Below, one piece after another: positions 1 to 64,000 of a stretch of 64,000 nt of DNA; the first letter of the stretch is position 1; every line of letters starts with the position of its first letter. A model generated the notes under the pieces. The model made no database searches. It had not been told where the DNA came from and saw only the letters and a list, made by a program, of their open reading frames with translations. The translations under genes were made by a program, and so were the position numbers. Origin of the DNA: Raineyella sp. W15-4 (GTDB lineage: Bacteria; Actinomycetota; Actinomycetes; Propionibacteriales; Propionibacteriaceae); assembly GCF_033170155.1 (NCBI RefSeq), contig NZ_CP137079.1, positions 3,782,001-3,846,000 on the forward strand, in the 5' to 3' direction.

Positions 1-641
1 AATCTCATAATCCGGGCCCGGCGGGCAAGGTCCGGATTCCGAGTGACCAACATCCCACCTTCGCCAGTCGTTATCGTCTTCGTCGCATAGAACGAAAACA
101 CCACCGCCTCACTATTACTATCTCCCACCATCCGCGCCTCATCCAGGACGGGAAATGAATGAGCGGCGTCCTCAATAACGTAAAGGCCGTGCAAACGGGC
201 GAATTGAGCAATCCGCCTCCGCGGGATAGGAAGCCCCGCAAAATGGACCGGCATGATCGCCTTGGTCCGACTTGTTACCGCTCGCCCAGCCGCATCAAGG
301 TCGATGGCGAGGGTATCGGGTTCAACATCCACAAACACTGGCCGAGCTCCGACATACCGAAGTACCTCGGCAGTGGATGTGAATGTCCACGTAGGGACAA
401 GTACCTCATCGCCGGGCCCGATTCCGAGCGCCTCCACGGCGAGGTGAAGGCCTGCAGTGGCCGAGTTCACAGCCACCGCTTGAATACCTTCCCCCAAGAA
501 GGAGGCGAATTCCTCCTCGAAAGCCCCAGCGTTAGGTCCCGTGGTCAGCCACCCAGAGCGCATCGTGTCCACGACGGCTTTGATCTCGGCTTCGGTGATG
601 TCGGGACGGGCGAAAGGGACGAAATTGTCTTGACTGATCAT
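1..641 (-). CDS. DegT/DnrJ/EryC1/StrS-family sugar aminotransferase, C-terminus cut by window edge
   Basis: My own translation of the minus strand from the ATG at 641 gives about 213 residues that run off the left edge; the family is normally 370-400 residues. The protein starts MISQDNFVPFARPDI, then GWLTTGPNAGAFE and the VNSATAGLHLA cofactor-binding stretch. EDAAHSF supplies the Asp that pairs with the PLP pyridine nitrogen, and FYATKTITTGEGG carries the Schiff-base lysine (K of ATK). A GAGGA ribosome site precedes the ATG. Family members transaminate a nucleotide-linked keto-sugar. It is the most distal gene of the minus-strand glycan locus and follows a sugar 4,6-dehydratase, so the inferred product is a 4-amino-4,6-dideoxy sugar nucleotide. 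Local codon use is somewhat less GC-rich than downstream. Confidence 0.9.
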   Translation of the reverse strand, partial: MISQDNFVPFARPDITEAEIKAVVDTMRSGWLTTGPNAGAFEEEFASFLGEGIQAVAVNSATAGLHLAVEALGIGPGDEVLVPTWTFTSTAEVLRYVGARPVFVDVEPDTLAIDLDAAGRAVTSRTKAIMPVHFAGLPIPRRRIAQFARLHGLYVIEDAAHSFPVLDEARMVGDSNSEAVVFSFYATKTITTGEGGMLVTRNPDLARRARIMR

Positions 642-820
642 GCTGACATCCTCGGGGTGTGAACTGACTTGTGGCTCTGCCGAAGACGCGCAGTCAGGCA
701 GGAATCGCGACGCGCTGACCGGCATTCCACTCGCCTTCGCCCGACAAGGAGACGCGCGACGGGCGTGGCGTATCCGCCTCCGTCCTACTAGTGGCGGCGT
801 GCGGGGAGACGCCAATGCTC

Positions 821-2722
821 TCAGCCATGGGTGGTCAAGACCTCTCGATCGGAAGCGGCGTACAGCGTGGGGGTCCCCGCGGTGGCAAGCATCTGGTCGG
901 ACAGCACCCGAGTCACGTCGCCCCGGTCCTGCGGGTCGACACTGCGGACCTTACCGGGCGCCAGGGCCGGCACGGAGACCCGGTTGATCAGGGGGTGGGC
1001 GCTCGGGATGCCCTGTTCGCGGGCGCTAAAAAGGACCTCATGCAGTTTCTCGCCATGCCGCAGCCCGGTGTACTGGATCCGGACGTCGTCGCGGTGGGAT
1101 TCCTCGATCAGCCGACGAGCCACATCGACGATACGGATCGGCTCGCCCATGTCGAGCACCATGACGTCGCTCGGCGCCCCGATCGCCCCGGCCTGGAGCA
1201 CCAGCTCGCACGCCTCTGGGATGGTCATGAAGTAGCGGGTGACGTCGGGATGGGTCACGGTGATCGGGCCGCCGCGCTCGATCTGGGCCCGGAAGGTGTA
1301 GAGCACCGATCCGCGGGAGCCCAGAACGTTGCCGAAGCGCACCGACAGATAGCGCACGCCGTGCTGTCCCGCATACCAAGACGTCAGCCGCTCCGCGATC
1401 CGCTTGGATTGGCCGAGGACGCTGGACGGGTCCGCCGCCTTGTCAGTGGAGATGTTCACCAGTGTCTCCACGCCGACACCGTGCGCCGCCTCGAGGACGT
1501 TGAGGGACCCCAGGACATTGGTCTTCCACCCCTCGAGCGGATACGTCTCCAGCATCGGCAGGTGCTTCAGCGCCGCCGCGTGGAAGACGACCTCGGGACG
1601 GTGCTGCCGGAAGACCTCCTGGAGGGCCTCCCGGTCACGGATGTCGCACAGGACCATGTCGTCGGTGTCAAGCAGCCCGACACCATAGAGCGACAGTTGC
1701 AGGGCGTGCAGCGCGGACTCGTCCCGGTCGAGGACGATGAGCTTCCTCGGTGACAGCTTGTGCACCTGACGAGCCAGTTCCGAGCCGATCGATCCACCGG
1801 CACCGGTGACGAGAACGACTTTGTCCGTGACATAGTCGGCGATCGCCGCCAGGTCAGTGTGGATCGGTCGACGCCCCAGCAGATCCGCCACGTTGAACTC
1901 ACGCAGCTCGTGCAGGCGGACGCGTCCGCCGATCCGCTCCCGCACCGGCGGGACGGTGACAAACTTGAGGCCGGCGGCCCGGCACTCGGTCGCGACCCGA
2001 TCCATCAGCTCACGGGAGACGTCACTGATCGCCAGGATGACCACCTCGGCGCCCTGGTCGTGGGCGACCTCGAGCAGGTCGCTTCCCTGACCGAGCACCC
2101 GATAGGACATCAGCCGGCGATACTTCTTGGCCGGGTCGTCGTCGAGGAAGCCGACGATCCGGTACGGCGGTTCCACCGCGAAGTCGACCAAGCGGGCCAC
2201 GTCATGGCCATCGTCACCCGCCCCGTACACCAAGGCTGCGGGGAGCGCGGGCGCATCGGCGGGCTTGGTGGCAGGCCGACGGTAGCCCCGACCGCACAGG
2301 TTACGGAAGGCCCATCTGCCGAAACCCATGAAGGTCAACGCCAGCGGCGGCACCACGAGAGCGACGCCGCGTGGGAACGTCGGAACGAACAGAAAGGCCG
2401 CACCGAGCACCACCGCCACGGCGGCGACCAGGATGCCCAGGGCACCCGCCTCCGCGAAGCTGCCCACCGTCGACCGGCCCATGTAGAGGTGGAAGGCGAA
2501 CGCGCTGGCAGCCGTCAACAGGATGGCCGCCACGGTGTACTGCACCACCCCCAGCCACAGCTCCGGAGACAGGCTCAGGTCGTACCGGGCGGTCACGAAG
2601 ACGGCGACAGCCAACAGCCAGCACAGGGCATCCCAGCTTGCCAGCACCATCCGGCGTGAAAAGATTGACAATGACATCACTATGGAATTCCAGTATCCGG
2701 TGGTGTCCAATTTCCGAGTCAT
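821..2722 (-). CDS. FlaA1/CapD/WbpM-type nucleoside-diphosphate-sugar 4,6-dehydratase, membrane-anchored
   Basis: A 633-residue protein of the long FlaA1/WbpM class. The first ~150 residues contain about four hydrophobic segments. A CoA-binding-like Rossmann region follows (VYGAGDDGHDVARL), then the SDR catalytic domain with the nucleotide motif VLVTGAGGSIGSE near residue 300 and the active-site segment ISTDKAADPSS. The position of the usual SDR tyrosine appears to be Leu (SVLGQSKR), as in WbpM-like enzymes that lack the Tyr. The family converts UDP-GlcNAc-type substrates to 4-keto-6-deoxy sugars at the inner membrane. The ATG at 2722 follows a GGGGGGAA ribosome site. The aminotransferase next door suggests the keto-sugar is aminated. 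Exact substrate and the mechanistic role of this Leu are not visible from sequence. Confidence 0.9.
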   Translation of the reverse strand: MTRKLDTTGYWNSIVMSLSIFSRRMVLASWDALCWLLAVAVFVTARYDLSLSPELWLGVVQYTVAAILLTAASAFAFHLYMGRSTVGSFAEAGALGILVAAVAVVLGAAFLFVPTFPRGVALVVPPLALTFMGFGRWAFRNLCGRGYRRPATKPADAPALPAALVYGAGDDGHDVARLVDFAVEPPYRIVGFLDDDPAKKYRRLMSYRVLGQGSDLLEVAHDQGAEVVILAISDVSRELMDRVATECRAAGLKFVTVPPVRERIGGRVRLHELREFNVADLLGRRPIHTDLAAIADYVTDKVVLVTGAGGSIGSELARQVHKLSPRKLIVLDRDESALHALQLSLYGVGLLDTDDMVLCDIRDREALQEVFRQHRPEVVFHAAALKHLPMLETYPLEGWKTNVLGSLNVLEAAHGVGVETLVNISTDKAADPSSVLGQSKRIAERLTSWYAGQHGVRYLSVRFGNVLGSRGSVLYTFRAQIERGGPITVTHPDVTRYFMTIPEACELVLQAGAIGAPSDVMVLDMGEPIRIVDVARRLIEESHRDDVRIQYTGLRHGEKLHEVLFSAREQGIPSAHPLINRVSVPALAPGKVRSVDPQDRGDVTRVLSDQMLATAGTPTLYAASDREVLTTHG

Positions 2723-2783
2723 GGCTTCCCCCCACTAACCCACGGACGCGCTGGACGGCGCGTCACAGATCTTATTCCGTTCC

Positions 2784-3944
2784 TCATCGCCGAGTCACAT
2801 CCCCGGCAACAACCTTCGAGCGCCCGGCGATATCGTGATCCGGGCGAGACCTTGGCGTGTCAACCACGTCTGCCCGGTGAGAGGGCGATCCGCCCTGCTC
2901 GCGATCCAACAGGGCGATGAACGAGGTGAGGGCCGCCTGCTGTGACAGGTGCGCCCGAACGAAGCCCGGTCCAGCCGTACGGCTGACCCTGTCCGGGTCG
3001 TCTCGCAGAACGAGGACCGCCTCGACCAGCGCAGCCGGATCGCCGGGCCGGACGGTGATCCCCGCGCCACTCGCGCAGATCTCGGCGGCCGTGATACTGG
3101 TCGGCTCGGTGGCGGCGAGCACCGGCCGTCCGGTCATGAAGTAGGTGGTGAGCTCGCCGCGGACCGCCGCCTCGTTCAGGCCCGGCCGCTCGTTCACCAG
3201 CAGGACGTCGGCCGCGGACAGTGCCGCGAGGACGTCGTCCTCCGGGAGCGGATCCACGAACTGGACCCGACCGTCACCTCCTGCACACTGCTCCAGGAAG
3301 GCCCGCCGGTTGCCGTCACCCAGCAGCACGAACCGGATCGGCAGATCCCACTCCGCCGCGATCCGCGCGGCGTCGACCACGGTCTCCAGCCCCTGCTCGG
3401 CGCCCATGGTGCCGGTGTGCAGCACCACGGTCTCCCCCGGCCGCCAGCCGAGGCGGCGGCGCACCGCCGCCCGGTCGGTCGGCCCGAGGGGGGCCACGTG
3501 AGTCCAGTCACGGATCACCGTAACCCGCTCCGAGGGGACCCCCAAGGTGTCGGTGACGTATTGGCGGCAACGTTCGTGGGTCACCACGACCTGGTCGAAG
3601 GAGCGGAGGATCTTGCCCTCGACGGTCGCCATCACCCGGGCGAGGATCGAGCCGGCGCCGCCTCGGGAGTCCCGGACATCGGCGCGGTAGAGGTCCTGCA
3701 CCCAAAGCACGGTCTGCGGCCGATGCGACATCCGCTCGACCCGGAGCCGGGCGATGGCACCGCCGAACAGCGAAGAGCTGAGCATCAGCACCACATCGGC
3801 CCGCGGGTCCAGCCGCCGTGCGTACGTGATCTCATGACCGGAGGCTGCGAGCCCCTCGGCCAGGGCGGTGGCGTGCAGGGCGCTGCCTGTCGTCTGCGCA
3901 GCGTGCTGGCTGGAGATCAGTTGGATCCTCAACGCCGCCCCCAT
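2784..3944 (-). CDS. Glycosyltransferase family 4 (WcaI-like)
   Basis: 386 residues with the two-Rossmann GT-B layout. The N-terminal half begins RIQLISSQHAAQTTG and contains LWVQDLYRADVRDS. The donor-binding half contains VVLHTGTMGAEQGLETVV, a glycine-rich FVLLGDGNRR and DVLLVNERPGLNEAAV, which aligns with the WcaI-like subset of GT4 enzymes. It probably transfers a sugar from a nucleotide donor to the growing lipid-linked repeat unit on the cytoplasmic face. The start codon overlaps the stop of the small upstream gene (TGATG), so translation is probably coupled. The last ~40 residues are Arg/Asp-rich and outside the conserved fold. The donor sugar cannot be deduced. Confidence 0.88.
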   Translation of the reverse strand: MGAALRIQLISSQHAAQTTGSALHATALAEGLAASGHEITYARRLDPRADVVLMLSSSLFGGAIARLRVERMSHRPQTVLWVQDLYRADVRDSRGGAGSILARVMATVEGKILRSFDQVVVTHERCRQYVTDTLGVPSERVTVIRDWTHVAPLGPTDRAAVRRRLGWRPGETVVLHTGTMGAEQGLETVVDAARIAAEWDLPIRFVLLGDGNRRAFLEQCAGGDGRVQFVDPLPEDDVLAALSAADVLLVNERPGLNEAAVRGELTTYFMTGRPVLAATEPTSITAAEICASGAGITVRPGDPAALVEAVLVLRDDPDRVSRTAGPGFVRAHLSQQAALTSFIALLDREQGGSPSHRADVVDTPRSRPDHDIAGRSKVVAGDVTRR

Positions 3945-4108
3945 CAGTGGCCTCCTTCAGGAGGCCGGACCACCCTCACGGGCGTGCGCTGCGGTAGTTC
4001 GTCCACCAGCGAACGGCGCTGACGCGGTGCCACTGCCCGCGCCGTCGGTCGGCAGTGTCTCGTCGTGTAGGTTGTCGGTTCGATTGATTCCGCGATGCTC
4101 ACTGTCAT
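3944..4108 (-). CDS. Small uncharacterised protein (54 residues) in the glycan operon
   Basis: The 72-base gap between the tyrosine-kinase gene stop and this ATG ends in a GGGGGGAC ribosome site directly before the start at 4108. The reading frame runs 54 codons and its TGA overlaps the ATG of the glycosyltransferase (TGATG). The product starts MTVSIAESIEPTTYTTRH and becomes rich in Arg and Pro; there is no membrane segment or recognised domain. A longer in-frame start at 4153 has no ribosome site. The good start signal and coupled stop argue for a real gene or a leader whose translation controls the glycosyltransferase. I do not recognise the protein. Confidence 0.5.
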   Translation of the reverse strand: MTVSIAESIEPTTYTTRHCRPTARAVAPRQRRSLVDELPQRTPVRVVRPPEGGH

Positions 4109-4180
4109 GTGTCCCCCCGGACGTACGCTTCCCATCTCCCCCACGTCGACCACCTCCGGCCGACGTCCGTCTCCTGGTGA

Positions 4181-5608
4181 TCAGGCGGTCTCGCGTTGCC
4201 TGCCAGCCGGTTCCTCGACCGAGGCGTGCCGGGCGGTCGGCCGGTGAGCCTCGGCACCCTGCTCGTAGCGCCCGTAGTAGTAGCCCCCGTAGCCCCCGTT
4301 CGTGCCACGCAGCTTGTTCAGCACGACGCCCAGCACCCGACCGTCGACCGACTCCAGGCTCTCCAGCGCCCCCGCCAGCTGGGGAGTGCGCACCTCGCCA
4401 CTGCCGACCACCACCAGCGCCCCGCTGGTCATCCGCGACAGGATCGCCGCGTCGGTGACCGGGAGCAGCGGGGGCGCGTCGATCACCACGGCGTCGTACT
4501 GCTGGGTGACTGTCTCGATCAGCCGCGACATCGCGACCGAGCCGAGCAGCTCGGACGGGTTGGGCGGCACCGGTCCGGAGGCGACCACCTGGAAGCCGGG
4601 CACCCCTGCCGTCTGGAGGACGTCCCGGAGCTGGGCGCGCCCGATCAGCAGCGTGCTGAGCCCGACGGCATCCTCCAGCCCGAGAAATCGCCCGATGCTC
4701 GGCTTGCGCAGGTCCGCGTCGATCAGCAGCACCCGCAGGCCGGCCGCCGCGAGCGTGCCGGCGATGTTGACCGCCGTGCTGGTCTTGCCCTCGTCGGCGA
4801 CCGAGGAGGTGATCACGAAGGAGCGGCGGCCCTGCCCGGCGTCGAGGTACTGCAGGTTCGTCCGCAGCCTCCGGAACGCCTCGGCGCGACCCGCGTCCGC
4901 TCCGTCGACCGCCAGCCCGGGCCGGCCGGCCGCCGCCTTGTCGTACCCGATCCGCCCGATGACGGGGGCATCGGTCACCTTCGCCACATCGGCGGCGGTG
5001 CGGATCCGGGTGTCCAGGGTCTCCCGCAGGATCGCCTGTCCGACACCGAGGAACAGTCCCAGCAGCAGGCCGAGGGCCAGGTTCTGCGCGACCTTCGGGG
5101 TGGTCGGCGCGGACGGCACCGTCGCCGGGGTGATCACCGTGGCCACCACGCTCTTCTGGCCCCGGCCGTCGTCCGGGGAGAGATCGTGCACCGCGGTGAC
5201 CAGCTGGGAGCCGATCGCGTCGGCGATCGCGGCTGCCGTCGCCGGATCGTGATCGACGACCGCGACCTCGATGACCGAGGTGTTGGTGGGGACGGTGACC
5301 TTGATCCGCTGGGCCAGTGCGGCCGGGGTCGTGGCCAGCGGGATCTTGCTGATCGCCGGCTGGAGCACGAGCGGGGACGTCGCCACCTGGACGTACGACT
5401 CGACCTGCTTCTGGGTGAACGTCGTGCCTTGGGCGAGATCGCTCGCCGACGACGCTCCGCTGACGGAGAAGAACAACGCTGTCGTCGAGGTGTAGGTCGG
5501 TGTGATGAGATAGTTGAATGCTGTCGCAGCGAGTACACCGAGAACGGTGACGGCCGTAATACTTCGCCAATACTTGCGCAGTACCGCGACGTAATCCCGT
5601 AATTCCAC
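4181..5608 (-). CDS. Polysaccharide co-polymerase fused to bacterial tyrosine autokinase (Wzz/CpsD-type)
   Basis: 475 residues. Residues ~1-215 form a Wzz-type chain-length domain: a first membrane helix at ~18-34, an extracytoplasmic region with FTQKQVESYVQVATSP, and a second helix LALGLLLGLFLGVGQAIL. The cytoplasmic kinase half has Walker A SSVADEGKTSTA, Walker A' VLLIDADLRKPSIG and Walker B AVVIDAPPLLPVTD. A C-terminal tyrosine cluster, GGYGGYYYGRYEQ, is the usual autophosphorylation site. Such proteins set polysaccharide chain length and coordinate export through cyclic phosphorylation. It is the first gene of the minus-strand glycan operon, preceded by a 219-base gap carrying a CRP-like palindrome. 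Confidence 0.93.
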   Translation of the reverse strand: MELRDYVAVLRKYWRSITAVTVLGVLAATAFNYLITPTYTSTTALFFSVSGASSASDLAQGTTFTQKQVESYVQVATSPLVLQPAISKIPLATTPAALAQRIKVTVPTNTSVIEVAVVDHDPATAAAIADAIGSQLVTAVHDLSPDDGRGQKSVVATVITPATVPSAPTTPKVAQNLALGLLLGLFLGVGQAILRETLDTRIRTAADVAKVTDAPVIGRIGYDKAAAGRPGLAVDGADAGRAEAFRRLRTNLQYLDAGQGRRSFVITSSVADEGKTSTAVNIAGTLAAAGLRVLLIDADLRKPSIGRFLGLEDAVGLSTLLIGRAQLRDVLQTAGVPGFQVVASGPVPPNPSELLGSVAMSRLIETVTQQYDAVVIDAPPLLPVTDAAILSRMTSGALVVVGSGEVRTPQLAGALESLESVDGRVLGVVLNKLRGTNGGYGGYYYGRYEQGAEAHRPTARHASVEEPAGRQRETA

Positions 5609-5744
5609 TCGTGACCCCTGTCTCGACTCGTCGGCTGGGGTTCACGCTAGCCTTCTTCACAGCTCACTTTAAAGATAACCAAAAGTCGCAAGTGGTCCGC
5701 AGCCTTTCCCGCGATCCCCCCGATCGTCGGATTGACAAGCTGTT

Positions 5745-5766
5745 CGGTGTGTTAAAGGTCACACCG
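5745..5766. promoter_or_regulatory. CRP/GlxR-like inverted repeat upstream of the glycan operon
   Basis: CGGTGTG, eight bases, CACACCG: perfect seven-base arms. The inner 16-mer at 5748-5763, TGTGTTAAAGGTCACA, matches the CRP-family pattern TGTGA-N6-TCACA with one deviation. It lies 140 bases upstream of the co-polymerase/kinase start, in the AT-richer gap 5609-5827. I could not fix a convincing -35/-10 pair there. Cognate regulator inferred only. Confidence 0.45.
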
Positions 5767-5827
5767 CGTGAGCAGGTATCCCGTCCCGCACGGGCAAGTA
5801 TTGTGTCTGCTTATACCACAACGCCAG

Positions 5828-8635
5828 TCAGCGTCCCGACCGGGTGGTGCCCCGCCGCGGCGGTGCGGTCAGCGGGTCCTCCGGCCACGGATGCCTGGGG
5901 TAGCGGCCGCGGTTCTCGGCCCGCACCTGCGGGTAGGCGTTCACCCAGAACGAGGCGAGGTCGTCGGTGATCGCCAGTGGTCGCCGCGCCGGGGAGAGCA
6001 GGTGCAGCAGCACCGGCACCCGGCCCTCGCAGATCCGCGGAGTCGCGGTCAGCCCGAAGCACTCCTGGAGCTTCACCGCGAGCACCGGGCGGCCCTCCGG
6101 GTCGTCGATCTCGGGGTAGTCGAGGCGGATCCGGGACCCGGTCGGCACCTCGATCCGTTCCGGGGCCAGGTCGTCGAGCCGGCCGGCGAGTGGCCAGGGC
6201 AGCAGTCGGCGCAGCGCACCGGTCAGGTCGAGCCGGTCGGCGGGGGTGCCGGCGATCAGGGCGTCGACCTCGGGCACCAGCCAGTCCCGCCAGCGGCCGA
6301 GCAGCGCCGCCTCATCCATCGCCGGCCAGGAGTCGCCGTACACCCCGTGCAGCAGCGCCAACCGCCGGGCCAGGCCGCGTCCGGCATCGGTCCAGCGGAA
6401 CACCCCGTCGGCACCGGTCAGGCCGAGGCCGTGCTCGGCCAGCGCGGTCCGGACCGCCGCCCGCCCGGCCTCCGCCGAAGGCCGTACGTACGCGGCGGAC
6501 AGTTCGATCGCCCCGAGCCGCCGCACTCGCCGGGCGCTGACCTTGTGCCCGGTCCAGGTCGCGATCTCCTCCTCGACCAGCAGCGGCGCAGCGGCGGCCA
6601 GTGCGGTCGCTTCGTCCAGGGCGGCCGCGGCCCGGATCACCGCCCCGGTCGCCCCTGCGGTCGCCGACCGCTCCACCTGGGCGACGGCCAGCCAGTCCTG
6701 GCCCAGCAGGGCCGAGCCCCGGTCGAGCACCGCCCCGGTCCCCGAGGCGAGCAGGTAGGCCGAGTTGTCCCGCCCGCCGCGGCGCCGGGCCACCCGGTCC
6801 GGGAACGCCAACGCCACCACCAGCCCGAGCGCGGCCTCCCCGGACGCGGCATCCCCGGACGCGGCATCCCCGGCATCACCGGACGCGCCGGTGCCACCCC
6901 TGCGACCGGCCGGGCCGAGATCGGATCCGGAGCGGCCGGACCCCCGGTCGTCGGCCGCCACCCCGCCCCGGACCGCTGCCACCCCGCCCCGGACCAGCCG
7001 TTCGAACCGTTCCGCCTCCCGCCGCCACCGCCGGGCCGCCGGGGTGTCGCCCCGACGCAGGCCCCGCCACTGGGCGGCCAGGTCACCGCCGGGTGGACGC
7101 TCATCGGCGGCCACCAGGGCGACGACCTGCGCCGCGGTGACCGCCCCCACCTGCGGTGCGGCGTCGAGCAGCGCCCGGGCCAGCCGGGGATCGGCCGGCA
7201 CCGCCGCCATCGCCCGGCCACGGTCGGTCGCCCGGCCGTCGCGCAGCGCACCGAGATCGGTCAACGTCTCCACCGCGGCCGCGAGCGGCCCGGCCGGCGG
7301 TGGGTCCGGCAGGGCGAGGCCCTCTCCTCCGGGGGCGCCCCAGCAGGCCACGTCGAGGGCGAAGCCGGTGAGGTCCGCGGTGGCGATCTCCGGTGGGGCG
7401 TACGCCGCCATCCGGGCCCAGTCCTCCTCGGCGAAGCAGCGCACCACCACGCCGGGCCCGAGCCGGGCCGCCCGGCCGGCGCGCTGCTCGGCGGAGGCGC
7501 GGGATTCGGTGACCGTGACCAGGCCGGACATCCCGCGCAGCGTGTCGTAGCGCGGCTGGCGATCCAGGCCCGCATCGACGACGAGTCGTGCGCCCGGGAC
7601 GGTGAGCGAGGACTCGGCCACCGATGTGGTGACCACCACCCGGCGACGCGGACCCGGCGCCAACGCCCGGTCCTGCTCGCGCGGGCCGAGCCGCCCGTGC
7701 AGCGGCAGGACGTCGACCGGCGTGTCGCCCACAGTATCGGCCCGCGGGTCGCCGGCAGCGTCGACCGGCCCGTCACCCGGTGCGGCGTCGGGGCGGCCGG
7801 CCGCTGCCGCAGGGGTCCCCCGCGCCACGATCGTCCCGGACAGCCGGGCGACCACCTGCCCGACCTCCCAGGCCCCCGGCAGGAACACCAGCGCATCCCC
7901 CTGCGGGTGCGCGGCCAACGCCCGCCGGGTGGTCCGGGCGACGTGGTCGAGGAAGCCATGCGTGACCCCGCGCGCGTCCAGTCGGGAGACACCAAGCGGT
8001 GCCGGGGCCCATTCGACGGTCAGCGGGTGGAGGTCGGCCTCGGCGGCGACGATCGGCACCGGAACGCCGACGGAGGCGGGGCCGGTGGTCGGCGCGGTTC
8101 CCGGCGATGAGCCGAGCAGGGCCGCCCACCGGTCGGCGTCGAGGGTCGCCGACATCGCCACCACCAGCAGGTCGTCGCGCAGGTCCGCCACCTCCCGGGT
8201 CATCGCGACGGCGAGGTCGGAGTCGAGGTGGCGTTCGTGCACCTCGTCGAGCACGATCGCGCCGACGCCGGGCAGGTCGGGGTCGCGCAGCAGGCGACGG
8301 ACCAGCACCCCGGTGGTGACGAACTCGATCCGCGTCGCCGGGCCGGTCCGCTGTTCGCCACGGACGGTGAAGCCGACCTCGTGGCCGAGCCGGGTGCCGG
8401 TCAGCTCGGCGAGGCGGCGGGCCGCGGCCCGGGCGGCGATCCGGCGGGGCTGGGTGACGACCACCCGGCCCGCGGTGAGCATGGCCACCGCCGGCGGCAC
8501 CACGGTGGTCTTCCCGGTGCCCGGCGGAGCCTGGACCACCGCCGCCCGCCGGGCGGTGAGCGCTGCCGTCAGTGCGGGCGCCAGGCCCGCCGCCGGCAGG
8601 CCGGCGCCGATGCTCGCAAGGTCGAAGGTGGACAC
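5828..8635 (-). CDS. hrpB: ATP-dependent helicase HrpB
   Basis: 935 residues from a GTG at 8635 (VSTFDLASIG). Open frame continues upstream another ~260 codons, but that stretch is low-complexity and lies opposite a real plus-strand gene. Helicase motif I is APPGTGKTT, motif II is DEVH (LDEVHERHLDSD), motif III is SATLDADRW, and motif VI falls in SAEQRAGRAARLGPG; the HrpB C-terminal domain follows. The family is usually ~820-850 residues. The excess is partly a Gly/Ala/Ser-rich insert around 6840-6990 encoded by short tandem repeats (GDAASGDAASGEAA). HrpB is a DEAH-box NTPase of unsettled role. The gene diverges from the next one across 82 bases. Confidence 0.92.
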   Translation of the reverse strand: MSTFDLASIGAGLPAAGLAPALTAALTARRAAVVQAPPGTGKTTVVPPAVAMLTAGRVVVTQPRRIAARAAARRLAELTGTRLGHEVGFTVRGEQRTGPATRIEFVTTGVLVRRLLRDPDLPGVGAIVLDEVHERHLDSDLAVAMTREVADLRDDLLVVAMSATLDADRWAALLGSSPGTAPTTGPASVGVPVPIVAAEADLHPLTVEWAPAPLGVSRLDARGVTHGFLDHVARTTRRALAAHPQGDALVFLPGAWEVGQVVARLSGTIVARGTPAAAAGRPDAAPGDGPVDAAGDPRADTVGDTPVDVLPLHGRLGPREQDRALAPGPRRRVVVTTSVAESSLTVPGARLVVDAGLDRQPRYDTLRGMSGLVTVTESRASAEQRAGRAARLGPGVVVRCFAEEDWARMAAYAPPEIATADLTGFALDVACWGAPGGEGLALPDPPPAGPLAAAVETLTDLGALRDGRATDRGRAMAAVPADPRLARALLDAAPQVGAVTAAQVVALVAADERPPGGDLAAQWRGLRRGDTPAARRWRREAERFERLVRGGVAAVRGGVAADDRGSGRSGSDLGPAGRRGGTGASGDAGDAASGDAASGEAALGLVVALAFPDRVARRRGGRDNSAYLLASGTGAVLDRGSALLGQDWLAVAQVERSATAGATGAVIRAAAALDEATALAAAAPLLVEEEIATWTGHKVSARRVRRLGAIELSAAYVRPSAEAGRAAVRTALAEHGLGLTGADGVFRWTDAGRGLARRLALLHGVYGDSWPAMDEAALLGRWRDWLVPEVDALIAGTPADRLDLTGALRRLLPWPLAGRLDDLAPERIEVPTGSRIRLDYPEIDDPEGRPVLAVKLQECFGLTATPRICEGRVPVLLHLLSPARRPLAITDDLASFWVNAYPQVRAENRGRYPRHPWPEDPLTAPPRRGTTRSGR

Positions 8636-8717
8636 CGGACCAGTGTCGCGCACGGGTTCGCGCCCCTGCCTGGCAGAATCACCCCGGGAAGAGCAGACGG
8701 GATGAGGAGGAGGTGCG

Positions 8718-10364
8718 ATGAGCACCTGGGAGCGACTGTCGGAGCGGCTGGGGGCGGAGTCCGGCGGGATCACGCTCGACTGGGCCGAACTGGAGGAGCT
8801 CACCGGCGACCTGCCCACCGAGGCCCGTACGTCGGCGTCCTGGTGGCTGGCCGATGTGGCCGAGCGTCCGGAGGCCACGGCCTGGCTCGACGCCGGACTC
8901 CGGGTCTCCGCGATCGACCCCGGCACCTCGATCAGCTTCGTCCCCGGTCCCGTACCCTGGGCCGTCGCCGCGACGCCCCCGCCGCTGGCCGCGGACCTGG
9001 CCGATCCCGAGCCGGAACCGGAGCCGGAGATCTCCGCGCAGACGACGATCCCCACGCCGAGCGACACCTGGGCCCGACCGGCGACCACGACCCCCGAGCC
9101 TCCGGTCGAACCGTCCACGGCGACCGCCCCGGCAGCGGTGACCTCGGAAGGCGGGTCGGCGCCCACGCCGGAAGCAGCGCCGACCGCCCCGGAAACGATG
9201 TCGACATCGGAAACGGGGCCGACCGCCCCGGGCGCTGCCTCGGCCCCCTCGGAGGCCGACCGCCCGACACCACGCGCGACGCCGGCCCGGACCACCTCCG
9301 GCGGGCCTGTCTCGGCCCGGACCACGCCTGAACGACCGACTATGGCGACCCGCCCCGACATCGTCCTCATCGAGGAGGACCGGGAGCAGGGCGCCGTCGC
9401 CGCCCCGGCGGGAGACCTGTTCATCGGCCCGCTGTTCGCCCGGGAGAAGGCCTATGCCCGGTGGACCGGCGCACCGTGGTTCATCCTGTCCGGCGAGTAC
9501 GGGTTGCTCGCCCCGGACCAGGTCATCGGGCCGTACGAACGGCGGCTGGTCACCTGCTCGGCGGAATACCGCGCCGCCTGGGGGGCCTGGACCGTCGCCC
9601 GCCTCGAACTCCTCGCCGGCCCGCTGCGCCGGGCCCGGGTCGAGGTGCACGCCGCGACGATGGCCGCCTCCGAGGCGCTCCGCCCCCACCTGCTGGGCTA
9701 CGGGGCGTACGTGCTGGAGCCGCTGCGCGGCCTGTCGATCCCCGACCGGATCGCCTGGTATGACGGCACGGTCCCGCGGACGGCCGGGCTCACCAGCCAC
9801 CCGGCGGCCGCCGGCGGCGACCCGATCACCGCGGCCCTCGGCGACGCCGCCCGGGCCCTCAGGCCCTCCGATCTCCTCGCCGGGGTCGACCCGATGCTGC
9901 GCCGTCCGGGCATCTACAGCTGGTTCGTCGACGACGCCGGAGCCGCCCAGCTCACCGCCGGGCTCGGCACCCGGATCGCCCCCGGGCTGATCTGGATCGG
10001 CCAGGCGGGTGCCGTACGCCCCGGCAGCGGCCTCAGCGCCACCACCACCCTGCGCAACCAGATCGCCTGGGTGCACCTCGGCCGCTCGGTGCGACTCTCT
10101 CCGCTGCGCCGGATGCTCGCCGCCATCCTGGTCCACGACCCGCAGTCGGCGGTGACCGACGAGGACGCCCTGACCGACTGGATCCAGCGGCACCTGCGGG
10201 TCGCGATCGTCGCGCCGGAGGACGTCGAGCACCTGGCCGAGGCGGCAGACCGTGCCTCGGCGCGCCTCGCCCCCCAGCTCAGCGTCGACCACGCCGATCC
10301 CGCCGTCCGTACGCTGCTGCGGGAGGCGCGGGCCAGGTTCGACGGTTTCGACGGGCTCGGCTGA
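8718..10364 (+). CDS. Three-part protein: DUF7662-like, DUF6884-like and GIY-YIG-like domains
   Basis: 548 residues; a GAGGAGGTGCG ribosome site precedes the ATG. Residues ~1-70 resemble the small DUF7662 fold (ITLDWAELEELTGDLP, SASWWLADV, AWLDAGLRV). Residues ~75-210 are a Pro/Glu/Thr/Ala linker. Residues ~215-345 match DUF6884, a YaaA-like fold: DLFIGPLFAREKAYAR, PWFILSGEYGLLAPDQVIGP. The usual CxK motif at its first strand is replaced by EED. Residues ~395-548 look like a GIY-YIG-type domain: GIYSWFVDDAGAAQL, GLIWIGQAGAV, TTLRNQIAWVHLG. These modules recur in uncharacterised actinobacterial accessory proteins. A nuclease or defence role is inference. All three assignments are from memory of family patterns. 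Confidence 0.6.
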   Translation: MSTWERLSERLGAESGGITLDWAELEELTGDLPTEARTSASWWLADVAERPEATAWLDAGLRVSAIDPGTSISFVPGPVPWAVAATPPPLAADLADPEPEPEPEISAQTTIPTPSDTWARPATTTPEPPVEPSTATAPAAVTSEGGSAPTPEAAPTAPETMSTSETGPTAPGAASAPSEADRPTPRATPARTTSGGPVSARTTPERPTMATRPDIVLIEEDREQGAVAAPAGDLFIGPLFAREKAYARWTGAPWFILSGEYGLLAPDQVIGPYERRLVTCSAEYRAAWGAWTVARLELLAGPLRRARVEVHAATMAASEALRPHLLGYGAYVLEPLRGLSIPDRIAWYDGTVPRTAGLTSHPAAAGGDPITAALGDAARALRPSDLLAGVDPMLRRPGIYSWFVDDAGAAQLTAGLGTRIAPGLIWIGQAGAVRPGSGLSATTTLRNQIAWVHLGRSVRLSPLRRMLAAILVHDPQSAVTDEDALTDWIQRHLRVAIVAPEDVEHLAEAADRASARLAPQLSVDHADPAVRTLLREARARFDGFDGLG

Positions 10365-10415
10365 GCCTGCGGACCTGATCGGGCCCTCCCCACGCCTGGC
10401 CCGGCTCTCCCTACG

Positions 10416-10453
10416 CCTGACATCCTGACATTCCATTGGGATGTCCTGACATT
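10416..10453. repeat. Clustered CCTGACAT repeats with an inverted repeat
   Basis: CCTGACAT occurs at 10416-10423, 10424-10431 and 10445-10452. The longer TCCTGACATT recurs at 10423 and 10444, exactly 21 bases (two helical turns) apart. GACATCC (10419-10425) and GGATGTC (10439-10445) form a seven-base inverted repeat. The cluster sits between the three-domain gene and the ankyrin gene. It could be an operator for the ankyrin gene, a weak terminator, or a mobile-element scar; no transposase is adjacent. Confidence 0.5.
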
Positions 10454-10503
10454 TGGGGACCCCGCTCATTGCCGTCTCGGACGCGAGGATTAGGCTGCCC
10501 GCC

Positions 10504-10935
10504 ATGAGTGCGACACCACTGTCGCCGGACGACCTCACGCCCGACGCGCTCCTGGACTTCGCCCGGCACGGCGAGACCTCCGCCCTGATGGCCGCCCTCG
10601 ACGCGGGGCATCCGATCGAGGCGGCCAGTCACGACGGCTCCACCCTGCTCATCCTGGCCGCCTTCTACGGCAACGCCGAGTCGGTGGCCGCCCTGGTGGC
10701 CCGCGGCGCGAAACTCGACGCGGTCGACCACCGAGGCCGCACGGCACTCTCCGGAGCGATCTTCAAGGGTGAGCAGCGGGCCGCCCGATTCCTGCTCGCC
10801 GTCGGCGCCAACCCCGATCTCGGCACTCCCTCGGCCCGGGAAACCGCGGTGCAGTGCCACCAGGAGCGGGTGTTCCAGTCCGATCCCGAACTGGATGCCG
10901 AGCTGCGCAGCCAGCTGACCCACGGGTTCCATTAG
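10504..10935 (+). CDS. Ankyrin-repeat protein
   Basis: 143 residues from the ATG at 10504 (MSATPLSPDDLTPDALLDFA). An in-frame upstream ATG at 10453 overlaps the repeat cluster and adds residues unlike the family. At least three ankyrin units are visible: GETSALMAALDAGHPIEAAS, DGSTLLILAAFYGNAESVAA with LVARGAKLDAVD, and GRTALSGAIFKGEQRAARFL with LAVGANPDLG. The length is normal for small bacterial ankyrin proteins, which usually mediate protein contacts. It has no signal peptide, so it is probably cytoplasmic. CTGACA-type repeats flank the gene on both sides. No partner can be assigned. Confidence 0.82.
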   Translation: MSATPLSPDDLTPDALLDFARHGETSALMAALDAGHPIEAASHDGSTLLILAAFYGNAESVAALVARGAKLDAVDHRGRTALSGAIFKGEQRAARFLLAVGANPDLGTPSARETAVQCHQERVFQSDPELDAELRSQLTHGFH

Positions 10936-10953
10936 CAGGCGGCGTGTCGTGAC

Positions 10954-10998
10954 CTGACAGTTCCGCAGGGCTTGATCTGACAGTTCCGCAAGACTGTC
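10954..10998. repeat. Two 14-base direct repeats plus inverted repeat downstream of the ankyrin gene
   Basis: CTGACAGTTCCGCA occurs perfectly at 10954-10967 and 10977-10990, offset by 23 bases. The second copy overlaps an inverted repeat, GACAGT (10979-10984) with ACTGTC (10993-10998), which could act as a hairpin. The CTGACA core echoes the cluster at 10416 and the CCTGAC copies near 11717-11738. No open frame occupies 10936-11120. Confidence 0.5.
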
Positions 10999-11126
10999 GG
11001 CGGATGGGTCGGGGCAGACAGAAGCATCTGCTCGGGCCGCCGTTACCCACCCGGCGGCGGCCCGTCAGCACCAGGCGCGGAGGCCCGGTCGCCTGACCAG
11101 CTCGGCGGCCGAGCGACTCCACCCAG

Positions 11127-11145
11127 TGATACCACGCCGGTATCA
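11127..11145. promoter_or_regulatory. Perfect palindromic operator before the RHH antitoxin
   Basis: TGATACC, ACGCC, GGTATCA: perfect seven-base arms ending eight bases before the antitoxin ATG at 11153. Ribbon-helix-helix antitoxins typically bind such palindromes to repress their own operon, so this is the likely autoregulatory site. Confidence 0.65.
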
Positions 11146-11152
11146 TGGTCTC

Positions 11153-11356
11153 ATGGCCATGACACTTCGCCTGACCCCGGAGGACGAGCGGGCGCTCACC
11201 CTGCTCGCCGAGGCTGAGGGGGTGAGCAAGCAAGAAGCGATCGTGCGTGCGATCCACGAAGCGGCTGCCCGTCGACTGCGTCGCGAGAAGATAGGCACAC
11301 TCTCCGCAGCGGCTCGCCATCGCTACGCCGACCTGCTCGACCGCCTCGGCAAGTGA
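11153..11356 (+). CDS. Ribbon-helix-helix antitoxin, partner of Doc
   Basis: 67 residues. Residues 3-7 (MTLRL) form the beta strand of an RHH fold, followed by EDERALTLLAEAEGVSKQEA, helix-turn-helix-like, and IVRAIHEAAARRLRREK. The basic C-terminal tail probably contacts the toxin. ATG 11153 is preferred because the upstream alternative at 11126 would run through the operator palindrome. The stop overlaps the GTG of the downstream toxin (GTGA), a coupling arrangement usual for toxin-antitoxin pairs. It should neutralise the Fic-fold toxin and repress the operon through the palindrome at 11127-11145. Confidence 0.8.
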   Translation: MAMTLRLTPEDERALTLLAEAEGVSKQEAIVRAIHEAAARRLRREKIGTLSAAARHRYADLLDRLGK

Positions 11357-11721
11357 TCGAGTACCTCACGCTGGAGGACGTCCTCGCGCTGATCGACGAC
11401 CTGGGTGTCGGTCCCATCCGCGACATCGGCCTCCTGGACTCTGCGGTGCACCGGCCCCGGGTCAGTGTGTTCGGCGACGACGCCTATCCCGGCATCGATG
11501 AGAAGGCGGCAGTTCTCCTGGAGTCCCTCGTCCGCAACCACGCCCTGGCCGATGGCAACAAACGCATCGGCTGGCTCGCGACCGTGGTCTTCTACGGCCT
11601 GAACGACATCTCCCTCGATGCGCCCGACGACGGCGCCTACGACCTGGTCATGGCGATAGCCAGCGGTGACACCGCTTACCAGGAAACAGCAAGCCACCTG
11701 GCTCGATGGCACAGGACCTGA
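11353..11721 (+). CDS. doc: Doc-type Fic-fold toxin
   Basis: 122 residues from a GTG that overlaps the antitoxin stop. The signature HALADGNKRIGW is the Doc/Fic catalytic loop H-x-x-x-D-G-N-K-R. The N-terminal IEYLTLEDVLALI and GLLDSAVHRP match Doc (death-on-curing) proteins. Doc phosphorylates elongation factor Tu and blocks translation; this is family knowledge. Catalytic His, Asp, Asn and Lys are present, so the toxin looks intact. The first Fic position after His is Ala instead of the common Pro/Phe, which is tolerated in this subfamily. With the RHH partner it forms a complete type II module in an accessory patch. Confidence 0.88.
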   Translation: MIEYLTLEDVLALIDDLGVGPIRDIGLLDSAVHRPRVSVFGDDAYPGIDEKAAVLLESLVRNHALADGNKRIGWLATVVFYGLNDISLDAPDDGAYDLVMAIASGDTAYQETASHLARWHRT

Positions 11722-11750
11722 CGGTAAGGAACCTGACAGCCGAATTGCGT

Positions 11751-12064
11751 ATGGCCGAGAAGGAGACGATCGGCGGCGTGCCGGTCACGGAGGAACAGAT
11801 CACTGCCTGGGCTGCCGAGGCTGAAGCCGGGTACGACGTTCAGGCTCTGAAGAAGCGGGGTCGTGGTCGACCCGGGCGCGGCGCTGAACCATCGCAGGTC
11901 ATCGCGCTGCGCCTCACCCCGGAGGAGCTTGCCGCCCTCGACGCGCGAGCGGCAAGCGAGGGGGGCGCCTGCTGGAGACCGTCGTGCTCGTCTTCGACAG
12001 CGGGAACGAACTCGTGATCCACGCGATGAAGGCGCGCCCCCAAATGCTCGACCTTCTCCCGTGA
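11751..12064 (+). pseudogene. Collapsed toxin-antitoxin pair: RHH antitoxin N-part joined to out-of-frame toxin C-part
   Basis: From the ATG at 11751 the frame encodes MAEKETIGGVPVTEEQ..., then RPGRGAEPSQVIALRLTPEE and LAALDARAASEG, a typical RHH/CopG antitoxin broken before its second helix. The frame then turns to nonsense and stops at 12017. In a different plus-strand frame, 11966-12064 encodes RLLETVVLVFDSGNELVIHA followed by MKARPQMLDLLP and a stop. This resembles the C-terminus of the small toxins that usually follow such antitoxins. The antitoxin end, the intergenic part and most of the toxin are missing, as expected from a deletion with frameshift. Whether the 89-residue fusion is made is unknown. 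Positions 12065-12235 show no gene. Confidence 0.65.
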
Positions 12065-12235
12065 AGAGGCACCATCGTCACGCCACAGGCGCGGTTCGCC
12101 CATGCGCTTGTGCTGTCAGTCGAACACAAACGCGCGGACGAAACCCACAGGCGACGCGCGGTAGGTCCGACCCCAGCGGTGCAGGTGACGCGCACCAGCG
12201 GTGCAGATCAGATGACGCACGCCTCTCGACCGGCG

Positions 12236-12628
12236 CTACGACACGACGTCGATCACCACGACGGCCTCGGGCGTACGCTCCCCCAACAGCTCCCGGGCCC
12301 GGTCGACCGCCCCGGCGACCGTCGCCGCGAGGCCGTACTTGCCCTTGATGGCGGCCTTCGCCTCGTCGAAGACCGGCCCCTCGGTCACCACCGACGCGCG
12401 GCCCTCACGTACCGGCTCCTCCAGCTTGGGCTTCCCGCTGCGGGAGCACGGCCGGATGCTCACCACCGGACCCGCGGCGAAGCGTTCGGCCACCCCGGTG
12501 CCGTCGGGCAACCAGTAGACCAGCCGGAGGTCGGCCAACGCCGCGACCCGCTCCACCGTGGCGACCGGGTCAGCGTGCGGCGGGTAGGAGGTCACCAGGA
12601 TGTGTTCGGCCTCGGCGACGCCGGTCAC
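12236..12628 (-). CDS. PPOX-class, probable F420-dependent flavin/deazaflavin-binding protein
   Basis: 130 residues with the split-barrel layout of small PPOX/FDOR proteins. AEHILVTSYPPHADPVATVE is the N-terminal strand region, LRLVYWLPDGTGVAERF the cofactor-facing part, VVSIRPCSRSGKPKLEEPVR the conserved RxxPC-like strand turn, and AAIKGKYGLAATVAGAVDRA the KYG helix seen in TIGR03666-type F420 enzymes. Members reduce or bind enoate-like substrates using F420H2 or flavin. The normal threonine/serine pattern at the start of the family (VTT..) is VTSYPPH here. The ATG overlaps the stop of the upstream membrane-protein gene (ATGA), so the two are cotranscribed. Substrate unknown. Confidence 0.68.
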   Translation of the reverse strand: MTGVAEAEHILVTSYPPHADPVATVERVAALADLRLVYWLPDGTGVAERFAAGPVVSIRPCSRSGKPKLEEPVREGRASVVTEGPVFDEAKAAIKGKYGLAATVAGAVDRARELLGERTPEAVVVIDVVS

Positions 12629-13092
12629 GCGTCACCCCCGGACGGCTCTCCGGTCGAGCCCTCCGCCGATCCGCCGGCTGGTCCGGCGGACGGTCCGCGG
12701 GTCGAGCCCTCTGCCGATCCGCGGTTCGGGCCGGTCGGGCCGGTCGAGCCGACACCCCGTCGACCCGCCGGGGGATCGCCCGGTCCACCCGAGGCACGCT
12801 GGCGGATCTCCGCCTCTCGGGCCGCTGCCGACGATTCCAGGGTCTCCTTGCGGATCCGCCCGGCCGTACGCCGCGGCAGCCCGAGCCCGACCCCGAGCGC
12901 CAGGCCGCTCCCCAGGGCCAGAGCGATCGAGAGGATCATCTCCCGCTGCGGGTTGACCTGCGGCGCGCTGCGCATCGACTCGGCGACGGCGACGAGCTTC
13001 TGCAACTCGAACCAACTCAGATAGGTATAAACGCCCGCCCCGATGAGCGCCGCGACGCCGACGAGGACCAGAAGCCACTTCAGGACCTTCAT
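12625..13092 (-). CDS. Two-helix membrane protein with repetitive Gly/Ser/Pro tail
   Basis: 155 residues. A first transmembrane helix (VLKWLLVLVGVAALIGAGVY) starts near residue 4 and a second (MILSIALALGSGLALGVGLG) near residue 52, with a short Glu/Lys-rich loop between. After ~80 comes a charged segment, then a tail with the repeated element GSAEGST, near 121-127 and 141-147. The DNA there is similarly repetitive (12650-12720), so repeat-length variation is likely. I recognise no domain. It is the first gene of a two-gene minus-strand unit with the PPOX gene and diverges from the monooxygenase operon. Confidence 0.65.
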   Translation of the reverse strand: MKVLKWLLVLVGVAALIGAGVYTYLSWFELQKLVAVAESMRSAPQVNPQREMILSIALALGSGLALGVGLGLPRRTAGRIRKETLESSAAAREAEIRQRASGGPGDPPAGRRGVGSTGPTGPNRGSAEGSTRGPSAGPAGGSAEGSTGEPSGGDA

Positions 13093-13182
13093 GGCTCAAC
13101 TGTATGGGCGATGGGTCCTCCCGGGGGCGACTCCGGAGGCACTCGGGGCCCGGAGCCCCACGGCACGCCGAAGACCGCGGAC

Positions 13183-13226
13183 TTGGCTCCCGGCCCAGCA
13201 CCCTCTAAACTAGTTGACAGTTCAAC
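13183..13226 (+). promoter_or_regulatory. Promoter with overlapping palindrome for the LLM monooxygenase operon
   Basis: TTGGCT (13183-13188), a 17-base spacer and TAAACT (13206-13211) make a plausible sigma-70-type promoter. Immediately downstream, over the expected start point, GTTGA-CAGT-TCAAC (13213-13226) forms an inverted repeat of the kind bound by MarR or TetR regulators. An AAAGGGG ribosome site follows before the ATG at 13241. No regulator gene is adjacent, so the binding protein is unknown. Confidence 0.45.
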
Positions 13227-13240
13227 CGAAAGGGGTTGTC

Positions 13241-14431
13241 ATGCAGTTCGGCGTCTTCACCATCGGTGACGTCACGCCCGATCCGAGCACCGGACGGGCG
13301 CCCACCGAGCACGAACGCATCATGTCGATGATGGCCATCGCCGAGCACGCCGAACAGGTCGGGCTCGAGGTCTTCGCGACCGGCGAGCACCACAATCCGC
13401 CGTTCGTCCCGTCCAGCCCGACCACCATGCTGGGTTACCTCGCGGGACGTACGCAGCACATCATCCTGTCCACCTCGACGACGCTGATCACCACCAACGA
13501 CCCGGTGAAGATCGCCGAGGACTACGCCATGCTGCAGCACCTCGCCGGCGGGCGCGTCGACCTGATGATGGGGCGCGGCAACACCGGCCCGGTCTACCCG
13601 TGGTTCGGCAAGGACATCCGCCAGGGCATCCCGCTCGCCATCGAGAACTACCACCTGCTGCGCCGGCTGTGGCGCGAGCCGGTGGTCGACTGGAAGGGTG
13701 AGTTCCGTACGCCGCTGCGGGGCTACACCTCCACTCCGATGCCGCTGGACGACACCCCGCCGTTCGTCTGGCACGGCTCGATCCGCTCCCCCGAGATCGC
13801 CGAGCAGGCCGCCTTCTACGGTGACGGCTTCTTCCACAACAACATCTTCTGGGACAAGGGCCACGTCGCCCAGATGGTCGACTTCTATCGGCAGCGCTTC
13901 GAGCACTACGGCCACGGGCGCGCCGACCAGGCGATCGTCGGGCTGGGCGGCCAGGTGTTCATGCGGAAGAACTCCCAGGACGCCGTCCGGGAGTTCCGCC
14001 CCTACTTCGACAACGCCCCGGTCTACGGCCACGGCCCGTCGTTGGAGGAGTACATGAACCTCACTCCGCTCACCGCCGGCTCGCCGGAGCAGGTGATCGA
14101 GAAGTACCTGACGTACGCCGACGTGGTCGGCGACTACCAGCGCCAGCTGTTCCTGATGGACCACGCGGGGATGTCCCTGGCCACCGTCCTGGAGCAGATC
14201 GACATCCTCGCCGAGCAGGTCGTGCCGGTGCTGCGGGCCGAGTTCGACGCCCGCCGGCCGGCCGACGTCCCCTCCGACCCGCCGACGCATGCCTCGCTGG
14301 TCGCCCAGGGTCCGGACAGCCGCTACCACCTGGTCCGGCCGGCCACCCTGCCGGAGGACCGGGCGACCGGAGCCGGGTCGGGAACCGAGGCCGAACTGAC
14401 CGAAGCCGAACTGACCGAGGAGAACGCATGA
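13241..14431 (+). CDS. Luciferase-like (LLM-class) flavin-dependent monooxygenase
   Basis: 396 residues from the ATG at 13241, which has the ribosome site; an in-frame GTG at 13214 lies within the palindrome and is rejected. The (beta/alpha)8 bacterial-luciferase pattern is clear: MQFGVFTIGDVTPDP, HAEQVGLEVFATGEHHNPPF, LSTSTTLITTNDPVKIAEDY and LAGGRVDLMMGRGNTG. C-terminal motifs include PPFVWHGSIRSPEIAEQAA. These enzymes use FMNH2 supplied by a partner reductase to oxidise small molecules. The partner overlaps the end of this gene (ATGA). The last ~45 residues are Ala/Glu-rich and not conserved. Substrate is not predictable; this subgroup is widespread in actinobacteria. Confidence 0.9.
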   Translation: MQFGVFTIGDVTPDPSTGRAPTEHERIMSMMAIAEHAEQVGLEVFATGEHHNPPFVPSSPTTMLGYLAGRTQHIILSTSTTLITTNDPVKIAEDYAMLQHLAGGRVDLMMGRGNTGPVYPWFGKDIRQGIPLAIENYHLLRRLWREPVVDWKGEFRTPLRGYTSTPMPLDDTPPFVWHGSIRSPEIAEQAAFYGDGFFHNNIFWDKGHVAQMVDFYRQRFEHYGHGRADQAIVGLGGQVFMRKNSQDAVREFRPYFDNAPVYGHGPSLEEYMNLTPLTAGSPEQVIEKYLTYADVVGDYQRQLFLMDHAGMSLATVLEQIDILAEQVVPVLRAEFDARRPADVPSDPPTHASLVAQGPDSRYHLVRPATLPEDRATGAGSGTEAELTEAELTEENA

Positions 14432-15087
14432 CCCGCCGGCTCGCCGTCGTCAGCGCGGGGGTCGGTACCCCCTCGTCCACCCGGTTGCTCGCCGACCGGA
14501 TCACCGATGCCGTCCGCAGCCAGGTCGGCGCCCGCGGCGAGGACGTCCACGTCGACGTGATCGAGGTCCGCGAGCTCGCCGCGGCGCTGGCCACGATGAC
14601 CACCGCCGGCGGCCTGCCGATCGCCGAGGTCGAACGCGCCCAGGAGATCGTCCGGCACGCGGACGGCGTGGTCGCCGTGACACCGGTGTTCTCGGCCAGC
14701 TACGCCGGGCTGTTCAAGATGTTCTGGGACACCTTCGATCCCGATGACCTGGACAGCGTCCCGATCCTGATCGGCGCGACCGCGGGCACCCCGCGGCACT
14801 CGCTGGTGCTGGACCACGCGCTGCGGCCGCTGTTCACCTACTTCCGGATGCGCGTGGTCCCCACCGGGGTCTTCGCCGCCACCGAGGACTTCGGCGCCGG
14901 TGCCGGCGGGGACCAGCTTGCCCGGCGGATCGGACGGGCGGCGGTGGAGCTGGCCGCGCTGATGGTCGCCACCCCGGATGCGGTGGAGGGCTTCGTCCCG
15001 ACCGGGCGACCCGACCGCGGTGACGGGTTCAACGTCACGTCGATCACCCCGTTCACCCGGCTGCTGGCCGGCCACGACGGCGACTGA
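14428..15087 (+). CDS. NAD(P)H-dependent FMN reductase (CE1759 family)
   Basis: 219 residues of flavodoxin-like fold. RLAVVSAGVGTPSSTRLLAD carries the FMN-phosphate loop; VVAVTPVFSASYAGLFKMFW is the second flavin-contacting loop, and GATAGTPRHSLVLDHALRPL the third. The family supplies reduced FMN to two-component monooxygenases, matching the overlapping upstream luciferase-like gene. Together they form one operon behind the promoter at 13183. Length is normal. The 239-base gap downstream leads to the iron-regulated feo operon. Confidence 0.9.
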   Translation: MTRRLAVVSAGVGTPSSTRLLADRITDAVRSQVGARGEDVHVDVIEVRELAAALATMTTAGGLPIAEVERAQEIVRHADGVVAVTPVFSASYAGLFKMFWDTFDPDDLDSVPILIGATAGTPRHSLVLDHALRPLFTYFRMRVVPTGVFAATEDFGAGAGGDQLARRIGRAAVELAALMVATPDAVEGFVPTGRPDRGDGFNVTSITPFTRLLAGHDGD

Positions 15088-15215
15088 ATCCGCTCAGCCG
15101 GATCGGCCAATGGCACGGCCGGTCCGGCGGCGACAGCCGGGCGGCGAAGTCGGGCGAGCGAGATGGCGGTTGACCGGCCAGCGGCACGGACGGTTCCGTT
15201 CGACCGGCCGATCCG

Positions 15216-15231
15216 TGTGAAATCGACCACA
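15216..15231. promoter_or_regulatory. CRP/FNR-like site upstream of feoA
   Basis: TGTGAAATCGACCACA fits TGTGA-N6-TCACA with one mismatch. It lies 30 bases upstream of the iron box and about 100 bases before feoA. CRP/FNR-type control of ferrous iron uptake is known in other bacteria; binding here is inference. Confidence 0.35.
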
Positions 15232-15261
15232 GACGAGGGGGCGGGGTTCCCACGAGAACCA

Positions 15262-15279
15262 GGTAAGGCTAGCCTTACC
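15262..15279. promoter_or_regulatory. DtxR/IdeR-type iron box upstream of feoA
   Basis: GGTAAGGCTAGCCTTACC is a perfect 18-base palindrome that fits the DtxR/IdeR core pattern AGGTWAGSCTWRCCT closely. It is 47 bases upstream of the feoA ATG, where it would cover a promoter. Iron-loaded IdeR/DtxR should repress feoAB here. The regulator gene is not in the window. Confidence 0.8.
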
Positions 15280-15326
15280 GTCATCGGCAACGGTGCCGAT
15301 CCCCACCCCCTTCCAGAGGTAGCAGC

Positions 15327-15710
15327 ATGTCTGAGATCACCCTCACCCTCTCCCGGCGTCGGGTCGACCGACCCGCCGTCATCGACGCCGGTGCCCCCTC
15401 CGGTCATACCGGCCCCGGCCACGCTCTGCGCGGCATGCAGGAGCTCCACGAGGGGGAACAGGCGGCCATCGTACGGGTCTGCGACGGCTCCGACGCCGCC
15501 TGCGCCCGGCGGTTGTTCGATCTGGGCTTCGCCCCGGGGGCGAGCGTGGTGAAGGTGCGCCGGGCCCCCTTCGGCGGCCCCGCCGTCTACCGGATCGCCG
15601 ACTACGAGATCGCCCTGCGCCCGGAGCAGGCCCGGACCATCCTGGTCGGCACCGAGTCCTCCGAGCCGGTGCAGCCCGGAGCGTACGCCACCCGGTCCTT
15701 CGCCGCATGA
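15327..15710 (+). CDS. feoA: FeoA-domain protein
   Basis: 127 residues, longer than the usual ~75 because of a poorly conserved 35-residue N-terminal extension. The SH3-like FeoA core runs from ~40: LHEGEQAAIVRVCDG, ARRLFDLGFAPGASVVKVRR, GGPAVYRIADYEIALRPEQA. FeoA assists the FeoB ferrous-iron transporter at the membrane. An AGAGGTAGCAGC ribosome region precedes the ATG. Its stop overlaps the feoB ATG (ATGA), giving coupled expression under the iron box at 15262-15279. Confidence 0.92.
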   Translation: MSEITLTLSRRRVDRPAVIDAGAPSGHTGPGHALRGMQELHEGEQAAIVRVCDGSDAACARRLFDLGFAPGASVVKVRRAPFGGPAVYRIADYEIALRPEQARTILVGTESSEPVQPGAYATRSFAA

Positions 15711-17653
15711 GCCACGAGCACCACGGCGGCGGAGGCTCCGTCGCCGTCGCCGAGGGCACCCCGCGGATCGCCCTGGTGGGCAGCCCGAACTCCGGCAAGT
15801 CCACCCTGTTCAACGCGCTGAGCGGCCTGCACGCCAAGACCGGCAACTACCCCGGGGTCACCGTCACCCGGTACGAGGGCCTGACCCAGACCCCGGCCGG
15901 CCCGGTCATCGTGGAGGACCTGCCCGGGGCGTACAGCCTCGACCCGATCAGCCCCGACGAGCAGGTGGTCGACGAGGTCCTCGACCCGGACTGCGACCGG
16001 CCCACCTCTCCGGATGCGGTGCTCGCCACCGTCGATGCCACCACACTGCGTCGTTCGCTCGGGCTGATCGCCCAGGTGCTGACCATCGGCCTGCCGACCA
16101 CGGTGGTCGTCACCTTCACCGACGAGCTGGCCCGCCGCCACGGCCGGCTCGACCTCGTCGCCCTGGAGCGGGCGCTCGGTGTCCCGGTGCGCGGTATCGC
16201 CGCCGGGGATCCCCGCGCGGTCGGCGAACTGCGCGAGCACCTCACCCACGCCCGTCACTGGCCACGGCCGGTGATCCCCCCGCCGACCGACCCCGACGAG
16301 GTGAGCGGCTGGATCTCCTCGGTGCTGGCGTCCGCCGGCTACCGGGTGCCGGACCTGGACACCCGGAGCCAGAAGATCGACGCCGTGCTGCTGCACCCGG
16401 TGTGGGGCACGATCGTCTTCTTCGTGACGATGTTCCTGTTCTTCCAGGTGATCTTCACCGTCGCCGCGCCACTGCAGGACCTGGTCCAGTCGTTCTTCGA
16501 CTGGCTGGCCGGGCTGGTGCAGACGTACGTCCCGGACAGCTGGCTGACCGGGCTGCTGAGCCAGGGCATCATCGGCGGCGTCGGCTCGGTGCTGGTCTTC
16601 CTGCCGCAGATCGCCCTGCTGTTCATCGTCATCTCGCTGCTCGAGGGCACCGGCTACATGTCCCGGGCGGCGTTCCTGATGGACCGGGTGATGGCGCGGG
16701 CCGGGCTGGAGGGCCGGGCGTTCGTCGCCCTGTTGTCCTCGCTGGCATGCGCGATCCCGGGCATCATGGCGACCCGCTCGCTGCCGAGCGCGAAGGACCG
16801 GCTGGCGACCATGCTGTCCGCGCCGCTGATGACGTGCTCGGCCCGGCTGCCGGTGTACGTCATGCTGATCAGCCTGATGGTGCCGGCCGACGTACGGTTC
16901 GGGCCGATCGGGGCCCAGGGCGGGGTGATGTTCCTGCTCTATCTCGGCGGCGCGATCGCCTCGATGGGCACGGCCTGGTTCTTCAGCCGGGTCACCGGTC
17001 GGCGGCAGGGGCAGCTGCCGTTCTACATGGAGATGCCGCCCTACCGGTTGCCGCGGCTGGCCACCGTCTTCCACGCAGTGTGGGACGCCTGCGCGGCGTT
17101 CCTGCGCAAGATGACGACGATCATCCTCGGCGCCACCATCGTGCTGTGGCTGCTGCTCAACCTGCCGACGCCGTCAGCCGCACAACTGCAGCAGGCCGGC
17201 ATCGACCCGGCCGACTCCGGTGCCGTCGCCACCTACACCTTGGACCATTCGGCCGCCGGCGCGATCGGCCACGCGATCGAACCGGTGTTCGAGCCGCTCG
17301 GCTTCGACTGGCGGATCAACATCGGCGTGATCTCCTCGCTGTCGGCCCGGGAGACGTTCGTCGCGACGATGGGTCAGGTCGCCGCCGCGTCGGATCCGGA
17401 GAATCCGGGGACCGCGCTGGAGACGATGACCGTCGACCACGGTCCGCGGGCCGGTGAGAAGCTCTTCACGCCGCCGGTGGTCGGGTCGCTGATGGTGTTC
17501 TTCATGTTCGCGCTGCAGTGCATCGCGACGATGGCGGTGATGCGCCGGGAGACCGGCACCTGGAAGTGGCCGCTGATCGCCTGGGTCTACATGTTCGGCC
17601 TGGCGTGGGTGATGTCGTTCCTGACCCACCTGGTGCTGGGCGCGGTGCTGTGA
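15707..17653 (+). CDS. feoB: Ferrous iron transporter FeoB
   Basis: 648 residues, typical of shorter actinobacterial FeoB. The N-terminal G domain has G1 GSPNSGKST (25-33), G2 NYPGVTVTRYE and G3 EDLPGAYSL. The G4 position reads VTFTDE, with Thr where most G proteins have Asn (NxxD). A GDI-like region follows. From ~220 onwards there are about nine to ten transmembrane segments, with LLSSLACAIPGIMATRSL and the LSARETFVATMGQVAA gate motifs characteristic of FeoB. It imports Fe2+ across the cytoplasmic membrane. It overlaps feoA upstream and a NifU-domain gene downstream (GTGA), so iron entry and Fe-S carriage are co-expressed. Confidence 0.95.
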   Translation: MSHEHHGGGGSVAVAEGTPRIALVGSPNSGKSTLFNALSGLHAKTGNYPGVTVTRYEGLTQTPAGPVIVEDLPGAYSLDPISPDEQVVDEVLDPDCDRPTSPDAVLATVDATTLRRSLGLIAQVLTIGLPTTVVVTFTDELARRHGRLDLVALERALGVPVRGIAAGDPRAVGELREHLTHARHWPRPVIPPPTDPDEVSGWISSVLASAGYRVPDLDTRSQKIDAVLLHPVWGTIVFFVTMFLFFQVIFTVAAPLQDLVQSFFDWLAGLVQTYVPDSWLTGLLSQGIIGGVGSVLVFLPQIALLFIVISLLEGTGYMSRAAFLMDRVMARAGLEGRAFVALLSSLACAIPGIMATRSLPSAKDRLATMLSAPLMTCSARLPVYVMLISLMVPADVRFGPIGAQGGVMFLLYLGGAIASMGTAWFFSRVTGRRQGQLPFYMEMPPYRLPRLATVFHAVWDACAAFLRKMTTIILGATIVLWLLLNLPTPSAAQLQQAGIDPADSGAVATYTLDHSAAGAIGHAIEPVFEPLGFDWRINIGVISSLSARETFVATMGQVAAASDPENPGTALETMTVDHGPRAGEKLFTPPVVGSLMVFFMFALQCIATMAVMRRETGTWKWPLIAWVYMFGLAWVMSFLTHLVLGAVL

Positions 17654-18279
17654 GCCCCTCCCCCGCCGCCCCGACTGTCGCCGTGCATCCCGAGGCCACT
17701 GCCGATCCGCGGACCATTCGCTGGGTCGTTCCCGCGGGAACGTTCGACTTCGTCGGCGCCCCACGGGTCGTCCCCGGGGCTCTGCAGGCGCTGCTCGACG
17801 ACGGGTCGCTGAGCGCGATCGCGGTGGAGCCGGCCGCCGTGCTGACCACTGCGGGGGTCGGCAACCCACTGGCCGACCCCGCCGGGCCCGACCCCACCAC
17901 TGACACCTCGGAGACGTGGCACACGCTCGGCGGCCCGGTGCGCCGGGCCCTGCTCGCAGCCCTGGCCGATCCCACCGACTGGCAGGCTGCGTCCTCCCTC
18001 GACGCCCTGCCCGGCGCGGTGCTGGCGGCGGCCGTCGAACAGATCATCGCCGGGGAGGTCGGGGCGTACGTACGCTCCCACGGCGGCAGCGCCCAGCTGG
18101 TGCGCGTCGAGGGCAGCGTGGCGACCATCGCCCTGGACGGCGCCTGCTCGGGCTGCCCCGCACGAGGAGCGACGCTGGGGTTGCGCTTCGGCCGGGCGGT
18201 CGAGGCACTGTGCCCCGGGGCCGAGGTCGTGCTCGAGGAGAACGGTGTGCCGCTGCTGTTGCGGTGGGGGCGACGGTAG
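17650..18279 (+). CDS. NifU C-terminal-domain protein (Fe-S scaffold/carrier type)
   Basis: 209 residues from a GTG overlapping the feoB stop. The C-terminal ~75 residues are a NifU-C/Nfu domain: EQIIAGEVGAYVRSHGGSAQ, VATIALDGACSGCPARG with the Fe-S-binding CxxC, and LCPGAEVVLEENG. Residues ~15-130 contain a Nfu-N-like region (GTFDFVGAPRVVPGALQALL, ALLAALADPTDWQAA). Nfu proteins deliver [4Fe-4S] clusters to target enzymes. The operon position, directly after feoAB, suggests use of newly imported iron or cluster-based iron sensing. The full length and CxxC look intact. Confidence 0.85.
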   Translation: MSPSPAAPTVAVHPEATADPRTIRWVVPAGTFDFVGAPRVVPGALQALLDDGSLSAIAVEPAAVLTTAGVGNPLADPAGPDPTTDTSETWHTLGGPVRRALLAALADPTDWQAASSLDALPGAVLAAAVEQIIAGEVGAYVRSHGGSAQLVRVEGSVATIALDGACSGCPARGATLGLRFGRAVEALCPGAEVVLEENGVPLLLRWGRR

Positions 18280-18439
18280 CCGCGATCGCCTCGGCGTCCG
18301 GCGGGCTGGATTGCACGATCGGCCCGCCGCCGAGAGCAGGAGCACCTCACCCCACGCAGCCACGCCACCTCCGGCTCCTCCTGACGAGCGAGAACTCGGG
18401 AGGTCTGTTAGGATCTGACCCCTCAGGTCGAGGAGGTGG

Positions 18440-20203
18440 GTGGTGGAGGCAAGCCAACTGGGAGCGATCATTGCTGACCTGCGCCGCTTCGGAGCAGAAG
18501 TCACACAAGTCGAAGCCAAGCGCGCAACGGGGGGTGTCCCCAAGTCCCTGGCCGAGACTCTGGTGAGCTTTTCGAACAGCAACGGTGGAACGATTATCTT
18601 GGGCCTCGATGAAGCCTCCGGATTCCATTCCGTTGGTCTTGCAGATCCAGGAACCATTGCAACGGCGGTCGAGAGCCTCTGCAGAAACTCCATCACGCCA
18701 CCCCTGACCCCTGTCCTCGACATCCTCTCGCTCGAGGGCGTGAGCCTCGTGGCCGTCCAAGTTCCAGAGCTTCTGAAGGCCCTCAAGCCTGCATACATAA
18801 CTGCGAAAGGCATGAATCGCGGCGCATATGTGCGCGTCGGCGAAGGAGACCACCGTCTGACTGATCAGGAGGTACAGCAACTCGTCGCAGACCGGGGACA
18901 ACCTCGATTCGACTGCGAGCCCGTGGATGGCGCAACCATGGACGATCTTGATCCTGAGAGCATCTCCGGATACGTGCGCAGGCTCCGCGAACGGAGCCCC
19001 AAGATTTTTGGCGATGCCGGAATTCCGGTCGTCTTGAGCATGACGGGAGTGCTGGAACCTCAGCCGGGCATCCGCCCCACCATCGGCGGCCTCTTGGCCT
19101 TGGGGCGATACCCCCAGCAGTTCTTTCCACAACTGAATCTCACTTTCGTCCACTACCCATCTACAGAAGGTCCGTCGGGCAGCGTCCGATTTCTTGACAA
19201 CGTGACGATTGACGGCTCCATACCTCTGATGCTCACCGAGGCGATGGCCGCAATAGCTCGGAACATGACTCGCCGAGCCCTCGTCGCTGGAGCAGGACGA
19301 AAAGACCTCTGGGAGTACCCACTGGAAGCCTTACGAGAGGCCATCGCAAACGCCCTGGTGCACAGAGATCTCAGCCCCGGCTCCAGAGGTAACCAAGTCC
19401 AGATTGAGATGTTCCCCAACCACCTCAAGATCTCCAATTCCGGCGGCCTCTTCGGTGCCGTCACCTTGGAGGAACTAGGCACAGAGGGACGGTCATCCTC
19501 CAGAAACGCGACTCTCATGAAGGTCCTTGAGGACGTGACGATCCCCGACACAGACCAGCGAATATGCGAGAACCGCGGATCGGGAATCCGGGAGATCTTG
19601 GCCGCGTTGCGCGGAGCAGGAATGAGCCCGCCGAACTTCAGGGACCGCATAACATCTTTCGAAGTCGACTTTCCGAACCACACTCTGCTCGACGAGGAGA
19701 CCCTCACCTGGTTGCGCCAGCTTGGACGTGAACAACTCCGTGAGAGTCAGGGCACAGCTCTCGCCATCATGCGCCGCGGCGAGATCATGGACAACACCCG
19801 CTACAGGGCCGCCACCGGAATTACCGACAGTCGCGTCGCCACATTCGAACTCCAAGATCTCGTGGCACGCGAGCTTGTGACACAATCTGGAACGCGAGGT
19901 GGAGCGAGATACTCTCTATCACCGTACGCGGAGGATGCCGGTAGGCCCGGCACCCGGAAACCACGGCCGAATCGGAGAGCCCAGATCAGCGAATACCTGT
20001 CACTGACAGGCGAGGCTTCAAAGACGGAGATCAGTAGCTCCTTGAACCTCAATCCGAAGACAGTGGAACACTGGCTCCGGCAGATGAAGGCCGAGGGATC
20101 AATCGAACCGACGTCCCCGGGACGCGGGAATCGATCCACGAAGTACCGCATATCATCACGAAACTATCAGGTGGAATTGCCGATCTCCTCATCGCGGCCT
20201 TGA
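18440..20203 (+). CDS. Schlafen AlbA_2-domain, ATP-binding helix-turn-helix protein
   Basis: 587 residues from a GTG. The N-terminal AlbA_2 (Schlafen core) is seen in QVEAKRATGGVPKSLAETLV and FSNSNGGTIILGLDE. A HATPase_c_4-type region follows near 285-390: EYPLEALREAIANALVHRDL, MFPNHLKISNSGGLFG, ENRGSGIREI. The C-terminal part is winged-helix-like (NLNPKTVEHWLRQMKAEGSI). This is the COG2865 architecture, usually called a transcriptional regulator, and many relatives sit in defence islands. Base composition is clearly less GC-rich than its neighbours, with more A-ending codons, suggesting horizontal transfer. It stands alone, with a GGAGG-rich region before the start and a possible -10 TTAGGAT near 18408. 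Confidence 0.85.
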   Translation: MVEASQLGAIIADLRRFGAEVTQVEAKRATGGVPKSLAETLVSFSNSNGGTIILGLDEASGFHSVGLADPGTIATAVESLCRNSITPPLTPVLDILSLEGVSLVAVQVPELLKALKPAYITAKGMNRGAYVRVGEGDHRLTDQEVQQLVADRGQPRFDCEPVDGATMDDLDPESISGYVRRLRERSPKIFGDAGIPVVLSMTGVLEPQPGIRPTIGGLLALGRYPQQFFPQLNLTFVHYPSTEGPSGSVRFLDNVTIDGSIPLMLTEAMAAIARNMTRRALVAGAGRKDLWEYPLEALREAIANALVHRDLSPGSRGNQVQIEMFPNHLKISNSGGLFGAVTLEELGTEGRSSSRNATLMKVLEDVTIPDTDQRICENRGSGIREILAALRGAGMSPPNFRDRITSFEVDFPNHTLLDEETLTWLRQLGREQLRESQGTALAIMRRGEIMDNTRYRAATGITDSRVATFELQDLVARELVTQSGTRGGARYSLSPYAEDAGRPGTRKPRPNRRAQISEYLSLTGEASKTEISSSLNLNPKTVEHWLRQMKAEGSIEPTSPGRGNRSTKYRISSRNYQVELPISSSRP

Positions 20204-20716
20204 TTTATCTGCTGGTGAGGGCGTACGTTCCGCCATATCGGCGTGTTCCAGTATAATAGCTTGAACGCATTTTGAATTTGGAACGGCGAGGCGAGGCCGG
20301 CCGCGTGGCGCTGCCTACCTCGCCGTCCAGCCCGCGGCCTGGCCGATGAGACGTTTCGTCCTCCCGATGAACTTCGGTGCAGGAGGTCCTCACGGTCGAC
20401 CTGCCGGACGGCGCCCTGGCGGGTTCGGAACTGGCAGCCTTTCGGCACGGCGCCTCCGTTCGCCCGCAACAGTCCTGATCCGCGGCCCCACCGACAGCCG
20501 TCAGGAGTCCATCGCCCGGGGACGCCTCCGACGCGAACGCCGACGGGACGATCGCCGTGCGCCCGGCCTTCTGGACCGCGGAGCTGGTCAGCGGTGCCAC
20601 CACGACTCAGCCGTTCATGGTGCGCTGCTGGAGGGCGACCCCCGACTGACCGCGATCGCCCGCGACAAGGAGATGTCCCAGAGCGACTGGACCTGACCGG
20701 GCGCGACGACATCCCA
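20204..20716. other. Gene-free stretch with coding-like fragments in shifting frames
   Basis: No complete gene fits these ~510 bases. The left end is AT-rich and contains TATAAT (20252-20257) with no good -35. Plus-strand fragments look protein-like but do not connect: VLTVDLPDGALAGSELAAFR ending at ~20480, GTIAVRPAFWTAELVSG ending at ~20650, and GDPRLTAIARDKEMSQSDWT ending at 20696. The pattern suggests a decayed gene or two between the foreign-looking AlbA_2 gene and the permease terminator. I cannot assign a family. Confidence 0.35.
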
Positions 20717-20754
20717 CCTGGCCCGGAGCGACACAGCGTGTGCTCCGGGCCAGG
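20717..20754. terminator. Strong hairpin terminator after the APC permease
   Basis: CCTGGCCCGGAGC (20717-20729) and GCTCCGGGCCAGG (20742-20754) are perfect 13-base complementary arms around a 12-base loop. It lies eight bases beyond the permease stop (minus strand) and would also stop plus-strand readthrough. There is no long T tract, as is common in actinobacteria. Confidence 0.75.
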
Positions 20755-20762
20755 CTTCCTGA

Positions 20763-22328
20763 CTACCTCACCGTGACGGAGACGTCGTCATCGGGGTTCT
20801 CGAAGAACTCGTCATCGCCGTAGCCCTCTTTCTCGGGATCTCCGTGGAGACCGCCGGTGATGGCGTACTCCTCTTCGGGTGAGAGCACCAGCTGCTTGCG
20901 CCCGAACACCGCGAAGAGCACCAGTGCGGCGACGTACACCACGACGACGGTGTAGATGGCCGCGGTGTAGGCCGGGTTGAGCAGGACACCGACGAAGATC
21001 GCCAGGGCGATCACTCCGGCGACGACCGCCCCGGCGATGCCGAACGGGCTGGTGTGGGGACGCAGGGCATCCGGGAACCGTCGGCGCAGGATCACGAACG
21101 ACGCCATCTGCAGCAGGTAGGACAGCACCGCGCCCCACACGGCGATGTTCAGGACGACCGAGCCGGCCTGCTCACTGCCGTACCCCACGACGAACAGCGA
21201 CACGAAGCCGATCAGCGCGCCCACGATCAGGGCGAGATAGGGGGTCTGGCGCTCACCGGTCAGGGAGAGGAACTTCGGGTAGTAGCCGGCCCGCGACAGC
21301 GAGTACATGTTGCGGCCGTAGGCGAACATGATGCCCTGCACCGAGGCGAGCAGGCCGATCAGGGCGAAGGCCGACAGGATCGCCGCGACGTTGCCCGGCA
21401 TGATCGCCCGGAAGCCGTCCAGCAGGGGCTCCAGCGACGAGCCGGTGGCGGAGGAGCCGAGCACCGCCGGGTTGAGGAAGAGCACGATCGCGCCGGTGAT
21501 GACGAGGGTCAGCATGCCGCCGCGACCGGCGCGCGGGATGTCGCGCTGCGGATCGTGCGCCTCCTCGGCGGCCAGCGGCAGCTCCTCGATACCGAGGAAC
21601 AGCCACATCGCGAAGGGCATGGCGAAGAAGACGGCCCCGACGCCGAACGGCAGGAAGACCGAACCACCGGCCTGCGGCGTGATGTCCCACAGGGTCGAGA
21701 AGTCGGCCTTGCCGGAGAACACGGCCATCGCGGCGTAGACGACCAGGATCGCGACGGACATGATCGCCACCACGACGGCGAAGCGGAAGGACGCGCTCGC
21801 GCCCGCTGCATTGAGCAGGACGAAAACGACGTAGAGGACCAGCCACCACACCCAGGACAGGCCCATGCCGATCAGGCTGAAACCGCCGGTCAGCTCCGCC
21901 ATGATGGCGTCCGCGTACTGGGCGGAGAAGAAGATGACCACGCCCGTCGTCATCACGTACTCGATGGTCTCCGCCAGACCGGTGACGAAACCGCCCCACG
22001 GTCCCATCGCGGCCCGGGCGAAGGAGTAGGCGCCACCGGTGTGCGGCATGGCCGAGGCCATCTCGCTGATCGACTCGATCATCATCACGTACATGACGAC
22101 GATCACCACGGTCGCGATCGCGAAGCCACCCCACCCGGCCGTGGCGATGCCGCCGTTCCACCCGGAGAAGTTGCCGGAGATCACGGCGGCGACACCGATT
22201 CCCCACAGTCCCGCAAGTCCCGCGGTGCGCTGGAGTCGGCGCTTGTCGAAGTAGTCGGCGTCTGCCTTCTGATAGGTGACGCCCGAAACCGCGCGGGTCC
22301 CAGGGCCGGCATCGATGGACATACGCAT
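20763..22328 (-). CDS. APC-superfamily permease, ethanolamine-permease-like
   Basis: 521 residues with about twelve hydrophobic segments. The N-terminal pattern DADYFDKRRLQRTAGLAGLW, GVAAVISGNFSGWNGGIATA and MPHTGGAYSFARAAMGPWGG follows the ethanolamine-permease branch of the amino acid/polyamine/choline family. FLGIEELPLAAEEAHDPQRD is the conserved cytoplasmic loop. The C-terminus is highly acidic (GYGDDEFFENPDDD). It probably imports a small amine or amino acid by cation symport. No ethanolamine ammonia-lyase genes are in the window, so the substrate is uncertain. Transcription ends at the hairpin 20717-20754. Confidence 0.82.
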   Translation of the reverse strand: MRMSIDAGPGTRAVSGVTYQKADADYFDKRRLQRTAGLAGLWGIGVAAVISGNFSGWNGGIATAGWGGFAIATVVIVVMYVMMIESISEMASAMPHTGGAYSFARAAMGPWGGFVTGLAETIEYVMTTGVVIFFSAQYADAIMAELTGGFSLIGMGLSWVWWLVLYVVFVLLNAAGASASFRFAVVVAIMSVAILVVYAAMAVFSGKADFSTLWDITPQAGGSVFLPFGVGAVFFAMPFAMWLFLGIEELPLAAEEAHDPQRDIPRAGRGGMLTLVITGAIVLFLNPAVLGSSATGSSLEPLLDGFRAIMPGNVAAILSAFALIGLLASVQGIMFAYGRNMYSLSRAGYYPKFLSLTGERQTPYLALIVGALIGFVSLFVVGYGSEQAGSVVLNIAVWGAVLSYLLQMASFVILRRRFPDALRPHTSPFGIAGAVVAGVIALAIFVGVLLNPAYTAAIYTVVVVYVAALVLFAVFGRKQLVLSPEEEYAITGGLHGDPEKEGYGDDEFFENPDDDVSVTVR

Positions 22329-22523
22329 CCCTTTCTGTCATCGGGCTTCGGTCACCGGATCGGACCGAGGCCCACAGGGGTGCCCGACAACGCGACGGCG
22401 GGGGGCTGGACGCTGCGGGGCTCCGGGAAGACCCGGATATCCACGCATGCTAGGAGCCGCCGGAGGGCCGATCGCCGCCGAAAGCCCCGATTCATCAGGC
22501 TTTAACGCCCCGAAGCCAACCTC

Positions 22524-22545
22524 TTACCTGCGGGTTACCTGCGGG
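22524..22545. repeat. Perfect tandem repeat upstream of the permease
   Basis: TTACCTGCGGG occurs twice head-to-tail (22524-22534, 22535-22545). It is in the 290-base gap 22329-22618 that holds the permease leader, about 200 bases before its start. Tandem 11-base units on one helix face suggest an activator-binding site. No other element stands out in this gap. Confidence 0.45.
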
Positions 22546-22618
22546 CTTACGGACGGACGCGAATCCGTAACAGACCCCCGTGGGCAGGGCTGCCCGGCCC
22601 GGCGGCCCGCCCTCAGCC

Positions 22619-23968
22619 TCACTCCTCGATCTTCGGCAGTTCCGAGGTCTGCAACGACGCGTCCGGATCGATCCAGCCCTCCCCGTCGGGCCGTTCGGCC
22701 GGGCGGGCGAGGATCGGGATCACCCGTGGCCAGACGCCCATCGCGCGATCCTCGGCCAGCCGGTCGGCGGTCCGGAGCCGTTCCTCGGCCTCCAGTTCGC
22801 TGATGATCTGGTGCAGCACTCCGAGGATCGACCCCCGCAGCAGCCACAGCCCCTGTTCCCGGGCCGGGTCGACGGTCATCAGGTCGGTCAGCATCGCCCG
22901 GGCCTCCCCCACCTGGGCCAACGCCTCATCGAGTTCTCGTTCGGCGGCGGCGCCCGCGTGGGTGATCGCGGCCGTCGGGGTCCGCCGATCGGGCCGCCCA
23001 CCCTCCACCTCGGCCTCGACGAACTGGCCGTAAGCCGCGATCGCCTCGGCAAGGATCTCCAGCACCCAGGCGAACGCGGGCCGGACGTCCTCGCCGTACC
23101 CGTCGTCGGGGGTCTCCCGCACCGGCGCCTCCATCGTCACCACGTGCAGCAGGTTGCGGATGTCGAGGACGATCCGCTCCATCGTCCCGGCGCCGAGTTC
23201 CAGCACCGGCCCCACATCGGTGGTGCCCAGCGCCCGGGCGTTCATCCGCCGCGCCTCCCGCGCCTCGGTCACCGCCGACCCGGCCCGGGCCACCTGCCCG
23301 CTCAGTGACCGGGCATCGGCCAGCCAGGACGCCGCCCGGGCCTGGGTGATCGGCTCGGACCGCATCGACTCGGCGACCCGGGTCAGCAGGTTGGCGGTGC
23401 CGCCGGCCGCCCGCCGGACCAGTCGCGCGGCCAGTCGGGAGGGCACCGGCGAGGGCAGCACGACGACGAAGAGGAAGCCGATCGCCGCCCCGATCAGGGT
23501 GGTGAGGATCCGGTTCTGCACCGCGACCTCTTGCCCCTGCACCGCGAGGATCAGCATCGCGCTGATCGGTGTCTCCAGGGACTGCTCGCCGAGGTGGAAG
23601 ACCTTCGCCGAGCCGAGCGACAGCGCCACCACGATCGCCAGGCTCCACCAGGACAGCCCGACGAACTGGGAGACCAGCACGGCGAGCATCACCCCGGTGA
23701 CCACCGCACCGATCCGTACGACCATGCTGCGCAGGGTGCCCAGGTTGGTGCCCTGGACGACCAGCAGGGCAGTCAGCGGGCCGGTCAGGTCCGGCGGGCC
23801 CTGCACGATCGGCATGCTTGCCAGGTAGGCGATCACGGTGGCGGTGGTCAGCCGCAGGATCCACACCGCGGTCGGACGCAGGCGTGCGGGCACGTCGCGC
23901 CAGTGGCGCGGGTGTGAGGGCCACAACCGTGCCAGCAGCGACCATCCGAGTGCGCCCAGCCGGGACAT
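22619..23968 (-). CDS. FUSC-family (aromatic acid exporter-like) membrane protein
   Basis: 449 residues from the ATG at 23968 (MSRLGALGWSLLARL). Open frame extends upstream to 24097 but overlaps the neighbouring divergent promoter. Six predicted membrane helices occupy ~40-180 (AVWILRLTTATVIAYLASMP, LTGPLTALLVVQGTNLGTLR, VVTGVMLAVLVSQFVGL, LILAVQGQEVAVQNRILTTL, IGFLFVVVLP). A long, mostly helical cytoplasmic domain follows. This layout matches the ArAE/FUSC half-size proteins, thought to export aromatic acids or act in membrane stress. No clear ribosome site precedes the chosen ATG, so the start is the least certain part. Confidence 0.8.
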   Translation of the reverse strand: MSRLGALGWSLLARLWPSHPRHWRDVPARLRPTAVWILRLTTATVIAYLASMPIVQGPPDLTGPLTALLVVQGTNLGTLRSMVVRIGAVVTGVMLAVLVSQFVGLSWWSLAIVVALSLGSAKVFHLGEQSLETPISAMLILAVQGQEVAVQNRILTTLIGAAIGFLFVVVLPSPVPSRLAARLVRRAAGGTANLLTRVAESMRSEPITQARAASWLADARSLSGQVARAGSAVTEAREARRMNARALGTTDVGPVLELGAGTMERIVLDIRNLLHVVTMEAPVRETPDDGYGEDVRPAFAWVLEILAEAIAAYGQFVEAEVEGGRPDRRTPTAAITHAGAAAERELDEALAQVGEARAMLTDLMTVDPAREQGLWLLRGSILGVLHQIISELEAEERLRTADRLAEDRAMGVWPRVIPILARPAERPDGEGWIDPDASLQTSELPKIEE

Positions 23969-24149
23969 ACAGCCAGCGTAGTGGGCCCCGTCGACTCGGA
24001 GCCAACCCGGGGACCCACGGAACGACGCGGGATGGCACGCGCCAAAGGATCTGTCCGGGAGGCCCTCCGTGACCCGTGACCCGTCATCGCGCGGCACCGA
24101 CAGTGGGCTCGATCACCTCGACAACTTCTACGGAAGCGGTAGTACTCAC

Positions 24150-24165
24150 ATACCCCGACGGGTAT
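24150..24165. promoter_or_regulatory. CsoR/CstR-type operator before the sulfide operon
   Basis: ATACCC-CGAC-GGGTAT is a perfect palindrome ending nine bases before the ATG of the SQR-like gene. It matches the ATACCC-N4-GGGTAT pattern of CsoR-family repressors, notably the persulfide sensor CstR, which controls sulfide-oxidation genes. The regulator gene is not visible nearby. Confidence 0.7.
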
Positions 24166-24174
24166 CCTGACCGC

Positions 24175-25410
24175 ATGAGACGGCTCCTCATCCTCGGTGC
24201 CGGTACCGCCGGCACCATGCTCGCCAACATCCTCCGTCGCGAGCTCACCGAAGACTGGGCGATCACCGTGGTCGACAAGGACGACGACCACCCGTACCAA
24301 CCCGGTTACCTCTTCATCCCGTTCGGCACCTCCACGCCCGAGCGGATCGTCAAGCCACGGACCCGGTTCCTCCCCCGGGGGGTGGACTTCATCCAGTCGG
24401 GCATCCGCACGGTCCGGGCCGACGACGACCAGGTCGACCTCGAGGACGGCCGGGTGCTGGCGTACGACTGGCTGCTGATCGCCACCGGCACGGTGCCGCG
24501 GCCCGACCTCACCCCGGGGATGGCCGACGGCCCGCTCTGGTACAGGAAGATCTTCGACTTCTACACCCTGGAGGGCGCCACCCGGCTGCACGACGCCCTC
24601 GAGGCGTTCCAGGGCGGCAAGATCCTGGTGCAGCTCACCGACATGCCGATCAAATGCCCGGTGGCGCCGCTGGAGTTCGTCTTCCTGCTGGAGGACTACT
24701 TCCGCAAGCGCCGGATCCGCCACAAGGTCGACATCACCTACGTCACCCCGCTGGACGGGGCCTTCACCAAACCGGTCGCGTCCCGGGAGCTGGGCAACCT
24801 GCTCACCGACCGCTCGATCCGCCAGGCCACCGATTTCGCCGTGGAGCGGATCGACAACGACCGGCAGGTGATCGTCTCGTACGACGGCCGGGAACTGCCC
24901 TTCGACCTGCTGGTCACCATCCCGCTGCACACCGGCCAGCAGTACGTGTTCGACTCCGGCCTCGGCGACGACGCCGGCTTCGTCCCGGTCGACAAGCAGA
25001 CCCTGCGGTCCACCGCGTACGACAACATCTTCGTGCTCGGCGACGCCAGCAACATCCCGACCTCGAAGGCGGGGGCGGTGGCGCACTTCGCGGTCGAGAC
25101 GTTCGTCCCCAACTTCCTGGCACTGATCGACGGCAAGCCGATGCCGAACCGCTTCGACGGGCACGCGAACTGCTTCGTCGAGTCCGGCCGCGGCCAGGCG
25201 CTGCTGCTCGACTTCAACTACGACACCCAGCCGCTGACCGGCACCTTCCCGCTGCCGGGCGTCGGCCCGCTGAAGCTGCTCGGCCGCTCCCGGATGAACC
25301 ACCTGGGCAAGCTCGCCTTCGAGCAGATCTACTGGAAACTGCTGCTGCCCGGGCACCGGCTGCCCGTCCCGACCCTGATGTCCATGGCCGGCAAGCACGA
25401 GGAGGATTGA
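24175..25410 (+). CDS. Sulfide:quinone oxidoreductase-like FAD-dependent enzyme
   Basis: 411 residues from the ATG at 24175, directly after the palindrome; upstream in-frame codons would cross the operator. FAD-binding Rossmann LLILGAGTAGTMLANIL (4-20), YDWLLIATGTVPRPDL, and the second FAD contact NIFVLGDASNIPTSKAG. Cysteines at 161 (MPIKCPVAPLE) and 333 (GHANCFVESG) correspond to the redox pair expected in SQR enzymes. The C-terminal amphipathic helices would anchor it to the membrane. SQR oxidises sulfide to persulfide/polysulfide and passes electrons to quinone. The two genes that follow encode sulfur-carrier proteins, supporting a sulfur role. Confidence 0.85.
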   Translation: MRRLLILGAGTAGTMLANILRRELTEDWAITVVDKDDDHPYQPGYLFIPFGTSTPERIVKPRTRFLPRGVDFIQSGIRTVRADDDQVDLEDGRVLAYDWLLIATGTVPRPDLTPGMADGPLWYRKIFDFYTLEGATRLHDALEAFQGGKILVQLTDMPIKCPVAPLEFVFLLEDYFRKRRIRHKVDITYVTPLDGAFTKPVASRELGNLLTDRSIRQATDFAVERIDNDRQVIVSYDGRELPFDLLVTIPLHTGQQYVFDSGLGDDAGFVPVDKQTLRSTAYDNIFVLGDASNIPTSKAGAVAHFAVETFVPNFLALIDGKPMPNRFDGHANCFVESGRGQALLLDFNYDTQPLTGTFPLPGVGPLKLLGRSRMNHLGKLAFEQIYWKLLLPGHRLPVPTLMSMAGKHEED

Positions 25411-25411
25411 C

Positions 25412-25726
25412 GTGCCCACCAACACCCTCAACGACCGTACGTTCCAGGTGAACGACGAGGGCTTCTTCACCAATCGCGACGAGTGGAGCGAGGACCTGGC
25501 CACCGACCTGGCCGCGCTCATCGGCATCGAGATGGACGAGGCGCACTGGGCGCCGATCCGCTTCATGCGCGAGGACTCCGCGACGTCCGGCGTCACCCCC
25601 ACCCTGCGCCGGATGCAGACCGTGGGCGGCTTCGACATCAAGGAGCTCTACCTCCTCTACCCCGGCAAGCCGGCCAAGAAGATGGCCTGGATCGCCGGCC
25701 TGCCCAAGCCCGTCGGCTGCGTCTAG
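25412..25726 (+). CDS. TusE/DsrC-like sulfur carrier with one C-terminal cysteine
   Basis: 104 residues from a GTG one base after the SQR-like stop. The DsrC/TusE pattern is clear: VNDEGFFTNRDEWSEDLAT, HWAPIRFMREDSATSG, and the C-terminal arm GLPKPVGCV with penultimate Cys103. In DsrC proper a second cysteine lies 11 residues before it; that position is Ala92 here (KMAWIAGL). The protein can therefore carry a persulfide but cannot form the intramolecular trisulfide-type bridge used with sulfite reductase. It is TusE-like in this respect. It probably accepts sulfane sulfur generated by the upstream oxidoreductase. Confidence 0.88.
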   Translation: MPTNTLNDRTFQVNDEGFFTNRDEWSEDLATDLAALIGIEMDEAHWAPIRFMREDSATSGVTPTLRRMQTVGGFDIKELYLLYPGKPAKKMAWIAGLPKPVGCV

Positions 25727-25775
25727 TCGGCACCATCCCGTCGACCACGATCGACCGACGGATCAGGAGAACATC

Positions 25776-26438
25776 ATGACCACCACGGAAGCACGCACCG
25801 CTCCCGCCCGGATCCCCGACGGATTCATCATGCCGGACTTCGGCCGCGTCCCCGCCCCGGCCGGCGCGGCCACCGGTCCGGCCGGCACCACCGCACCCGC
25901 CGAGGCGTACGCCGCCGGCACCCCCACCTACACCGGGCCGCGCAAGATCGCGTTCATCTGTTCCAAGGGCAACCTGGACATGGCCTACCCCGCGCTGATC
26001 ATGGGCAACGCCGCGCTCAGCGAGGGCTGTGAGGTGCACATCTTCTTCACCTTCTGGGGCCTCGACATGGTCAACCAGAAGACCAACAAGAAGCTGCAGT
26101 TCACCATCTCCGGCAACACGGCGATGCACATGCCGGCGCTGGGCAACCTGAGGCCGGGACTGGAGCATGTCTCGCTGCCCCAGCAGCTCGGCGGGCTGCC
26201 GGGGATGAGCGCGTACGCCACCCGCTACTTCAAGAAGGAGATGGCCGAGCTCGACATCCCCGACGTCCCGGAGTTCCTCGACCTGATGGCCGCCCAGGGC
26301 GCCCACATGTACGCCTGCCGGTTGACCTTCGACATGATGAAGCTGCTCGAGGCGGATCTGCACCCGGCCGTCGAGGGCGTCATCTCGGCCTCCGACTTCA
26401 TCGTGATCAGCGAGGGGGCGCAGGTCATCTTCATCTGA
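25776..26438 (+). CDS. DsrE2-like DsrE/DsrF/DrsH-family sulfurtransferase
   Basis: 220 residues; ribosome site AGGAG before the ATG. After a ~45-residue Ala/Pro/Thr-rich N-terminus, the core begins RKIAFICSKGNLDMAYPALI, continues EGCEVHIFFTFWGLDMVNQK and SAYATRYFKKEMAELDIP, and holds a conserved cysteine in MYACRLTFDMMKLLE. It ends with SDFIVISEGAQVIFI. DsrE2 proteins move persulfide sulfur between carriers such as TusA and DsrC. It is the third gene of the operon behind the CsoR/CstR-type palindrome. No membrane helix is obvious, although some DsrE2 relatives are membrane-associated. Confidence 0.88.
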   Translation: MTTTEARTAPARIPDGFIMPDFGRVPAPAGAATGPAGTTAPAEAYAAGTPTYTGPRKIAFICSKGNLDMAYPALIMGNAALSEGCEVHIFFTFWGLDMVNQKTNKKLQFTISGNTAMHMPALGNLRPGLEHVSLPQQLGGLPGMSAYATRYFKKEMAELDIPDVPEFLDLMAAQGAHMYACRLTFDMMKLLEADLHPAVEGVISASDFIVISEGAQVIFI

Positions 26439-26568
26439 ACCGGGGTCTCTCCGGCCGGGCCGGCCTGCTCCGACGGCGTCCGGCGCAGGCCTTGTCCCGG
26501 ACGCACCGCCCTGTTCCGGGCGTACTGCTCCCACGCCGGGCACCGGCCCACGCCGGACACGGGCTCAG

Positions 26569-26619
26569 CCGAACGGGCGGCTCACCCGAACGGGCGGCTC
26601 ACCCGAACGGGCGGCTCAC
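26569..26619. repeat. Three perfect 17-base tandem repeats abutting the fumC stop
   Basis: CCGAACGGGCGGCTCAC is repeated three times without change (26569-26585, 26586-26602, 26603-26619) and ends at the base before the fumC stop codon. With no spacers it is a microsatellite-like tandem array and not a CRISPR. Confidence 0.85.
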
Positions 26620-28020
<1,401 letters not shown>

Positions 28021-28106
28021 GGCACCAGTCTCTCCCCTGGTCCCTCGGCCGCATCCCCCGGCCCGTACGACCCCTCCTGCGGCGCCTGGCCTCCTAGACT
28101 GGGGCC

Positions 28107-28904
28107 ATGTCCGAAGGCACCGCCGCTTCCCGTCCCGTCGTCGTGGGTTACGACTCCTCCGAGATGGCCTGCCGGGCGGTGATGTGGGCCGCCGGCACGG
28201 CCGATCGGCTGGGGCTGCCGCTGACGGTGGTGTCGGCCCGCGAGAACGAGGCGGCGCCGACCCGCAGCGCCGAGGCGGTGCAGCGGGTGCACGAGACCCA
28301 CCCCGAGCTGCCGGTCACCGGCCTGGACCCCACCGGGTCGGGCGCCGGGGTGATGGTGCGGGCCGGCGACGAGGCGGCGATGCTGGTGCTCGGCAACCGC
28401 GGCCGGGGGCGGATCACCTCGGCGCTGCTCGGCACTGTCTCGATGACCACCGCCCAGCATGCGGCCTGCCCGGTCGTCATCGTCCACGGTGACGACGTCA
28501 CCGACCGGGCCCCGAGCTCCGTCGTGGTGGGGGCGGACGGCTCGACGTCCAGCACCGCGGCACTCGACTTCGCCCTCGACCTGGTCGCCGACGGTGGCAC
28601 CGTCACCCTGCTGCTGTGCTGGTCGACGATGCCCCAGGACTCGACCGACCCGATCCCCGCGGTGGCCCACGCGATGCTGGAGCAGACCCTGGCGGGGCGG
28701 ACCAAGCCGGGGGTCACCATCGACCTGCAGCCGCGCCCCGGCCATCCCCGCGACGTGCTGATCAAAGCCAGCGAGCAGGCCGATCTGCTGGTCGTCGGCC
28801 GCCGCGGTCAGGAGGGCTTCAAGGGACTGAAGCTCGGCAGTGTCGCCCAGCACGCGCTGTACGGGGCGAAGTGCCCGGTCGCGGTGGTCACCCCCGGGCG
28901 CTGA
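28107..28904 (+). CDS. Universal stress protein with two UspA domains
   Basis: 265 residues with two tandem Usp folds, ~9-135 and ~140-263. Each carries the ATP-binding G-x2-G-x9-G-(S/T) pattern: [17 protein letters not shown] in the first and [17 protein letters not shown] in the second. Strand starts are [14 protein letters not shown] and [19 protein letters not shown]-binding Usp proteins are abundant in actinobacteria and respond to starvation or oxygen limitation. It is a single-gene unit between fumC and a convergent aminotransferase. Confidence 0.93.
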
Positions 28905-28946
28905 CGGAGGCCCGGCACGCCGGTCCGCGTCACGCCGGGGTCCGCG

Positions 28947-30119
28947 TCACGACAGGCCGGCCTGGAACGTCCGGATCCGGCGCACCGCCTCCGCCACCGC
29001 GGCCGCACCGGCGGACAGCGACAGCCGGACCGTCCGGTCGCCGTGCACCGCATCGAAGTCCAACCCCGGGGTGACGGCGATCTGCTGGTCCTCCAACAGT
29101 GCCGCGCACCACTCCCGCGAACCGGCGTACCGCCCGAGCACCGGGCTGATGTCGGCGTAGACGTAGAACGCGCCGTCGGGTGGCGCCACAGTGCCCCAGC
29201 CCAGGTCCGCTTCGAGCAGCACCTCGCGGGCGGCGGCGAAATCGGCGACCGCCCGATCGGCCGCGGCGTACGCCTCGGGGGTGAACGCCTCCACGGCCGC
29301 CCACTGCGCCGGGGTCGGCGCGCAGAGGAAGAGGTTGCCGGTGAGCCGGTCGACCGGATCGACCAGGTCCTCGGGCAGCAGCATCCAGCCGAGCCGCCAG
29401 CCGGTCATCGACCAGTACTTCGAGAACGACGAGACGACCACCGCCGAGGGGTCGTACGTCCAGGCGCACTCGCCGCGGCTGCCGGTGAAGCTGATCCCGT
29501 GGTAGATCTCGTCGCTGATCAGCCGGACGTCGTGCTCCCGGCACCAGGCGGCGAGGGCGGCCATCTGCCCGGCGTCGAGCATCGTCCCGGTGGGGTTGGC
29601 CGGCGAGGCGAGCACCACCCCGGCCAGCGGCGCCTCGGCGTGGGCAGCGGCGAGCAGCTCCGGCGTCGGCTGGAAGCGCTCGGCCGGGCCGCAGTCCAGC
29701 TCGACCACCTCGCAGCCGAGCGCCCGCAGGTCGTTGGCGTACGCCGGGTACGTCGGCCGCCCCACCGCCACCCGGTCCCCGACGTCGAAGCAGGCCAGGA
29801 AGGCGAGCAGGAACGCCCCGGACGACCCGACCGTCACGCAGACCCGCGCCGGATCGACGTCCAGGCCGTACCAGTCGGCGTAGTGCCGGGCGATCGCGGC
29901 CCGCAGCGGCGCGATCCCGAAACCCGGCGTGTAGCCCAGATCTGTCCCGTCGGTCGCCACCCGGGCCAGCCGCTCGCGGACCGGCCGGGGAGCGCCCTGG
30001 CAGGGTTCGCCGACGCTGAGCAGCAGAACCTCCTGACCCGCCGCCTGCATCGTGGCAACCTTCTGTTGGATGGTCATCACCTCGAAGGCGTGGATGCCCG
30101 AGCGCCGGGAGATCTTCAT
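28947..30119 (-). CDS. PLP-dependent aminotransferase, class I/II
   Basis: 390 residues of fold-type I. SISRRSG-like start, then TVGSSGAFLLAFLACFDVGD, VVLASPANPTGTMLDAGQMA with the conserved Asn-Pro, RLISDEIYHGISF with the PLP Asp/Tyr, and the Schiff-base lysine in VVSSFSKYWSMTGWRLGW. These features fit aspartate/aromatic-type aminotransferases. The amino-acid substrate cannot be told from sequence. It diverges from the uncharacterised gene at 30148 with only 28 bases between starts, so the two share a control region. Confidence 0.9.
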   Translation of the reverse strand: MKISRRSGIHAFEVMTIQQKVATMQAAGQEVLLLSVGEPCQGAPRPVRERLARVATDGTDLGYTPGFGIAPLRAAIARHYADWYGLDVDPARVCVTVGSSGAFLLAFLACFDVGDRVAVGRPTYPAYANDLRALGCEVVELDCGPAERFQPTPELLAAAHAEAPLAGVVLASPANPTGTMLDAGQMAALAAWCREHDVRLISDEIYHGISFTGSRGECAWTYDPSAVVVSSFSKYWSMTGWRLGWMLLPEDLVDPVDRLTGNLFLCAPTPAQWAAVEAFTPEAYAAADRAVADFAAAREVLLEADLGWGTVAPPDGAFYVYADISPVLGRYAGSREWCAALLEDQQIAVTPGLDFDAVHGDRTVRLSLSAGAAAVAEAVRRIRTFQAGLS

Positions 30120-30147
30120 GCACAGACCTTAGACCCAGGGGGTGAGG

Positions 30148-31404
30148 ATGCGGATCGACGAACTGGTCACCACCGTCGACGCCACCGTCCGTGCCCTGTC
30201 GGGCCGCCTGCTCCCCCGGCCGAGCGATGCGCACCCGACGCTGCTGGCGATCGCCGAGACGCTGGGCGGACCGCCGCACGAGGTGCACGGGCCGCAGACG
30301 CGGTTCCGCTGGCTGCTCGACGAGGTGATGGTCGAGGTCGGGGTCGACCGGTTCTTCGACGAGTGGGAGGTCGGTTTCCGGGCCTTCCCGTACGAACCGG
30401 ACGTCAGCCGGCGGGAGCAGGAGGCCTTCGCGGCGGCCACCCCGGACCTGTCCCCGCCCTACCTGTGGTCGTTCGCCCCGGCCGAGGGACCCGGGCGGCC
30501 GTGGCGCCCCGGCCCGTTCCTGCTGCCGAGCTGGTCGGACGTGGCGACCGAGATCGGCTTCCTGCTCGCCCTGCTGCCGGCCGATCTGGCCACCGTCCCG
30601 CCTGCCTGGTTCCACCAGCCGGTGGTGCTCGGCAGCAGCCTCGGGGGGCGGGTGGTCACCGCCCGGGCCGAGCCGGACGGGCTGACGATCACCGTCGACG
30701 GCCTGGAGGTGGCTCTCGATCCCGATCAGGCGCGGCGCGCCGGCAAGGTCATCGGGCGGGTCTGGGCGACCGCCTACCAGGACCACCGGCCCGGCGACCT
30801 GGTGATCGGTGTCACCCCCACCAGCCCGCCGTTCCAGCTGCTGCCGACCCCCGGCGGCGAGCTCCCGGCCGGGCTCGACGGGGTGTCCGCACCGGAACGC
30901 CGGCCCGAGCCGGCCACCGTCATCGATCTGCTGCCGTTCACCGCCCAGCTCCCGCCCCACGAGCAGACGCCCCGGCCCGGCGGGACGTACGTCGCCGCGT
31001 ACGCCTCCCCGCAGGAGGCGGTCGGGCTGATCGACGAGGTGGTCCGGTCCGGGGTGACCCCCTTCGTCGAGCACCACGAGCTGGTCGCCGCCGCGAACCG
31101 CTACGGCATCCCCGAGCTGCAGGCCGGGGCCGGCTGGCGGGTCCGGGTGCGCGCGGGGACCATCGACCTCACTGTGCTGGACGCCTGGCGGGCGGCCGCG
31201 GCGGTCCGCGACTACACCCAGGAGTTGCTGACCCTGCTGGACGAGGCGTACGGCGAGCCGTGGGGCTGCGCCGGCGATTCCCGCGGCCGGGTCAACCGGA
31301 CCTGGCGGATCGACGACCTCGCCGTCCGGGCCGGCTCGGCCGGGACCGCGGTGGTGATCGAGGTGACCCGTTTCGCCGACCTGATGGTCTACCACTTCGG
31401 CTGA
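30148..31404 (+). CDS. Uncharacterised protein, 418 residues
   Basis: Start at ATG 30148 is preferred over GTG 30142 because CAGGGGGTGAGG lies just before it. The protein is soluble, rich in Pro, Asp and Arg, with no signal peptide. Segments of note are PQTRFRWLLDEVMVEVGVDR near the start, a middle GDLVIGVTPTSPPFQLLPTP, and an acidic, Trp-containing C-terminus (NRTWRIDDLAVRAG, IEVTRFADLMVY). The C-terminal ~60 residues faintly recall small actinobacterial proteins of the DUF6301 type, which I cannot confirm. Codon use is native-looking. Confidence 0.75.
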   Translation: MRIDELVTTVDATVRALSGRLLPRPSDAHPTLLAIAETLGGPPHEVHGPQTRFRWLLDEVMVEVGVDRFFDEWEVGFRAFPYEPDVSRREQEAFAAATPDLSPPYLWSFAPAEGPGRPWRPGPFLLPSWSDVATEIGFLLALLPADLATVPPAWFHQPVVLGSSLGGRVVTARAEPDGLTITVDGLEVALDPDQARRAGKVIGRVWATAYQDHRPGDLVIGVTPTSPPFQLLPTPGGELPAGLDGVSAPERRPEPATVIDLLPFTAQLPPHEQTPRPGGTYVAAYASPQEAVGLIDEVVRSGVTPFVEHHELVAAANRYGIPELQAGAGWRVRVRAGTIDLTVLDAWRAAAAVRDYTQELLTLLDEAYGEPWGCAGDSRGRVNRTWRIDDLAVRAGSAGTAVVIEVTRFADLMVYHFG

Positions 31405-31524
31405 CCCGGCCCGCCCGGCTCCATCCGGCCCGCCCGACGCGCGCGTCCGGCCCGGCTGACGCGCACCAGCCCGACTCGTCCGCTCCCCGGAACGTCGGCC
31501 GGCCCAGCAGCGTTCCATTTCCGC

Positions 31525-31539
31525 TACTCACCGGGGGTA
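31525..31539. promoter_or_regulatory. Possible CsoR-like copper box
   Basis: TACTCACCGGGGGTA is an imperfect palindrome resembling CsoR sites of the TACCCnnnnnGGGTA type. It lies 126 bases upstream of a Met/His-rich membrane-protein gene. A possible -10 (TAGCCT, 31560) follows. Weak evidence. Confidence 0.3.
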
Positions 31540-31665
31540 TCGACAGGTCCGCGGCGGCCTAGCCTGAGTCCCTGTACGTCGTCCCAGCGTTGCCGTGTCC
31601 CTCCCACACGACTCGACCCGATGACACCTGTTCGTCCCGTCAGTCGTCTCCCCAGGAGGTCCGTC

Positions 31666-32577
31666 GTGTTCACGCTCGCCGACACACCGGTGAAATTCGT
31701 CGCCCTGCTCGTCCTGTTCCTCTGGTGCACCGCATGGTCCGTCTACGAACTCACCCGCCCCCAGGACCGCACCCAACGGGTGTCCAATGTGCTGCACCTG
31801 GTGATGTCCCTCGTCATGCTGATCATGGTGTCGTCACTGACCTGGAAGCCGTTCGCCGCCCTGATCCCCGGTCCGGCACAGATCGCGGTCTTCGTCCTCG
31901 CCACCGCCTGGTTCATCGGGCTGGCGGTGACCCGACGCGCGAGCCGCGGTCACTACCTCGGCCACGCCGCGATGTTCGGCGCGATGGCCTGGCACCTGAC
32001 CGGCATGGTGATCAAGATGCCGCTGATGAGCGCCGGCATGCAGAGCACCGGCTCGGGCATGGGCGGCATGAACGGCATGGGTGGCATGCAGCACGGCGGC
32101 TCCGGCATGCCCGGCGCGAGCACCGGCATGGGCGGCATGAGTACCGGCTCCGGCCTGACCCCGCTGGCCGAAGCCTCCCAGCCGGGCGGCTCGGTGTGGA
32201 TCGTCGCCCTGGTCGGCATCCCGTTCATGGTGTACCTGCTGGTCGCCGCGGTCCGCGACCTCGTCACCGCCGTACGCCCCACCCCGGCCGGCCACGGGCA
32301 CACCACCGGGCACCATCACGCGTCGGTGCCCGCCCAGACCCTCGCCGTCGCCGACACGGACGGAACCGAACACATCACGACGCACACCGCGCACGCCACC
32401 CAGACCGTCGAACAGCCCCAGGCCTCGGTCGCCACCTGTCACGAGGTGCGCCCGACCGGCTCGGTCACCTTCCGGCTGGCCGCACTGGCCGGTTTCGCGA
32501 TGAACTTCGGGATGTTCTGGATGTCGACCGGCCTGCTGACGCCGATCCTGCCGTGGATGAAGCTGCTGGCGTTCTGA
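31666..32577 (+). CDS. DUF5134 membrane protein with Met/His-rich loop
   Basis: 303 residues from a GTG at 31666 preceded by a perfect AGGAGG (31654-31659); the ATG at 31621 has no such site. Membrane helices lie at ~9-25, 40-58, 66-85, 92-110, 170-190 and 275-295. Between the fourth and fifth is a loop packed with methionine and glycine (GMGGMNGMGGMQHGG, STGMGGMSTGSG). A His-rich segment follows (GHGHTTGHHHA). Such Met/His clusters bind Cu(I) in periplasmic copper proteins. DUF5134 has no known function. A copper link is inference, strengthened slightly by a CsoR-like box upstream. Confidence 0.8.
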   Translation: MFTLADTPVKFVALLVLFLWCTAWSVYELTRPQDRTQRVSNVLHLVMSLVMLIMVSSLTWKPFAALIPGPAQIAVFVLATAWFIGLAVTRRASRGHYLGHAAMFGAMAWHLTGMVIKMPLMSAGMQSTGSGMGGMNGMGGMQHGGSGMPGASTGMGGMSTGSGLTPLAEASQPGGSVWIVALVGIPFMVYLLVAAVRDLVTAVRPTPAGHGHTTGHHHASVPAQTLAVADTDGTEHITTHTAHATQTVEQPQASVATCHEVRPTGSVTFRLAALAGFAMNFGMFWMSTGLLTPILPWMKLLAF

Positions 32578-32631
32578 GCCGGATCGACACCGTACAGTCA
32601 GTGGCGCCGGACGCTCAGAGCCACCGTACGG

Positions 32632-33636
32632 TCAGAGCGCCTGCCCGATCCGCTCGGAGAACTCAACGAGCCGGTTGGAGAAGCCCCACTCGTTGTCGTA
32701 CCAGCCGAGCACCTTGACCTGGCGGCCGACGGCCTGGGTCAGCGGGGCGTCGAAGATCGACGAGTGCGGGTTGCCGACGATGTCGTGGGAGACCAGCGGC
32801 GCCTCGGAGTACTGCAGGACGTGGCGCAGCCGGTCGGAGGCGGCGGCCTCACGGAAGGCGGTGTTGACCTCCTCGGCGGTCGCCTGCTGCTTCAGCACCA
32901 CGGTCAGGTCGGTGATCGAGCCCACCGGCACCGGCACCCGCAGGGCGAAACCGGTCAGCAGGCCGTCGAGCTCCGGGATCACCTTGCCGATCGCCTTCGC
33001 GGCGCCGGAGGAGGTCGGGATGGTCGACACGGCGGCGGCCCGGGCGCGGCGCAGGTCCTTGTGCGGGGCGTCGTGCAGGCGCTGGTCACCGGTGTAGGCG
33101 TGCACCGTGGTCATCAGGCCGGTCTCGATGCCGAAGGTGTCGTTGAGCACCTTGGCGAGCGGGGCGAGGGAGTTCGTCGTGCAGGACCCGTTGGAGAACA
33201 CGTCGCTCGCGGTCGGATCGAGGATGTCGTCGTTCACGCCGAGCACGAAGGTCGGCACATCGCCCTTGGCCGGGGCGGAGACGATCACCTTCCGGGCGCC
33301 ACCCTTGAGGTGCGCCAGCGCCTTCTCGCCGTCGGTGAACCGGCCGGTCGACTCGATCACCACGTCGGCGCCGACCTCACCCCACGGGATGGCGGTCGGG
33401 TCGGCCTGGGAGAACACCTTGACGGTGGCGTCGCCGACCCGCAGGTCGCCGCCGTCCACCCCGACGCCGTCGAGGTGGCCGCTCACGGAGTCCCACTCGA
33501 GCAGGGTGGCCAGGGTGCCCGCGTCGGTGAGGTCGTTGACGGCGACCACCTCGACGTCGGCGTTGTTGGCGAGCGCGGCGCGCAGGTAGGTGCGCCCGAT
33601 CCGGCCGAATCCGTTGATGCCGATGCGTACGGTCAT
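32632..33636 (-). CDS. gap: Glyceraldehyde-3-phosphate dehydrogenase, type I
   Basis: 334 residues. NAD-binding INGFGRIGRTYLRAA at the N-terminus, active-site SNGSCTTNSLAPLAKV with the catalytic cysteine, and C-terminal WYDNEWGFSNRLVEF. Asp at the end of strand two (VVAVNDLTD) indicates NAD specificity. It oxidises glyceraldehyde 3-phosphate in glycolysis in the cytoplasm. It is a single gene, not clustered with pgk or tpiA here, which differs from many actinobacteria and suggests a second gap copy elsewhere. Confidence 0.96.
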   Translation of the reverse strand: MTVRIGINGFGRIGRTYLRAALANNADVEVVAVNDLTDAGTLATLLEWDSVSGHLDGVGVDGGDLRVGDATVKVFSQADPTAIPWGEVGADVVIESTGRFTDGEKALAHLKGGARKVIVSAPAKGDVPTFVLGVNDDILDPTASDVFSNGSCTTNSLAPLAKVLNDTFGIETGLMTTVHAYTGDQRLHDAPHKDLRRARAAAVSTIPTSSGAAKAIGKVIPELDGLLTGFALRVPVPVGSITDLTVVLKQQATAEEVNTAFREAAASDRLRHVLQYSEAPLVSHDIVGNPHSSIFDAPLTQAVGRQVKVLGWYDNEWGFSNRLVEFSERIGQAL

Positions 33637-33740
33637 GCCCGTACCTTTCTGTGAAGTTCCGGTGGCGCGGGCCCCATCCCCGTGCCGGGGGACGACTTCA
33701 GCCTAGCCACGTCCCGAAGGCCGGAACAGGCCCGGCCTGC

Positions 33741-35675
33741 TCAGCTGAGCTGCTCGAACTTCCGTGCCCAGGCCGACCGGATCGGGTTGGCGTCGGCCAC
33801 CAGCGCGTCGAACCGGGCGTCGGCGATGTGGCCGACCTCGGCGACCGCGGTGACCAGTTCGCGCGCCGGGGAGCTGGCCACCCGGTGCCAGCCGTCGCCG
33901 ACGAGCTGGTCCCGGCTGGCCAGATTGGCCAGGCTGACCACCCACGGCATGCCGTGCTTGTCCCGGTACGCCTGGCTGAGCGCGGCGATCTCCGTACGGT
34001 CCCGGTCGTCGAGGCGATCACCGGCAAGCGCGAGCGATCCGGTCTCCTGCAGGGCCCGGACGTCCGCGGTGGCCTCCTCAGGGTCGGTCAGCACCAGCTC
34101 GGCGATGTCGTGGTAACTGTCGATCAGCGCCCGCTGTTCGTCCGGCCCGGCGGACAGCACGACCTGCTGGAACGCCTCCCGCAACTCCTCGGTGCTCTCG
34201 AACGGACGGTCCTCCCAGGCCCGGGCCACCGGCCAGGTGACCGGGAACAGCCCACCGAAGGCGGCGACGAACTCCTCCTTGCTCATCGCGTTGACCTCGT
34301 CGAGACGGACCGGCCTGCCGTGCGCCACCGCGACATCGGGACCCTTCTGCCGCCCGACATGGAAGAACAGCAGGTTGAGGACGATCGCGACGATCGAGCC
34401 GAGGGTGACGCCGGAGCCGAAGAGGATCTGCAGCCATGCCGGCACGGCCTGGGCGATCGTCGGCTGCAGGGTGACGAGCATGGCCAGCCCGATGGAGGTG
34501 GAGACGATCACCGCGTTGCGGTTGTCGTGCATGTCGACCTTGCCGAGGGTCTGGATGCCGACGACGGCGACGTTGGCGAACATCGCCAGCGAGGCCCCGC
34601 CCAGCACCGGGGCCGGGATGGCGGCGACGATCGCGCCGGCCTTCGGCAGCACGCCGAGGATGATCATGATGACGCCCGCCGCGGTGACCACCCAGCGGGA
34701 CTTGACCCTGGTGAGCCGGACCAGCCCGACGTTCTGCGCGAAGCAGGTGTAGGGGAACGAGTTGAGCACGCCGCCGAGGGTGGTCGACAGGCCGTCGGCG
34801 CGCAGTGCGGCGGCGATGTGGCGCGGGGTGATCCGCCTGCCGACCACCTCGCCGGTGGCGAAGACGTCGCCGGTGGTCTCCACCGCGGTGATCGCCATCA
34901 CGATGATCATCGAGATGACACCGGTGAGGGAGAACGCCGGCCAGCCGAAGAAGAACGGCGAGGTGACCCCGACCGGGGCGGCGCTCGCCACCCCGGAGAA
35001 GTCGGTGTGGCCCAGCACGGCCGCCACCCCGGTGCCGAACACCAGCCCGATCAGCACCGAGATGGTCGCCAGGAAGCCCTTGAAGACCCGCTGGACCAGG
35101 ACGATCACCGCCAACGTGCCCAGCGCATACAGCAGGCCGGGCACCATCGCTGCCGGGTCGCTCTCGCCCCAACGGACCACGTCGCCGGCCGCCACACCGA
35201 TCAGCGTGGTGCCCATCACCGTCAGCAGCGTGCCGGTGACGACCGGCGGGAAGTACTTCAGCAGGCGGGCGAAGTACGGCGCCCCGAAGAACGTCACCAG
35301 ACCGGCGATGATGATCGACCCGTACACCGCGGCCAGGCCCTGGGTACCGCCGCCGGAGGCCAGCCCGATCGCGATGATCGGCGACACGGCGGTGAAGGTC
35401 ACGCCCTGCAGCAGCGGGAGGCGTACGCCGATCCGCCGGCCCAGCCCGGCGGACTGGATGATCGACGCGATGCCGCAGGTGAACAGGTCGGCGTTGATCA
35501 GGTGGATGGTGTCCTGCTGGGAGAGCCCGAGGCCCTGCGAGATGACCAGCGGGACGATCACCGCGCCCGCATAGAACGCCAGGACGTGCTGGACGCCGAG
35601 GACCGTCAGCTTCGGGAGCGGCGGGACGGCGTCGACCGGGTCGACGGGCCGCGCGGGGGCTGTCGTGGTTGTCAC
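33741..35675 (-). CDS. Nucleobase:cation symporter-2 permease fused to an OHCU-decarboxylase-like domain
   Basis: 644 residues from a GTG at 35675; further upstream frame overlaps the next gene and is unconserved. Residues ~15-450 are a uracil/xanthine/urate permease: VLGVQHVLAFYAGAVIVPLV, GVRLPLLQGVTFTAVSPI, and the family motif AITAVETTGDVFATGEV. Residues ~475-640 align with 2-oxo-4-hydroxy-4-carboxy-5-ureidoimidazoline decarboxylase (MSKEEFVAAFGGLFPVTWPV, SQAYRDKHGMPWVVSLANL, ELVTAVAEVGHIADARFDAL). The catalytic HPDL-type motif reads YHDI and the SxEQ motif is not recognisable, so activity is doubtful. The fusion implies urate or xanthine uptake tied to ureide metabolism. No uricase is in the window. 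Confidence 0.88.
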   Translation of the reverse strand: MTTTTAPARPVDPVDAVPPLPKLTVLGVQHVLAFYAGAVIVPLVISQGLGLSQQDTIHLINADLFTCGIASIIQSAGLGRRIGVRLPLLQGVTFTAVSPIIAIGLASGGGTQGLAAVYGSIIIAGLVTFFGAPYFARLLKYFPPVVTGTLLTVMGTTLIGVAAGDVVRWGESDPAAMVPGLLYALGTLAVIVLVQRVFKGFLATISVLIGLVFGTGVAAVLGHTDFSGVASAAPVGVTSPFFFGWPAFSLTGVISMIIVMAITAVETTGDVFATGEVVGRRITPRHIAAALRADGLSTTLGGVLNSFPYTCFAQNVGLVRLTRVKSRWVVTAAGVIMIILGVLPKAGAIVAAIPAPVLGGASLAMFANVAVVGIQTLGKVDMHDNRNAVIVSTSIGLAMLVTLQPTIAQAVPAWLQILFGSGVTLGSIVAIVLNLLFFHVGRQKGPDVAVAHGRPVRLDEVNAMSKEEFVAAFGGLFPVTWPVARAWEDRPFESTEELREAFQQVVLSAGPDEQRALIDSYHDIAELVLTDPEEATADVRALQETGSLALAGDRLDDRDRTEIAALSQAYRDKHGMPWVVSLANLASRDQLVGDGWHRVASSPARELVTAVAEVGHIADARFDALVADANPIRSAWARKFEQLS

Positions 35676-35772
35676 GGACCGATATCCTAGGGACCGGCCG
35701 CCGGAGCGGTCCGGGGACCCCACGGCCGGAGTCCTCTCGGTGAACCATCGGAGCCCTCCCACGGCCCCACTG

Positions 35773-38700
35773 TCAGGCGGTGACGGCCAGGGTGGACGCA
35801 CCGTCGGCGCGCCGCCGGACGCTGATCCGCTCCGGGATACGGTCCTTCATGTCGGCGACGTGGCTGATCACCCCGACCGTACGACCCCCTGCCCGCAGCC
35901 CGTCGAGGACCGCCATCACGTTCTCCAGGGCGGACGGGTCGAGCGACCCGAAGCCCTCGTCGATGAACAGCGTGTCGAGGTCCACCCCACCGGCCTCCGC
36001 CCGGACGATGTCGGCCAGGCCCAGGGCGAGGGCCAGCGACACGTAGAATGTCTCGCCACCCGACAGGGTGCCGGGCGAGCGCGGCCGGTCGGTGAGCTGG
36101 TCCAGCACCTGCAGCCCCAGCCCGAGCTTGTGCGAGCGCTGGCCCGCCTCGTCGTCGACCCGCTCCAGCAGGTAGCGTCCGTCGGACATCACCTGCAGCC
36201 GGTCGTTGGCCGCGGCGACCACCTCCTCGAAGCGGCGTACCAGCACCCAGGTCGCCAGCTCGGTCCGGATCAGCGACTGGGATCCCGCCTGGGCCAGGTC
36301 GGACACCCGTAGCAGCGCCTGGCCACTCGCCACCTCCCGGGCGTACGCCGCGATCGCCGTCTCCACCGCCGTCCGCGCCCCGGTCACGTCCGCGGCCAGC
36401 GCCGCGGCGGCGTCGGCGGCCGAGGTGGCAGCGTGGGCTGCGGCGCGGGCCTGCTCGGCGGCCGCACGGCACTCCTCGAGCCGGGGGTCCTCGTCGCCGG
36501 TGAGCCCGGACAGTTCCGCCAGGCCGGCGTCGACCGCGTCGCGTTCCTTGTCGTACGCCCGCACCCGGCCCTGGGCCTGGGCCTCGGCGGCGCGTTCCAG
36601 CCGGGCGGCCCGGGCCGCGGCCGGATCGGCGAAGGGGGAGTCGGCCAGGGCGGTGTCGAGGGCGAGCCGGGCATCGTGCTCCTCGGCGCGGGCGCGGACC
36701 ACGGCCCGCGCGGCGTCGGCCCGGCGCCGGGCGGTGGCGGCCTCCGGGCGCAACGCCGCGACGCGGACAGCCACCGACTCCTCCTCGCCGCGCAGCTCGG
36801 CGCAACGCCCGGTGTCCTGGTCGAGCGCGGCGGCGTCGTGGACGAGGTCCTGGTCGGCCCGGCCCCAGTCCTGCTCGTCCCGGGTCCACCCGGCCTGGAG
36901 CCGCTGGGTGTCGGCCCGGTACGCGCGCAGCGCCCGCTCCCGGACGGCGATCTCGTCGTGCCGGGTGGCGACCTGCCGTTGCCGTTCCTCGGCCGCGCGG
37001 ACCGCCTCGGTGGCCGCGGTGACGTCGAGTCCACCGGCCTCGGCACGCCGGGCGGCGAGCCTGGCCTGCAGCTCGGCGTGGGTCTGTTGGTGGGCGGTGA
37101 CCGCGGCGACGGCCCGGGTGCGGGCCTCCTCGGCGGCGCTGACGTCCGCCGCGGAGACCTGGGCGGCGCCGCGCCGGGCGGGGGCGGGATGCTCGGTCGC
37201 GCCGCAGACCCGGCAGGGCTCGCCGTCGCGCAGGTCGGCGGCCATCTCCCCGGCCATCCCGGCGAACCGGTCGAGCTGGCGCTGCCGAGCGGTCGCGTCG
37301 GCCCGCTCCTGGGTCGCCACCAGTCGACGGAAGATTTCCACCGACTGTGCGACCTGCCGGTCGAGCTTCTCGGCGCCGGTCGCCGCGGCGAGGGCGGTGC
37401 GGGCCCGGAGGGTGTCGCGCTCGGCCGCGGCGAGGTCCCCGGCCCCGTCCCGCAGCAGGGTCAGCTGGTCGTCCAGGCCCGCGTCCTCGGTGGGTCGGGT
37501 CGCCAGCTCCGCACGGCGCCGGGTCAGGGTGTCACGTTGCGCGGTGAGCTGGTCGCGGCGGGCCGTCAGGCCGTGACGGCGCGCGGGGAGGTCGTTCTCG
37601 ATCCGGGCCCAGGGCTCCAACTCCCCGATAGCCCGGGTGCAGTCGGCGTACCGGGTGTCCTCGCGGTCGGCGAGGACGGTGAGCACCTCGTCGGTGCCGG
37701 ACTCGTCGGACACCGGCACTCCCACGGCGTCGCCGGCGGCCAGGGCTGCGATGAGGGCGACCCGCGCCTTCTCCGCGGGGACGATCAGCGGCACCACCGC
37801 CGCGGCGGCCAGGTGCCGGTCGAGCCGCTCCCGCAGCGCGGCGATCTCGCCGGCCGCGGTGGTCAGGTCCCGGTCGCGGGCCAGCAGGTCGGCCCGACGG
37901 CGGAGCGCCTCGACAAGCTTCTCGGCCCGGTCGAGGGCACGGCGTGCCTCCGCCTCGACGACCTCGGCGCCCTCGGCGACGGCCGCGGTCCGGGCGACCT
38001 CCGCGGCCAGCCGGACCGCGTCGGCGGCCAGCCGGGGGGCGACAACGTCGTGGCCCTCGAGCGCGGCGATCTCCAGTGCCGCCGTGTCCGCGGTCTCGGC
38101 GCCGAGCCGGCTCCCGTAGACGGCGACGGCCTTCCCGATCGCCCCTCGGTGGCCCTCCAAGGTCTTCCGCAGCACCCTGGCCCCCTCGACCAGCCTCTTC
38201 TGCACCTCTTCGTACATCTGGGTGCCGAAGACACGCTGCAGCACCGTCCGCCGGTCGTCGGGCTTCGACCGCAGGAAGGTCGCGAACTTCCCCTGCGGCA
38301 GCAGCACGGTCTGGGTGAACTGGTCGCGGGTCAGCCCGGTCAGCGCCGGGATCTCGGCGCCGACCTCCTGGGCCCGGTTGGACACCAGCCGCCCCGCCTC
38401 GCCACCGCCGAGCACCTCCTCGAGGTCCCCGGGACTGAGCCGCCACAGCTTCACCTGTTGGTTCTGCGTGGTGGTGCCGGTGCCCCGCTGCTTGGGGCGT
38501 TCGTACTTCGGCTGTCGCCAGATCCGGAAGTCCCCGGCACCGGTGGAGAACACCAGCTCGACGTACGGTTCCACTCGCGGATCCGCGTGGGCGGAGTGCA
38601 GCCGCTCGTCGCTGGCCTCGGCGTCGGCCAGGGTGCCGTAGAGGGCGAAGGTGATCGCGTCGAGCAGGGTCGATTTGCCGGAGCCGGTGGGTCCCTCGAT

Positions 38701-38796
38701 CAGGAACAGCCCACCCGCCCCCAGTGCGTCGAGGTCGATCGCGCACTCGTCGGGGAACGGCCCGATCCCGCGCAGCGTCAGCCGGTGGAACTGCAT
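35773..38796 (-). CDS. sbcC: Exonuclease subunit SbcC
   Basis: 1007 residues. N-terminal ATPase half with Walker A EGPTGSGKSTLLDAITFALY and the Q-loop region VLLPQGKFATFLR. Long coiled-coil arms rich in Ala, Arg and Glu surround a central zinc hook, CRVCG, near residue 525. The C-terminal half has the signature LSGGETFYVSLALAL and Walker B DTLFIDEGFGSLD. SbcC partners SbcD as the bacterial Mre11-Rad50-type complex that processes DNA ends and hairpins. Its ATG overlaps the sbcD stop (TGATG), so the two are translated together. Confidence 0.96.
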   Translation of the reverse strand: MQFHRLTLRGIGPFPDECAIDLDALGAGGLFLIEGPTGSGKSTLLDAITFALYGTLADAEASDERLHSAHADPRVEPYVELVFSTGAGDFRIWRQPKYERPKQRGTGTTTQNQQVKLWRLSPGDLEEVLGGGEAGRLVSNRAQEVGAEIPALTGLTRDQFTQTVLLPQGKFATFLRSKPDDRRTVLQRVFGTQMYEEVQKRLVEGARVLRKTLEGHRGAIGKAVAVYGSRLGAETADTAALEIAALEGHDVVAPRLAADAVRLAAEVARTAAVAEGAEVVEAEARRALDRAEKLVEALRRRADLLARDRDLTTAAGEIAALRERLDRHLAAAAVVPLIVPAEKARVALIAALAAGDAVGVPVSDESGTDEVLTVLADREDTRYADCTRAIGELEPWARIENDLPARRHGLTARRDQLTAQRDTLTRRRAELATRPTEDAGLDDQLTLLRDGAGDLAAAERDTLRARTALAAATGAEKLDRQVAQSVEIFRRLVATQERADATARQRQLDRFAGMAGEMAADLRDGEPCRVCGATEHPAPARRGAAQVSAADVSAAEEARTRAVAAVTAHQQTHAELQARLAARRAEAGGLDVTAATEAVRAAEERQRQVATRHDEIAVRERALRAYRADTQRLQAGWTRDEQDWGRADQDLVHDAAALDQDTGRCAELRGEEESVAVRVAALRPEAATARRRADAARAVVRARAEEHDARLALDTALADSPFADPAAARAARLERAAEAQAQGRVRAYDKERDAVDAGLAELSGLTGDEDPRLEECRAAAEQARAAAHAATSAADAAAALAADVTGARTAVETAIAAYAREVASGQALLRVSDLAQAGSQSLIRTELATWVLVRRFEEVVAAANDRLQVMSDGRYLLERVDDEAGQRSHKLGLGLQVLDQLTDRPRSPGTLSGGETFYVSLALALGLADIVRAEAGGVDLDTLFIDEGFGSLDPSALENVMAVLDGLRAGGRTVGVISHVADMKDRIPERISVRRRADGASTLAVTA

Positions 38797-39956
38797 CAGG
38801 CCACCGCCAGTGCCCGGACGGCCTCGTACGCCTCGCGCAGCACCTGTTCCTCGTCGGCGGTGGCGTCCCGGCCGCCGGCGTCCGCGACGAAGTCGGTCAG
38901 CACCTCCAGCGGGTCGGCCACGGCGGTGATCCGGGACGGGCCGTCAGCGACCCGGTCGGCGGGCAGGTGGGCGAAGGTCAGCAGGTGCGGGAAGCAGGCC
39001 CGGGCCCGGGCCATCATGTCGGCAGTCCGGATCGGGTCGGTCACCACCACCTCGGCCCAGGCGTCCCGGTCGGCGTCCCAGGCCGAGGACTCCAGCTCGG
39101 CCAGCGTGCCGCGGGCCCGGACCAGCCGGCGCGGCACCGGGGCGGGCACGGTCCGCACCGTCGGCACCGGTCGGTCCCGGTGGAAGTCGACGATCACGCT
39201 GGACTTCACCTGGCCGGCCTCGGAGAACGAGAACGCCAGTGGGGAGCCGGCGTAGCGCATCAGCGGGTCGCGGTCCGGGTCGCCGATCCGCTGCGAGCGG
39301 TGCAGGTGGCCCAGCGCGACGTACGCCGGGTCGGCCGTCCGGAACACCGCCGACGGCACCGAGTCGATCCCGCCGACCCGGATGTCCCGCTCGGAGTCGG
39401 ACGTCTCCCCGGTCCCGACGAACTCGTGGGCGAGCAGCGCCACTGGCACCGCGGGGTCGCGCCGGGCCCGGTCCGCGGCGATCCGGTCCACCGCGGCGCC
39501 GACCACTGCGGCGTGGGTCCGCTCCACCCCGCCCAGCTCCCGGCGGGTGCCGTCGGGGTCGAGGTAGGGCACCGGGTAGACAACCAGGCCGTCGTGGCCC
39601 TCGGCGTCCGGCACGACGACCGGGTGGCCGATCTCGGCGACCCGGGTGCGGACGCTCAGCCGGTCGCGGAACATCCCGGCGCCGAAGCCCAGCCGGACCG
39701 CCGAGTCGTGGTTGCCCGAGGTGATCACCACCCGGGTGCGCGCGGTCAGCCGGCCCAGCGTGTCGCCGAGCAGCTCCACCGACTCGACCGGCGGGATGGC
39801 GCGGTCGTACACGTCGCCGGCCACCAGCACGGCGTCGATCCGCTCAGCCTCGACCAGCTCCACCAGGTGGTCGGCGAACGTCTCGTGGGCGGACTGCAGG
39901 CTCTCGCCGTGCAGGGTCCGGCCGAGGTGCCAGTCAGCGGTGTGCAGGATGCGCAT
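38796..39956 (-). CDS. sbcD: Exonuclease subunit SbcD (Mre11-type nuclease)
   Basis: 386 residues. Metallophosphoesterase motifs are in order: ILHTADWHLGRTLHG (motif I, DxH), VLVAGDVYDRAIPP (GDxxD), ITSGNHDSAVRLGF (GNHD), VALLAHEFVG and GHLHRSQRIG (GHxH). It is the Mn-dependent nuclease of the SbcCD complex. It is the first gene of the sbcDC unit. A second, weaker start is not needed because the motif-I region begins at residue 3. Confidence 0.96.
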   Translation of the reverse strand: MRILHTADWHLGRTLHGESLQSAHETFADHLVELVEAERIDAVLVAGDVYDRAIPPVESVELLGDTLGRLTARTRVVITSGNHDSAVRLGFGAGMFRDRLSVRTRVAEIGHPVVVPDAEGHDGLVVYPVPYLDPDGTRRELGGVERTHAAVVGAAVDRIAADRARRDPAVPVALLAHEFVGTGETSDSERDIRVGGIDSVPSAVFRTADPAYVALGHLHRSQRIGDPDRDPLMRYAGSPLAFSFSEAGQVKSSVIVDFHRDRPVPTVRTVPAPVPRRLVRARGTLAELESSAWDADRDAWAEVVVTDPIRTADMMARARACFPHLLTFAHLPADRVADGPSRITAVADPLEVLTDFVADAGGRDATADEEQVLREAYEAVRALAVA

Positions 39957-40071
39957 GGTTGAACGCTAGGACGGGCCTCTGACAATCCCCGGGAGGGCAC
40001 TCCGTGGAGCAGGTCTTTCACGCTCCGACGAGACGGCTGGTCGCCAACGGGCCCACCGCGAGCCGCGGAGG

Positions 40072-41253
40072 TCACTCCGCGGCCGGCGTGCCCCGCAGGT
40101 AGCGGCCGAAGTGCGGCACGGTGAACTGCACCTTGCCGCGCTCGCCGGAGTAGACCAGCCCCTTCTTCAGCAGTGAGTCACGGGCCGGGGACAGGCTCTG
40201 CGGCTTGCGGTCCAGGTGCGCGGCGACCTCGGCGGTGCCGACCGGCTCCTCCCCGCCGATCTCGGCCATCGCCCGCAGATACTCCCGCTCCGCCGGGGTG
40301 GCCCGCTCGTAGCGGGATCCGAAGAAGCCGACGGCCAGTTCCGACTCGGCCTGCGGCACCGCCACGGCGACGTCGTCGGGCCCGATCGGCGAGGCGGTCG
40401 CCGCGTCCCAGACCGCCTTGCCGTACGCCTGGATGAAGTACGGATAGCCGCCGGTGGCCCGGTACAGCGCAGCCAGCGCCGCCGGATCGTACGCCGCTCC
40501 CTCGTCGGCGGCGGGTTCGGCGAGGGCGGCGTCAGCCGCGTCCCGGGGCAGCCGGTCGATCCGGACGTAGCGGAACAGCCGCTCCGAGTAGGACTTCGAC
40601 GCCGACAGCACGGCCGGCAGGTGCGGCAGCCCGGCCCCGACCACGATCAGCGGCAGGCCCTGCTGGCTGAGCTCGTGGCAGGCGGCGCAGACCGCCGACA
40701 CGTCCGGCGGCTCCAGGTCCTGCATCTCGTCGATGTAGAGCGCCACACCCGTGCCGAGGTCCAGGGCGATGCCGCCGATATCGGTGAGCACCTCGACCAG
40801 GTCGATCTCGATGTCGCCCGAGTCGGCCCGCCCCCGGGTCGGCGGCACGTTGATCCCCGGGTTCCACCGGTCGCGCAGCTTGGTGCCGGGCTTCGCGTCG
40901 GCCTCGACGAAGGACCGGACGGTGCCGAGCACCGTCTCGGTCTGCGAGGGGTGGCCGAGCTCACGGACGGCCATGTGCAGGGCCGCCCCGAGCGGCCGGC
41001 GCAGCGACTGCCCGGGCCGGGCCTCCAGCTTGCCGGTGCCCCAGCCGGCGCGGACCGCCGAGGAGCGCAGGGTGTTCAGCAGCACGGTCTTGCCGACGCC
41101 GCGCAGCCCGGTGAGGACCATCGAGCGCTCGGGCCGGCCCTTCGCCACCCGGGCGAGCACGACGTCGAACGCCGCCAACTCGTCGTCCCGGCCGGTCAGG
41201 GCGGGCGGTCGTTGCCCGGCCCCCGGTGCGTACGGGTTCTGGATCGGGTCCAC
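40072..41253 (-). CDS. AAA-type ATPase of the ORC/Cdc6-like STAND group
   Basis: 393 residues. Walker A MVLTGLRGVGKTVLLNTLR (~45-63), Walker B VALYIDEMQDLEPPDV, sensor-1-like LIVVGAGLPHLP, and an arginine-bearing RLPRDAADAAL region. TGGYPYFIQAYGKAVW is the conserved C-terminal ATPase lid motif. A winged-helix domain ends the protein (EPVGTAEVAAHLDRKPQSLS, KGLVYSGERGKVQFTVPHFG). Proteins of this type (COG1672-like) are widespread in actinobacteria with unknown role. It diverges from thiM. Confidence 0.85.
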   Translation of the reverse strand: MDPIQNPYAPGAGQRPPALTGRDDELAAFDVVLARVAKGRPERSMVLTGLRGVGKTVLLNTLRSSAVRAGWGTGKLEARPGQSLRRPLGAALHMAVRELGHPSQTETVLGTVRSFVEADAKPGTKLRDRWNPGINVPPTRGRADSGDIEIDLVEVLTDIGGIALDLGTGVALYIDEMQDLEPPDVSAVCAACHELSQQGLPLIVVGAGLPHLPAVLSASKSYSERLFRYVRIDRLPRDAADAALAEPAADEGAAYDPAALAALYRATGGYPYFIQAYGKAVWDAATASPIGPDDVAVAVPQAESELAVGFFGSRYERATPAEREYLRAMAEIGGEEPVGTAEVAAHLDRKPQSLSPARDSLLKKGLVYSGERGKVQFTVPHFGRYLRGTPAAE

Positions 41254-41324
41254 GATGTCACTCTATGGTGCCGTCTACCGATCCCCCGAGATCGACGCAG
41301 ATGTTGCTGCAATATCGTCGGAGC

Positions 41325-42137
41325 ATGCAGTCCGCGCCGTCCTCGTCCACCGTGCCGTCCGCCCTCGCCGTCGCCCTGGAGCAGTTCCGCGCCACCGTCC
41401 CGCTGGTGCACTGCCTCACCAACACCGTGGTGACCAACTTCACCGCAAACGTCGTCCTCGCCGCCGGGGGCGCCCCGGCGATGGTCGACAACCCGCACGA
41501 GGCCGGCGAGTTCGCCGCCGTCGCGGGCGGCGTGCTGATCAATCTCGGCACCCCGCAGGACCACACCGTCGCCGCGATGCGGCTGGCCGCGGCCGCGGCC
41601 AGCGCGCACGCCGTGCCGTGGGTGCTGGATCCGGTCGCGGCGGGCGCCATCGGGTGGCGTACGCAGGTCGCCGTCGAGCTGCTCGCGGCGCATCCGGCGA
41701 TCGTCCGGGGCAACGCCTCGGAGATCCTCGGCCTGCTCGGCGGGGCCGGCGGCAAGGGGGTGGAGTCCTCGCACTCCTCCGACGACGCGGTGGAGTCCGC
41801 CCGCCGGCTCGCCACCGACCTCGGCGCCGTCGTCGCGGTCAGCGGCCCGACCGACTACCTCACCGACGGCGCCCGCACCCTGGCGCTGAGCAACGGGCAC
41901 CAGCTGATGACCAGGGTCACCGGTGTCGGCTGCGCGCTCGGGGCGTTGATGGCCGGGTTCGCCGCGGTCACCGCCGACCGGCTGACGGCCGCCGCTGCGG
42001 CCACCACGCTGCTCTGCCTGGCCGCCGAGGAGGCGCCGAAGAACGGCACCGGCTCCTTCGCCGTCGGCCTGCTGGACGCACTGGGGTCGATCACCCCGGA
42101 AAAGCTCGCCGCCCGGGTGGCACTGGAGGAACGATGA
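41325..42137 (+). CDS. thiM: Hydroxyethylthiazole kinase
   Basis: 270 residues from ATG 41325; ATG 41301 is an in-frame alternative. Ribokinase-like ThiM signatures: VPLVHCLTNTVVTNFTANVV, GAPAMVDNPHEAGEFA, HPAIVRGNASEILGL, and the anion-hole/catalytic region TRVTGVGCALGALMAGFAA with the active-site Cys. It phosphorylates 4-methyl-5-(2-hydroxyethyl)thiazole for thiamine salvage. The next gene is thiE, overlapping by ATGA. The 71-base leader is too short to hold a TPP riboswitch and shows none of its conserved boxes. Confidence 0.95.
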   Translation: MQSAPSSSTVPSALAVALEQFRATVPLVHCLTNTVVTNFTANVVLAAGGAPAMVDNPHEAGEFAAVAGGVLINLGTPQDHTVAAMRLAAAAASAHAVPWVLDPVAAGAIGWRTQVAVELLAAHPAIVRGNASEILGLLGGAGGKGVESSHSSDDAVESARRLATDLGAVVAVSGPTDYLTDGARTLALSNGHQLMTRVTGVGCALGALMAGFAAVTADRLTAAAAATTLLCLAAEEAPKNGTGSFAVGLLDALGSITPEKLAARVALEER

Positions 42138-42787
42138 CCGGCCCGCGCGGCGGACGGGCCCACGCCGACTACCGGCTCTACCTCGTCACCGACCCGGTGA
42201 TGACCGCCGAGCACGGCCTGGTCCGGACCGTGCTGGAGGCGGTCGAGGGCGGGGTGACGCTGGTGCAGTTGCGCGACACCGGGGTGGACGACGACGAGTT
42301 CGTCCGGATCGGCCGCGCCCTGCACACCGCACTGGCGGGCCGGGTCCCGCTGATCGTCAACGACCGGGTCCACCTGGTGCCCGAGATCGGCGCCGAGGGC
42401 GCCCACGTCGGCCAGGGCGACCTGCCGATCGACGAGGCCCGTACGCTGCTCGGCCCGGACCGGCTGCTCGGGCTGTCGGTGCAGACCACCCGGCACCTCG
42501 AGGTGGCGCAGGCCCTCGGCGAGGACCTGATCGACTACGTCGGCATCGGCCCGGTCTGGGACACCGCGACCAAGCCAGACGCGGCCCGGGCCGGCGGCCC
42601 GGAGCGTACGGCCGCGGTCGCCGCCGCCAGCCCGTGGCCGAGTGTCGCCATCGGCGGGATCAGCCTCAACCGGGTCCGCCGGGTGCGGGCCACCGGCGTG
42701 GACGGGATCAGCGTGGTGTCGGCGATCTGTGGCCGGCCGTCCCCGCGGGACGCTGCGGCCGCCCTGCTGGCGGCGTGGACCTCGTGA
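42134..42787 (+). CDS. thiE: Thiamine-phosphate synthase
   Basis: 217 residues. TIM-barrel ThiE motifs: RLYLVTDPVM, GGVTLVQLRDTGVDDDEF, PLIVNDRVHL, GAHVGQGDLPIDEARTLLG, DYVGIGPVWDTATKPDA and VAIGGISLNRVRRV. It couples the thiazole phosphate to HMP pyrophosphate. The ATG overlaps the thiM stop, and its own stop overlaps the GTG of a sirtuin gene, so three genes are translationally chained. Confidence 0.95.
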   Translation: MTGPRGGRAHADYRLYLVTDPVMTAEHGLVRTVLEAVEGGVTLVQLRDTGVDDDEFVRIGRALHTALAGRVPLIVNDRVHLVPEIGAEGAHVGQGDLPIDEARTLLGPDRLLGLSVQTTRHLEVAQALGEDLIDYVGIGPVWDTATKPDAARAGGPERTAAVAAASPWPSVAIGGISLNRVRRVRATGVDGISVVSAICGRPSPRDAAAALLAAWTS

Positions 42788-43545
42788 CCGGGGAGGATCC
42801 GGCCGCCGAGCGGGCGACGGCGAAGGAGCTGCTCGGGGCGGCCACCCGGATCACCGTCCTCACCGGCGCCGGGCTGTCGACCGCCTCCGGCATCCCGGAT
42901 TTCCGCGGCCCCGCCGGGCTGTGGACCGCCGACCCCGAGGCCGAACGGATCTCGACCCTGGACTGGTACCTGTACGACGAGGGGGTGCGCCGGGCCGCCT
43001 GGCGCTACCGCGCCGCTTCCTCGGTCTGGCAGGCCCGGCCCAACGCCGCGCACCGGGCCCTGGCCCGGCTGGAGGACCAGGGTCGGCTGCGGGCGATCAT
43101 CACCCAGAACACCGACGGCCTGCACCAGCAGGCCGGCAGCCGCGCCGTGCTGGAGATGCATGGCAACGTCCACACCTGGCGCTGTGAGACCTGCCGGGCG
43201 GAGGGGCCGATGGCCGAGGCGGTCGCCCGGGTCCGGGCCGGCGATCCCGACCCGCGCTGCCCCTCCTGCGGGGGCGTCATCCGGGCCACCACCATCCTGT
43301 TCGGCGAGAATCTGGACCAGCGGGTGCTCACTGCCGCGTACGCCGCCGCGGAGGACTGCGACCTGCTGCTGGCCGTCGGCACCAGCCTGACGGTCCACCC
43401 GGTGGCCGGCTTGGTGTCCGTGGCAGGATCGGCGGGGGCCCGGATCGTCATCGTGAACGGGGAGCCGACACCGTACGACCGCCGCGCCGACGCGGTGGTG
43501 CGCGAGCCCATCGAGACGATCCTCCCCCGACTGATCGGAGCGTGA
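42784..43545 (+). CDS. Sir2-family NAD-dependent protein deacylase (sirtuin)
   Basis: 253 residues from GTG 42784. NAD-binding VLTGAGLSTASGIPDFRG, the catalytic histidine region IITQNTDGLHQQAG ... LEMHGNVHTWRCETC, and the zinc site CETC with CPSC. Later motifs are TILFGENLDQRVL, LLLAVGTSLTVHPVAGLV and VIVNGEPTPYD. All core residues are present. Sirtuins remove acetyl or other acyl groups from lysines. It sits inside a thiamine-salvage operon and overlaps the mechanosensitive-channel gene downstream, an unusual partnership. Confidence 0.93.
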   Translation: MTGEDPAAERATAKELLGAATRITVLTGAGLSTASGIPDFRGPAGLWTADPEAERISTLDWYLYDEGVRRAAWRYRAASSVWQARPNAAHRALARLEDQGRLRAIITQNTDGLHQQAGSRAVLEMHGNVHTWRCETCRAEGPMAEAVARVRAGDPDPRCPSCGGVIRATTILFGENLDQRVLTAAYAAAEDCDLLLAVGTSLTVHPVAGLVSVAGSAGARIVIVNGEPTPYDRRADAVVREPIETILPRLIGA

Positions 43546-44426
43546 CAGTGCCCTGGCCGATTCCCGAGCAATGGATCAACAACGCCGGCGTCATCGTGAC
43601 GACGCTGCTGGTCGCCCTGATCGTCCGTGGCCTGCTCGCCCGGACGATCCGCCGGGTCACCAAGATGATGATCCGGGACGCCAGCGGCAAGCGGCTCCGG
43701 GCCACCGAGATCCTGCGCCGGGCCGCGGACATGTCCGACGAGCGCTACGCCGCCCGGGCGAACACCACCGCGAGTCTGCTGCGCAGCGTCACCGACATCG
43801 TGATCGTGGTGATCGTGGTGATGACGATCATGAACGTGCTCGGCGTCCCGCTGGCCCCGCTGCTGGCGAGCGCCAGCATCGGCGGCGTCGCGATCGGCTT
43901 CGGCGCCCAGTCACTGGTGAAGGACTACCTGTCCGGCATCTTCATGATCTCCGAGGACCAGTTCGGCGTCGGCGACTGGGTGCAGATCAACGACAAGATC
44001 TCCGGCCGGGTGGAGGAGGTCGGTCTGCGGGTGACTCGGCTGCGCGCCTTCTCCGGTGTCGTCTGGTACGTCCGCAACGGCGACATCACCCAGCTGGGCA
44101 ACTCCTCACAGGGCACCTCGACGGCGATCATCGACGTGCCGATCGCGCTGGGCGCCGATCCGGGGCCAGCGATCGAGATCATGAAGCAGGTGCTGACCGA
44201 CATGGCGGCCGAGGAGGAGTGGCAGCAGGTGCTGATCGCCGAGCCGACCGTCCTGGGCGTCGACAGCATGGATGCGGTGCAGACGAAGCTGCGGGCGACC
44301 GCCGACACCCTCGCCAACCAGCAGTGGGGCTTCCAGCGCGAGGCGCTCAGCCGGATCCGCACCGCGCTGCACGCCGCGGGCATCGAGGATCCGTCGATGC
44401 CGCCCACCGCGGACCAGCAGGCCTGA
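43542..44426 (+). CDS. MscS-family mechanosensitive channel
   Basis: 294 residues from a GTG overlapping the sirtuin stop. Transmembrane helices lie at ~14-32, ~80-100 and ~104-130. The pore helix carries the glycine/alanine pattern GGVAIGFGAQSLVKDYLSGI. The beta-domain contains QFGVGDWVQINDKISGRVEE, typical of MscS, and the C-terminal alpha/beta domain ends at TADQQA. It likely relieves osmotic downshock. GCCTGACCGCGG repeats after the stop (44420-44455) form a weak tandem that may help termination against the convergent DUF2207 gene. Confidence 0.9.
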   Translation: MTVPWPIPEQWINNAGVIVTTLLVALIVRGLLARTIRRVTKMMIRDASGKRLRATEILRRAADMSDERYAARANTTASLLRSVTDIVIVVIVVMTIMNVLGVPLAPLLASASIGGVAIGFGAQSLVKDYLSGIFMISEDQFGVGDWVQINDKISGRVEEVGLRVTRLRAFSGVVWYVRNGDITQLGNSSQGTSTAIIDVPIALGADPGPAIEIMKQVLTDMAAEEEWQQVLIAEPTVLGVDSMDAVQTKLRATADTLANQQWGFQREALSRIRTALHAAGIEDPSMPPTADQQA

Positions 44427-44475
44427 CCGCGGACCGGGCCTGACCGCGGGACCGGCGGTCCTGGCTCCGGCGGGC

Positions 44476-45702
44476 CTAGCTGAAGTCGAGGTCGCAGCCG
44501 TCGCAACCGTCACCCAGGCTGTCCAGCCCGCTGGTGGAGTCGACGAAGTTCGCTACCCCGTCGCTGAACGCCTCCAGACCGCCGCCGACGGCATCGGCGA
44601 CCCCGGAGACGTCGAGATCGCCGATCAGTTCGGCCACCCCTTCGCCGAGCAGCAGGGCGAGCTCGGGGACGTCGAGCAGATCGGCGAGGATCATCATGTC
44701 GATCCAGTCCAGGCCGAAGTCCAGCGTGTCGTAGCCGGCGAGCTGGGCCTTGGCGGCCACCTCGCCGAACACCTTGGCCCAGTGGTCCGCGACCCCGAAC
44801 ACGATCGCGTACGGCAGGTAGCGGGAGAAGATGTCGGCGGCCTCCTCGAACCTGATCTGGTCCGCTTCGGCGGTCCGCAGGTACTCCTCGAAGGAGAGCG
44901 CCTGGATCCGGACGGCGGTGCCCTCCGCGGTCCGCCCGGGGCGGACCCGTCCCCAACGGGACCAGGCTCCCGCCGACCCGAGCGCGAGCACGCCGCCGAC
45001 GGCCCCGCCGACGCCGCCGATGACGACCATCACCACCGCCCCGCCGATCGCCAGGCCCCACAGCGCGGCGCCGCTGAGACCGTTCTTGGCCCGCGGGTGG
45101 CGCCGATACCAGCCGCGGTGCACCACCTCGGTGTAGAGCGCCTGCACCGCCTCGCGCATCACCTGGCCGAAGTCGCCGGTCAGCTGCGAGATCCGCACCG
45201 AGGGGCCGTACGCGAACATGCCGTTGAGCAGGTGGGCCTCCATCACCGACAGCTCGTCATCGGCGGGCGGGTCCTGGGCGATGATCTCCCAGTCCGGCCG
45301 GTCCTTGCCGCCACGGCGGGCGATCGGACGCTGCCGACCCGGCCCGGCCGGACTGTCGGCCTCCTCGGGTTCGACCGCGGTGATCTTCACATAGCCGCGC
45401 ACCGCCAGGTCGACGATCGTGGCGGTGACGTCGCGGCTCTCCGCGAGCCCGTCGTAGACGGTGCCGACCAGCCCGGGCCGCAGGCCCTTCGGTGGGGTGA
45501 ACTGCACCGCGACTGCCCTGGTGTACTCGCTGTCCGGCACCCGCCGGGTGAGCGCCGGCTGACCGGGACCGGGCAACTGGCCAGGGGTGATCCCCTGGTA
45601 GATCTCGTCGAGGCCGGTGCGGCGGGATCGTACGATGGCCACCACGGTGATGGCGGTCACCACCAGGCCGAGGACCATCATGAGCACGGAGGCGGGAGTC
45701 AC
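44476..45702 (-). CDS. DUF2207-type membrane protein, N-terminally short
   Basis: 408 residues from GTG 45702, next to the first helix (ASVLMMVLGLVVTAITVVAI). The longer frame to 45942 encodes an unlikely Arg/Gly/Pro-rich region and crosses a hairpin. The middle resembles the DUF2207 cytoplasmic part (TATIVDLAVRGYVKI, LLNGMFAYGPSVRISQL), followed by two helices near 245-285. FEEYLRTAEADQIRFEEAAD and YLPYAIVFGVADHWAKVF are characteristic motifs. The tail ends GDGCDGCDLDFS. Full-length family members also have a signal peptide and an extracytoplasmic beta domain, absent here. Function unknown. Confidence 0.78.
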   Translation of the reverse strand: MTPASVLMMVLGLVVTAITVVAIVRSRRTGLDEIYQGITPGQLPGPGQPALTRRVPDSEYTRAVAVQFTPPKGLRPGLVGTVYDGLAESRDVTATIVDLAVRGYVKITAVEPEEADSPAGPGRQRPIARRGGKDRPDWEIIAQDPPADDELSVMEAHLLNGMFAYGPSVRISQLTGDFGQVMREAVQALYTEVVHRGWYRRHPRAKNGLSGAALWGLAIGGAVVMVVIGGVGGAVGGVLALGSAGAWSRWGRVRPGRTAEGTAVRIQALSFEEYLRTAEADQIRFEEAADIFSRYLPYAIVFGVADHWAKVFGEVAAKAQLAGYDTLDFGLDWIDMMILADLLDVPELALLLGEGVAELIGDLDVSGVADAVGGGLEAFSDGVANFVDSTSGLDSLGDGCDGCDLDFS

Positions 45703-45836
45703 GTCCCCAGCGTACGGGTGGCGCAACCGGCACTCCGACCACCCGGCCGGCCCGGTGGACCCGAAGCCCCCGAACCCTGCCGGCCCCCGCGAAACCCAAC
45801 GGTGCCCCTCGAACCGACAGCGCCCTGAAAACCCAA

Positions 45837-45868
45837 CAGTGGTCGACCACCGAGGTGGCCGACCACTG
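45837..45868. terminator. Long hairpin in the 344-base gap 45703-46046
   Basis: CAGTGGTCGACCACC (45837-45851) pairs with GGTGGCCGACCACTG (45854-45868), 15 base pairs with one mismatch and a two-base loop. It follows the acetate symporter gene in the direction of transcription and likely ends it. The rest of the gap holds direct copies of GGACTGTGGGA-like sequence near 46005-46030 and nothing else I can name. Confidence 0.55.
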
Positions 45869-46046
45869 GGGTTGTCGCATCGCTGGCGTACGGGGGGGAT
45901 GATGTCAGCGTGCGACGTCTCGACGGGCGCCTCTCGACGCACCTGAATCGACGATAGTCGAAAGGTTACCCTCAGTCCATGGTCTCACAGACACTTTTCA
46001 GGCTGTGGGACGGTGGACTCGGACTGTGGGAAGTGCACCACGAGGC

Positions 46047-47651
46047 TCAGTGGTCGACCGCCCCGCCCGCGCCGGCGCCGGTGAGGGACCGCACCTCCAT
46101 CTCCACAGCCTTGTCCTCGTCGTGCTCCTCGGAGGTGATCGTGCCGAGCCAGCCGAGGATGAAGCCGATCGGCACCGACACCAGGGCCGGGTTGTCCAGC
46201 GGGAACCAGGCGAAGTTGGCCTGCGGGAACATCGCCGCCGAATTGCCCGACACGGCCGGGGAGAAGATGATCAGCACCATCGCCGAGATCAGCCCGCCGT
46301 AGATGCTCCACAGCGCGCCGCGGGTGTTGAACCGGCGCCAGTAGAGCGTGTAGAGGATCGACGGCAGGTTCGCCGACGCCGCGAGCGCGAAGGCCAACGA
46401 CACCAGGAAGGCGATGTTCTGGCCGTTGGCGACCACGCCACCGACGATCGAGATCAGGCCGATGATGATCGAGGCGATCCGGGCCACCCGCAGCTCCTGC
46501 CGCGGGGCGGCCTCGCCCCTGCGGATCACCGAGTTGTAGATGTCGTGTGCGAACGACGCCGAGGCAGTGATCGTCAGACCGGCGACGACCGCGAGGATGG
46601 TCGCGAACGCCACGCCGGAGATCAGCGCCATCAGGATGGTCCCGCCGAGTTCGTACGCCAGGGCGGGGGCCGCCGCGTTCGCCCCGCCGGGCATCGCCTT
46701 GATCTTCTCCGCCCCGACCAGCCACGCGGCACCGAAGCCGAGGATCATCGTCAGCAGGTAGAACAGGCCGATCAGGCCGATCGCCCAGGTCACCGAGCGG
46801 CGGGCCTCCTTGGCCGTCGGCACGGTGTAGAAGCGCATCAGCACATGCGGCAGGCCGGAGGCGCCGAGCACCAGGGCGATCGACAGCGAGATGAAGCCGA
46901 GCTTGTTCGTGCCGTACTTGCCCATCGGCTCCAGCAGGTGGTCGCCGGTGCCCGGTTTGACCGTGTTGACGTGGTCGATCGCCTGCTGGATCAGCGTGGA
47001 CAGGTTGAACCCGACCCGGGCCATCACCCACACCGACATCACGATGACACCGATGATCAGCAGGATCGCCTTGATCATCTGCACCCAGGTGGTGCCCTTC
47101 ATACCGCCGATCAGGACGTACGCCACCATCAGCAGACCGACGACGACGATGACGAGGTTCTGGCCGACCTTCGAGTCGATACCGAGCAGCAGCGCCACCA
47201 GGCCACCGGCGCCGGCCATCTGGGCGAGCAGGTAGAAGAAGGAGACCAGCAGGGTCGAGATCGCCGCGGCCATCCGGACCGGGCGGTCCTGCACCCGGTA
47301 GGAGATGACGTCGGCCATCGTGTAGCGGCCGGTGTTGCGCAGCGGCTCGGCGACGAGCAGCAGGGCGACCAGCCAGGCGACGAAGAAGCCCACGGAGTAG
47401 AGCAGGCCGTCGTAGCCGTAGAACGCGACCGCGCCGACGATGCCGAGGAAGGATGCGGCGGACAGGTAGTCGCCGGCGATGGCGAACCCGTTCTGACGGC
47501 CGGAGAAGGCGGCGCCGCCGGTGTAGAAGTCACCGGAACGCTTCAGGCCGCCGCGAGTCACCATGATGACGACGGTCAGCGTGATGGCGACGAAGCCGAC
47601 GAAGATGCCGATGTTGACAGCCGGATTGCCCAACGTGGCGAGCGGGAACAT
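46047..47651 (-). CDS. actP: Cation:acetate-type symporter (SSS family, ActP/MctC-like)
   Basis: 534 residues with about thirteen membrane segments. Signature segments are GDFYTGGAAFSGRQNGFAIA, GDYLSAASFLGIVGAVAFYG, the sodium-site region YTMADVISYRVQDRPVRM, and GVAFATILAVVAGLTITASA. It is close to ActP/MctC monocarboxylate transporters. The upstream DUF485 gene overlaps it (TGATG), the standard arrangement for acetate permeases. It probably imports acetate, pyruvate or propionate with Na+ or H+. The C-terminus is acidic (SEEHDEDKAVEMEV). The exact monocarboxylate is not predictable. Confidence 0.92.
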   Translation of the reverse strand: MFPLATLGNPAVNIGIFVGFVAITLTVVIMVTRGGLKRSGDFYTGGAAFSGRQNGFAIAGDYLSAASFLGIVGAVAFYGYDGLLYSVGFFVAWLVALLLVAEPLRNTGRYTMADVISYRVQDRPVRMAAAISTLLVSFFYLLAQMAGAGGLVALLLGIDSKVGQNLVIVVVGLLMVAYVLIGGMKGTTWVQMIKAILLIIGVIVMSVWVMARVGFNLSTLIQQAIDHVNTVKPGTGDHLLEPMGKYGTNKLGFISLSIALVLGASGLPHVLMRFYTVPTAKEARRSVTWAIGLIGLFYLLTMILGFGAAWLVGAEKIKAMPGGANAAAPALAYELGGTILMALISGVAFATILAVVAGLTITASASFAHDIYNSVIRRGEAAPRQELRVARIASIIIGLISIVGGVVANGQNIAFLVSLAFALAASANLPSILYTLYWRRFNTRGALWSIYGGLISAMVLIIFSPAVSGNSAAMFPQANFAWFPLDNPALVSVPIGFILGWLGTITSEEHDEDKAVEMEVRSLTGAGAGGAVDH

Positions 47652-47980
47652 CAGAGCCCACTCCCTTCCAGATCGCCTTCAAGGTCGGCCTTCAACTTCC
47701 TGGACAGCGGGTCCAGGGACTTGTTCGCGTGCCGGATGTAGAGCCAGGTGATGAGGAACGTGGTGACGAACTGGAGGAAGGAGATCAGCAGTCCGATGGT
47801 GATGTTCCCGGCGATGCGGGTACTCATCCAGCCGACGGCATACACGGACAGCAGGACGTAGACGAAGTACCAGACGAGAAAGGCGACGGTCATCGGGAAC
47901 GCGAAGCTGCGGAACTTCCTCCGCAATTCGACGAACTCAGCCGACTGCTCTACCTCTCTGTAGCGGGCGGGGCTGGGCAT
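47651..47980 (-). CDS. DUF485 membrane protein, partner of the acetate symporter
   Basis: 109 residues from the ATG at 47980, which follows AGGAGCG; an in-frame ATG at 48031 has a weaker context. Two transmembrane helices: FPMTVAFLVWYFVYVLLSVY and ITIGLLISFLQFVTTFLITW. SAEFVELRRKFRSFAFPMT is the typical DUF485 entry motif. These proteins (YjcH-like) always precede ActP-type symporters. Its stop overlaps the symporter start. Confidence 0.92.
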   Translation of the reverse strand: MPSPARYREVEQSAEFVELRRKFRSFAFPMTVAFLVWYFVYVLLSVYAVGWMSTRIAGNITIGLLISFLQFVTTFLITWLYIRHANKSLDPLSRKLKADLEGDLEGSGL

Positions 47981-48016
47981 GGAATCGCTCCTGGGGTGAG
48001 ACGGCTCACAGGGTAG

Positions 48017-48032
48017 TGAGACCGTCGTCACA
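48017..48032. promoter_or_regulatory. CRP/GlxR-like site upstream of the acetate transporter pair
   Basis: TGAGACCGTCGTCACA fits TGTGA-N6-TCACA with one mismatch, 37 bases before the DUF485 start. Acetate uptake genes are known GlxR/CRP targets in other actinobacteria; binding here is inferred. Its -10/-35 context is unclear. Confidence 0.35.
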
Positions 48033-48154
48033 CTAGCGATTCACCGGCGTACCCGTAAGAGAAAGCCGACCCCAAATCGGGCAGCCGAGGTAACGGTTCC
48101 ATAACGAGAGTCCTTGTGCCAGCCCCACCCGCATCAGCAGTGGCGTAACCTACG

Positions 48155-48406
48155 TCACACTCCGGAGCGACCCTGGGTGATCCGGGCGATCACCGTCCCC
48201 TGGACGACCTCCTCTCCTTCCGCCACCAGCAGGGTGATGGTGCCGGCGGAGGGGGCGATCACCTCGGCGTCCACCTTGTCCATCTGCACCTCCGCGACGA
48301 GTTGCCCCTCGGCGACCTGCTCCCCATCGGCGGCGTACCAGGTGGCGACGACGCCGGTGGCGTGGTGGTCCTCGGTGCTCATCTCCGGGAAGGTCACCTC
48401 GGTCAC
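48155..48406 (-). CDS. Free-standing lipoyl-domain protein
   Basis: 83 residues from a GTG overlapping the E1-beta stop. It is a single biotinyl/lipoyl hammerhead domain: TEVTFPEMSTEDHHATGVVA, WYAADGEQVAEGQL, and the modification site QMDKVDAEV with Lys44, then GEEVVQGTVIARI. A normal E2 also has a peripheral-subunit-binding domain and a ~230-residue acyltransferase core; both are absent, and nothing continues downstream. The protein likely carries acyl groups made by the E1 pair to an E2 core encoded elsewhere, or serves an E2-less reaction. The DKV motif fits lipoyl better than biotin (MKM). Confidence 0.85.
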   Translation of the reverse strand: MTEVTFPEMSTEDHHATGVVATWYAADGEQVAEGQLVAEVQMDKVDAEVIAPSAGTITLLVAEGEEVVQGTVIARITQGRSGV

Positions 48407-49440
48407 CGCAGCACCTCCCGGATCGCGGCCTCGATCTTCTCCGGCCGCGGCAGCGCCGCGTACTCCAGGACATGGCTGTACGGGATCGGGATGTCCGGCA
48501 TCGCCACCCGCCGCGGTGCCACGGTGAGCAGCCCGGGGTCGGCCTCGACGACCGAGGCGATCACCTCACCGGAGAGCCCGTAGGACAGGTAGTCCTCGTC
48601 GACGACCACCAGCCGGCCGGTCCTGGCGACGGACGCGATGATCGTCTCCCGGTCCAGCGGCACCACCGAACGCAGGTCGATCACCTCGACGCCGATGCCC
48701 TCCCCGGCGAGCTTCTCGGCGACGTCCAGGGCGTGGTGCACCGACAGCCCGAGGGTGACCACGGTGACGTCGGCCCCCTGGTGGGCCACCGCGGCGGTGC
48801 CGATCGGCACCACGTGGTCGCCCTCGGGCACCACGCCGATCGAGCGCTGGTTCTTCGCCATCCAGGCCAGCCCCATCACCCCCTTGTGGAACATGTAGAC
48901 CACCGGGCCGTCGTCGCGGATGGCGGCGGTCATCAGCCCCTTGGCGTCGGCCGGGTTGGACGGCACGACCACCTTCATCCCGGGCAGGTGGCCGAAGGTG
49001 CCCCACAGGCACTGGCTGTGCTGGGCGCCGTCGGAGTAGCCGCCGCCGACCGCGGTGGTGAGCACCATCGGGACCGTCACGTTGCCGCCGGACTCGAAGT
49101 GGATCTTGGCCATGTGGTTGTAGATCTGGTCGAGGCAGACGCCCAGGAAATCGGCGAACATCAGCTCGACGATCGGGCGCATGCCCTCGACCGCGGCGCC
49201 GATGCCGAGACCGATGAAGGCCGTCTCCGAGATCGGCGTGTCGATGATCCGGGTCGGGCCGAACTCGTCGAGCAGCCCGGTGGTCGAGCCGAAGATGCCG
49301 CCGTAGGCGCCGACGTCCTCGCCGAGGTAGATCACCTCCGGGTTGGCTCGCATCTCCTGGGCGATCGCCTCGGCCATCGCCTTCGACGTGTTGAGCCGGC
49401 GGACCGGGGTGGATCCGGTGCCGGGTGCGGTGGTGCTCAT
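48403..49440 (-). CDS. 2-oxoacid/acetoin dehydrogenase E1 component, beta subunit
   Basis: 345 residues from ATG 49440, one base after the E1-alpha stop. Motifs of the PDH/AcoB beta family: RRLNTSKAMAEAIAQEM, VIYLGEDVGAYGGIFGSTTG, RIIDTPISETAFIGLGIGAA, and the pyrimidine-binding FADFLGVCLDQIYNHMAKIH. C-terminal VIDLRSVVPLDRETIIASV and VVDEDYLSYGLSGEVIASV are typical. With the alpha subunit it decarboxylates a 2-oxoacid, or cleaves acetoin, on thiamine diphosphate. Similarity to AcoB/PDH-beta does not separate those options. Confidence 0.93.
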   Translation of the reverse strand: MSTTAPGTGSTPVRRLNTSKAMAEAIAQEMRANPEVIYLGEDVGAYGGIFGSTTGLLDEFGPTRIIDTPISETAFIGLGIGAAVEGMRPIVELMFADFLGVCLDQIYNHMAKIHFESGGNVTVPMVLTTAVGGGYSDGAQHSQCLWGTFGHLPGMKVVVPSNPADAKGLMTAAIRDDGPVVYMFHKGVMGLAWMAKNQRSIGVVPEGDHVVPIGTAAVAHQGADVTVVTLGLSVHHALDVAEKLAGEGIGVEVIDLRSVVPLDRETIIASVARTGRLVVVDEDYLSYGLSGEVIASVVEADPGLLTVAPRRVAMPDIPIPYSHVLEYAALPRPEKIEAAIREVLR

Positions 49441-49441
49441 C

Positions 49442-50458
49442 TCAGGCCTCCTCGGCGAACGCGTACGTGAGCACATCGGCCGGATCGGGCAGCGGGCTCT
49501 CCTTGGCGAAGGTGATCGCGGCCTCGACCCGCTCGGTGGCGACCGAGGCGACCCGGGCGATGCCGGCCTCGTCGAGGATCCCGGCGTCCTGCAGGCGCCG
49601 GGCGTACGCCGGGAGTGGATCGTGGCTGGCCACCTCGGCGAGCTCGGGCCGGTAGCCCTGGGCGTCGCCCTCGAAGTGGCCGAGCATCCGCAGCGTGGCG
49701 ACCTCGAGCAGTGTCGGCCCCTCCCCGGCCCGGGCGCGGGCGACCGCCTCGCCGGCGGCGGCGTAGACGGCGTCCACGTCGTTGTCCTCGACGCGTACGC
49801 CGGGGATGCCGTAGCCGGCGGCCCGGACGGCGTTGGAGGCGACGGCGGTCGAGGCGCTGCGGGGCACCGAGATGCCCCAGGCGTTGTCCTCGACGACGAA
49901 GACGACGGGCAGCTTCCACAGTGCGGCGAGGTTGAGGGACTCGTGGAAGCCGCCCTGGTTGGCGGCACCCTCCCCGGTGACGGCGACGGCGACGTTGCCG
50001 GTGCCGCGGGTCTTGAAGGCGTACGCCTGGCCGAGCGCCGGTGGGTAGCCCTCGGCGATGATGCCGGAGCAGGAGAAGTGGACGGCGGGATCGAACAGGT
50101 GCATGTGGCCGCCGCGACCGCGGCCCAGACCGGTTTCACGGCCGAAGATCTCGGCAGTCATCCGATGCAGGTCGACGCCGTGGGCGATGGCGAAGTGGTG
50201 CGGGCGGTGGGTGGCGGTGACGGCGTCGTCAGCAGTGAGGTGGGCGCAGACCCCGGCGGCGACGGGCTCCTGACCGGCGGCCAGGTGCATCTCGCCGGGG
50301 ACGAGTCCCTTGCCGATGTCGAAGCCGGGGCCCTTGTCGGCGTGGTATTCGCGTTGGATGGCGAGTTCGTAGGTGCGGGCCAGCACCATGGTGGAGTAGA
50401 GATCGAGCCGTACGGCGGCGTCGGGAACCTGCGCCGGCCCAGTGGAGTGGTCGGTCAT
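49442..50458 (-). CDS. 2-oxoacid/acetoin dehydrogenase E1 component, alpha subunit
   Basis: 338 residues. The thiamine-diphosphate motif reads VTGEGAANQGGFHESLN ... VFVVEDN; the usual GDG is GEG, a variant seen in some family members. Upstream motifs include RTYELAIQREYHADKGPG, GEMHLAAGQEPVAAGVCAHL and THRPHHFAIAHGVDLHRMTA. GRGRGGHMHLFDP precedes the cofactor loop. It is the first gene of alpha-beta-lipoyl-protein, and a monocarboxylate symporter operon follows on the same strand. The order and motifs fit acetoin dehydrogenase (AcoA) or a branched 2-oxoacid dehydrogenase. Confidence 0.93.
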   Translation of the reverse strand: MTDHSTGPAQVPDAAVRLDLYSTMVLARTYELAIQREYHADKGPGFDIGKGLVPGEMHLAAGQEPVAAGVCAHLTADDAVTATHRPHHFAIAHGVDLHRMTAEIFGRETGLGRGRGGHMHLFDPAVHFSCSGIIAEGYPPALGQAYAFKTRGTGNVAVAVTGEGAANQGGFHESLNLAALWKLPVVFVVEDNAWGISVPRSASTAVASNAVRAAGYGIPGVRVEDNDVDAVYAAAGEAVARARAGEGPTLLEVATLRMLGHFEGDAQGYRPELAEVASHDPLPAYARRLQDAGILDEAGIARVASVATERVEAAITFAKESPLPDPADVLTYAFAEEA

Positions 50459-50571
50459 CGTTGACCTCCGGGTGAAGACGGGTTCCCACCATCATCACCA
50501 GCCGGGACCGCCGCTGTCAGGCGATCGGCGCGGCGCCCGGGTCGTGGGTCGTCTCCGACGGGGGTCTGCGG

Positions 50572-50925
50572 TTACCGGAGGTGCCGGCCGTCGGTGAGTA
50601 CGTCGGGCAGGATGCCCAAGTAGTGCCCCACGGTGACCTCCACCTCGGCCATCCGGTCACGGGTGAGGTAGTCGACCGGGTCGCCGATCAGGTAGTCGAT
50701 GTCAATGCTGCGGATCTGGTCGACCAACAGACGTGTGATCCGTCCCGCGATCTCACACGTCGGCCTGAAAACGGTGGGTCGGGCCTGCGTCGAGGTCGGG
50801 ATGACGACAACGGTCGACAAGGGGGAATCCGTCGGCGAGACCACCAGGCCGAGGCGCTTGCCGCGTTGCTCGTGCCCCCTGGTCGGTCCCAGGTCGATCC
50901 GGTAGACCGCTCCTCGGATCACCAC
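50572..50925 (-). CDS. PemK/MazF-type mRNA interferase toxin
   Basis: 117 residues from the first of two adjacent GTG codons, overlapping the antitoxin stop. MazF fold: VIRGAVYRIDLGPTRGHEQR (RG..Y..DLGPTRG), RLGLVVSPTDSPLSTVVVIP, TSTQARPTVFRPTCEIAG, and LLVDQIRSIDIDYL. These carry the expected RNA-binding/catalytic Arg and Thr/Ser. The toxin should cleave mRNA at short motifs. Full length, probably active. Confidence 0.9.
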   Translation of the reverse strand: MVIRGAVYRIDLGPTRGHEQRGKRLGLVVSPTDSPLSTVVVIPTSTQARPTVFRPTCEIAGRITRLLVDQIRSIDIDYLIGDPVDYLTRDRMAEVEVTVGHYLGILPDVLTDGRHLR

Positions 50926-51119
50926 GCCTCCGGCTCGGTGGTCAGATCCTCGTCCTGGAGCCGGTGGGCGTCCTCACGGAACTGCTCCAGCCAGTGCTCG
51001 TGGTCGAGCAGCCTGAGTGCGCGCCGCAGCGTGTCAGAGGTGGACTCCCCCGGGAGCGCCGCCTCGCGCAGGATGCGCTCGTCCTCCTCGGTCGGACGAA
51101 ATCCGATGGTCCCAGCCAT
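50919..51119 (-). CDS. Ribbon-helix-helix antitoxin, partner of the MazF-like toxin
   Basis: 66 residues from ATG 51119. MAGTIGFRPTEEDERILREA is an RHH strand-helix; SDTLRRALRLLDHEHWLEQF is the second helix. The acidic, Trp-containing tail (TTEPEAW) is the likely toxin-blocking peptide. A longer frame from 51212 adds unconserved residues and overlaps the promoter. The stop overlaps the toxin start codons. A good promoter ends just before the ATG, so the mRNA is probably leaderless. Confidence 0.82.
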   Translation of the reverse strand: MAGTIGFRPTEEDERILREAALPGESTSDTLRRALRLLDHEHWLEQFREDAHRLQDEDLTTEPEAW

Positions 51120-51125
51120 GGACCG

Positions 51126-51155
51126 AGGATACGCCGCCGTTGCACAATTGTTGAA
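51126..51155 (-). promoter_or_regulatory. Promoter of the mazEF-type module, apparently leaderless
   Basis: On the minus strand, TTCAAC (51155-51150), 18 bases, TATCCT (51131-51126), then six bases to the antitoxin ATG at 51119. The expected transcription start coincides with the ATG. ACAATTGT within the spacer (51144-51151) is a perfect eight-base palindrome suited to autoregulation. Confidence 0.55.
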
Positions 51156-51215
51156 CGCCGTGCTCGACGCACCGGCTTCTTCCGCCCGAAGCCGCGGGCC
51201 GGTGTCCCCCACCTC

Positions 51216-54011
51216 CTAGACCGCCGCCCGCCGCGGCCCACCGGCCGACCGGATCCTGATCCCGCCCTCCAGGACCTCCTGCATGGTGGTGACGGTCTCG
51301 GGGAGCAGGTCGATGCCGAGGGTGTGGGCCTGCCTGTTCAGGGTGAAGACCAGCCGTTCCACCTCGCGGGTGTTGCCCGACCGGTGCTCGGCGACCAGCA
51401 GCTGCCGCAGCAGCAGCTCGTCGCCCGGCGCGGCCACCAGACCACGCCCGACCGCCCACTTGGCGAGATCGAGGTCGCGCTCCTCAAGGGCCCGCCCGGC
51501 GAGTTCGTGGGCCACGTCGCGGAGGGCACAGGAGGACTCGATCCGCAACTCCTCCGCCCAGGCCCAGTCGCCCGGCGGGGCGTCCGCGAGCGGGGCGCCC
51601 CGGACCAGGTCGAGGATCGCGGCCAGGGTGGCGCTGCTGGTCTCGCCGATGCCCCGCCCGAGCATGACCTGCACCTCCTGCCAGTCGGAACGCACCGCCG
51701 GGTGCAGCCGGATCCGGCCCGAGTAGGCCTCCGGCAGGTAGGGCCGACCGTCGGTCGCCTGACCCAGCCAACCCCGCAGCCGGCTCATGTTGGACCGCCG
51801 GGTGCTCTCCGCCACCAGCAGCGCGCGAGTCATCTCCACCGAGCTGGCGTTCGGGTGCTCCAGCAGCCAGGCGCAGTACTCCAGGCACTGGCGCGGAGCG
51901 CGACTCGGTGGCGCCCCGCGGGCGCCCTCCAGTTCGATCGGGCCCAGCAGCAGGAGCCTCGGATCGTCTGACATCGGGGGCTCCTCCTCGACGGCGGCGT
52001 CGAGATCGACGACCGCAGTGATCGGCGTGACTTCCGGGTACCCCTCGGCCCAGCGGGCGGGGACAAGGGCTTCGGGGGCGGTGATCCGGTGCAGTTCGAT
52101 CACCGCGTCCCGGGCCCGACGGCCGACCCGCTGCGGGGCGAGGGTGAGCCCGGCCGGTTCGAATCGCGCCCGCAACGGCGCCTCGTCGACGACCAGGGTC
52201 GCTTCGCCGCCGGGGTGTTCGGAGATGAGGACGATCGGTCCTCGGTGGGCGTGGTTGAACCGGTCGCTGAGCCGGCGCCGCTGCGCGGGGGTGATGTCCG
52301 CCAGCAGGACGAGGACCTGCGGGGCCCAGGCCTCGGCGAAGTCGGGATCGAGGCGCAGCACGGGGACCGGAGCGTCGGCCACGGCGACCAGAGACTGCTG
52401 GGTGGCGGCGGTGGACTCCCAGCTGGTGATGATGTCGTCGAGTCCGTCGACGTGGCGTACGTGGTCGGCCCCGCTGACGTCGACCAGACCGCCGTCATCG
52501 CCCACGACGATGACCCGGGCGCCGCCCGACCAGGTGCTGGTGATCAGCTCGAGGACGTGGGAGGTGAGGATCTCCCCGGCGCGCTCGGCGGTGTCGGCAT
52601 GGACGCTGAGTCGGCCCCACCGTTCGAGGTCGACCAGATAGGTGTCCGCGTCGTCTGTGCCGAGGGTGACCAGGGCCGGCCACGGGCGCAGCAGCTCTTC
52701 GCCGGACGCGGCCCGGCGATCGGCCAGCACATCGGCGCGAGCCACCAGCCAGGAGGATCCGCTGTCGACGAACGGCTCCGGGGCTGGCCCCGGCGGCCCG
52801 GGGACCCCGGCTGTCCCGGGCGTCGTGCCCACCCGGTCGTCCCAGACGAACTCGAGCTCGGCCCTGCCGACCCGCAGTCGGTCGAGGCCGCCGATCACTC
52901 CGGTCCGCAGCGCGTGGCGGGCGACCATGTGGACGGCCCACTCCACCACGTCGACCTCCTCGGGGACCTGGCTGACCAGCAGGGCGCTGCGCAGCCGTTC
53001 GGCGCCTTCGGTGGGATGCTGCGGGACCTGTCCGACAGGCCGTTGGACGAGCTGCAGATGTCGGCGGCCGGCCAGACCCGCCACCACCCCGGTGGCCGTG
53101 AGGGCGCCGATGCCGCCCAGGGCCAGCCTCCGCTCCCGGTCGGGATCAAGCTGGGATGCCGGCTCGACGGGCGCCGGCTCCGCTGGTCCGGGCGACGCCG
53201 TGTCTGCCGGTGCCGGGGACGCCGCCTCCGCTGCCACGGCCGGGACCGCCGCCGGTGTGGTGACCGACGTCTCCGTCGGCGCCGGTGTCGCGGTCGTCGG
53301 TGCTTCGATCGGCGTCGATACGGTCGCCACCGGCGTCTCGATCGGCGCGGGCAACGGCATGGTGAGCACCCAACCCACCTCGAGGTGGTCGGGATCGTGG
53401 CGCATCAGGGTGGGGTTGAGGTCGCGGATCTGCCGCCACTCCAGGCCGTCGCCGAGATAGGTCTCCGCCAGAGTCCACAGGTCGTCGCCGCGCTGCACCC
53501 GGTACTCGAACGTCTCGGGCTGCGCAGCGGTCGTCCCGTCGGTCCCGACCGGCCCCGCCGGCTTGCCGGACGACGGCCCCGTGGACGACGGCTTTGTGGC
53601 CCCGACCGGGTCGGCCGGCTGCGCCGGCGCAGCGTACGCCACCGCGACGGCGGCCCCCGGCGAGGGCGGTCCCTCCCGCTGACCGACCCCGAGCATCAGC
53701 AACACCGCCAGCAGCAGGGTCCCGGAGACCAGCTGCATCCAGCGCAGCCCGGGGAGCCGTACGGCGCGGCCGCCGATGACCGTGACGACCTCCACGCCGA
53801 CGGACAGGATGAACAACAACCAGACCACCCAGCCCAGCCCGGTCAGCAGCCACAGCAGCACCCGCCCGTCGTCGGGCACCAGAAGGAGCCGGTCGAGACC
53901 GAGGTCGCCGGGCGCCGGGTACAGCCCCCAGGTGACGAGCAGCCAGGGCACGACGATCAGCGATCCCAGCAGCACGGCCAGGGCCAGCAGGCCTCGTACG
54001 GTCCGCATCAT
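51216..54011 (-). CDS. LysM and BTAD (AfsR-type activator) domain protein of the Tad locus
   Basis: 931 residues. Three hydrophobic segments lie at ~6-28, 48-75 and 88-108. A LysM domain at ~168-220 reads FEYRVQRGDDLWTLAETYLG and WRQIRDLNPTLM. A Pro/Ala/Thr-rich linker, another hydrophobic stretch (LALGGIGALTATGVVAGLAG, ~290) and an acidic central region follow. The C-terminal ~260 residues are an OmpR-like winged helix plus a BTAD tetratricopeptide-like domain: RLLLLGPIELEGARGAPPSR, ALRDVAHELAGRALEERDLD, LLRQLLVAEHRSGNTREVER. Such membrane-tethered BTAD proteins accompany Tad pilus genes in actinobacteria. They may couple cell-wall sensing to pilus expression; function is not established. 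Confidence 0.85.
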   Translation of the reverse strand: MMRTVRGLLALAVLLGSLIVVPWLLVTWGLYPAPGDLGLDRLLLVPDDGRVLLWLLTGLGWVVWLLFILSVGVEVVTVIGGRAVRLPGLRWMQLVSGTLLLAVLLMLGVGQREGPPSPGAAVAVAYAAPAQPADPVGATKPSSTGPSSGKPAGPVGTDGTTAAQPETFEYRVQRGDDLWTLAETYLGDGLEWRQIRDLNPTLMRHDPDHLEVGWVLTMPLPAPIETPVATVSTPIEAPTTATPAPTETSVTTPAAVPAVAAEAASPAPADTASPGPAEPAPVEPASQLDPDRERRLALGGIGALTATGVVAGLAGRRHLQLVQRPVGQVPQHPTEGAERLRSALLVSQVPEEVDVVEWAVHMVARHALRTGVIGGLDRLRVGRAELEFVWDDRVGTTPGTAGVPGPPGPAPEPFVDSGSSWLVARADVLADRRAASGEELLRPWPALVTLGTDDADTYLVDLERWGRLSVHADTAERAGEILTSHVLELITSTWSGGARVIVVGDDGGLVDVSGADHVRHVDGLDDIITSWESTAATQQSLVAVADAPVPVLRLDPDFAEAWAPQVLVLLADITPAQRRRLSDRFNHAHRGPIVLISEHPGGEATLVVDEAPLRARFEPAGLTLAPQRVGRRARDAVIELHRITAPEALVPARWAEGYPEVTPITAVVDLDAAVEEEPPMSDDPRLLLLGPIELEGARGAPPSRAPRQCLEYCAWLLEHPNASSVEMTRALLVAESTRRSNMSRLRGWLGQATDGRPYLPEAYSGRIRLHPAVRSDWQEVQVMLGRGIGETSSATLAAILDLVRGAPLADAPPGDWAWAEELRIESSCALRDVAHELAGRALEERDLDLAKWAVGRGLVAAPGDELLLRQLLVAEHRSGNTREVERLVFTLNRQAHTLGIDLLPETVTTMQEVLEGGIRIRSAGGPRRAAV

Positions 54012-54451
54012 CGCCCCCGATACCGGTCCACGACACTGGCGGCGCCCGCCTGCAGGGTCAGTTCGCCGGGCAGCCCCGGCAGGATCAGGTCGCCGAGGGC
54101 CACTGTGCAGCCGACCGTCACCCGGACCGTGCCAGGGGTCCCGGGCGGGCGGTGCAGGGCGGCCGCGTCGACGGCCACCGTCGTGTCCCGGCAGGGCACG
54201 TCGGTGAGGTTGGCCCGGGCCGTCTCCTCAGCGGCCCCGGCGGAGGCACGGGCGTCGGACAGCACGGTGGCGGTCCGCGCCGCCCGGTGGGCGGCCTCGT
54301 CGACCGTCGCCCGGGCGGTCCAGATCCGCGCACCGCCGACGACCAGCCCGATCAGCATCATCAGGGCCGGCACCAGGACGACCAGCTCGAGGGCGACGGC
54401 ACCGCGGTCCGACCGCGACACCGACCACGGACGACCGCTCACCGGGCTCAT
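54008..54451 (-). CDS. TadE-like pseudopilin
   Basis: 147 residues from ATG 54451. The prepilin-type N-terminus, DRGAVALELVVLVPALMMLI, has Gly followed by a Glu at +5, ideal for prepilin-peptidase cleavage, and a single hydrophobic helix. The rest is a small extracytoplasmic domain with Cys residues (VPCRDTT, VTVGCTVALG) that could form a disulfide. TadE-type proteins are minor pilins of the Tad apparatus. ATG overlaps the stop of the preceding TadE-like gene (ATGA). Confidence 0.82.
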   Translation of the reverse strand: MSPVSGRPWSVSRSDRGAVALELVVLVPALMMLIGLVVGGARIWTARATVDEAAHRAARTATVLSDARASAGAAEETARANLTDVPCRDTTVAVDAAALHRPPGTPGTVRVTVGCTVALGDLILPGLPGELTLQAGAASVVDRYRGR

Positions 54452-54828
54452 CGGGCCAGCTCCCGGGGTGCGGTGGCGGTGACCTCGAGCCGGGACAGGC
54501 CCAGATCGATGACCAGCGGGGCCGTGCCACGCACCACGACGTCGACCTGCCGGGGTCCGCGGCGGGCGCTGACGGTGACGGACTCGACACCGCCGGACGC
54601 CGCCACTCGGAGGGCCGCCGCTTCCGCCGAGGTGGTGTTCGCTCCCTCCACGCTCAGCAGGTCGGCGGCGGTCGCGGCCGCGGCGCCGAGGGTGAGGCGG
54701 GCGTGCCACCAGACCCCCAGCTGCACGGTGCCGAGCACGAGCAGCATCACCACCGGCCACAGCAGCGCCCACTGCAGACCCTCGGTGAGCCCGCGCTGGT
54801 CGGGGGCCCGCCCACCGGCGGGGATCAG
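54448..54828 (-). CDS. Second TadE-like pseudopilin, start codon uncertain
   Basis: About 126 residues if it begins at the CTG that overlaps the pilin-gene stop (54828). No ATG, GTG or TTG lies in frame between that point and the membrane helix. The open frame runs back to 55056 but would overlap the small pilin gene with a Pro/Arg/His-rich tail. DQRGLTEGLQWALLWPVVML starts the helix; WWHARLTLGAAAATAADLLS is typical TadE. CTG or an overlapping upstream start is possible. The conserved protein part makes the gene itself likely. Confidence 0.65.
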   Translation of the reverse strand: MIPAGGRAPDQRGLTEGLQWALLWPVVMLLVLGTVQLGVWWHARLTLGAAAATAADLLSVEGANTTSAEAAALRVAASGGVESVTVSARRGPRQVDVVVRGTAPLVIDLGLSRLEVTATAPRELAR

Positions 54829-55007
54829 GTCGGCAGGTGGCCCTGGACGTAGGCGGTCACCGCGGTGATCACGATCGTGGCGACCGCGACTGCGCCGGCG
54901 AGGAGGATGGCGTTCTCCGTGCTCTGCGACAACCCGCGCTCGTCGCGGGGGCGTGGCCCGGTGGTCAGCTGGAGCAGGGTGGTGATCAGGGTGGTCAGGA
55001 CCTGCAT
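54825..55007 (-). CDS. Small Flp-like prepilin
   Basis: 60 residues. MQVLTTLITTLLQLTTGPRP is a leader; DERGLSQSTENAILLAGAVA is a prepilin-like junction and the start of one hydrophobic helix. Flp pilins have Gly-xxxx-Glu-Tyr; here Glu is followed by Asn, and it sits one residue later than usual relative to the Gly. A GGAGA ribosome site precedes the ATG. It is probably the major pilin subunit of the Tad fibre. The gene between TadC and the TadE-like genes fits that role. Confidence 0.72.
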   Translation of the reverse strand: MQVLTTLITTLLQLTTGPRPRDERGLSQSTENAILLAGAVAVATIVITAVTAYVQGHLPT

Positions 55008-55052
55008 TGGGTCTCCTTCGGTCAGGTCGGTCGGTCACGTCGGGTCGGTCGG

Positions 55053-55988
55053 TCATGGGGCACCTCCGGCGCCGGTCAGGCGGAGCAACGGAGGTACGAG
55101 GAAGACGAGGGCGAAGACCATCGACGGGATGACCATGAAGACGGTCATCTGTTCGGACACCTTCGCCGCCGCGATCTTCCGCGCGCTCAGGTGCGCGTCG
55201 CGCAGCTCGCGGACCCGGGCGCGGAGCGCGCCGGTAAGGGAGGCGCCGGACTCCTCCAGCTGCATCACGTCGGCGATGTCGGCGAGCTCGGGCAGGTCCA
55301 GGTGGGTGCCGAGCGTCCGCAGCTGGGCGTACGGGGGGCGCTGCTCCAGCCGGGCCCGCTCCAGGGCGGCCCGGATCTGCAGGAACAGCGGTGCGTCAGA
55401 GACCGCCGCGGCAGCGGCGAGTGCCTGCGTCGCCGACCGGTTGGCCAGCCGCTCCAGGGTGACCAGGTCGAAGAAGGTGAACAGTGCCTCCGCCAGGTCC
55501 TCACGGATCGCCGGAGCCCGCTGCTGCAGCGTCAGGTCGGGCACGAACCAGCCCAGCACGGCGCCCGCCAACGCGACCCCGACCGGCACCATCAGGGTCC
55601 AGTCGGCGAAGAAGCCGATACACCCGGCGAGGACGCCAGGGGTCACCGCTCCGATCAGCGCGTACGCCGCTTTCTCGGACATGAACTCGGGCACCGGGAC
55701 GCCGCGGGCATCGAGAGCACGGCGTTGCGCGGCCGGAAGTGGGGTGAACGGGTGGGCCGCCAGCCACCGGCCGAGCCGGTCCAGGAGCGATCCCCTGGCG
55801 GCGCCGGCGGCGGACGCCGGGCCGACCGGATCCTGTTCCGCCGCCGCGGCAGGGGCGGTGTCGAGCAGTGCCAGCCCGTCCTTCAGTGCCGGGATCGGCG
55901 GGCGGAGGCCTCGGACCAGAGCGACGCAGCCCACGCCGATGGCGGCCCCCAGCAGGGCGACCAGCAAGGTCCAGGCGGGGGCGGTCAC
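55053..55988 (-). CDS. tadC: TadC-type inner-membrane platform protein (GspF family)
   Basis: 311 residues from a GTG overlapping the tadB stop. Membrane helices: one at the N-terminus (WTLLVALLGAAIGVGCVALV), a pair near 105-145, and one at the C-terminus (MTVFMVIPSMVFALVFLVPP). The T2SSF domain is recognised by FDLVTLERLANRSATQALAA and LADIADVMQLEESGASLTGA with LRARVRELRDAHLSARK. TadB and TadC form the platform that the TadA ATPase drives for pilus assembly. Confidence 0.9.
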   Translation of the reverse strand: MTAPAWTLLVALLGAAIGVGCVALVRGLRPPIPALKDGLALLDTAPAAAAEQDPVGPASAAGAARGSLLDRLGRWLAAHPFTPLPAAQRRALDARGVPVPEFMSEKAAYALIGAVTPGVLAGCIGFFADWTLMVPVGVALAGAVLGWFVPDLTLQQRAPAIREDLAEALFTFFDLVTLERLANRSATQALAAAAAVSDAPLFLQIRAALERARLEQRPPYAQLRTLGTHLDLPELADIADVMQLEESGASLTGALRARVRELRDAHLSARKIAAAKVSEQMTVFMVIPSMVFALVFLVPPLLRLTGAGGAP

Positions 55989-56878
55989 GAGAGGGCTCCG
56001 GTCAGGATCCGCTGGCGCGGCCGGGGCCGGGTCAGTCGTCGCATCATCGCCAGCGAACCGAGGTAGGCGGCGACCAGTCCGAGCAACAGGAGCTGGCCCA
56101 GACCGGTGGCGTACGGGGCGAAGAAGTCGCGGCCGAAGACCAGGGCGATCCCCAGCATGCCGAGGGTGATCGCGGTGACCTGGCGGACCACGATCCGTGG
56201 CTTGGCGCGTTCCGCCTCGATCTCGCGCAGGGCCGCCAGGATCTGCTGGAGCGAGCCGGACAGCGCCTCGAGGGTCGCCGTCGCGCCGGTGCCGCCACGG
56301 TGGGCGGCCAGGCCGAGGGCTGCGAGGACGGCGTCCGCCTCCGGGACGGCCAGACCGTCGGCCATCTCCCGCAGCGCGTCCCGGACGGTCCAGCGCTGGT
56401 CGAGGCGCCTGACGACCCGATCGAGGTGCGGCGACAGCAGTGCGGGGGCGGTCCGCCGGGAGGTCCGGATGGCGTCACCGATCGACTGGCCGGTCGGCAG
56501 GGTGGCGACGAGACTGTGTATCCACCGGTCCAGAGCGCCGAGCCGTTCGATCGTCGGCGCCGGGGGGTCGGCGAGGAGGTAGGGCAGGGCGATCACCGCC
56601 AGCGGAACGATCGCCAACCACACCACCCAGCCGGTGAGGGCGTACGCCACGACGCCGCCGAGGCACCCGGCGAGCAGGCGGGCGTCCCGGCGCCGCCCGG
56701 CCGCGCCCGGGGGACGCCGGGTCAGGGTCGCCCACCGCTCGGGCAGGCTCCGCGCCGGGGCGACCGTACGCGTGGCGGACCGAACGGGCGGGGGCACCTC
56801 CCGCGGAAGGAACCCCGCGACGACCAGCAGGGTGCCCACGGCCAGTAGCCCGCCGCACAGCGCGACCAGGGCGGTCAT
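55985..56878 (-). CDS. tadB: TadB-type inner-membrane platform protein
   Basis: 297 residues. Hydrophobic helices at ~5-22, ~72-105, ~225-245 and ~255-275. The T2SSF-like domain reads HSLVATLPTGQSIGDAIRTS, RWTVRDALREMADGLAVPEA and AHRGGTGATATLEALSGSLQ. Paired with TadC. ATG overlaps the tadA stop (ATGA), part of a fully chained operon. Confidence 0.9.
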   Translation of the reverse strand: MTALVALCGGLLAVGTLLVVAGFLPREVPPPVRSATRTVAPARSLPERWATLTRRPPGAAGRRRDARLLAGCLGGVVAYALTGWVVWLAIVPLAVIALPYLLADPPAPTIERLGALDRWIHSLVATLPTGQSIGDAIRTSRRTAPALLSPHLDRVVRRLDQRWTVRDALREMADGLAVPEADAVLAALGLAAHRGGTGATATLEALSGSLQQILAALREIEAERAKPRIVVRQVTAITLGMLGIALVFGRDFFAPYATGLGQLLLLGLVAAYLGSLAMMRRLTRPRPRQRILTGALS

Positions 56879-58362
56879 CGGACACCCGGCCAGGCGGAGC
56901 GGTAGCGCTCGAGTTCGGCGCTGAGGGTCGGCTCGGGGTCGAAGACCGGAGGTGTCAGGGCGCTCGGCAGGGCGTTGTAGAGCAGGTGGGTCACCGGCCG
57001 TCCGCTCTCCAGGGCACCGGTCACCTGGCGTACCTCGCTGACCAGGCGCTGCCGGGTCCCGCCGCGCCAGGTGTCGTCGATCAGCCGGACGTGGACGAAC
57101 AGGTCGATGTTGTGCGCGATCTGCCGGTAGGCCTCGTCGACGGTGAGAACTCCGCCCTGCGCCACCCGAGCGGCGAGCCGGTCCATCGTCGAGGCCGCGG
57201 AGTGGGAGTGGGTCGTCGACATCGTTCCGGCTCCGGACTGCATCGCCTCGAACATCGCCCCCGCCTCGGCGCCACGCACCTCACCGACGATGATCCGGGA
57301 CAGGTTCTGCCGGAGCGCCTCGGGCACCAGGTCGGCAACGGTCACCTCGCCGACCCGGCGGCCGCCGACCACCTCCCCCTGACCGATCCGGGCCTGCAGG
57401 GCAATCATGTTGCGCCGGTGCGGCAGCAGGTGGGTGAGCAGTTCGTAGTCGGTCTCCAGGGTGCCGAAGCGCTCGTTGGCCGGGATCGCCGCGATCAGGG
57501 CCCGCAGCAGGGTGGTCTTGCCCGCGCCCTGGTCACCGGAGATGACGATCGAGCGCCGACCCATCACCGCGGCGTGCAGGTGGCGGGCCAGTTCCTCCGG
57601 CAGCATGCCGCCGGCCACCAGGTCGGGCAGCGTGACGTCGGTGAGCAGGTGTTGGCGGATGGTGATCGAGGGCCGGAAGGAGAGCCCGAAGCCGATCGCG
57701 TGGAGCCGGAAGCGGTCGCCGAGCGCCAGGGTCATGCTCGGGTGGGCGTCGTCGAACGGGCGGCTGGGGCGGGCCTGCTCGCCGAGGAACCGGATCGCCT
57801 CGACGAGCTCCTCATCGGAGTCGGCGACGGGCGGGTGCTCCGCCCGGTGGCCGTCGCCGTACTGGATGACGACGGAGTCGCAGCCGTGCAGTTCGACGTT
57901 CTCCGCCGTCGGGATCTCGAACAACGGTTGCAGCCGGCCGTAACCGAAGACGGCGCTGGACACCGCCCGGACGTACGCCTCCTCGTCGTCGAGATCCCAC
58001 AGCGCGGTGCCCGAGGCCTGGAGCTGCTCGGCGTGGGCGCGGACCACCTGCCGGATCGCGGCGCGTCCCATCAGCTGCCGGTCGGCATCGGGCATCGTCC
58101 GACCGTACTGGTCGTAGTGGTGTTGCACCCGGTCGCTGATCTCGGCGGCGGCCTGCCGACGCAGCGTCACCACCACACCCCAGTCGACCGCAGTGGGACC
58201 ACCCGGCCGTGTGCCGGAGCCACGATCGGGGACGGATCCGGGGGCGCGCGTGCCGGCCCGACGAGGGGCGGCGTACGGTCCGTCGGGCGCTCGGTCGACC
58301 ACGTCGATGATGGCGCGCCGGCCCATCAGGGGGACCTGGTCCAGCGGGAGGTGGTCGGTCAT
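56875..58362 (-). CDS. tadA: TadA/CpaF-type secretion ATPase
   Basis: 495 residues from ATG 58362, chosen for its GAGGAGGTGCC ribosome site. Walker A ISGDQGAGKTTLLRALIAAI, the Asp box GTLETDYELLTHLLP, Walker B RIIVGEVRGAEAGAMFEAMQ, and the His box GTMSTTHSHSAASTMDRLAA. The N-terminal helical region and RFRLHAIGFGLSFRPSITIR are typical of CpaF. It powers pilus assembly and possibly retraction at the inner membrane. Confidence 0.95.
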   Translation of the reverse strand: MTDHLPLDQVPLMGRRAIIDVVDRAPDGPYAAPRRAGTRAPGSVPDRGSGTRPGGPTAVDWGVVVTLRRQAAAEISDRVQHHYDQYGRTMPDADRQLMGRAAIRQVVRAHAEQLQASGTALWDLDDEEAYVRAVSSAVFGYGRLQPLFEIPTAENVELHGCDSVVIQYGDGHRAEHPPVADSDEELVEAIRFLGEQARPSRPFDDAHPSMTLALGDRFRLHAIGFGLSFRPSITIRQHLLTDVTLPDLVAGGMLPEELARHLHAAVMGRRSIVISGDQGAGKTTLLRALIAAIPANERFGTLETDYELLTHLLPHRRNMIALQARIGQGEVVGGRRVGEVTVADLVPEALRQNLSRIIVGEVRGAEAGAMFEAMQSGAGTMSTTHSHSAASTMDRLAARVAQGGVLTVDEAYRQIAHNIDLFVHVRLIDDTWRGGTRQRLVSEVRQVTGALESGRPVTHLLYNALPSALTPPVFDPEPTLSAELERYRSAWPGVR

Positions 58363-59093
58363 GCCGGCACCTCCTCGAATGACCGGAACGCGTCCAGCAG
58401 CGGTGATCGCTCCCACCGCCGCGGTGGCACCGCCCCGTCGGACAGGACGGCGGCGTGCTCGGGCAGGTGGGGCAGCACCAGGTCGACGGACCAGCCGAAC
58501 TGCGCCGCCACCTCGTGGCGGTCGTAGGGCATCCCCTCGCCGACCAGAGCGAGCCCGACGCGGGTGGCCCGCAGGGAGTTCTGCAGCAGGTCGTCGATCG
58601 CATCGCAGACGGGCCGCGCCGCGGCCAGATGGCGCAGGCTGGTCCGGGTCACCACCAGCACCTGGTCGGCGACGCGGAGCAGCGGTTCGACCGGTCGGAC
58701 GGAGGTGAGTCGCCCGCCGTCGACGACGACGTCGGTACCGTCGTCGGCGGTCCGCCGCAACAGGTCCGCGAGGGCCGGCCAGCCGGGTTCGAACAGATCG
58801 ATGGCTGCCAGGTGTCCGAAGCCGGGAAGGAACCGCCGCGTCCCCTGCTCATCCAACGGCAGTCCGGCGGTCCCGAGGTCGAAGGGCGCACCCATCCGCC
58901 GGCGGCGGGCGAACTCCTCCAGGCCGGTCCCGGCAGCGACGGTACCCCGCAAGTAGCCAGCCAGCGGAGCCTGCGCGGCGTCCCGGGCGGCGTCGACGAG
59001 CAGCGTCGGAGCCGGGAGGTGCAGTGCCAGGCCGATGGCGGTCGTGGTGACCCCAGGGGATCCGGCCGAGCCGAGCAGGAGGCGTACGGCCAT
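58359..59093 (-). CDS. TadZ/CpaE-like protein with a degenerate P-loop
   Basis: 244 residues of MinD/ParA-like fold. The deviant Walker A reads GSAGSPGVTTTAIGLALHLP, without the lysines of KGGxGKT; LLVDAARDA is the Walker A' Asp. DVVVDGGRLTSVRPVEPLLR and VLVVTRTSLRHLAA are the later strands. TadZ proteins localise the Tad machine to cell poles and often bind nucleotide weakly. It precedes tadA, overlapping by ATGA. Confidence 0.8.
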   Translation of the reverse strand: MAVRLLLGSAGSPGVTTTAIGLALHLPAPTLLVDAARDAAQAPLAGYLRGTVAAGTGLEEFARRRRMGAPFDLGTAGLPLDEQGTRRFLPGFGHLAAIDLFEPGWPALADLLRRTADDGTDVVVDGGRLTSVRPVEPLLRVADQVLVVTRTSLRHLAAARPVCDAIDDLLQNSLRATRVGLALVGEGMPYDRHEVAAQFGWSVDLVLPHLPEHAAVLSDGAVPPRRWERSPLLDAFRSFEEVPA

Positions 59094-59094
59094 C

Positions 59095-59817
59095 TCAGCT
59101 CCCCCTGACCAGAACGATCCGGTCGGCCGCGGCCAGCCGCGCGACCTCCTCGGCGTCGCGGCGGGCGACCGCGACGTCGACCAGCACGGCCACCTGGTCG
59201 TAGCTGGTCTCGACGGGGCGGTGGATCTCCGCCCGGAACGCCCGGTTCCCGCCGGCGGTGCCGGTCGGCTCGGGGCCTGCCTCCACCAGCAGCACCGACG
59301 AGCCCGGATCGAGCGGGATCCGCGGCACCCGGCCCTCCGCCAGCCGGAGCCCGACGACCGCCGTGCCGGTCGGCAGGTCCTCCCGACCGACGGAGGCGCC
59401 GGTCAGCAGGCTGCCTTCGGCGATGTCGGTGCGAGCGGGCTGGCCGACGACGGTGCCGACGGCGTCCGCGGGCAGCGCGTCGAGCCCGTTGAGTCGTCCG
59501 ACGGTGACCGGGCTGAGGTCCTGGGCCCGGATGATCTCGCCGCGGTAGACCGTCCGGTTGAGTCGCAGGACGGAGGAGGTGTCGGCCACCTGGGTCCACA
59601 ACACCACGGATCCCAGTGCGCCGATCACCATGGCGAGCAGCCCGGCGAGGATCCAGCGTGGCCGGCGCCGGCGCACCGCCGACAGCGGCCGCCCGACGGG
59701 GACGCCACGCGGCCGCGCAGCCACGCCCGTCGACTGCACGGTCCGGGTGGACCCGGCGGACGGGTCGGGCGCGGGCGGGGTGGACGGGGTGGGGGTCCTG
59801 AGGGGCAACATCGTCAC
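59095..59817 (-). CDS. SAF-domain pilus assembly protein (CpaB/RcpC-like)
   Basis: 240 residues. After a Pro/Arg-rich cytoplasmic N-terminus, one helix (WILAGLLAMVIGALGSVVLW) leads to an SAF domain: LNRTVYRGEIIRAQDLSPVT and DALPADAVGTVVGQPARTDI. RIPLDPGSSVLLVEAGPE is the CpaB-like end. CpaB/RcpC helps place the secretin or outer parts of Tad systems; in Gram-positives it likely binds the wall. It is the first gene of the operon. An alternative start is ATG 59811. Confidence 0.85.
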   Translation of the reverse strand: MTMLPLRTPTPSTPPAPDPSAGSTRTVQSTGVAARPRGVPVGRPLSAVRRRRPRWILAGLLAMVIGALGSVVLWTQVADTSSVLRLNRTVYRGEIIRAQDLSPVTVGRLNGLDALPADAVGTVVGQPARTDIAEGSLLTGASVGREDLPTGTAVVGLRLAEGRVPRIPLDPGSSVLLVEAGPEPTGTAGGNRAFRAEIHRPVETSYDQVAVLVDVAVARRDAEEVARLAAADRIVLVRGS

Positions 59818-59929
59818 TCCAGGGCTTCCTCGACGTGGATATTGCCCCTGAGGCTAGGGGTCGGGGTGTCACCATCCGGGTCCCGGAGGTGAACACAAGG
59901 TGAACTGGGGGTGCGGCGTCTCGAACTAC

Positions 59930-59985
59930 GGAACACGCCACCATGTTCCCGAGTCGGTGTTGGCCCAGGTGTTGTCCGCAACACC
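59930..59985. promoter_or_regulatory. Inverted repeats in the Tad operon leader
   Basis: The 384-base gap 59818-60201 lacks genes. GGAACA-N8-TGTTCC (59930-59949) and GGTGTTG-TCCG-CAACACC (59968-59985) are perfect inverted repeats. GTGTTG recurs at 59957, 59969 and 59990. GGTGAAC recurs near 59888, 59899 and 60079. These are likely regulator sites for the Tad operon; I could not place a -35/-10 pair with confidence. Confidence 0.4.
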
Positions 59986-60130
59986 CCTAGTGTTGGCCGG
60001 TTTCATCGCACGCCGACCGAGATTGCTGAGGCTTCCCTAACGTGTGGGCATCAACACACCGGCACGATGGTAGCCAAAAGGTGAACCCGGAGTACTCTGG
60101 AGTCAATCTCGTAGCGAGAGTAAAGAATCC

Positions 60131-60166
60131 CCAGGGACCGTCAGGTGTCGTACCGGCGGTCCCTGG
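60131..60166. terminator. Hairpin terminator after the racemase operon
   Basis: CCAGGGACCG (60131-60140) and CGGTCCCTGG (60157-60166) are perfect ten-base arms around a 16-base loop, 35 bases beyond the stop at 60202. Read on the minus strand it is followed by GGATTCTTTACT, slightly T-rich. Confidence 0.7.
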
Positions 60167-60201
60167 TGTATGTTGCGGCTCTAGTCAGCCGAGCACCTGG
60201 C

Positions 60202-60984
60202 TCAATGGCTCGGAATGGTCACCACCGGCGGTTCGAAGCCCGGTACCCCCGGCAGTGCTCGGAACAGGTCATCGCGTGGCCGCGCCGGTGCGGGATACGC
60301 ACGCTTGCTCTGGCTGGCCCCCAACAGGACCATGTCTGCCGCCAACCGCACCGACCACGGACCCGGGTCGATCACCGGCACCGGCAGCCTCTCCGCCAGG
60401 GCGGCGGCAGCCTGGTGCATGGTGGTGCTGGCCAGCACGATCACGTCAGCACCATCCTCGCTGATCGCCGACTCGGCAAGGTCCCCCAGCGCCGCGATCA
60501 CCTCCGGTTTGTCGGTGAGCAGGCGGCCGACGTCCGGCGCGCCGACGTCCAGGGCCCGGTAGGACGCCACCTTGTGACCGAGTTCGTGCCCTACCAAGGA
60601 CCGACGACAGTTGTCCGCCCATCGGTCGAACGTACTGATGACGGAGAACTTCCGCCCCAACAGGCAGGCGACGGAGGCCGCCGCGTGACCCGGCCCGACC
60701 ACGGGGATGTCGAGCCTGGAGCGCAACGCCGCCACCCCCGAATCCGACGCGGTGTCGATGCACACGGCGTCGTAGCCCTCCTGCTCCGATCGCAGCCCTG
60801 CCTGCACGATGTACATGTCGATCAGCAGGTTGTCGTACGGGCTGTCAGCCAGCTCACCACTGGCCCGTACCGGCTGATAGTCGACCTCGACGCCTGCCCC
60901 CAGCAGTGTCGGGCGCAGCTGCGAGGCCCGCAACCGGACCTCGTCCTCTCCCAAGGGGAAAGGCACGATCACCTTGATCCTCAT
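60202..60984 (-). CDS. Asp/Glu/hydantoin-racemase-family protein lacking both catalytic cysteines
   Basis: 260 residues of the Asp/Glu-racemase fold: RIKVIVPFPLGEDEVRLRAS, VVGPGHAAASVACLLG, FSVISTFDRW and VPVIDPGPWSVRLAADMVLL. In canonical members the first cysteine sits in ACFGDPG and the second in GCxG/A. Here those stretches read CIDTASDSG (Thr at the Cys position, a Cys three residues earlier) and LASTTMH (Ser). The neighbouring paralogue keeps both. The protein may thus bind the substrate without racemising it, or use other chemistry. It is the last gene of the operon. Confidence 0.82.
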   Translation of the reverse strand: MRIKVIVPFPLGEDEVRLRASQLRPTLLGAGVEVDYQPVRASGELADSPYDNLLIDMYIVQAGLRSEQEGYDAVCIDTASDSGVAALRSRLDIPVVGPGHAAASVACLLGRKFSVISTFDRWADNCRRSLVGHELGHKVASYRALDVGAPDVGRLLTDKPEVIAALGDLAESAISEDGADVIVLASTTMHQAAAALAERLPVPVIDPGPWSVRLAADMVLLGASQSKRAYPAPARPRDDLFRALPGVPGFEPPVVTIPSH

Positions 60985-60997
60985 GAGTCCTCCCGCC

Positions 60998-61666
60998 TCA
61001 GACCTCGGATCCTGCCCGTGTCACGACCTCGGCCCGGGCCGCCAACACCGCTATCGGCACCGCGTCCAGCACCGGCACCCCCAGCTCCGCCGACAGCACG
61101 TCCGCAACCGGCCCGAGGGCCGAGCAGCCGAGACAGATGCTGTCCGCCCCGGTGGCGACGAGTCGCCGGGCTGCGGAGACGATCCCGTCCCAGTGGCCTG
61201 GCAGGTCCCGGTCCAACTCGGCCACCCCCACGCCGATCGCCTGCACGCCTGCGCAGGTGTCACCCATGGCGTAGCGCTCGACCATGTCGGTCATGATCCC
61301 CACCGCGTCGTGCGAGGCCGCGAGGATCCCGAACGAGCCGTGGGCGCGGGTCGCGTGGACCATCGCCGCACGCGCCATCCCGATCACCGGGAGCCCGGTG
61401 CGGTCCGCGACCTCGGACACCCCGGGATCACCGAAGCAGGCGATCACCACGGCGTCAGCCGGACCGACAAGATCCGGCAACCGAAGCATGGCGGTCACCG
61501 CACGGTCCTCGTCCTCCCGGGTGTCGATCGCGGCGGGAGCGTCGGGGGTCCGTACGACAGCGAGCTCGGTCCCCGGGAGCCGCGCCACAGCGGCTGACCG
61601 AAGGATGCTGGACGTCATCTCGACGCTGGAGTTGGGGTTGATCACAAGAATCCGGATCATCGGCAT
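60998..61666 (-). CDS. Hydantoin/aspartate racemase family enzyme, catalytic cysteines intact
   Basis: 222 residues. IRILVINPNSSVEMTSSILR opens the fold. VVIACFGDPGVSEVADRTGL holds the first catalytic Cys, and SICLGCSALGPVADVLSAEL the second. VIGMARAAMVHATRAHGSFG is the usual linker motif. It probably racemises 5-substituted hydantoins or a related cyclic ureide. It follows the dioxygenase gene by 16 bases and precedes the cysteine-less paralogue by 13, clearly one transcript. Confidence 0.9.
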   Translation of the reverse strand: MPMIRILVINPNSSVEMTSSILRSAAVARLPGTELAVVRTPDAPAAIDTREDEDRAVTAMLRLPDLVGPADAVVIACFGDPGVSEVADRTGLPVIGMARAAMVHATRAHGSFGILAASHDAVGIMTDMVERYAMGDTCAGVQAIGVGVAELDRDLPGHWDGIVSAARRLVATGADSICLGCSALGPVADVLSAELGVPVLDAVPIAVLAARAEVVTRAGSEV

Positions 61667-61682
61667 TCCTGTCCGATCAGGC

Positions 61683-62672
61683 TCAGGCCGCCGCGAGGGA
61701 TCGGCGGGTCTTTAGCAGGTAGTTGTCCCCCGAGGTGATCGGGGGATACTTCGCACCGGACTCGCCGATGCAGGTCGGGATCGCCTCGATCAGGGCGTCC
61801 GGGTCGGGTTGGTGGAAGAACGGGATCGACAGCCGGCGCTCGCCCAGCGACGGAGCCGGCGGGTTCGCAACCCGGTGCAGCGTGGAGACCCACCGGTCGT
61901 CGGTCCACCGGGCCATCAGGTCACCGATGTTGACCACGAAAGTGCCCGGAATGTCGGGCACCAGGCGCCACTGTCCCTCCTGGCGCACCTGCAGCCCGCT
62001 CGGCCGCTCGTTGCGATAGAGGATGGTCAGGCTGCCGTAGTCGGTGTGCTCGCCGAGTCGCACCGAGCCGGGCACAGCGAGGTCGCTGACCGGCGGGAAG
62101 CCGTTCGCGAAAAGCACCGAACAGTGCTTGGCACAGGAGGCGTCGAACCAGTCCTCGGCCAGGCCCAGGCCCAGTGCGAACCCCTTCAGCAGAGTGGTGG
62201 CGACCCGCTCCATCTGCCGGTAGTACGCGGTCCACACCGCCCGGAACCGATCCTGGCCCGCCGGCCACAGATTGACGTGATCGAAGACCCCCTCGCCGAT
62301 GGCCTCGGGGGAGCCGATCGCAAAGTACTCGACGTAGTCCCCAGTCCGTTTGCCGGCCAACGACCGGGCGTGCGGCTCCATCCAGCCGCGGCTGGTCTCC
62401 GGTGCGGGCTGGTGGACGGGTTGCTTGAGGTGCTCCGGAAGAGCGAAGAACTCCTCGCACACGTCATGCATGTCGTCGATCAGTCGCTGCGGGACACCGT
62501 GGTCGGAGACGACGAGGAAGCCGACGTGGCGATTGGCCTCATCGATCCGGGCACCGAGGGCGCGGCGGACCTCCTGGTCGGGAGAGTCGAGGCCGTCGAG
62601 GGCGATCACCGGGATGTCGGCCTGGTCGAGGACTTCGGTGGTGTCGGTCGCAGTGGGCAGGGGGTCACGCAT
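61683..62672 (-). CDS. Isopenicillin-N-synthase-like Fe(II)/2-oxoglutarate-type dioxygenase
   Basis: 329 residues from ATG 62672; the extended frame to 62900 overlaps the SnoaL-like gene and is not conserved. DIPVIALDGLDSP and RHVGFLVVSDHGVPQRLIDD form the DIOX_N start. The catalytic core has iron ligands His and Asp in LGEHTDYGSLTILYRN and the distal His in TLHRVANPP, with Arg of RLSIPFFHQPD for 2-oxoglutarate binding. This is the non-haem iron oxygenase fold that includes thymine-7-hydroxylase. Its place beside a hydantoinase makes oxidation of a ureide or pyrimidine ring plausible. Confidence 0.92.
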   Translation of the reverse strand: MRDPLPTATDTTEVLDQADIPVIALDGLDSPDQEVRRALGARIDEANRHVGFLVVSDHGVPQRLIDDMHDVCEEFFALPEHLKQPVHQPAPETSRGWMEPHARSLAGKRTGDYVEYFAIGSPEAIGEGVFDHVNLWPAGQDRFRAVWTAYYRQMERVATTLLKGFALGLGLAEDWFDASCAKHCSVLFANGFPPVSDLAVPGSVRLGEHTDYGSLTILYRNERPSGLQVRQEGQWRLVPDIPGTFVVNIGDLMARWTDDRWVSTLHRVANPPAPSLGERRLSIPFFHQPDPDALIEAIPTCIGESGAKYPPITSGDNYLLKTRRSLAAA

Positions 62673-63192
62673 GGCTCGGCTCCTTGGGTGCGGTGACCGG
62701 GGTGAACATCTCGACACCCCAGCCCTTGTCGTACGGGGTGGCGAAGAGGGTGTCGACGGCCAGGTGGGAGATGAACCACTGGTCCCCGTCACGGACGAAG
62801 GTGTTGTCGTACGCCAGGCCGATCCACACCGGCAGGGTTCCCTCCCGGATGGTCGACGGCTCGAAGCAGAGCCATCGTCCGGTCGCGGACAGGGCGTCAT
62901 CGGCGACCCGGATCTCCTGGTTGGTCAGGTAGTGGTAGGTGAAGGGCTGGCGCTCCTGGACGCCTCGGAAGTTCGCGGCGATCGCCTCGCGGCCCTGCCA
63001 GGTGCCGAATTCGATGTTGCGGCCGACGCCCTCCCAGACCGCGTCGGGGGTGAAGTGCTCGACGATCCGGTCGATGTCCTTGGCCAGGTCGCAGGCGTTG
63101 ATGTAGGACGACATCAGGTCGGCGACCGCTTGATGCGCCTCGACCCGGTCCAGCCGGGCCAGCAGGGCGGCGAGGGTGGGCTCGGGGGTCAT
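62665..63192 (-). CDS. SnoaL/NTF2-fold protein
   Basis: 175 residues from ATG 63192. VEAHQAVADLMSSYINACDL and DIDRIVEHFTPDAVWEG are the first helices and strand. FEFGTWQGREAI-like text (NIEFGTWQGREAIAANFRGV), YHYLTNQEIRVADD and WFISHLAVDTLFATPYD complete the cone-shaped fold. Such proteins act as isomerases, dehydratases or ring-hydroxylating subunits. The start overlaps the hydantoinase stop (ATGA), and its end overlaps the dioxygenase start by eight bases, showing tight coupling. Function unassigned. Confidence 0.88.
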   Translation of the reverse strand: MTPEPTLAALLARLDRVEAHQAVADLMSSYINACDLAKDIDRIVEHFTPDAVWEGVGRNIEFGTWQGREAIAANFRGVQERQPFTYHYLTNQEIRVADDALSATGRWLCFEPSTIREGTLPVWIGLAYDNTFVRDGDQWFISHLAVDTLFATPYDKGWGVEMFTPVTAPKEPSHA

Positions 63193-64000
63193 CCGACTGC
63201 CTTTCGGAGGAGGAAGCGGCCCCGTCCCGGGCGGTCGCCGGCGGCGGTCGGGCGACCGTCCTCGACGACCAGTTCCCCGCGGGACCAGACCTGGGTGAGA
63301 CGGCCGTGAGCGGTGACCCCCTCCCACAGCGTGTAGTCGATGTTCTGCGCCTGGCCGGCGGCCGAGATATGCGTGCTGCCGTCGGGGTCGAGGACGGCGA
63401 TGTCGGCGTCCGCGCCGGGCGCGATGATGCCCTTGCGGGGGAACATGCCGAACCGGCGGGCGGGCTCGGCGGCGGTGACCGACACGTACTTACCGAGGTC
63501 GATCCGGCCGCTGTGCACCCCCTCCGAGTAGGTGACGATCATCCGGTGCTCGATCCCCGGGCCGCCGTTGGGGATGTCGCGGAAGTCGTCCCGTCCGTCG
63601 GTCTTCTGGGTGGCGAAGCAGTACGGGCAGTGGTCGGAGCTGACGATGCCGAGCACGCCCGACGACAGGCCGCGCCACAGGGCGTGGCGGTGGGACTCCT
63701 CGCGCAGCGGCGGGGTGAGGACGACCTTGGCCCCTTCGAAGTCGGGCCGATAGTAGGCCTCCGGGCCGAGCGAGAGGTAGTGGGTGCAGGTCTCACCACC
63801 GATCGGCCAGCCGGAGATCCGCGCCTCGCCGATCAGGTCGACCGACTCCTGGGTGGACATGTGCACGAAGTAGAGCGGCGCCTCGGCCATCCGGGAGATC
63901 CGGATCGCCCGGGCGACGGCCTCGGCCTCGGTCGACGGGGGCCGGGACAGCAGGTGTCCCTCGGGCCCGCGAACGCCTCGGCTGACCAGATCTGCGGCCA
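63189..64000 (-). CDS. Hydantoinase/dihydropyrimidinase-like cyclic amidohydrolase, N-terminus cut by window edge
   Basis: About 270 residues are present; full-length enzymes have ~460. My translation from the edge reads LVSRGVRGPEGHLLSRP, a hydantoinase motif, then LYFVHMSTQESVDLIGEAR, GETCTHYLSL with a metal-ligand His, and SSDHCPYCFATQKTDGRDDF with the catalytic Asp. ADIAVLDPDGSTHISA is the C-terminal beta-sandwich. These enzymes open hydantoin or dihydropyrimidine rings using two metals. It is upstream of four coupled genes and so is the likely entry enzyme of the pathway. Metal motif HxH lies beyond the edge. Confidence 0.9.
   Translation of the reverse strand, partial: AADLVSRGVRGPEGHLLSRPPSTEAEAVARAIRISRMAEAPLYFVHMSTQESVDLIGEARISGWPIGGETCTHYLSLGPEAYYRPDFEGAKVVLTPPLREESHRHALWRGLSSGVLGIVSSDHCPYCFATQKTDGRDDFRDIPNGGPGIEHRMIVTYSEGVHSGRIDLGKYVSVTAAEPARRFGMFPRKGIIAPGADADIAVLDPDGSTHISAAGQAQNIDYTLWEGVTAHGRLTQVWSRGELVVEDGRPTAAGDRPGRGRFLLRKAVG

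Follow-up and report, generated by a model that had tools for sequence, protein, structure and literature searches.

A putative CstR-controlled operon joining a sulfide:quinone reductase-like flavoprotein with a single-cysteine DsrC and a DsrE2-like protein in Raineyella sp. W15-4

Behind a perfect CsoR/CstR-type palindrome, the genome of Raineyella sp. W15-4 carries, on one strand and in close succession, the genes of a sulfide:quinone reductase (SQR)-like flavoprotein, of a DsrC-family protein with one cysteine and of a DsrE2-like protein, and this arrangement recurs in a wide range of Actinobacteria. We consider it likely that these genes form an inducible, CstR-controlled operon for sulfide oxidation and sulfane-sulfur handling, in which a type III SQR would deliver sulfur to DsrE2 and DsrE2 to a single-cysteine, TusE-like DsrC. 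The genes lie in a window of 64,000 nucleotides (contig NZ_CP137079.1, positions 3,782,001 to 3,846,000), whose numbering is used below except where genome positions are indicated.

24150–24165, no strand assigned: operator ATACCC-N4-GGGTAT of CsoR/CstR type, a perfect palindrome
24163–24168, + strand: possible -10 box TATCCT, read from the sequence, overlapping the right half-site of the operator
24175–25410, + strand: type III SQR-like flavoprotein of Cys type, 411 aa (NF049943, SQOR fold)
24655–24657, + strand: codon of Cys161, the SQR catalytic cysteine, invariant in 108/108
25171–25173, + strand: codon of Cys333 in the motif DGHANCF, Cys in 108/108
25412–25726, + strand: single-Cys DsrC/TusE-family protein, 104 aa (TIGR03342, PF04358)
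25718–25720, + strand: codon of Cys103, the penultimate residue and proposed persulfide carrier, 108/108
25776–26438, + strand: DsrE2-like sulfur carrier, 220 aa (PF13686, fold)
26316–26318, + strand: codon of Cys181, counterpart of the conserved DsrE2B cysteine, 102/106, aligned with the Cys of 2QS7

Protein families, conserved cysteines and gene order

The flavoprotein scores 597.9 bits against the NCBIfam model NF049943 (type III sulfide quinone reductase, selenoprotein subtype; cut-off 525), and its predicted structure, with a pLDDT of 92.7, finds its nearest fold in human SQOR (TM 0.87, E 5e-38). Since the nearest fold is that of human SQOR, the structure does not settle whether the protein is of type II or III: NCBIfam assigns it to type III, human type II enzymes are its best relatives of solved structure, and there is no type III structure among the structure matches. 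The protein has exactly two cysteines, Cys161 and Cys333, which are the pair that a first-pass annotation of this DNA had pointed out and which are both retained in all 108 sequences compared. Cys333 is taken as catalytic because the aligned residue is selenocysteine in seven coriobacterial relatives, in which its codon is TGA (motif DGHAT-TGA-F, that is, DGHATUF); the placement of this TGA matches the HxxU motif given for the NF049943 selenoprotein family (PMC13188914). Judged by its sequence, the enzyme would oxidise sulfide with reduction of quinone.

The second protein falls within the DsrC/TusE family (TIGR03342, 70.2 bits with a cut-off of 53.5; PF04358, 93 bits), while its score against the TusE equivalog, 53.6 bits, is far under the cut-off of 191. 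Its one cysteine is Cys103 and the position of the second cysteine of DsrC (CysB) is occupied by Ala92, exactly as the first-pass annotation had read it, so that the pair of cysteines (CysA and CysB) used to recognise the DsrC of the Dsr pathway is incomplete. That annotation had also held that a second cysteine in the orthologues would speak against its reading; among 108 sequences position 92 is Ala in 82, Ser in 24, Thr in 1 and Cys in just 1. The single-cysteine form is thus the rule of its clade (Ala or Ser in 106/108) and no local anomaly, and carriers with one cysteine have a precedent in E. coli TusE, which has Thr at the CysB position and a single C-terminal cysteine. In a tree of 76 sequences a branch with 100/98 support sets all SQR-linked DsrCs apart both from TusE and from the DsrCs with two cysteines that other Actinobacteria have; the second cysteine is present in all 19 unlinked actinobacterial DsrCs that were inspected.

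The third protein matches PF13686 with 98 bits, and the best folds for its model are 3PNX and the DsrE2B protein 2QS7; its score against the NCBIfam DsrE2 equivalog, 86.5 bits, is under the cut-off of 210. Cys181 is conserved in 102 and Cys62 in 92 of 106 sequences. The earlier proposal that two sulfur carriers, DsrC and DsrE2, lie beside the SQR is supported. The DsrE2-like protein also has an N-terminal extension of some 55 residues (25776–25940), rich in Pro and Ala and modelled with low confidence.

The association of these genes was analysed in a phylum sample of 396 actinobacterial genomes, in which 34 SQR matches of the NF049943-type family were set against 59 matches to DsrC. A DsrC gene on the same strand and within 1.5 kb accompanies every SQR of Cys type (27/27) and none of those with an in-frame TGA (0/7), which indicates that the enzyme itself does not depend on the carriers. 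At the Sec-type loci the SQR has neither DsrC nor DsrE2 as a neighbour on its own strand, and one of these loci has a divergent two-Cys DsrC next door, on the opposite strand. A further set of 80 relatives, taken from named records, gave a comparable picture: 79 have a DsrC behind the SQR and 78 a DsrE2, and the exceptions lie at contig ends. These relatives span many actinobacterial families, along with two metagenome-assembled genomes labelled Bacteroidales and Chlorobiota. At nine loci an extra DUF1641-like gene lies between SQR and DsrC.

Operator and regulon

The operator ATACCCCGACGGGTAT at 24150–24165 is a perfect palindrome which, as had been noted at first pass, precedes the flavoprotein gene: it ends 9 nt before the ATG at 24175, and the gap is 9–10 nt when the congeners are included. 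It is the same as the ScCsoR site ATACCn6GGTAT, experimentally shown in S. coelicolor (PMC7533328). No other match with up to two mismatches occurs in the remainder of the window, and a count over the 3.96 Mb genome gave 3 sites that are perfect and 12 that have at most one mismatch, against 0 for the reversed pattern. In the relatives, a site with at most two mismatches precedes the SQR gene in 39/80, compared with 0.3% of dinucleotide shuffles and with 0/240 control windows taken from within the operon; the operator is lacking at this place in about half of the relatives. An origin of the operator by chance is rejected on the reversed-pattern, shuffling and within-operon controls. A second type of regulator, consisting of an HTH_17 domain and an unassigned C-terminal domain in which cysteines are conserved (NPC, C...W, CAR), is encoded just 5' of the SQR in 14/80 relatives, and 13 of these 14 are without the CstR-type operator (Fisher p 7e-4, uncorrected for kinship); it is possibly an alternative sulfur sensor.

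A consensus scan for promoters and terminators yielded nothing useful. The TAT of the right operator half could begin a -10 element of the form TAnnnT, in which case a repressor bound there would block the promoter. This pattern is found at the corresponding spot in 15 of the 29 relatives with an operator near the start, all three congeners among them, and the box is near enough to the ATG for a leaderless promoter to be possible.

We carried out the search for CsoR/CstR genes suggested by the first-pass annotation, and the genome holds two genes of the CsoR family. One encodes a CsoR-like protein, adjoins a CopZ-like gene and has its own operator-like site, one mismatch off; the other encodes a protein with the two CstR cysteines and without the CsoR His, and has the operator in front of it. 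On this sequence pattern the CstR-like protein is the probable repressor of the operon, but a copper-type CsoR with a similar site is also present and might bind the operator instead. In four genomes of the genus (this one and three congeners) the operator precedes the CstR-like gene and that of a thioredoxin (TrxA) in 4/4, and a YgaP-like TM gene and that of a CoADR-rhodanese in 3/4, while in one congener a perfect operator precedes the gene of a PDO-rhodanese. The CoADR-rhodanese of the present genome is a rhodanese-domain flavoprotein of CoA-disulfide-reductase type and lies outside the operon. The earlier assignment of the operator to the CstR/CsoR type is in keeping with both results, namely a CstR-like protein in the genome and an operator common to other persulfide-related genes. 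For the sites at an SQR2-like gene (genome position 1093547), Trx2 (3747406), ADH (1750762) and ALDH (3203588) the same gene was not recovered in the congeners, and these four are therefore not counted in the regulon.

Further sites were noted in the genus. At genome position 402733 an operator precedes genes for a 58-aa protein and for a cation diffusion facilitator, and at 704170 an operator-like site with one mismatch is near the start of a SixA-like histidine phosphatase, both in 4/4 genomes; two congeners have a perfect operator close to a ClC-type chloride channel-like ORF.

Sulfur transfer and competing readings

The partners usually expected for these proteins were searched for in the whole genome, including the TusA, Hdr-like and PDO genes that had been named at first pass. 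No DsrA match was found at E <= 0.001 and no TusA; two different queries for PDO-rhodanese gave only rhodanese domains or generic MBL-fold proteins; and CCG-domain hits, as sought for Hdr-type proteins, were limited to a single ORF, which is LutA-like and has a lactate permease-like ORF next to it. A Dsr pathway was accordingly rejected for want of dsrA, and Hdr-like sulfur oxidation was rejected with the LutA-like ORF as the only source of CCG hits. The statement of the first-pass annotation that Dsr sulfite reductase, PDO and rhodanese are all missing holds for the operon and does not extend to the regulon, which has the rhodanese-domain CoADR-type protein in this genome and a PDO-rhodanese in a congener. 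Elsewhere in the window, the C-terminus of an ORF at 17518–18279 reads by eye like a NifU-type Fe-S scaffold domain, and 31621–32577 encodes a His/Met-rich membrane protein with a DUF5134 domain, possibly metal related.

In a resting cell, the CstR-like repressor, encoded elsewhere in the genome, would sit on 24150–24165, probably overlapping the promoter, and would be released when persulfides modify its two cysteines. The SQR would then oxidise H2S by means of FAD and the pair Cys161/Cys333, passing electrons to quinone and keeping the sulfane sulfur, which Cys181 of DsrE2 may take over and hand to DsrC, at Cys103 on the end of its C-terminal arm. We infer this order and direction of transfer by analogy with the DsrEFH-DsrC relay of A. 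vinosum and the Tus relay of E. coli. Having no second cysteine, the DsrC should carry persulfide on one thiol, in the manner of TusE, and should not serve as a substrate of DsrAB or DsrMK. From there the sulfur might go to products of the regulon (CoADR-rhodanese, thioredoxin or, in a congener, PDO-rhodanese) or to another acceptor, CoADR-rhodanese and thioredoxin being the nearest candidates. Reduction of the sulfur by either of these two would return H2S, which fits homeostasis and not net detoxification. Of the sulfide detoxification or trafficking route first proposed, the role in sulfide and persulfide metabolism is supported.

Among the other explanations, the one that survives best, albeit as an unlikely one, is that the DsrC is a TusE and that DsrE2 and DsrC feed MnmA for 2-thiouridine formation in tRNA, with the SQR as the supply of sulfur. 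E. coli TusE, too, has a single cysteine, at the C-terminus, and lacks the one of the CysB position; the genome encodes MnmA (291 bits); and the absence of TusA makes another source of sulfur conceivable. However, the DsrC misses the TusE equivalog cut-off by a wide margin, belongs to a clade apart from TusE and is linked to an SQR and a persulfide operator; besides, nearly all control genomes have MnmA, whereas an SQR-linked DsrC was seen in only 27/396 sampled actinobacterial genomes. It also seems improbable that the flavoprotein works in reverse or on another substrate, removing sulfane sulfur from DsrC or DsrE2 as a polysulfide or persulfide reductase or as some other disulfide oxidoreductase. 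Many coriobacteria are anaerobic, and such a function would suit both the coriobacterial origin of the Sec-type relatives and the other reductases in the regulon, but the fold and the cysteine pair are those of an SQR and NCBIfam names the family SQR.

Equally improbable, in our view, is a copper-responsive operon, in which a canonical CsoR and not the CstR-like protein is in control and the sulfur proteins answer copper stress. The CsoR adjoining the CopZ-like gene has an operator only one mismatch off and the two types of site look alike; against this, the other genes of the regulon are persulfide-related (CoADR-Rhd, Trx, YgaP-TM, PDO-Rhd) and the ScCsoR site of Streptomyces is a sulfane-sulfur site (PMC7533328). 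Finally, although reverse-Dsr and Hdr-like sulfur oxidation are the pathways for which the DsrC and DsrE families are best known, an ordinary remnant of such a pathway is hardly credible given the lack of a DsrA match, CCG hits confined to the LutA-like ORF and a DsrC that has no second cysteine and belongs to a separate clade.

Relation to known sulfur systems and significance

The operon resembles the CstR/YrkD-type sulfide operons of Firmicutes, such as S. aureus cst and B. licheniformis yrkD-yrkE-yrkF-yrkH-yrkI ... sqr-pdo (PMC9918477), in that a CsoR-family persulfide sensor, SQR, DsrE-family carrier, thioredoxin, rhodanese and PDO are brought into one regulon. The carriers of the Firmicutes clusters are, however, DsrE, TusA and rhodanese, PDO is part of the cluster and no DsrC is listed, whereas here the operon includes a DsrC, the genome lacks TusA and yielded no PDO-rhodanese, and the regulon is scattered. 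With the ScCsoR circuit of S. coelicolor, made up of four genes (sensor, PDO, rhodanese and sulfite transporter; PMC7533328), the system shares the operator and the actinobacterial two-Cys type of CsoR-family sulfane-sulfur sensor, but that circuit is without SQR, DsrC or DsrE2. The combination of a single-Cys DsrC-family carrier with DsrE-family proteins recalls E. coli TusABCDE, where TusE is downstream of them; yet TusE forms a separate clade, has no known link to an SQR or this operator and serves tRNA thiolation. In A. vinosum, the transfer from DsrE-family proteins to DsrC is the model for the relay envisaged here, although that DsrC has two redox cysteines and DsrAB/DsrMK as partners, and in the present case both CysB and DsrA are absent. 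The selenoprotein subtype of NF049943 (PMC13188914) is of the same family, with the Sec of HxxU at the place of Cys333; here Cys stands for Sec and DsrC and DsrE2 are adjacent, whereas the Sec forms are without carriers in the loci examined.

The single parts are known, and their combination, with a DsrC working without a Dsr enzyme, appears to be undescribed. No description of SQR, DsrC and DsrE2 as a unit was found in the incomplete body of literature searched, and this absence is weak evidence.

DsrC is known for its part in dissimilatory sulfite reduction and, as TusE, in tRNA thiolation, and the role of acceptor of SQR sulfur is usually given to small thiols. We put forward tentatively, as a possibility that we would not yet call probable, a third use of the DsrC fold, in which DsrE2 and, after it, single-Cys DsrC relay the sulfane sulfur unloaded by the SQR and take the place of a small thiol, sulfite or polysulfide. 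Such a relay would be widespread in Actinobacteria, often under CstR-type regulation, and would operate without a Dsr enzyme and here without TusA, while Sec at the active site of the SQR would go together with carriers absent from the operon. As the operon is present in culturable genera, including Nocardioides, Tessaracoccus, Intrasporangium and Cellulosimicrobium, the unit can be tested. If the proposal is true, the large SQR-adjacent clade of actinobacterial DsrCs would represent a third job for DsrC, a protein acceptor for SQR-derived sulfur would have been identified, and dsrC would be a poor sign of Dsr metabolism in Actinobacteria.

Follow-up and report, generated by a model that had tools for sequence, protein, structure and literature searches.

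A gene locus that probably degrades an imported cyclic ureide via 2,3-diaminopropionate

The genes at the right edge of the 64,000-nucleotide stretch of DNA analysed here (the window) are the 3′ tail of a bigger locus, probably under coordinate control. Judged from its gene content, the whole locus probably serves to take up a ring compound containing urea and to degrade it via 2,3-diaminopropionate to pyruvate and ammonia; the earlier reading of these genes as an operon for a cyclic ureide appears to hold. We give about even chances to a more specific explanation, in which a 5-(substituted-aminomethyl)hydantoin, taken up by an energy-coupling-factor (ECF) importer, would be converted to 2,3-diaminopropionate and then to pyruvate and ammonia, with an oxygenase and a SnoaL-type protein added in one species.

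Organization of the locus

The window corresponds to positions 3782001-3846000 of a 3.96-Mb contig (G000:C1), and the operon was followed further along that genome (L002, where adding 59000 to a position gives the window position). Five genes lie on the minus strand at the edge, encoding a D-hydantoinase/dihydropyrimidinase of 464 aa (63189..64000, with the 5′ part running to 64583 outside the window; G000:C1:3845189-3846583), a SnoaL/NTF2-fold protein of 175 aa (62665..63192; PF13577, E 1.4e-22), a 2-oxoglutarate/Fe(II) oxygenase of 329 aa that resembles thymine dioxygenase and IPNS (61683..62672; PF14226 and PF03171), a hydantoin/allantoin-type racemase of 222 aa, racemase 1 (60998..61666; PF01177, E 6.6e-47), and a racemase-like protein of 260 aa, gene 2 (60202..60984; PF01177, E 5.1e-26). 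Their junctions measure −4, −8, +16 and +13 bases, the tight run that had been predicted, and the families are backed by Pfam and NCBIfam profiles. The D-hydantoinase scored 557 bits with TIGR02033 (cut-off 393), and its closest solved structure is the dihydropyrimidinase 3sfw (E 1.5e-119). Longer ORFs of 405 aa for the oxygenase and 220 aa for the SnoaL gene are mechanical over-extensions; the start sites that give 329 and 175 aa are the likely ones. A GC-rich inverted repeat directly 3′ of the last gene (60150..60200, minus strand), spotted by eye in the flanks of both G000 and the congener G003, is missing from a terminator scan that requires a T-run, and is the probable mark of the operon's end.

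On the same strand upstream of the hydantoinase, and never more than 84 bases apart, lie genes for two ECF ATPases (A1, A2; G000:C1:3846580-3847458 and 3847455-3848357), an ECF T component (3848365-3849312), a small ECF S component (3849371-3850012) and an Amidohydro_3 protein of the D-aminoacylase family (3850097-3851686; PF07969). The resulting 10-gene operon runs in the order amidohydrolase, ECF S, T, A1, A2, D-hydantoinase, SnoaL, oxygenase, racemase and racemase-like. It is faced by a second, divergent operon of two overlapping genes, for a diaminopropionate ammonia-lyase (DAPAL; 3852744-3853880; NF006058) and an M20 amidase of the hydantoinase/carbamoylase family (3853877-3855163; TIGR01879, 380 bits, cut-off 204), and a GntR/UTRA regulator is encoded between both arms (3851851-3852615). 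The original prediction had noted no carbamoylase, an effect of the window edge, as the M20 gene lies ~8-9 kb further; the transporter, carbamoylase and regulator that it proposed to look for to the right of position 64000 were all found there. The nearest solved relatives of the amidohydrolase are the N-acyl-D-glutamate deacylase 3gip/3giq and D-aminoacylase. The ECF S component has no plasmid relative and none among the other genomes of the class that were sampled (1e-15), and gene context, therefore, yields no hint of its substrate. Its sole Pfam match, MASE1, is probably spurious.

Both arms carry an operator-like site, TTGTNNTACAAGT, as TTGTCCTACAAGT upstream of the amidohydrolase gene and as TTGTCATACAAGT upstream of the DAPAL gene. 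The locus has two such sites, whereas chance would give 0.01 in 20 kb, and the 64-kb window has none. In G003, TTGTNNNACAA sites are present at both corresponding positions. The DAPAL-side site lies between −35-like and −10-like hexamers (chance alone would give one pair of this kind per region), placed as would be a repressor site. The GntR/UTRA protein probably binds these sites and controls both operons as a repressor.

Conservation of the core in relatives

Ten functions (ECF S, T, A1 and A2, the D-aminoacylase homologue, hydantoinase, GntR regulator, DAPAL, carbamoylase and a hydantoin-type racemase) form a core that we found in two genera of the family, in 6 of its 198 genomes. The G003 locus, whose hydantoinase and racemase 1 are 82% and 62% identical to those of G000, occupies the same site, with pcnB on one side and the Tad-pilus gene cpaB on the other. 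The congeners G001 and G002 have pcnB and cpaB close together and no locus between them, that is, an empty site. The second genus, with four such loci, has other lineages of both enzymes: its hydantoinase is 37-41% identical and falls in a separate clade, and its racemase (28-39%), encoded after the carbamoylase, retains both cysteines. The retention of both functions despite gene replacement argues that ring opening and racemisation belong to the core pathway.

In contrast to the core, the oxygenase, the SnoaL gene and gene 2 are present in none of the five other loci. The best homologue of the oxygenase in the family has 36-38% identity, with none above 38% in the other family genomes, and the five genomes with the other core loci contain no homologue at E 1e-25. 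These three genes appear to be an addition seen in one species so far, and since the second genus lacks them in each of its four loci, gain is favoured over loss. Third-position GC (0.85-0.93, compared with a median of 0.92) is not decisive on gene origin. The racemase ORF of G003 continues into a terminator-like repeat, and a deletion there would be an alternative account of the missing accessory genes.

The original prediction had named, as what would speak against it, a standard hydantoinase-carbamoylase cluster with the oxygenase absent from relatives. This is largely what was found, as five relatives keep the core without the oxygenase, but the core is not a standard cluster of that kind. 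Clusters of the hyu type share with it the families of hydantoinase, hydantoin racemase and N-carbamoyl-L-amino-acid hydrolase, but contain neither the DAPAL, D-aminoacylase relative and ECF importer common to the six loci nor the oxygenase and SnoaL protein of the one. We consider it unlikely that the locus is a general hyu-type hydantoin/dihydropyrimidine locus, which would turn assorted 5-substituted hydantoins into amino acids, with DAPAL as a broad ammonia-lyase and the oxygenase widening the range. The classic trio of hydantoinase, N-carbamoyl amino-acid hydrolase and hydantoin racemase does occur together here, and the hydantoinase scores as a D-hydantoinase/dihydropyrimidinase. However, the DAPAL is assigned at equivalog level with its catalytic residues conserved, and its gene lies next to that of the carbamoylase in each of the six loci; the D-aminoacylase relative and dedicated ECF importer are likewise constant.

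Other pathways of cyclic ureides did not fit. Allantoin degradation was rejected because allantoinase (AllB; 259 bits, cut-off 358) and AllC allantoate deiminase (213, cut-off 598) both fell below cut-off, as did, for ergothioneine utilisation (ErtD/ErtE), hydantoin-5-propionate amidohydrolase (206 bits, cut-off 650) and N-carbamoylglutamate hydrolase (339, cut-off 520). Dihydroorotase was likewise set aside, with a family score under the curated cut-off.

The diaminopropionate hub and reductive uric-acid degradation

The DAPAL scored 310 bits with the equivalog NF006058 (cut-off 276), although only 238 with the narrower TIGR03528 (cut-off 532). It is 37.6% identical to E. coli YgeX, and the Lys and both Asp that we take to be the catalytic residues of the E. 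coli enzyme are aligned and conserved. The presence of DAPAL in the locus makes 2,3-diaminopropionate a likely hub.

The reductive urate pathway, resolved only in 2025 (PMC12507026, PMC12990295), passes through the same compound. In its lower half, ring opening of ureidomethyl-hydantoin by HyuA is followed by loss of the 2-ureido group, through UacY (a D-aminoacylase homologue) or YgeW, to give albizziin, and YgeY (M20) and YgeX (DAPAL) finish the route to pyruvate (PMC12507026). The four enzyme types of this lower half (HyuA-UacY-YgeY-YgeX in C. difficile, hyuA/ygeW/ygeY/ygeX in E. coli; PMC12507026) are matched here in one locus by the D-hydantoinase, the D-aminoacylase-type amidohydrolase, the M20 enzyme and DAPAL. 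The hydantoinase is 39.7% identical to E. coli HyuA, and the amidohydrolase is a candidate counterpart of UacY by its family (PF07969) and its closeness to 3gip/3giq, the entry with which UacY has been compared (PMC12507026). The conserved core would resemble the lower half of reductive urate degradation in its working.

Based on these likenesses, we infer the following substrates and order of steps. The compound taken up by the ECF transporter would be a 5-(substituted-aminomethyl)hydantoin or else a 5-substituted dihydrouracil isomeric with it, of which the racemase would equilibrate C5 and the hydantoinase would open the ring. The amidohydrolase and M20 enzyme would then remove carbamoyl or acyl groups from N2 and N3, and DAPAL would convert 2,3-diaminopropionate, yielding pyruvate and two ammonia. 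The oxygenase and a SnoaL-type lyase would most likely act on a similar cyclic ureide, perhaps an alkylated one, oxidising it for entry to the same route. Among single candidates for the substrate, 5-ureidomethyl-hydantoin, through which reductive uric-acid breakdown passes, fits best, and other 5-aminomethyl-hydantoin derivatives fit too. Counting against this explanation are the promiscuity of the D-hydantoinase and D-aminoacylase families and an M20 enzyme of the HyuC type rather than one like YgeY.

The locus also differs from the reductive uric-acid pathway, in its HyuC-type M20 enzyme, racemase, ECF importer and GntR/UTRA regulator, and in the oxygenase and SnoaL protein found here only. 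The M20 enzyme gave no BLAST match to E. coli YgeY at 1e-5, and its type is that of TIGR01879 (HyuC/beta-ureidopropionase). SsnA was not found in G000, G003 or G019 (the best score in G000 was 26.6 bits, cut-off 455.5; one control genome passes), YgfK gave partial matches only in these three genomes, with none above cut-off, and the molybdenum domain of XdhD-type xanthine dehydrogenase (PF02738) had no match in any of them, with positive controls. PF01180 is too general to single out a UacX-type (PydA-like) reductase, the alternative to YgfK. These missing genes speak against the full reductive urate pathway in the three genomes and, together with the other M20 subfamily, place the locus outside that pathway as defined. 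They also make an imported ring compound or intermediate the likely starting point.

A related possibility, which we regard as unlikely, is a free-standing salvage pathway: a dedicated ECF transporter would import ureidomethyl-hydantoin made by neighbours, without the upper half of the pathway, and an oxidative branch (oxygenase, SnoaL lyase and the cysteine-less racemase relative) would feed an oxidised or alkylated relative into the diaminopropionate hub. The hydantoin intermediate of reductive urate breakdown would then be a traded nutrient, given that the locus is conserved, has an importer of its own and holds the lower-half enzyme types in genomes that yielded no SsnA, YgfK or XdhD-type genes. 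The racemase of the locus, in addition, bears on the question of stereochemistry left open in previous work (PMC12507026, PMC12990295).

In other actinobacteria, DAPALs with 47-55% identity to ours adjoin XdhD-, SsnA-, HyuA- and YgeW-like genes in several loci, and on a Rhodovastum plasmid the genes for DAPAL, YgeY and D-aminoacylase are contiguous; both contexts count in favour of the preferred explanation. One related locus (G126) combines amidohydrolase, M20, GntR, DAPAL, carbamoylase and sodium symporter genes, with no hydantoinase recognised on the contig, and Deinococcus plasmids carry just an ArgE/DapE deacylase and DAPAL. The G126 locus raises the possibility that the hub is one of acyclic N-acyl- or N-carbamoyl-diaminopropionates. 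A route of this kind (e.g. for albizziin or the N-oxalyl-diaminopropionate of plant seeds), to which the hydantoinase would have been added for cyclised forms, would also agree with the two-gene arrangement of the Deinococcus plasmids. All six ECF-importer loci, however, carry both a hydantoinase and a hydantoin-type racemase, and we judge the acyclic route distinctly improbable.

The oxygenase and its companions

The oxygenase matched the ethylene/succinate-forming enzyme 9ovh (E 5.1e-37) and thymine dioxygenase 5c3p (E 3.5e-36), the latter confirming the thymine-hydroxylase-like character predicted for it. Similarity to thymine dioxygenase (thymine-7-hydroxylase) is near full length, and the alignment shows that the HTD...H iron ligands and the RxS 2-oxoglutarate motif are kept. 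In contrast, the Arg of the thymine dioxygenase LRLLHYP motif, presumably a substrate contact, is Phe in our protein, which is also encoded in a bacterial operon.

Relatives of the oxygenase with 33-41% identity are encoded beside NCS1 cytosine/purine/allantoin permeases and hydantoin racemases in Acetobacter (L018, L019) and an actinobacterium (L040). Others adjoin BMP-type transporters in Tistrella (L054, with AMP nucleosidase) and Shinella (L075). One (L036) has an adenosine-deaminase-family gene as neighbour, that of P. putida (L055) has HpxO and Rieske genes, and one of Rhizobium (L074) and further relatives have no nucleobase- or ureide-type neighbours. Although this is guilt by association between moderately identical proteins, it favours a substrate of the nucleobase or ureide kind.

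The SnoaL protein shares the LinA-type Asp (NACD) and His (YHYLTN), which are invariant in the alignment with LinA 3s5c and homologues. The conserved pair makes it plausible that the protein is a lyase or dehydratase acting after hydroxylation. Its relatives in other actinobacteria (41-42%) lack neighbouring genes for core enzymes and give no functional clue, and the fold from a single-sequence prediction was set aside for its mean pLDDT of 38.

Together, the oxygenase and SnoaL protein probably provide an accessory oxidative entry. Our literature search found no description of hydantoin with either an ECF transporter or a 2-oxoglutarate-dependent oxygenase, nor of an operon combining hydantoin racemase and dioxygenase, in agreement with the earlier view that an oxygenase and an NTF2-fold protein lie outside described hydantoin pathways. 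The pair would link an oxidative step to the catabolism of hydantoins. That these two proteins carry out the central steps of an oxidative cyclic-ureide pathway, as first proposed, we consider very doubtful: the permeases, racemases, BMP-type transporters and nucleoside-related genes around the relatives agree with it, but oxygenase and SnoaL gene are missing from five of six loci. Of the pyrimidine-, purine- or allantoin-like oxidative route that had been suggested, the substrate class remains reasonable given the permeases beside the relatives, whereas the core points to 2,3-diaminopropionate rather than to an allantoin-like end.

The two racemases of the original prediction also turned out to differ. 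Racemase 1 has both catalytic cysteines (ACFGD, GCSAL), aligned with those of 3qvj (E 9.3e-22), and shares fold family and cysteines with HpxA-type allantoin/hydantoin racemases (3qvj, 5lfd). Gene 2, unlike these enzymes, has Thr and Ser at the cysteine positions, as throughout its subfamily, an arrangement that recalls the Ser/Ser variant 3qvk. The same substitutions occur in proteins 42-48% identical to it that are encoded on plasmids of Neorhizobium, Tistrella, Variovorax, Novosphingobium and Rhizobium rhizoryzae; in Neorhizobium and Tistrella the homologue is paired with another PF01177 protein, in operons that look unrelated.

Genomic site of the operon

In two congeners of the source species, G001 and G002, just a few kilobases lie between pcnB and cpaB, the genes that border the putative hydantoin-to-diaminopropionate locus in congener G003 (neighbourhoods L085:15658-17547 and L086:3095-6588). 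The locus is absent there, indicating that this site varies within the genus. The operon adjoins minus-strand Tad-type pilus and secretion genes (ATPase, TadB/C-like, TadE-like and CpaB/CpaE-like; window 51216-59817), which are apparently ordinary.

Partial counterparts in the class and phylum

Genome G126, of the same class, carries amidohydrolase, M20, sodium symporter, GntR, diaminopropionate ammonia-lyase (DAPAL) and carbamoylase genes (L088:4321-11925). The regulator and enzymes are like those of the source locus, whereas the transporter, a sodium symporter, differs; no hydantoinase was recognised on this contig. In G953, of the same phylum, DAPAL, hydantoinase, SsnA-like and XdhD-like genes lie together, adjoined by a luciferase-family gene (L095:4589-12200); a luciferase-family replacement has been described in Chloroflexota (PMC12507026).

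Racemase-family genes in other settings

In three clusters (L018:6503-13388 and L019:6567-13417, both Acetobacter; L040:9875-14748), a hydantoin racemase family gene is grouped with an NCS1 permease and with either one or two oxygenases resembling thymine dioxygenase. No hydantoinase was recognised in these clusters, which may represent an uncharacterised route for a nucleobase or ureide. A PF01177 (racemase-like) subfamily missing both catalytic cysteines, with motifs DTxSD and STTM, is followed directly 3′ by a second PF01177 gene (L049:9995-11421, L050:9995-11457 and L053:9992-11499).
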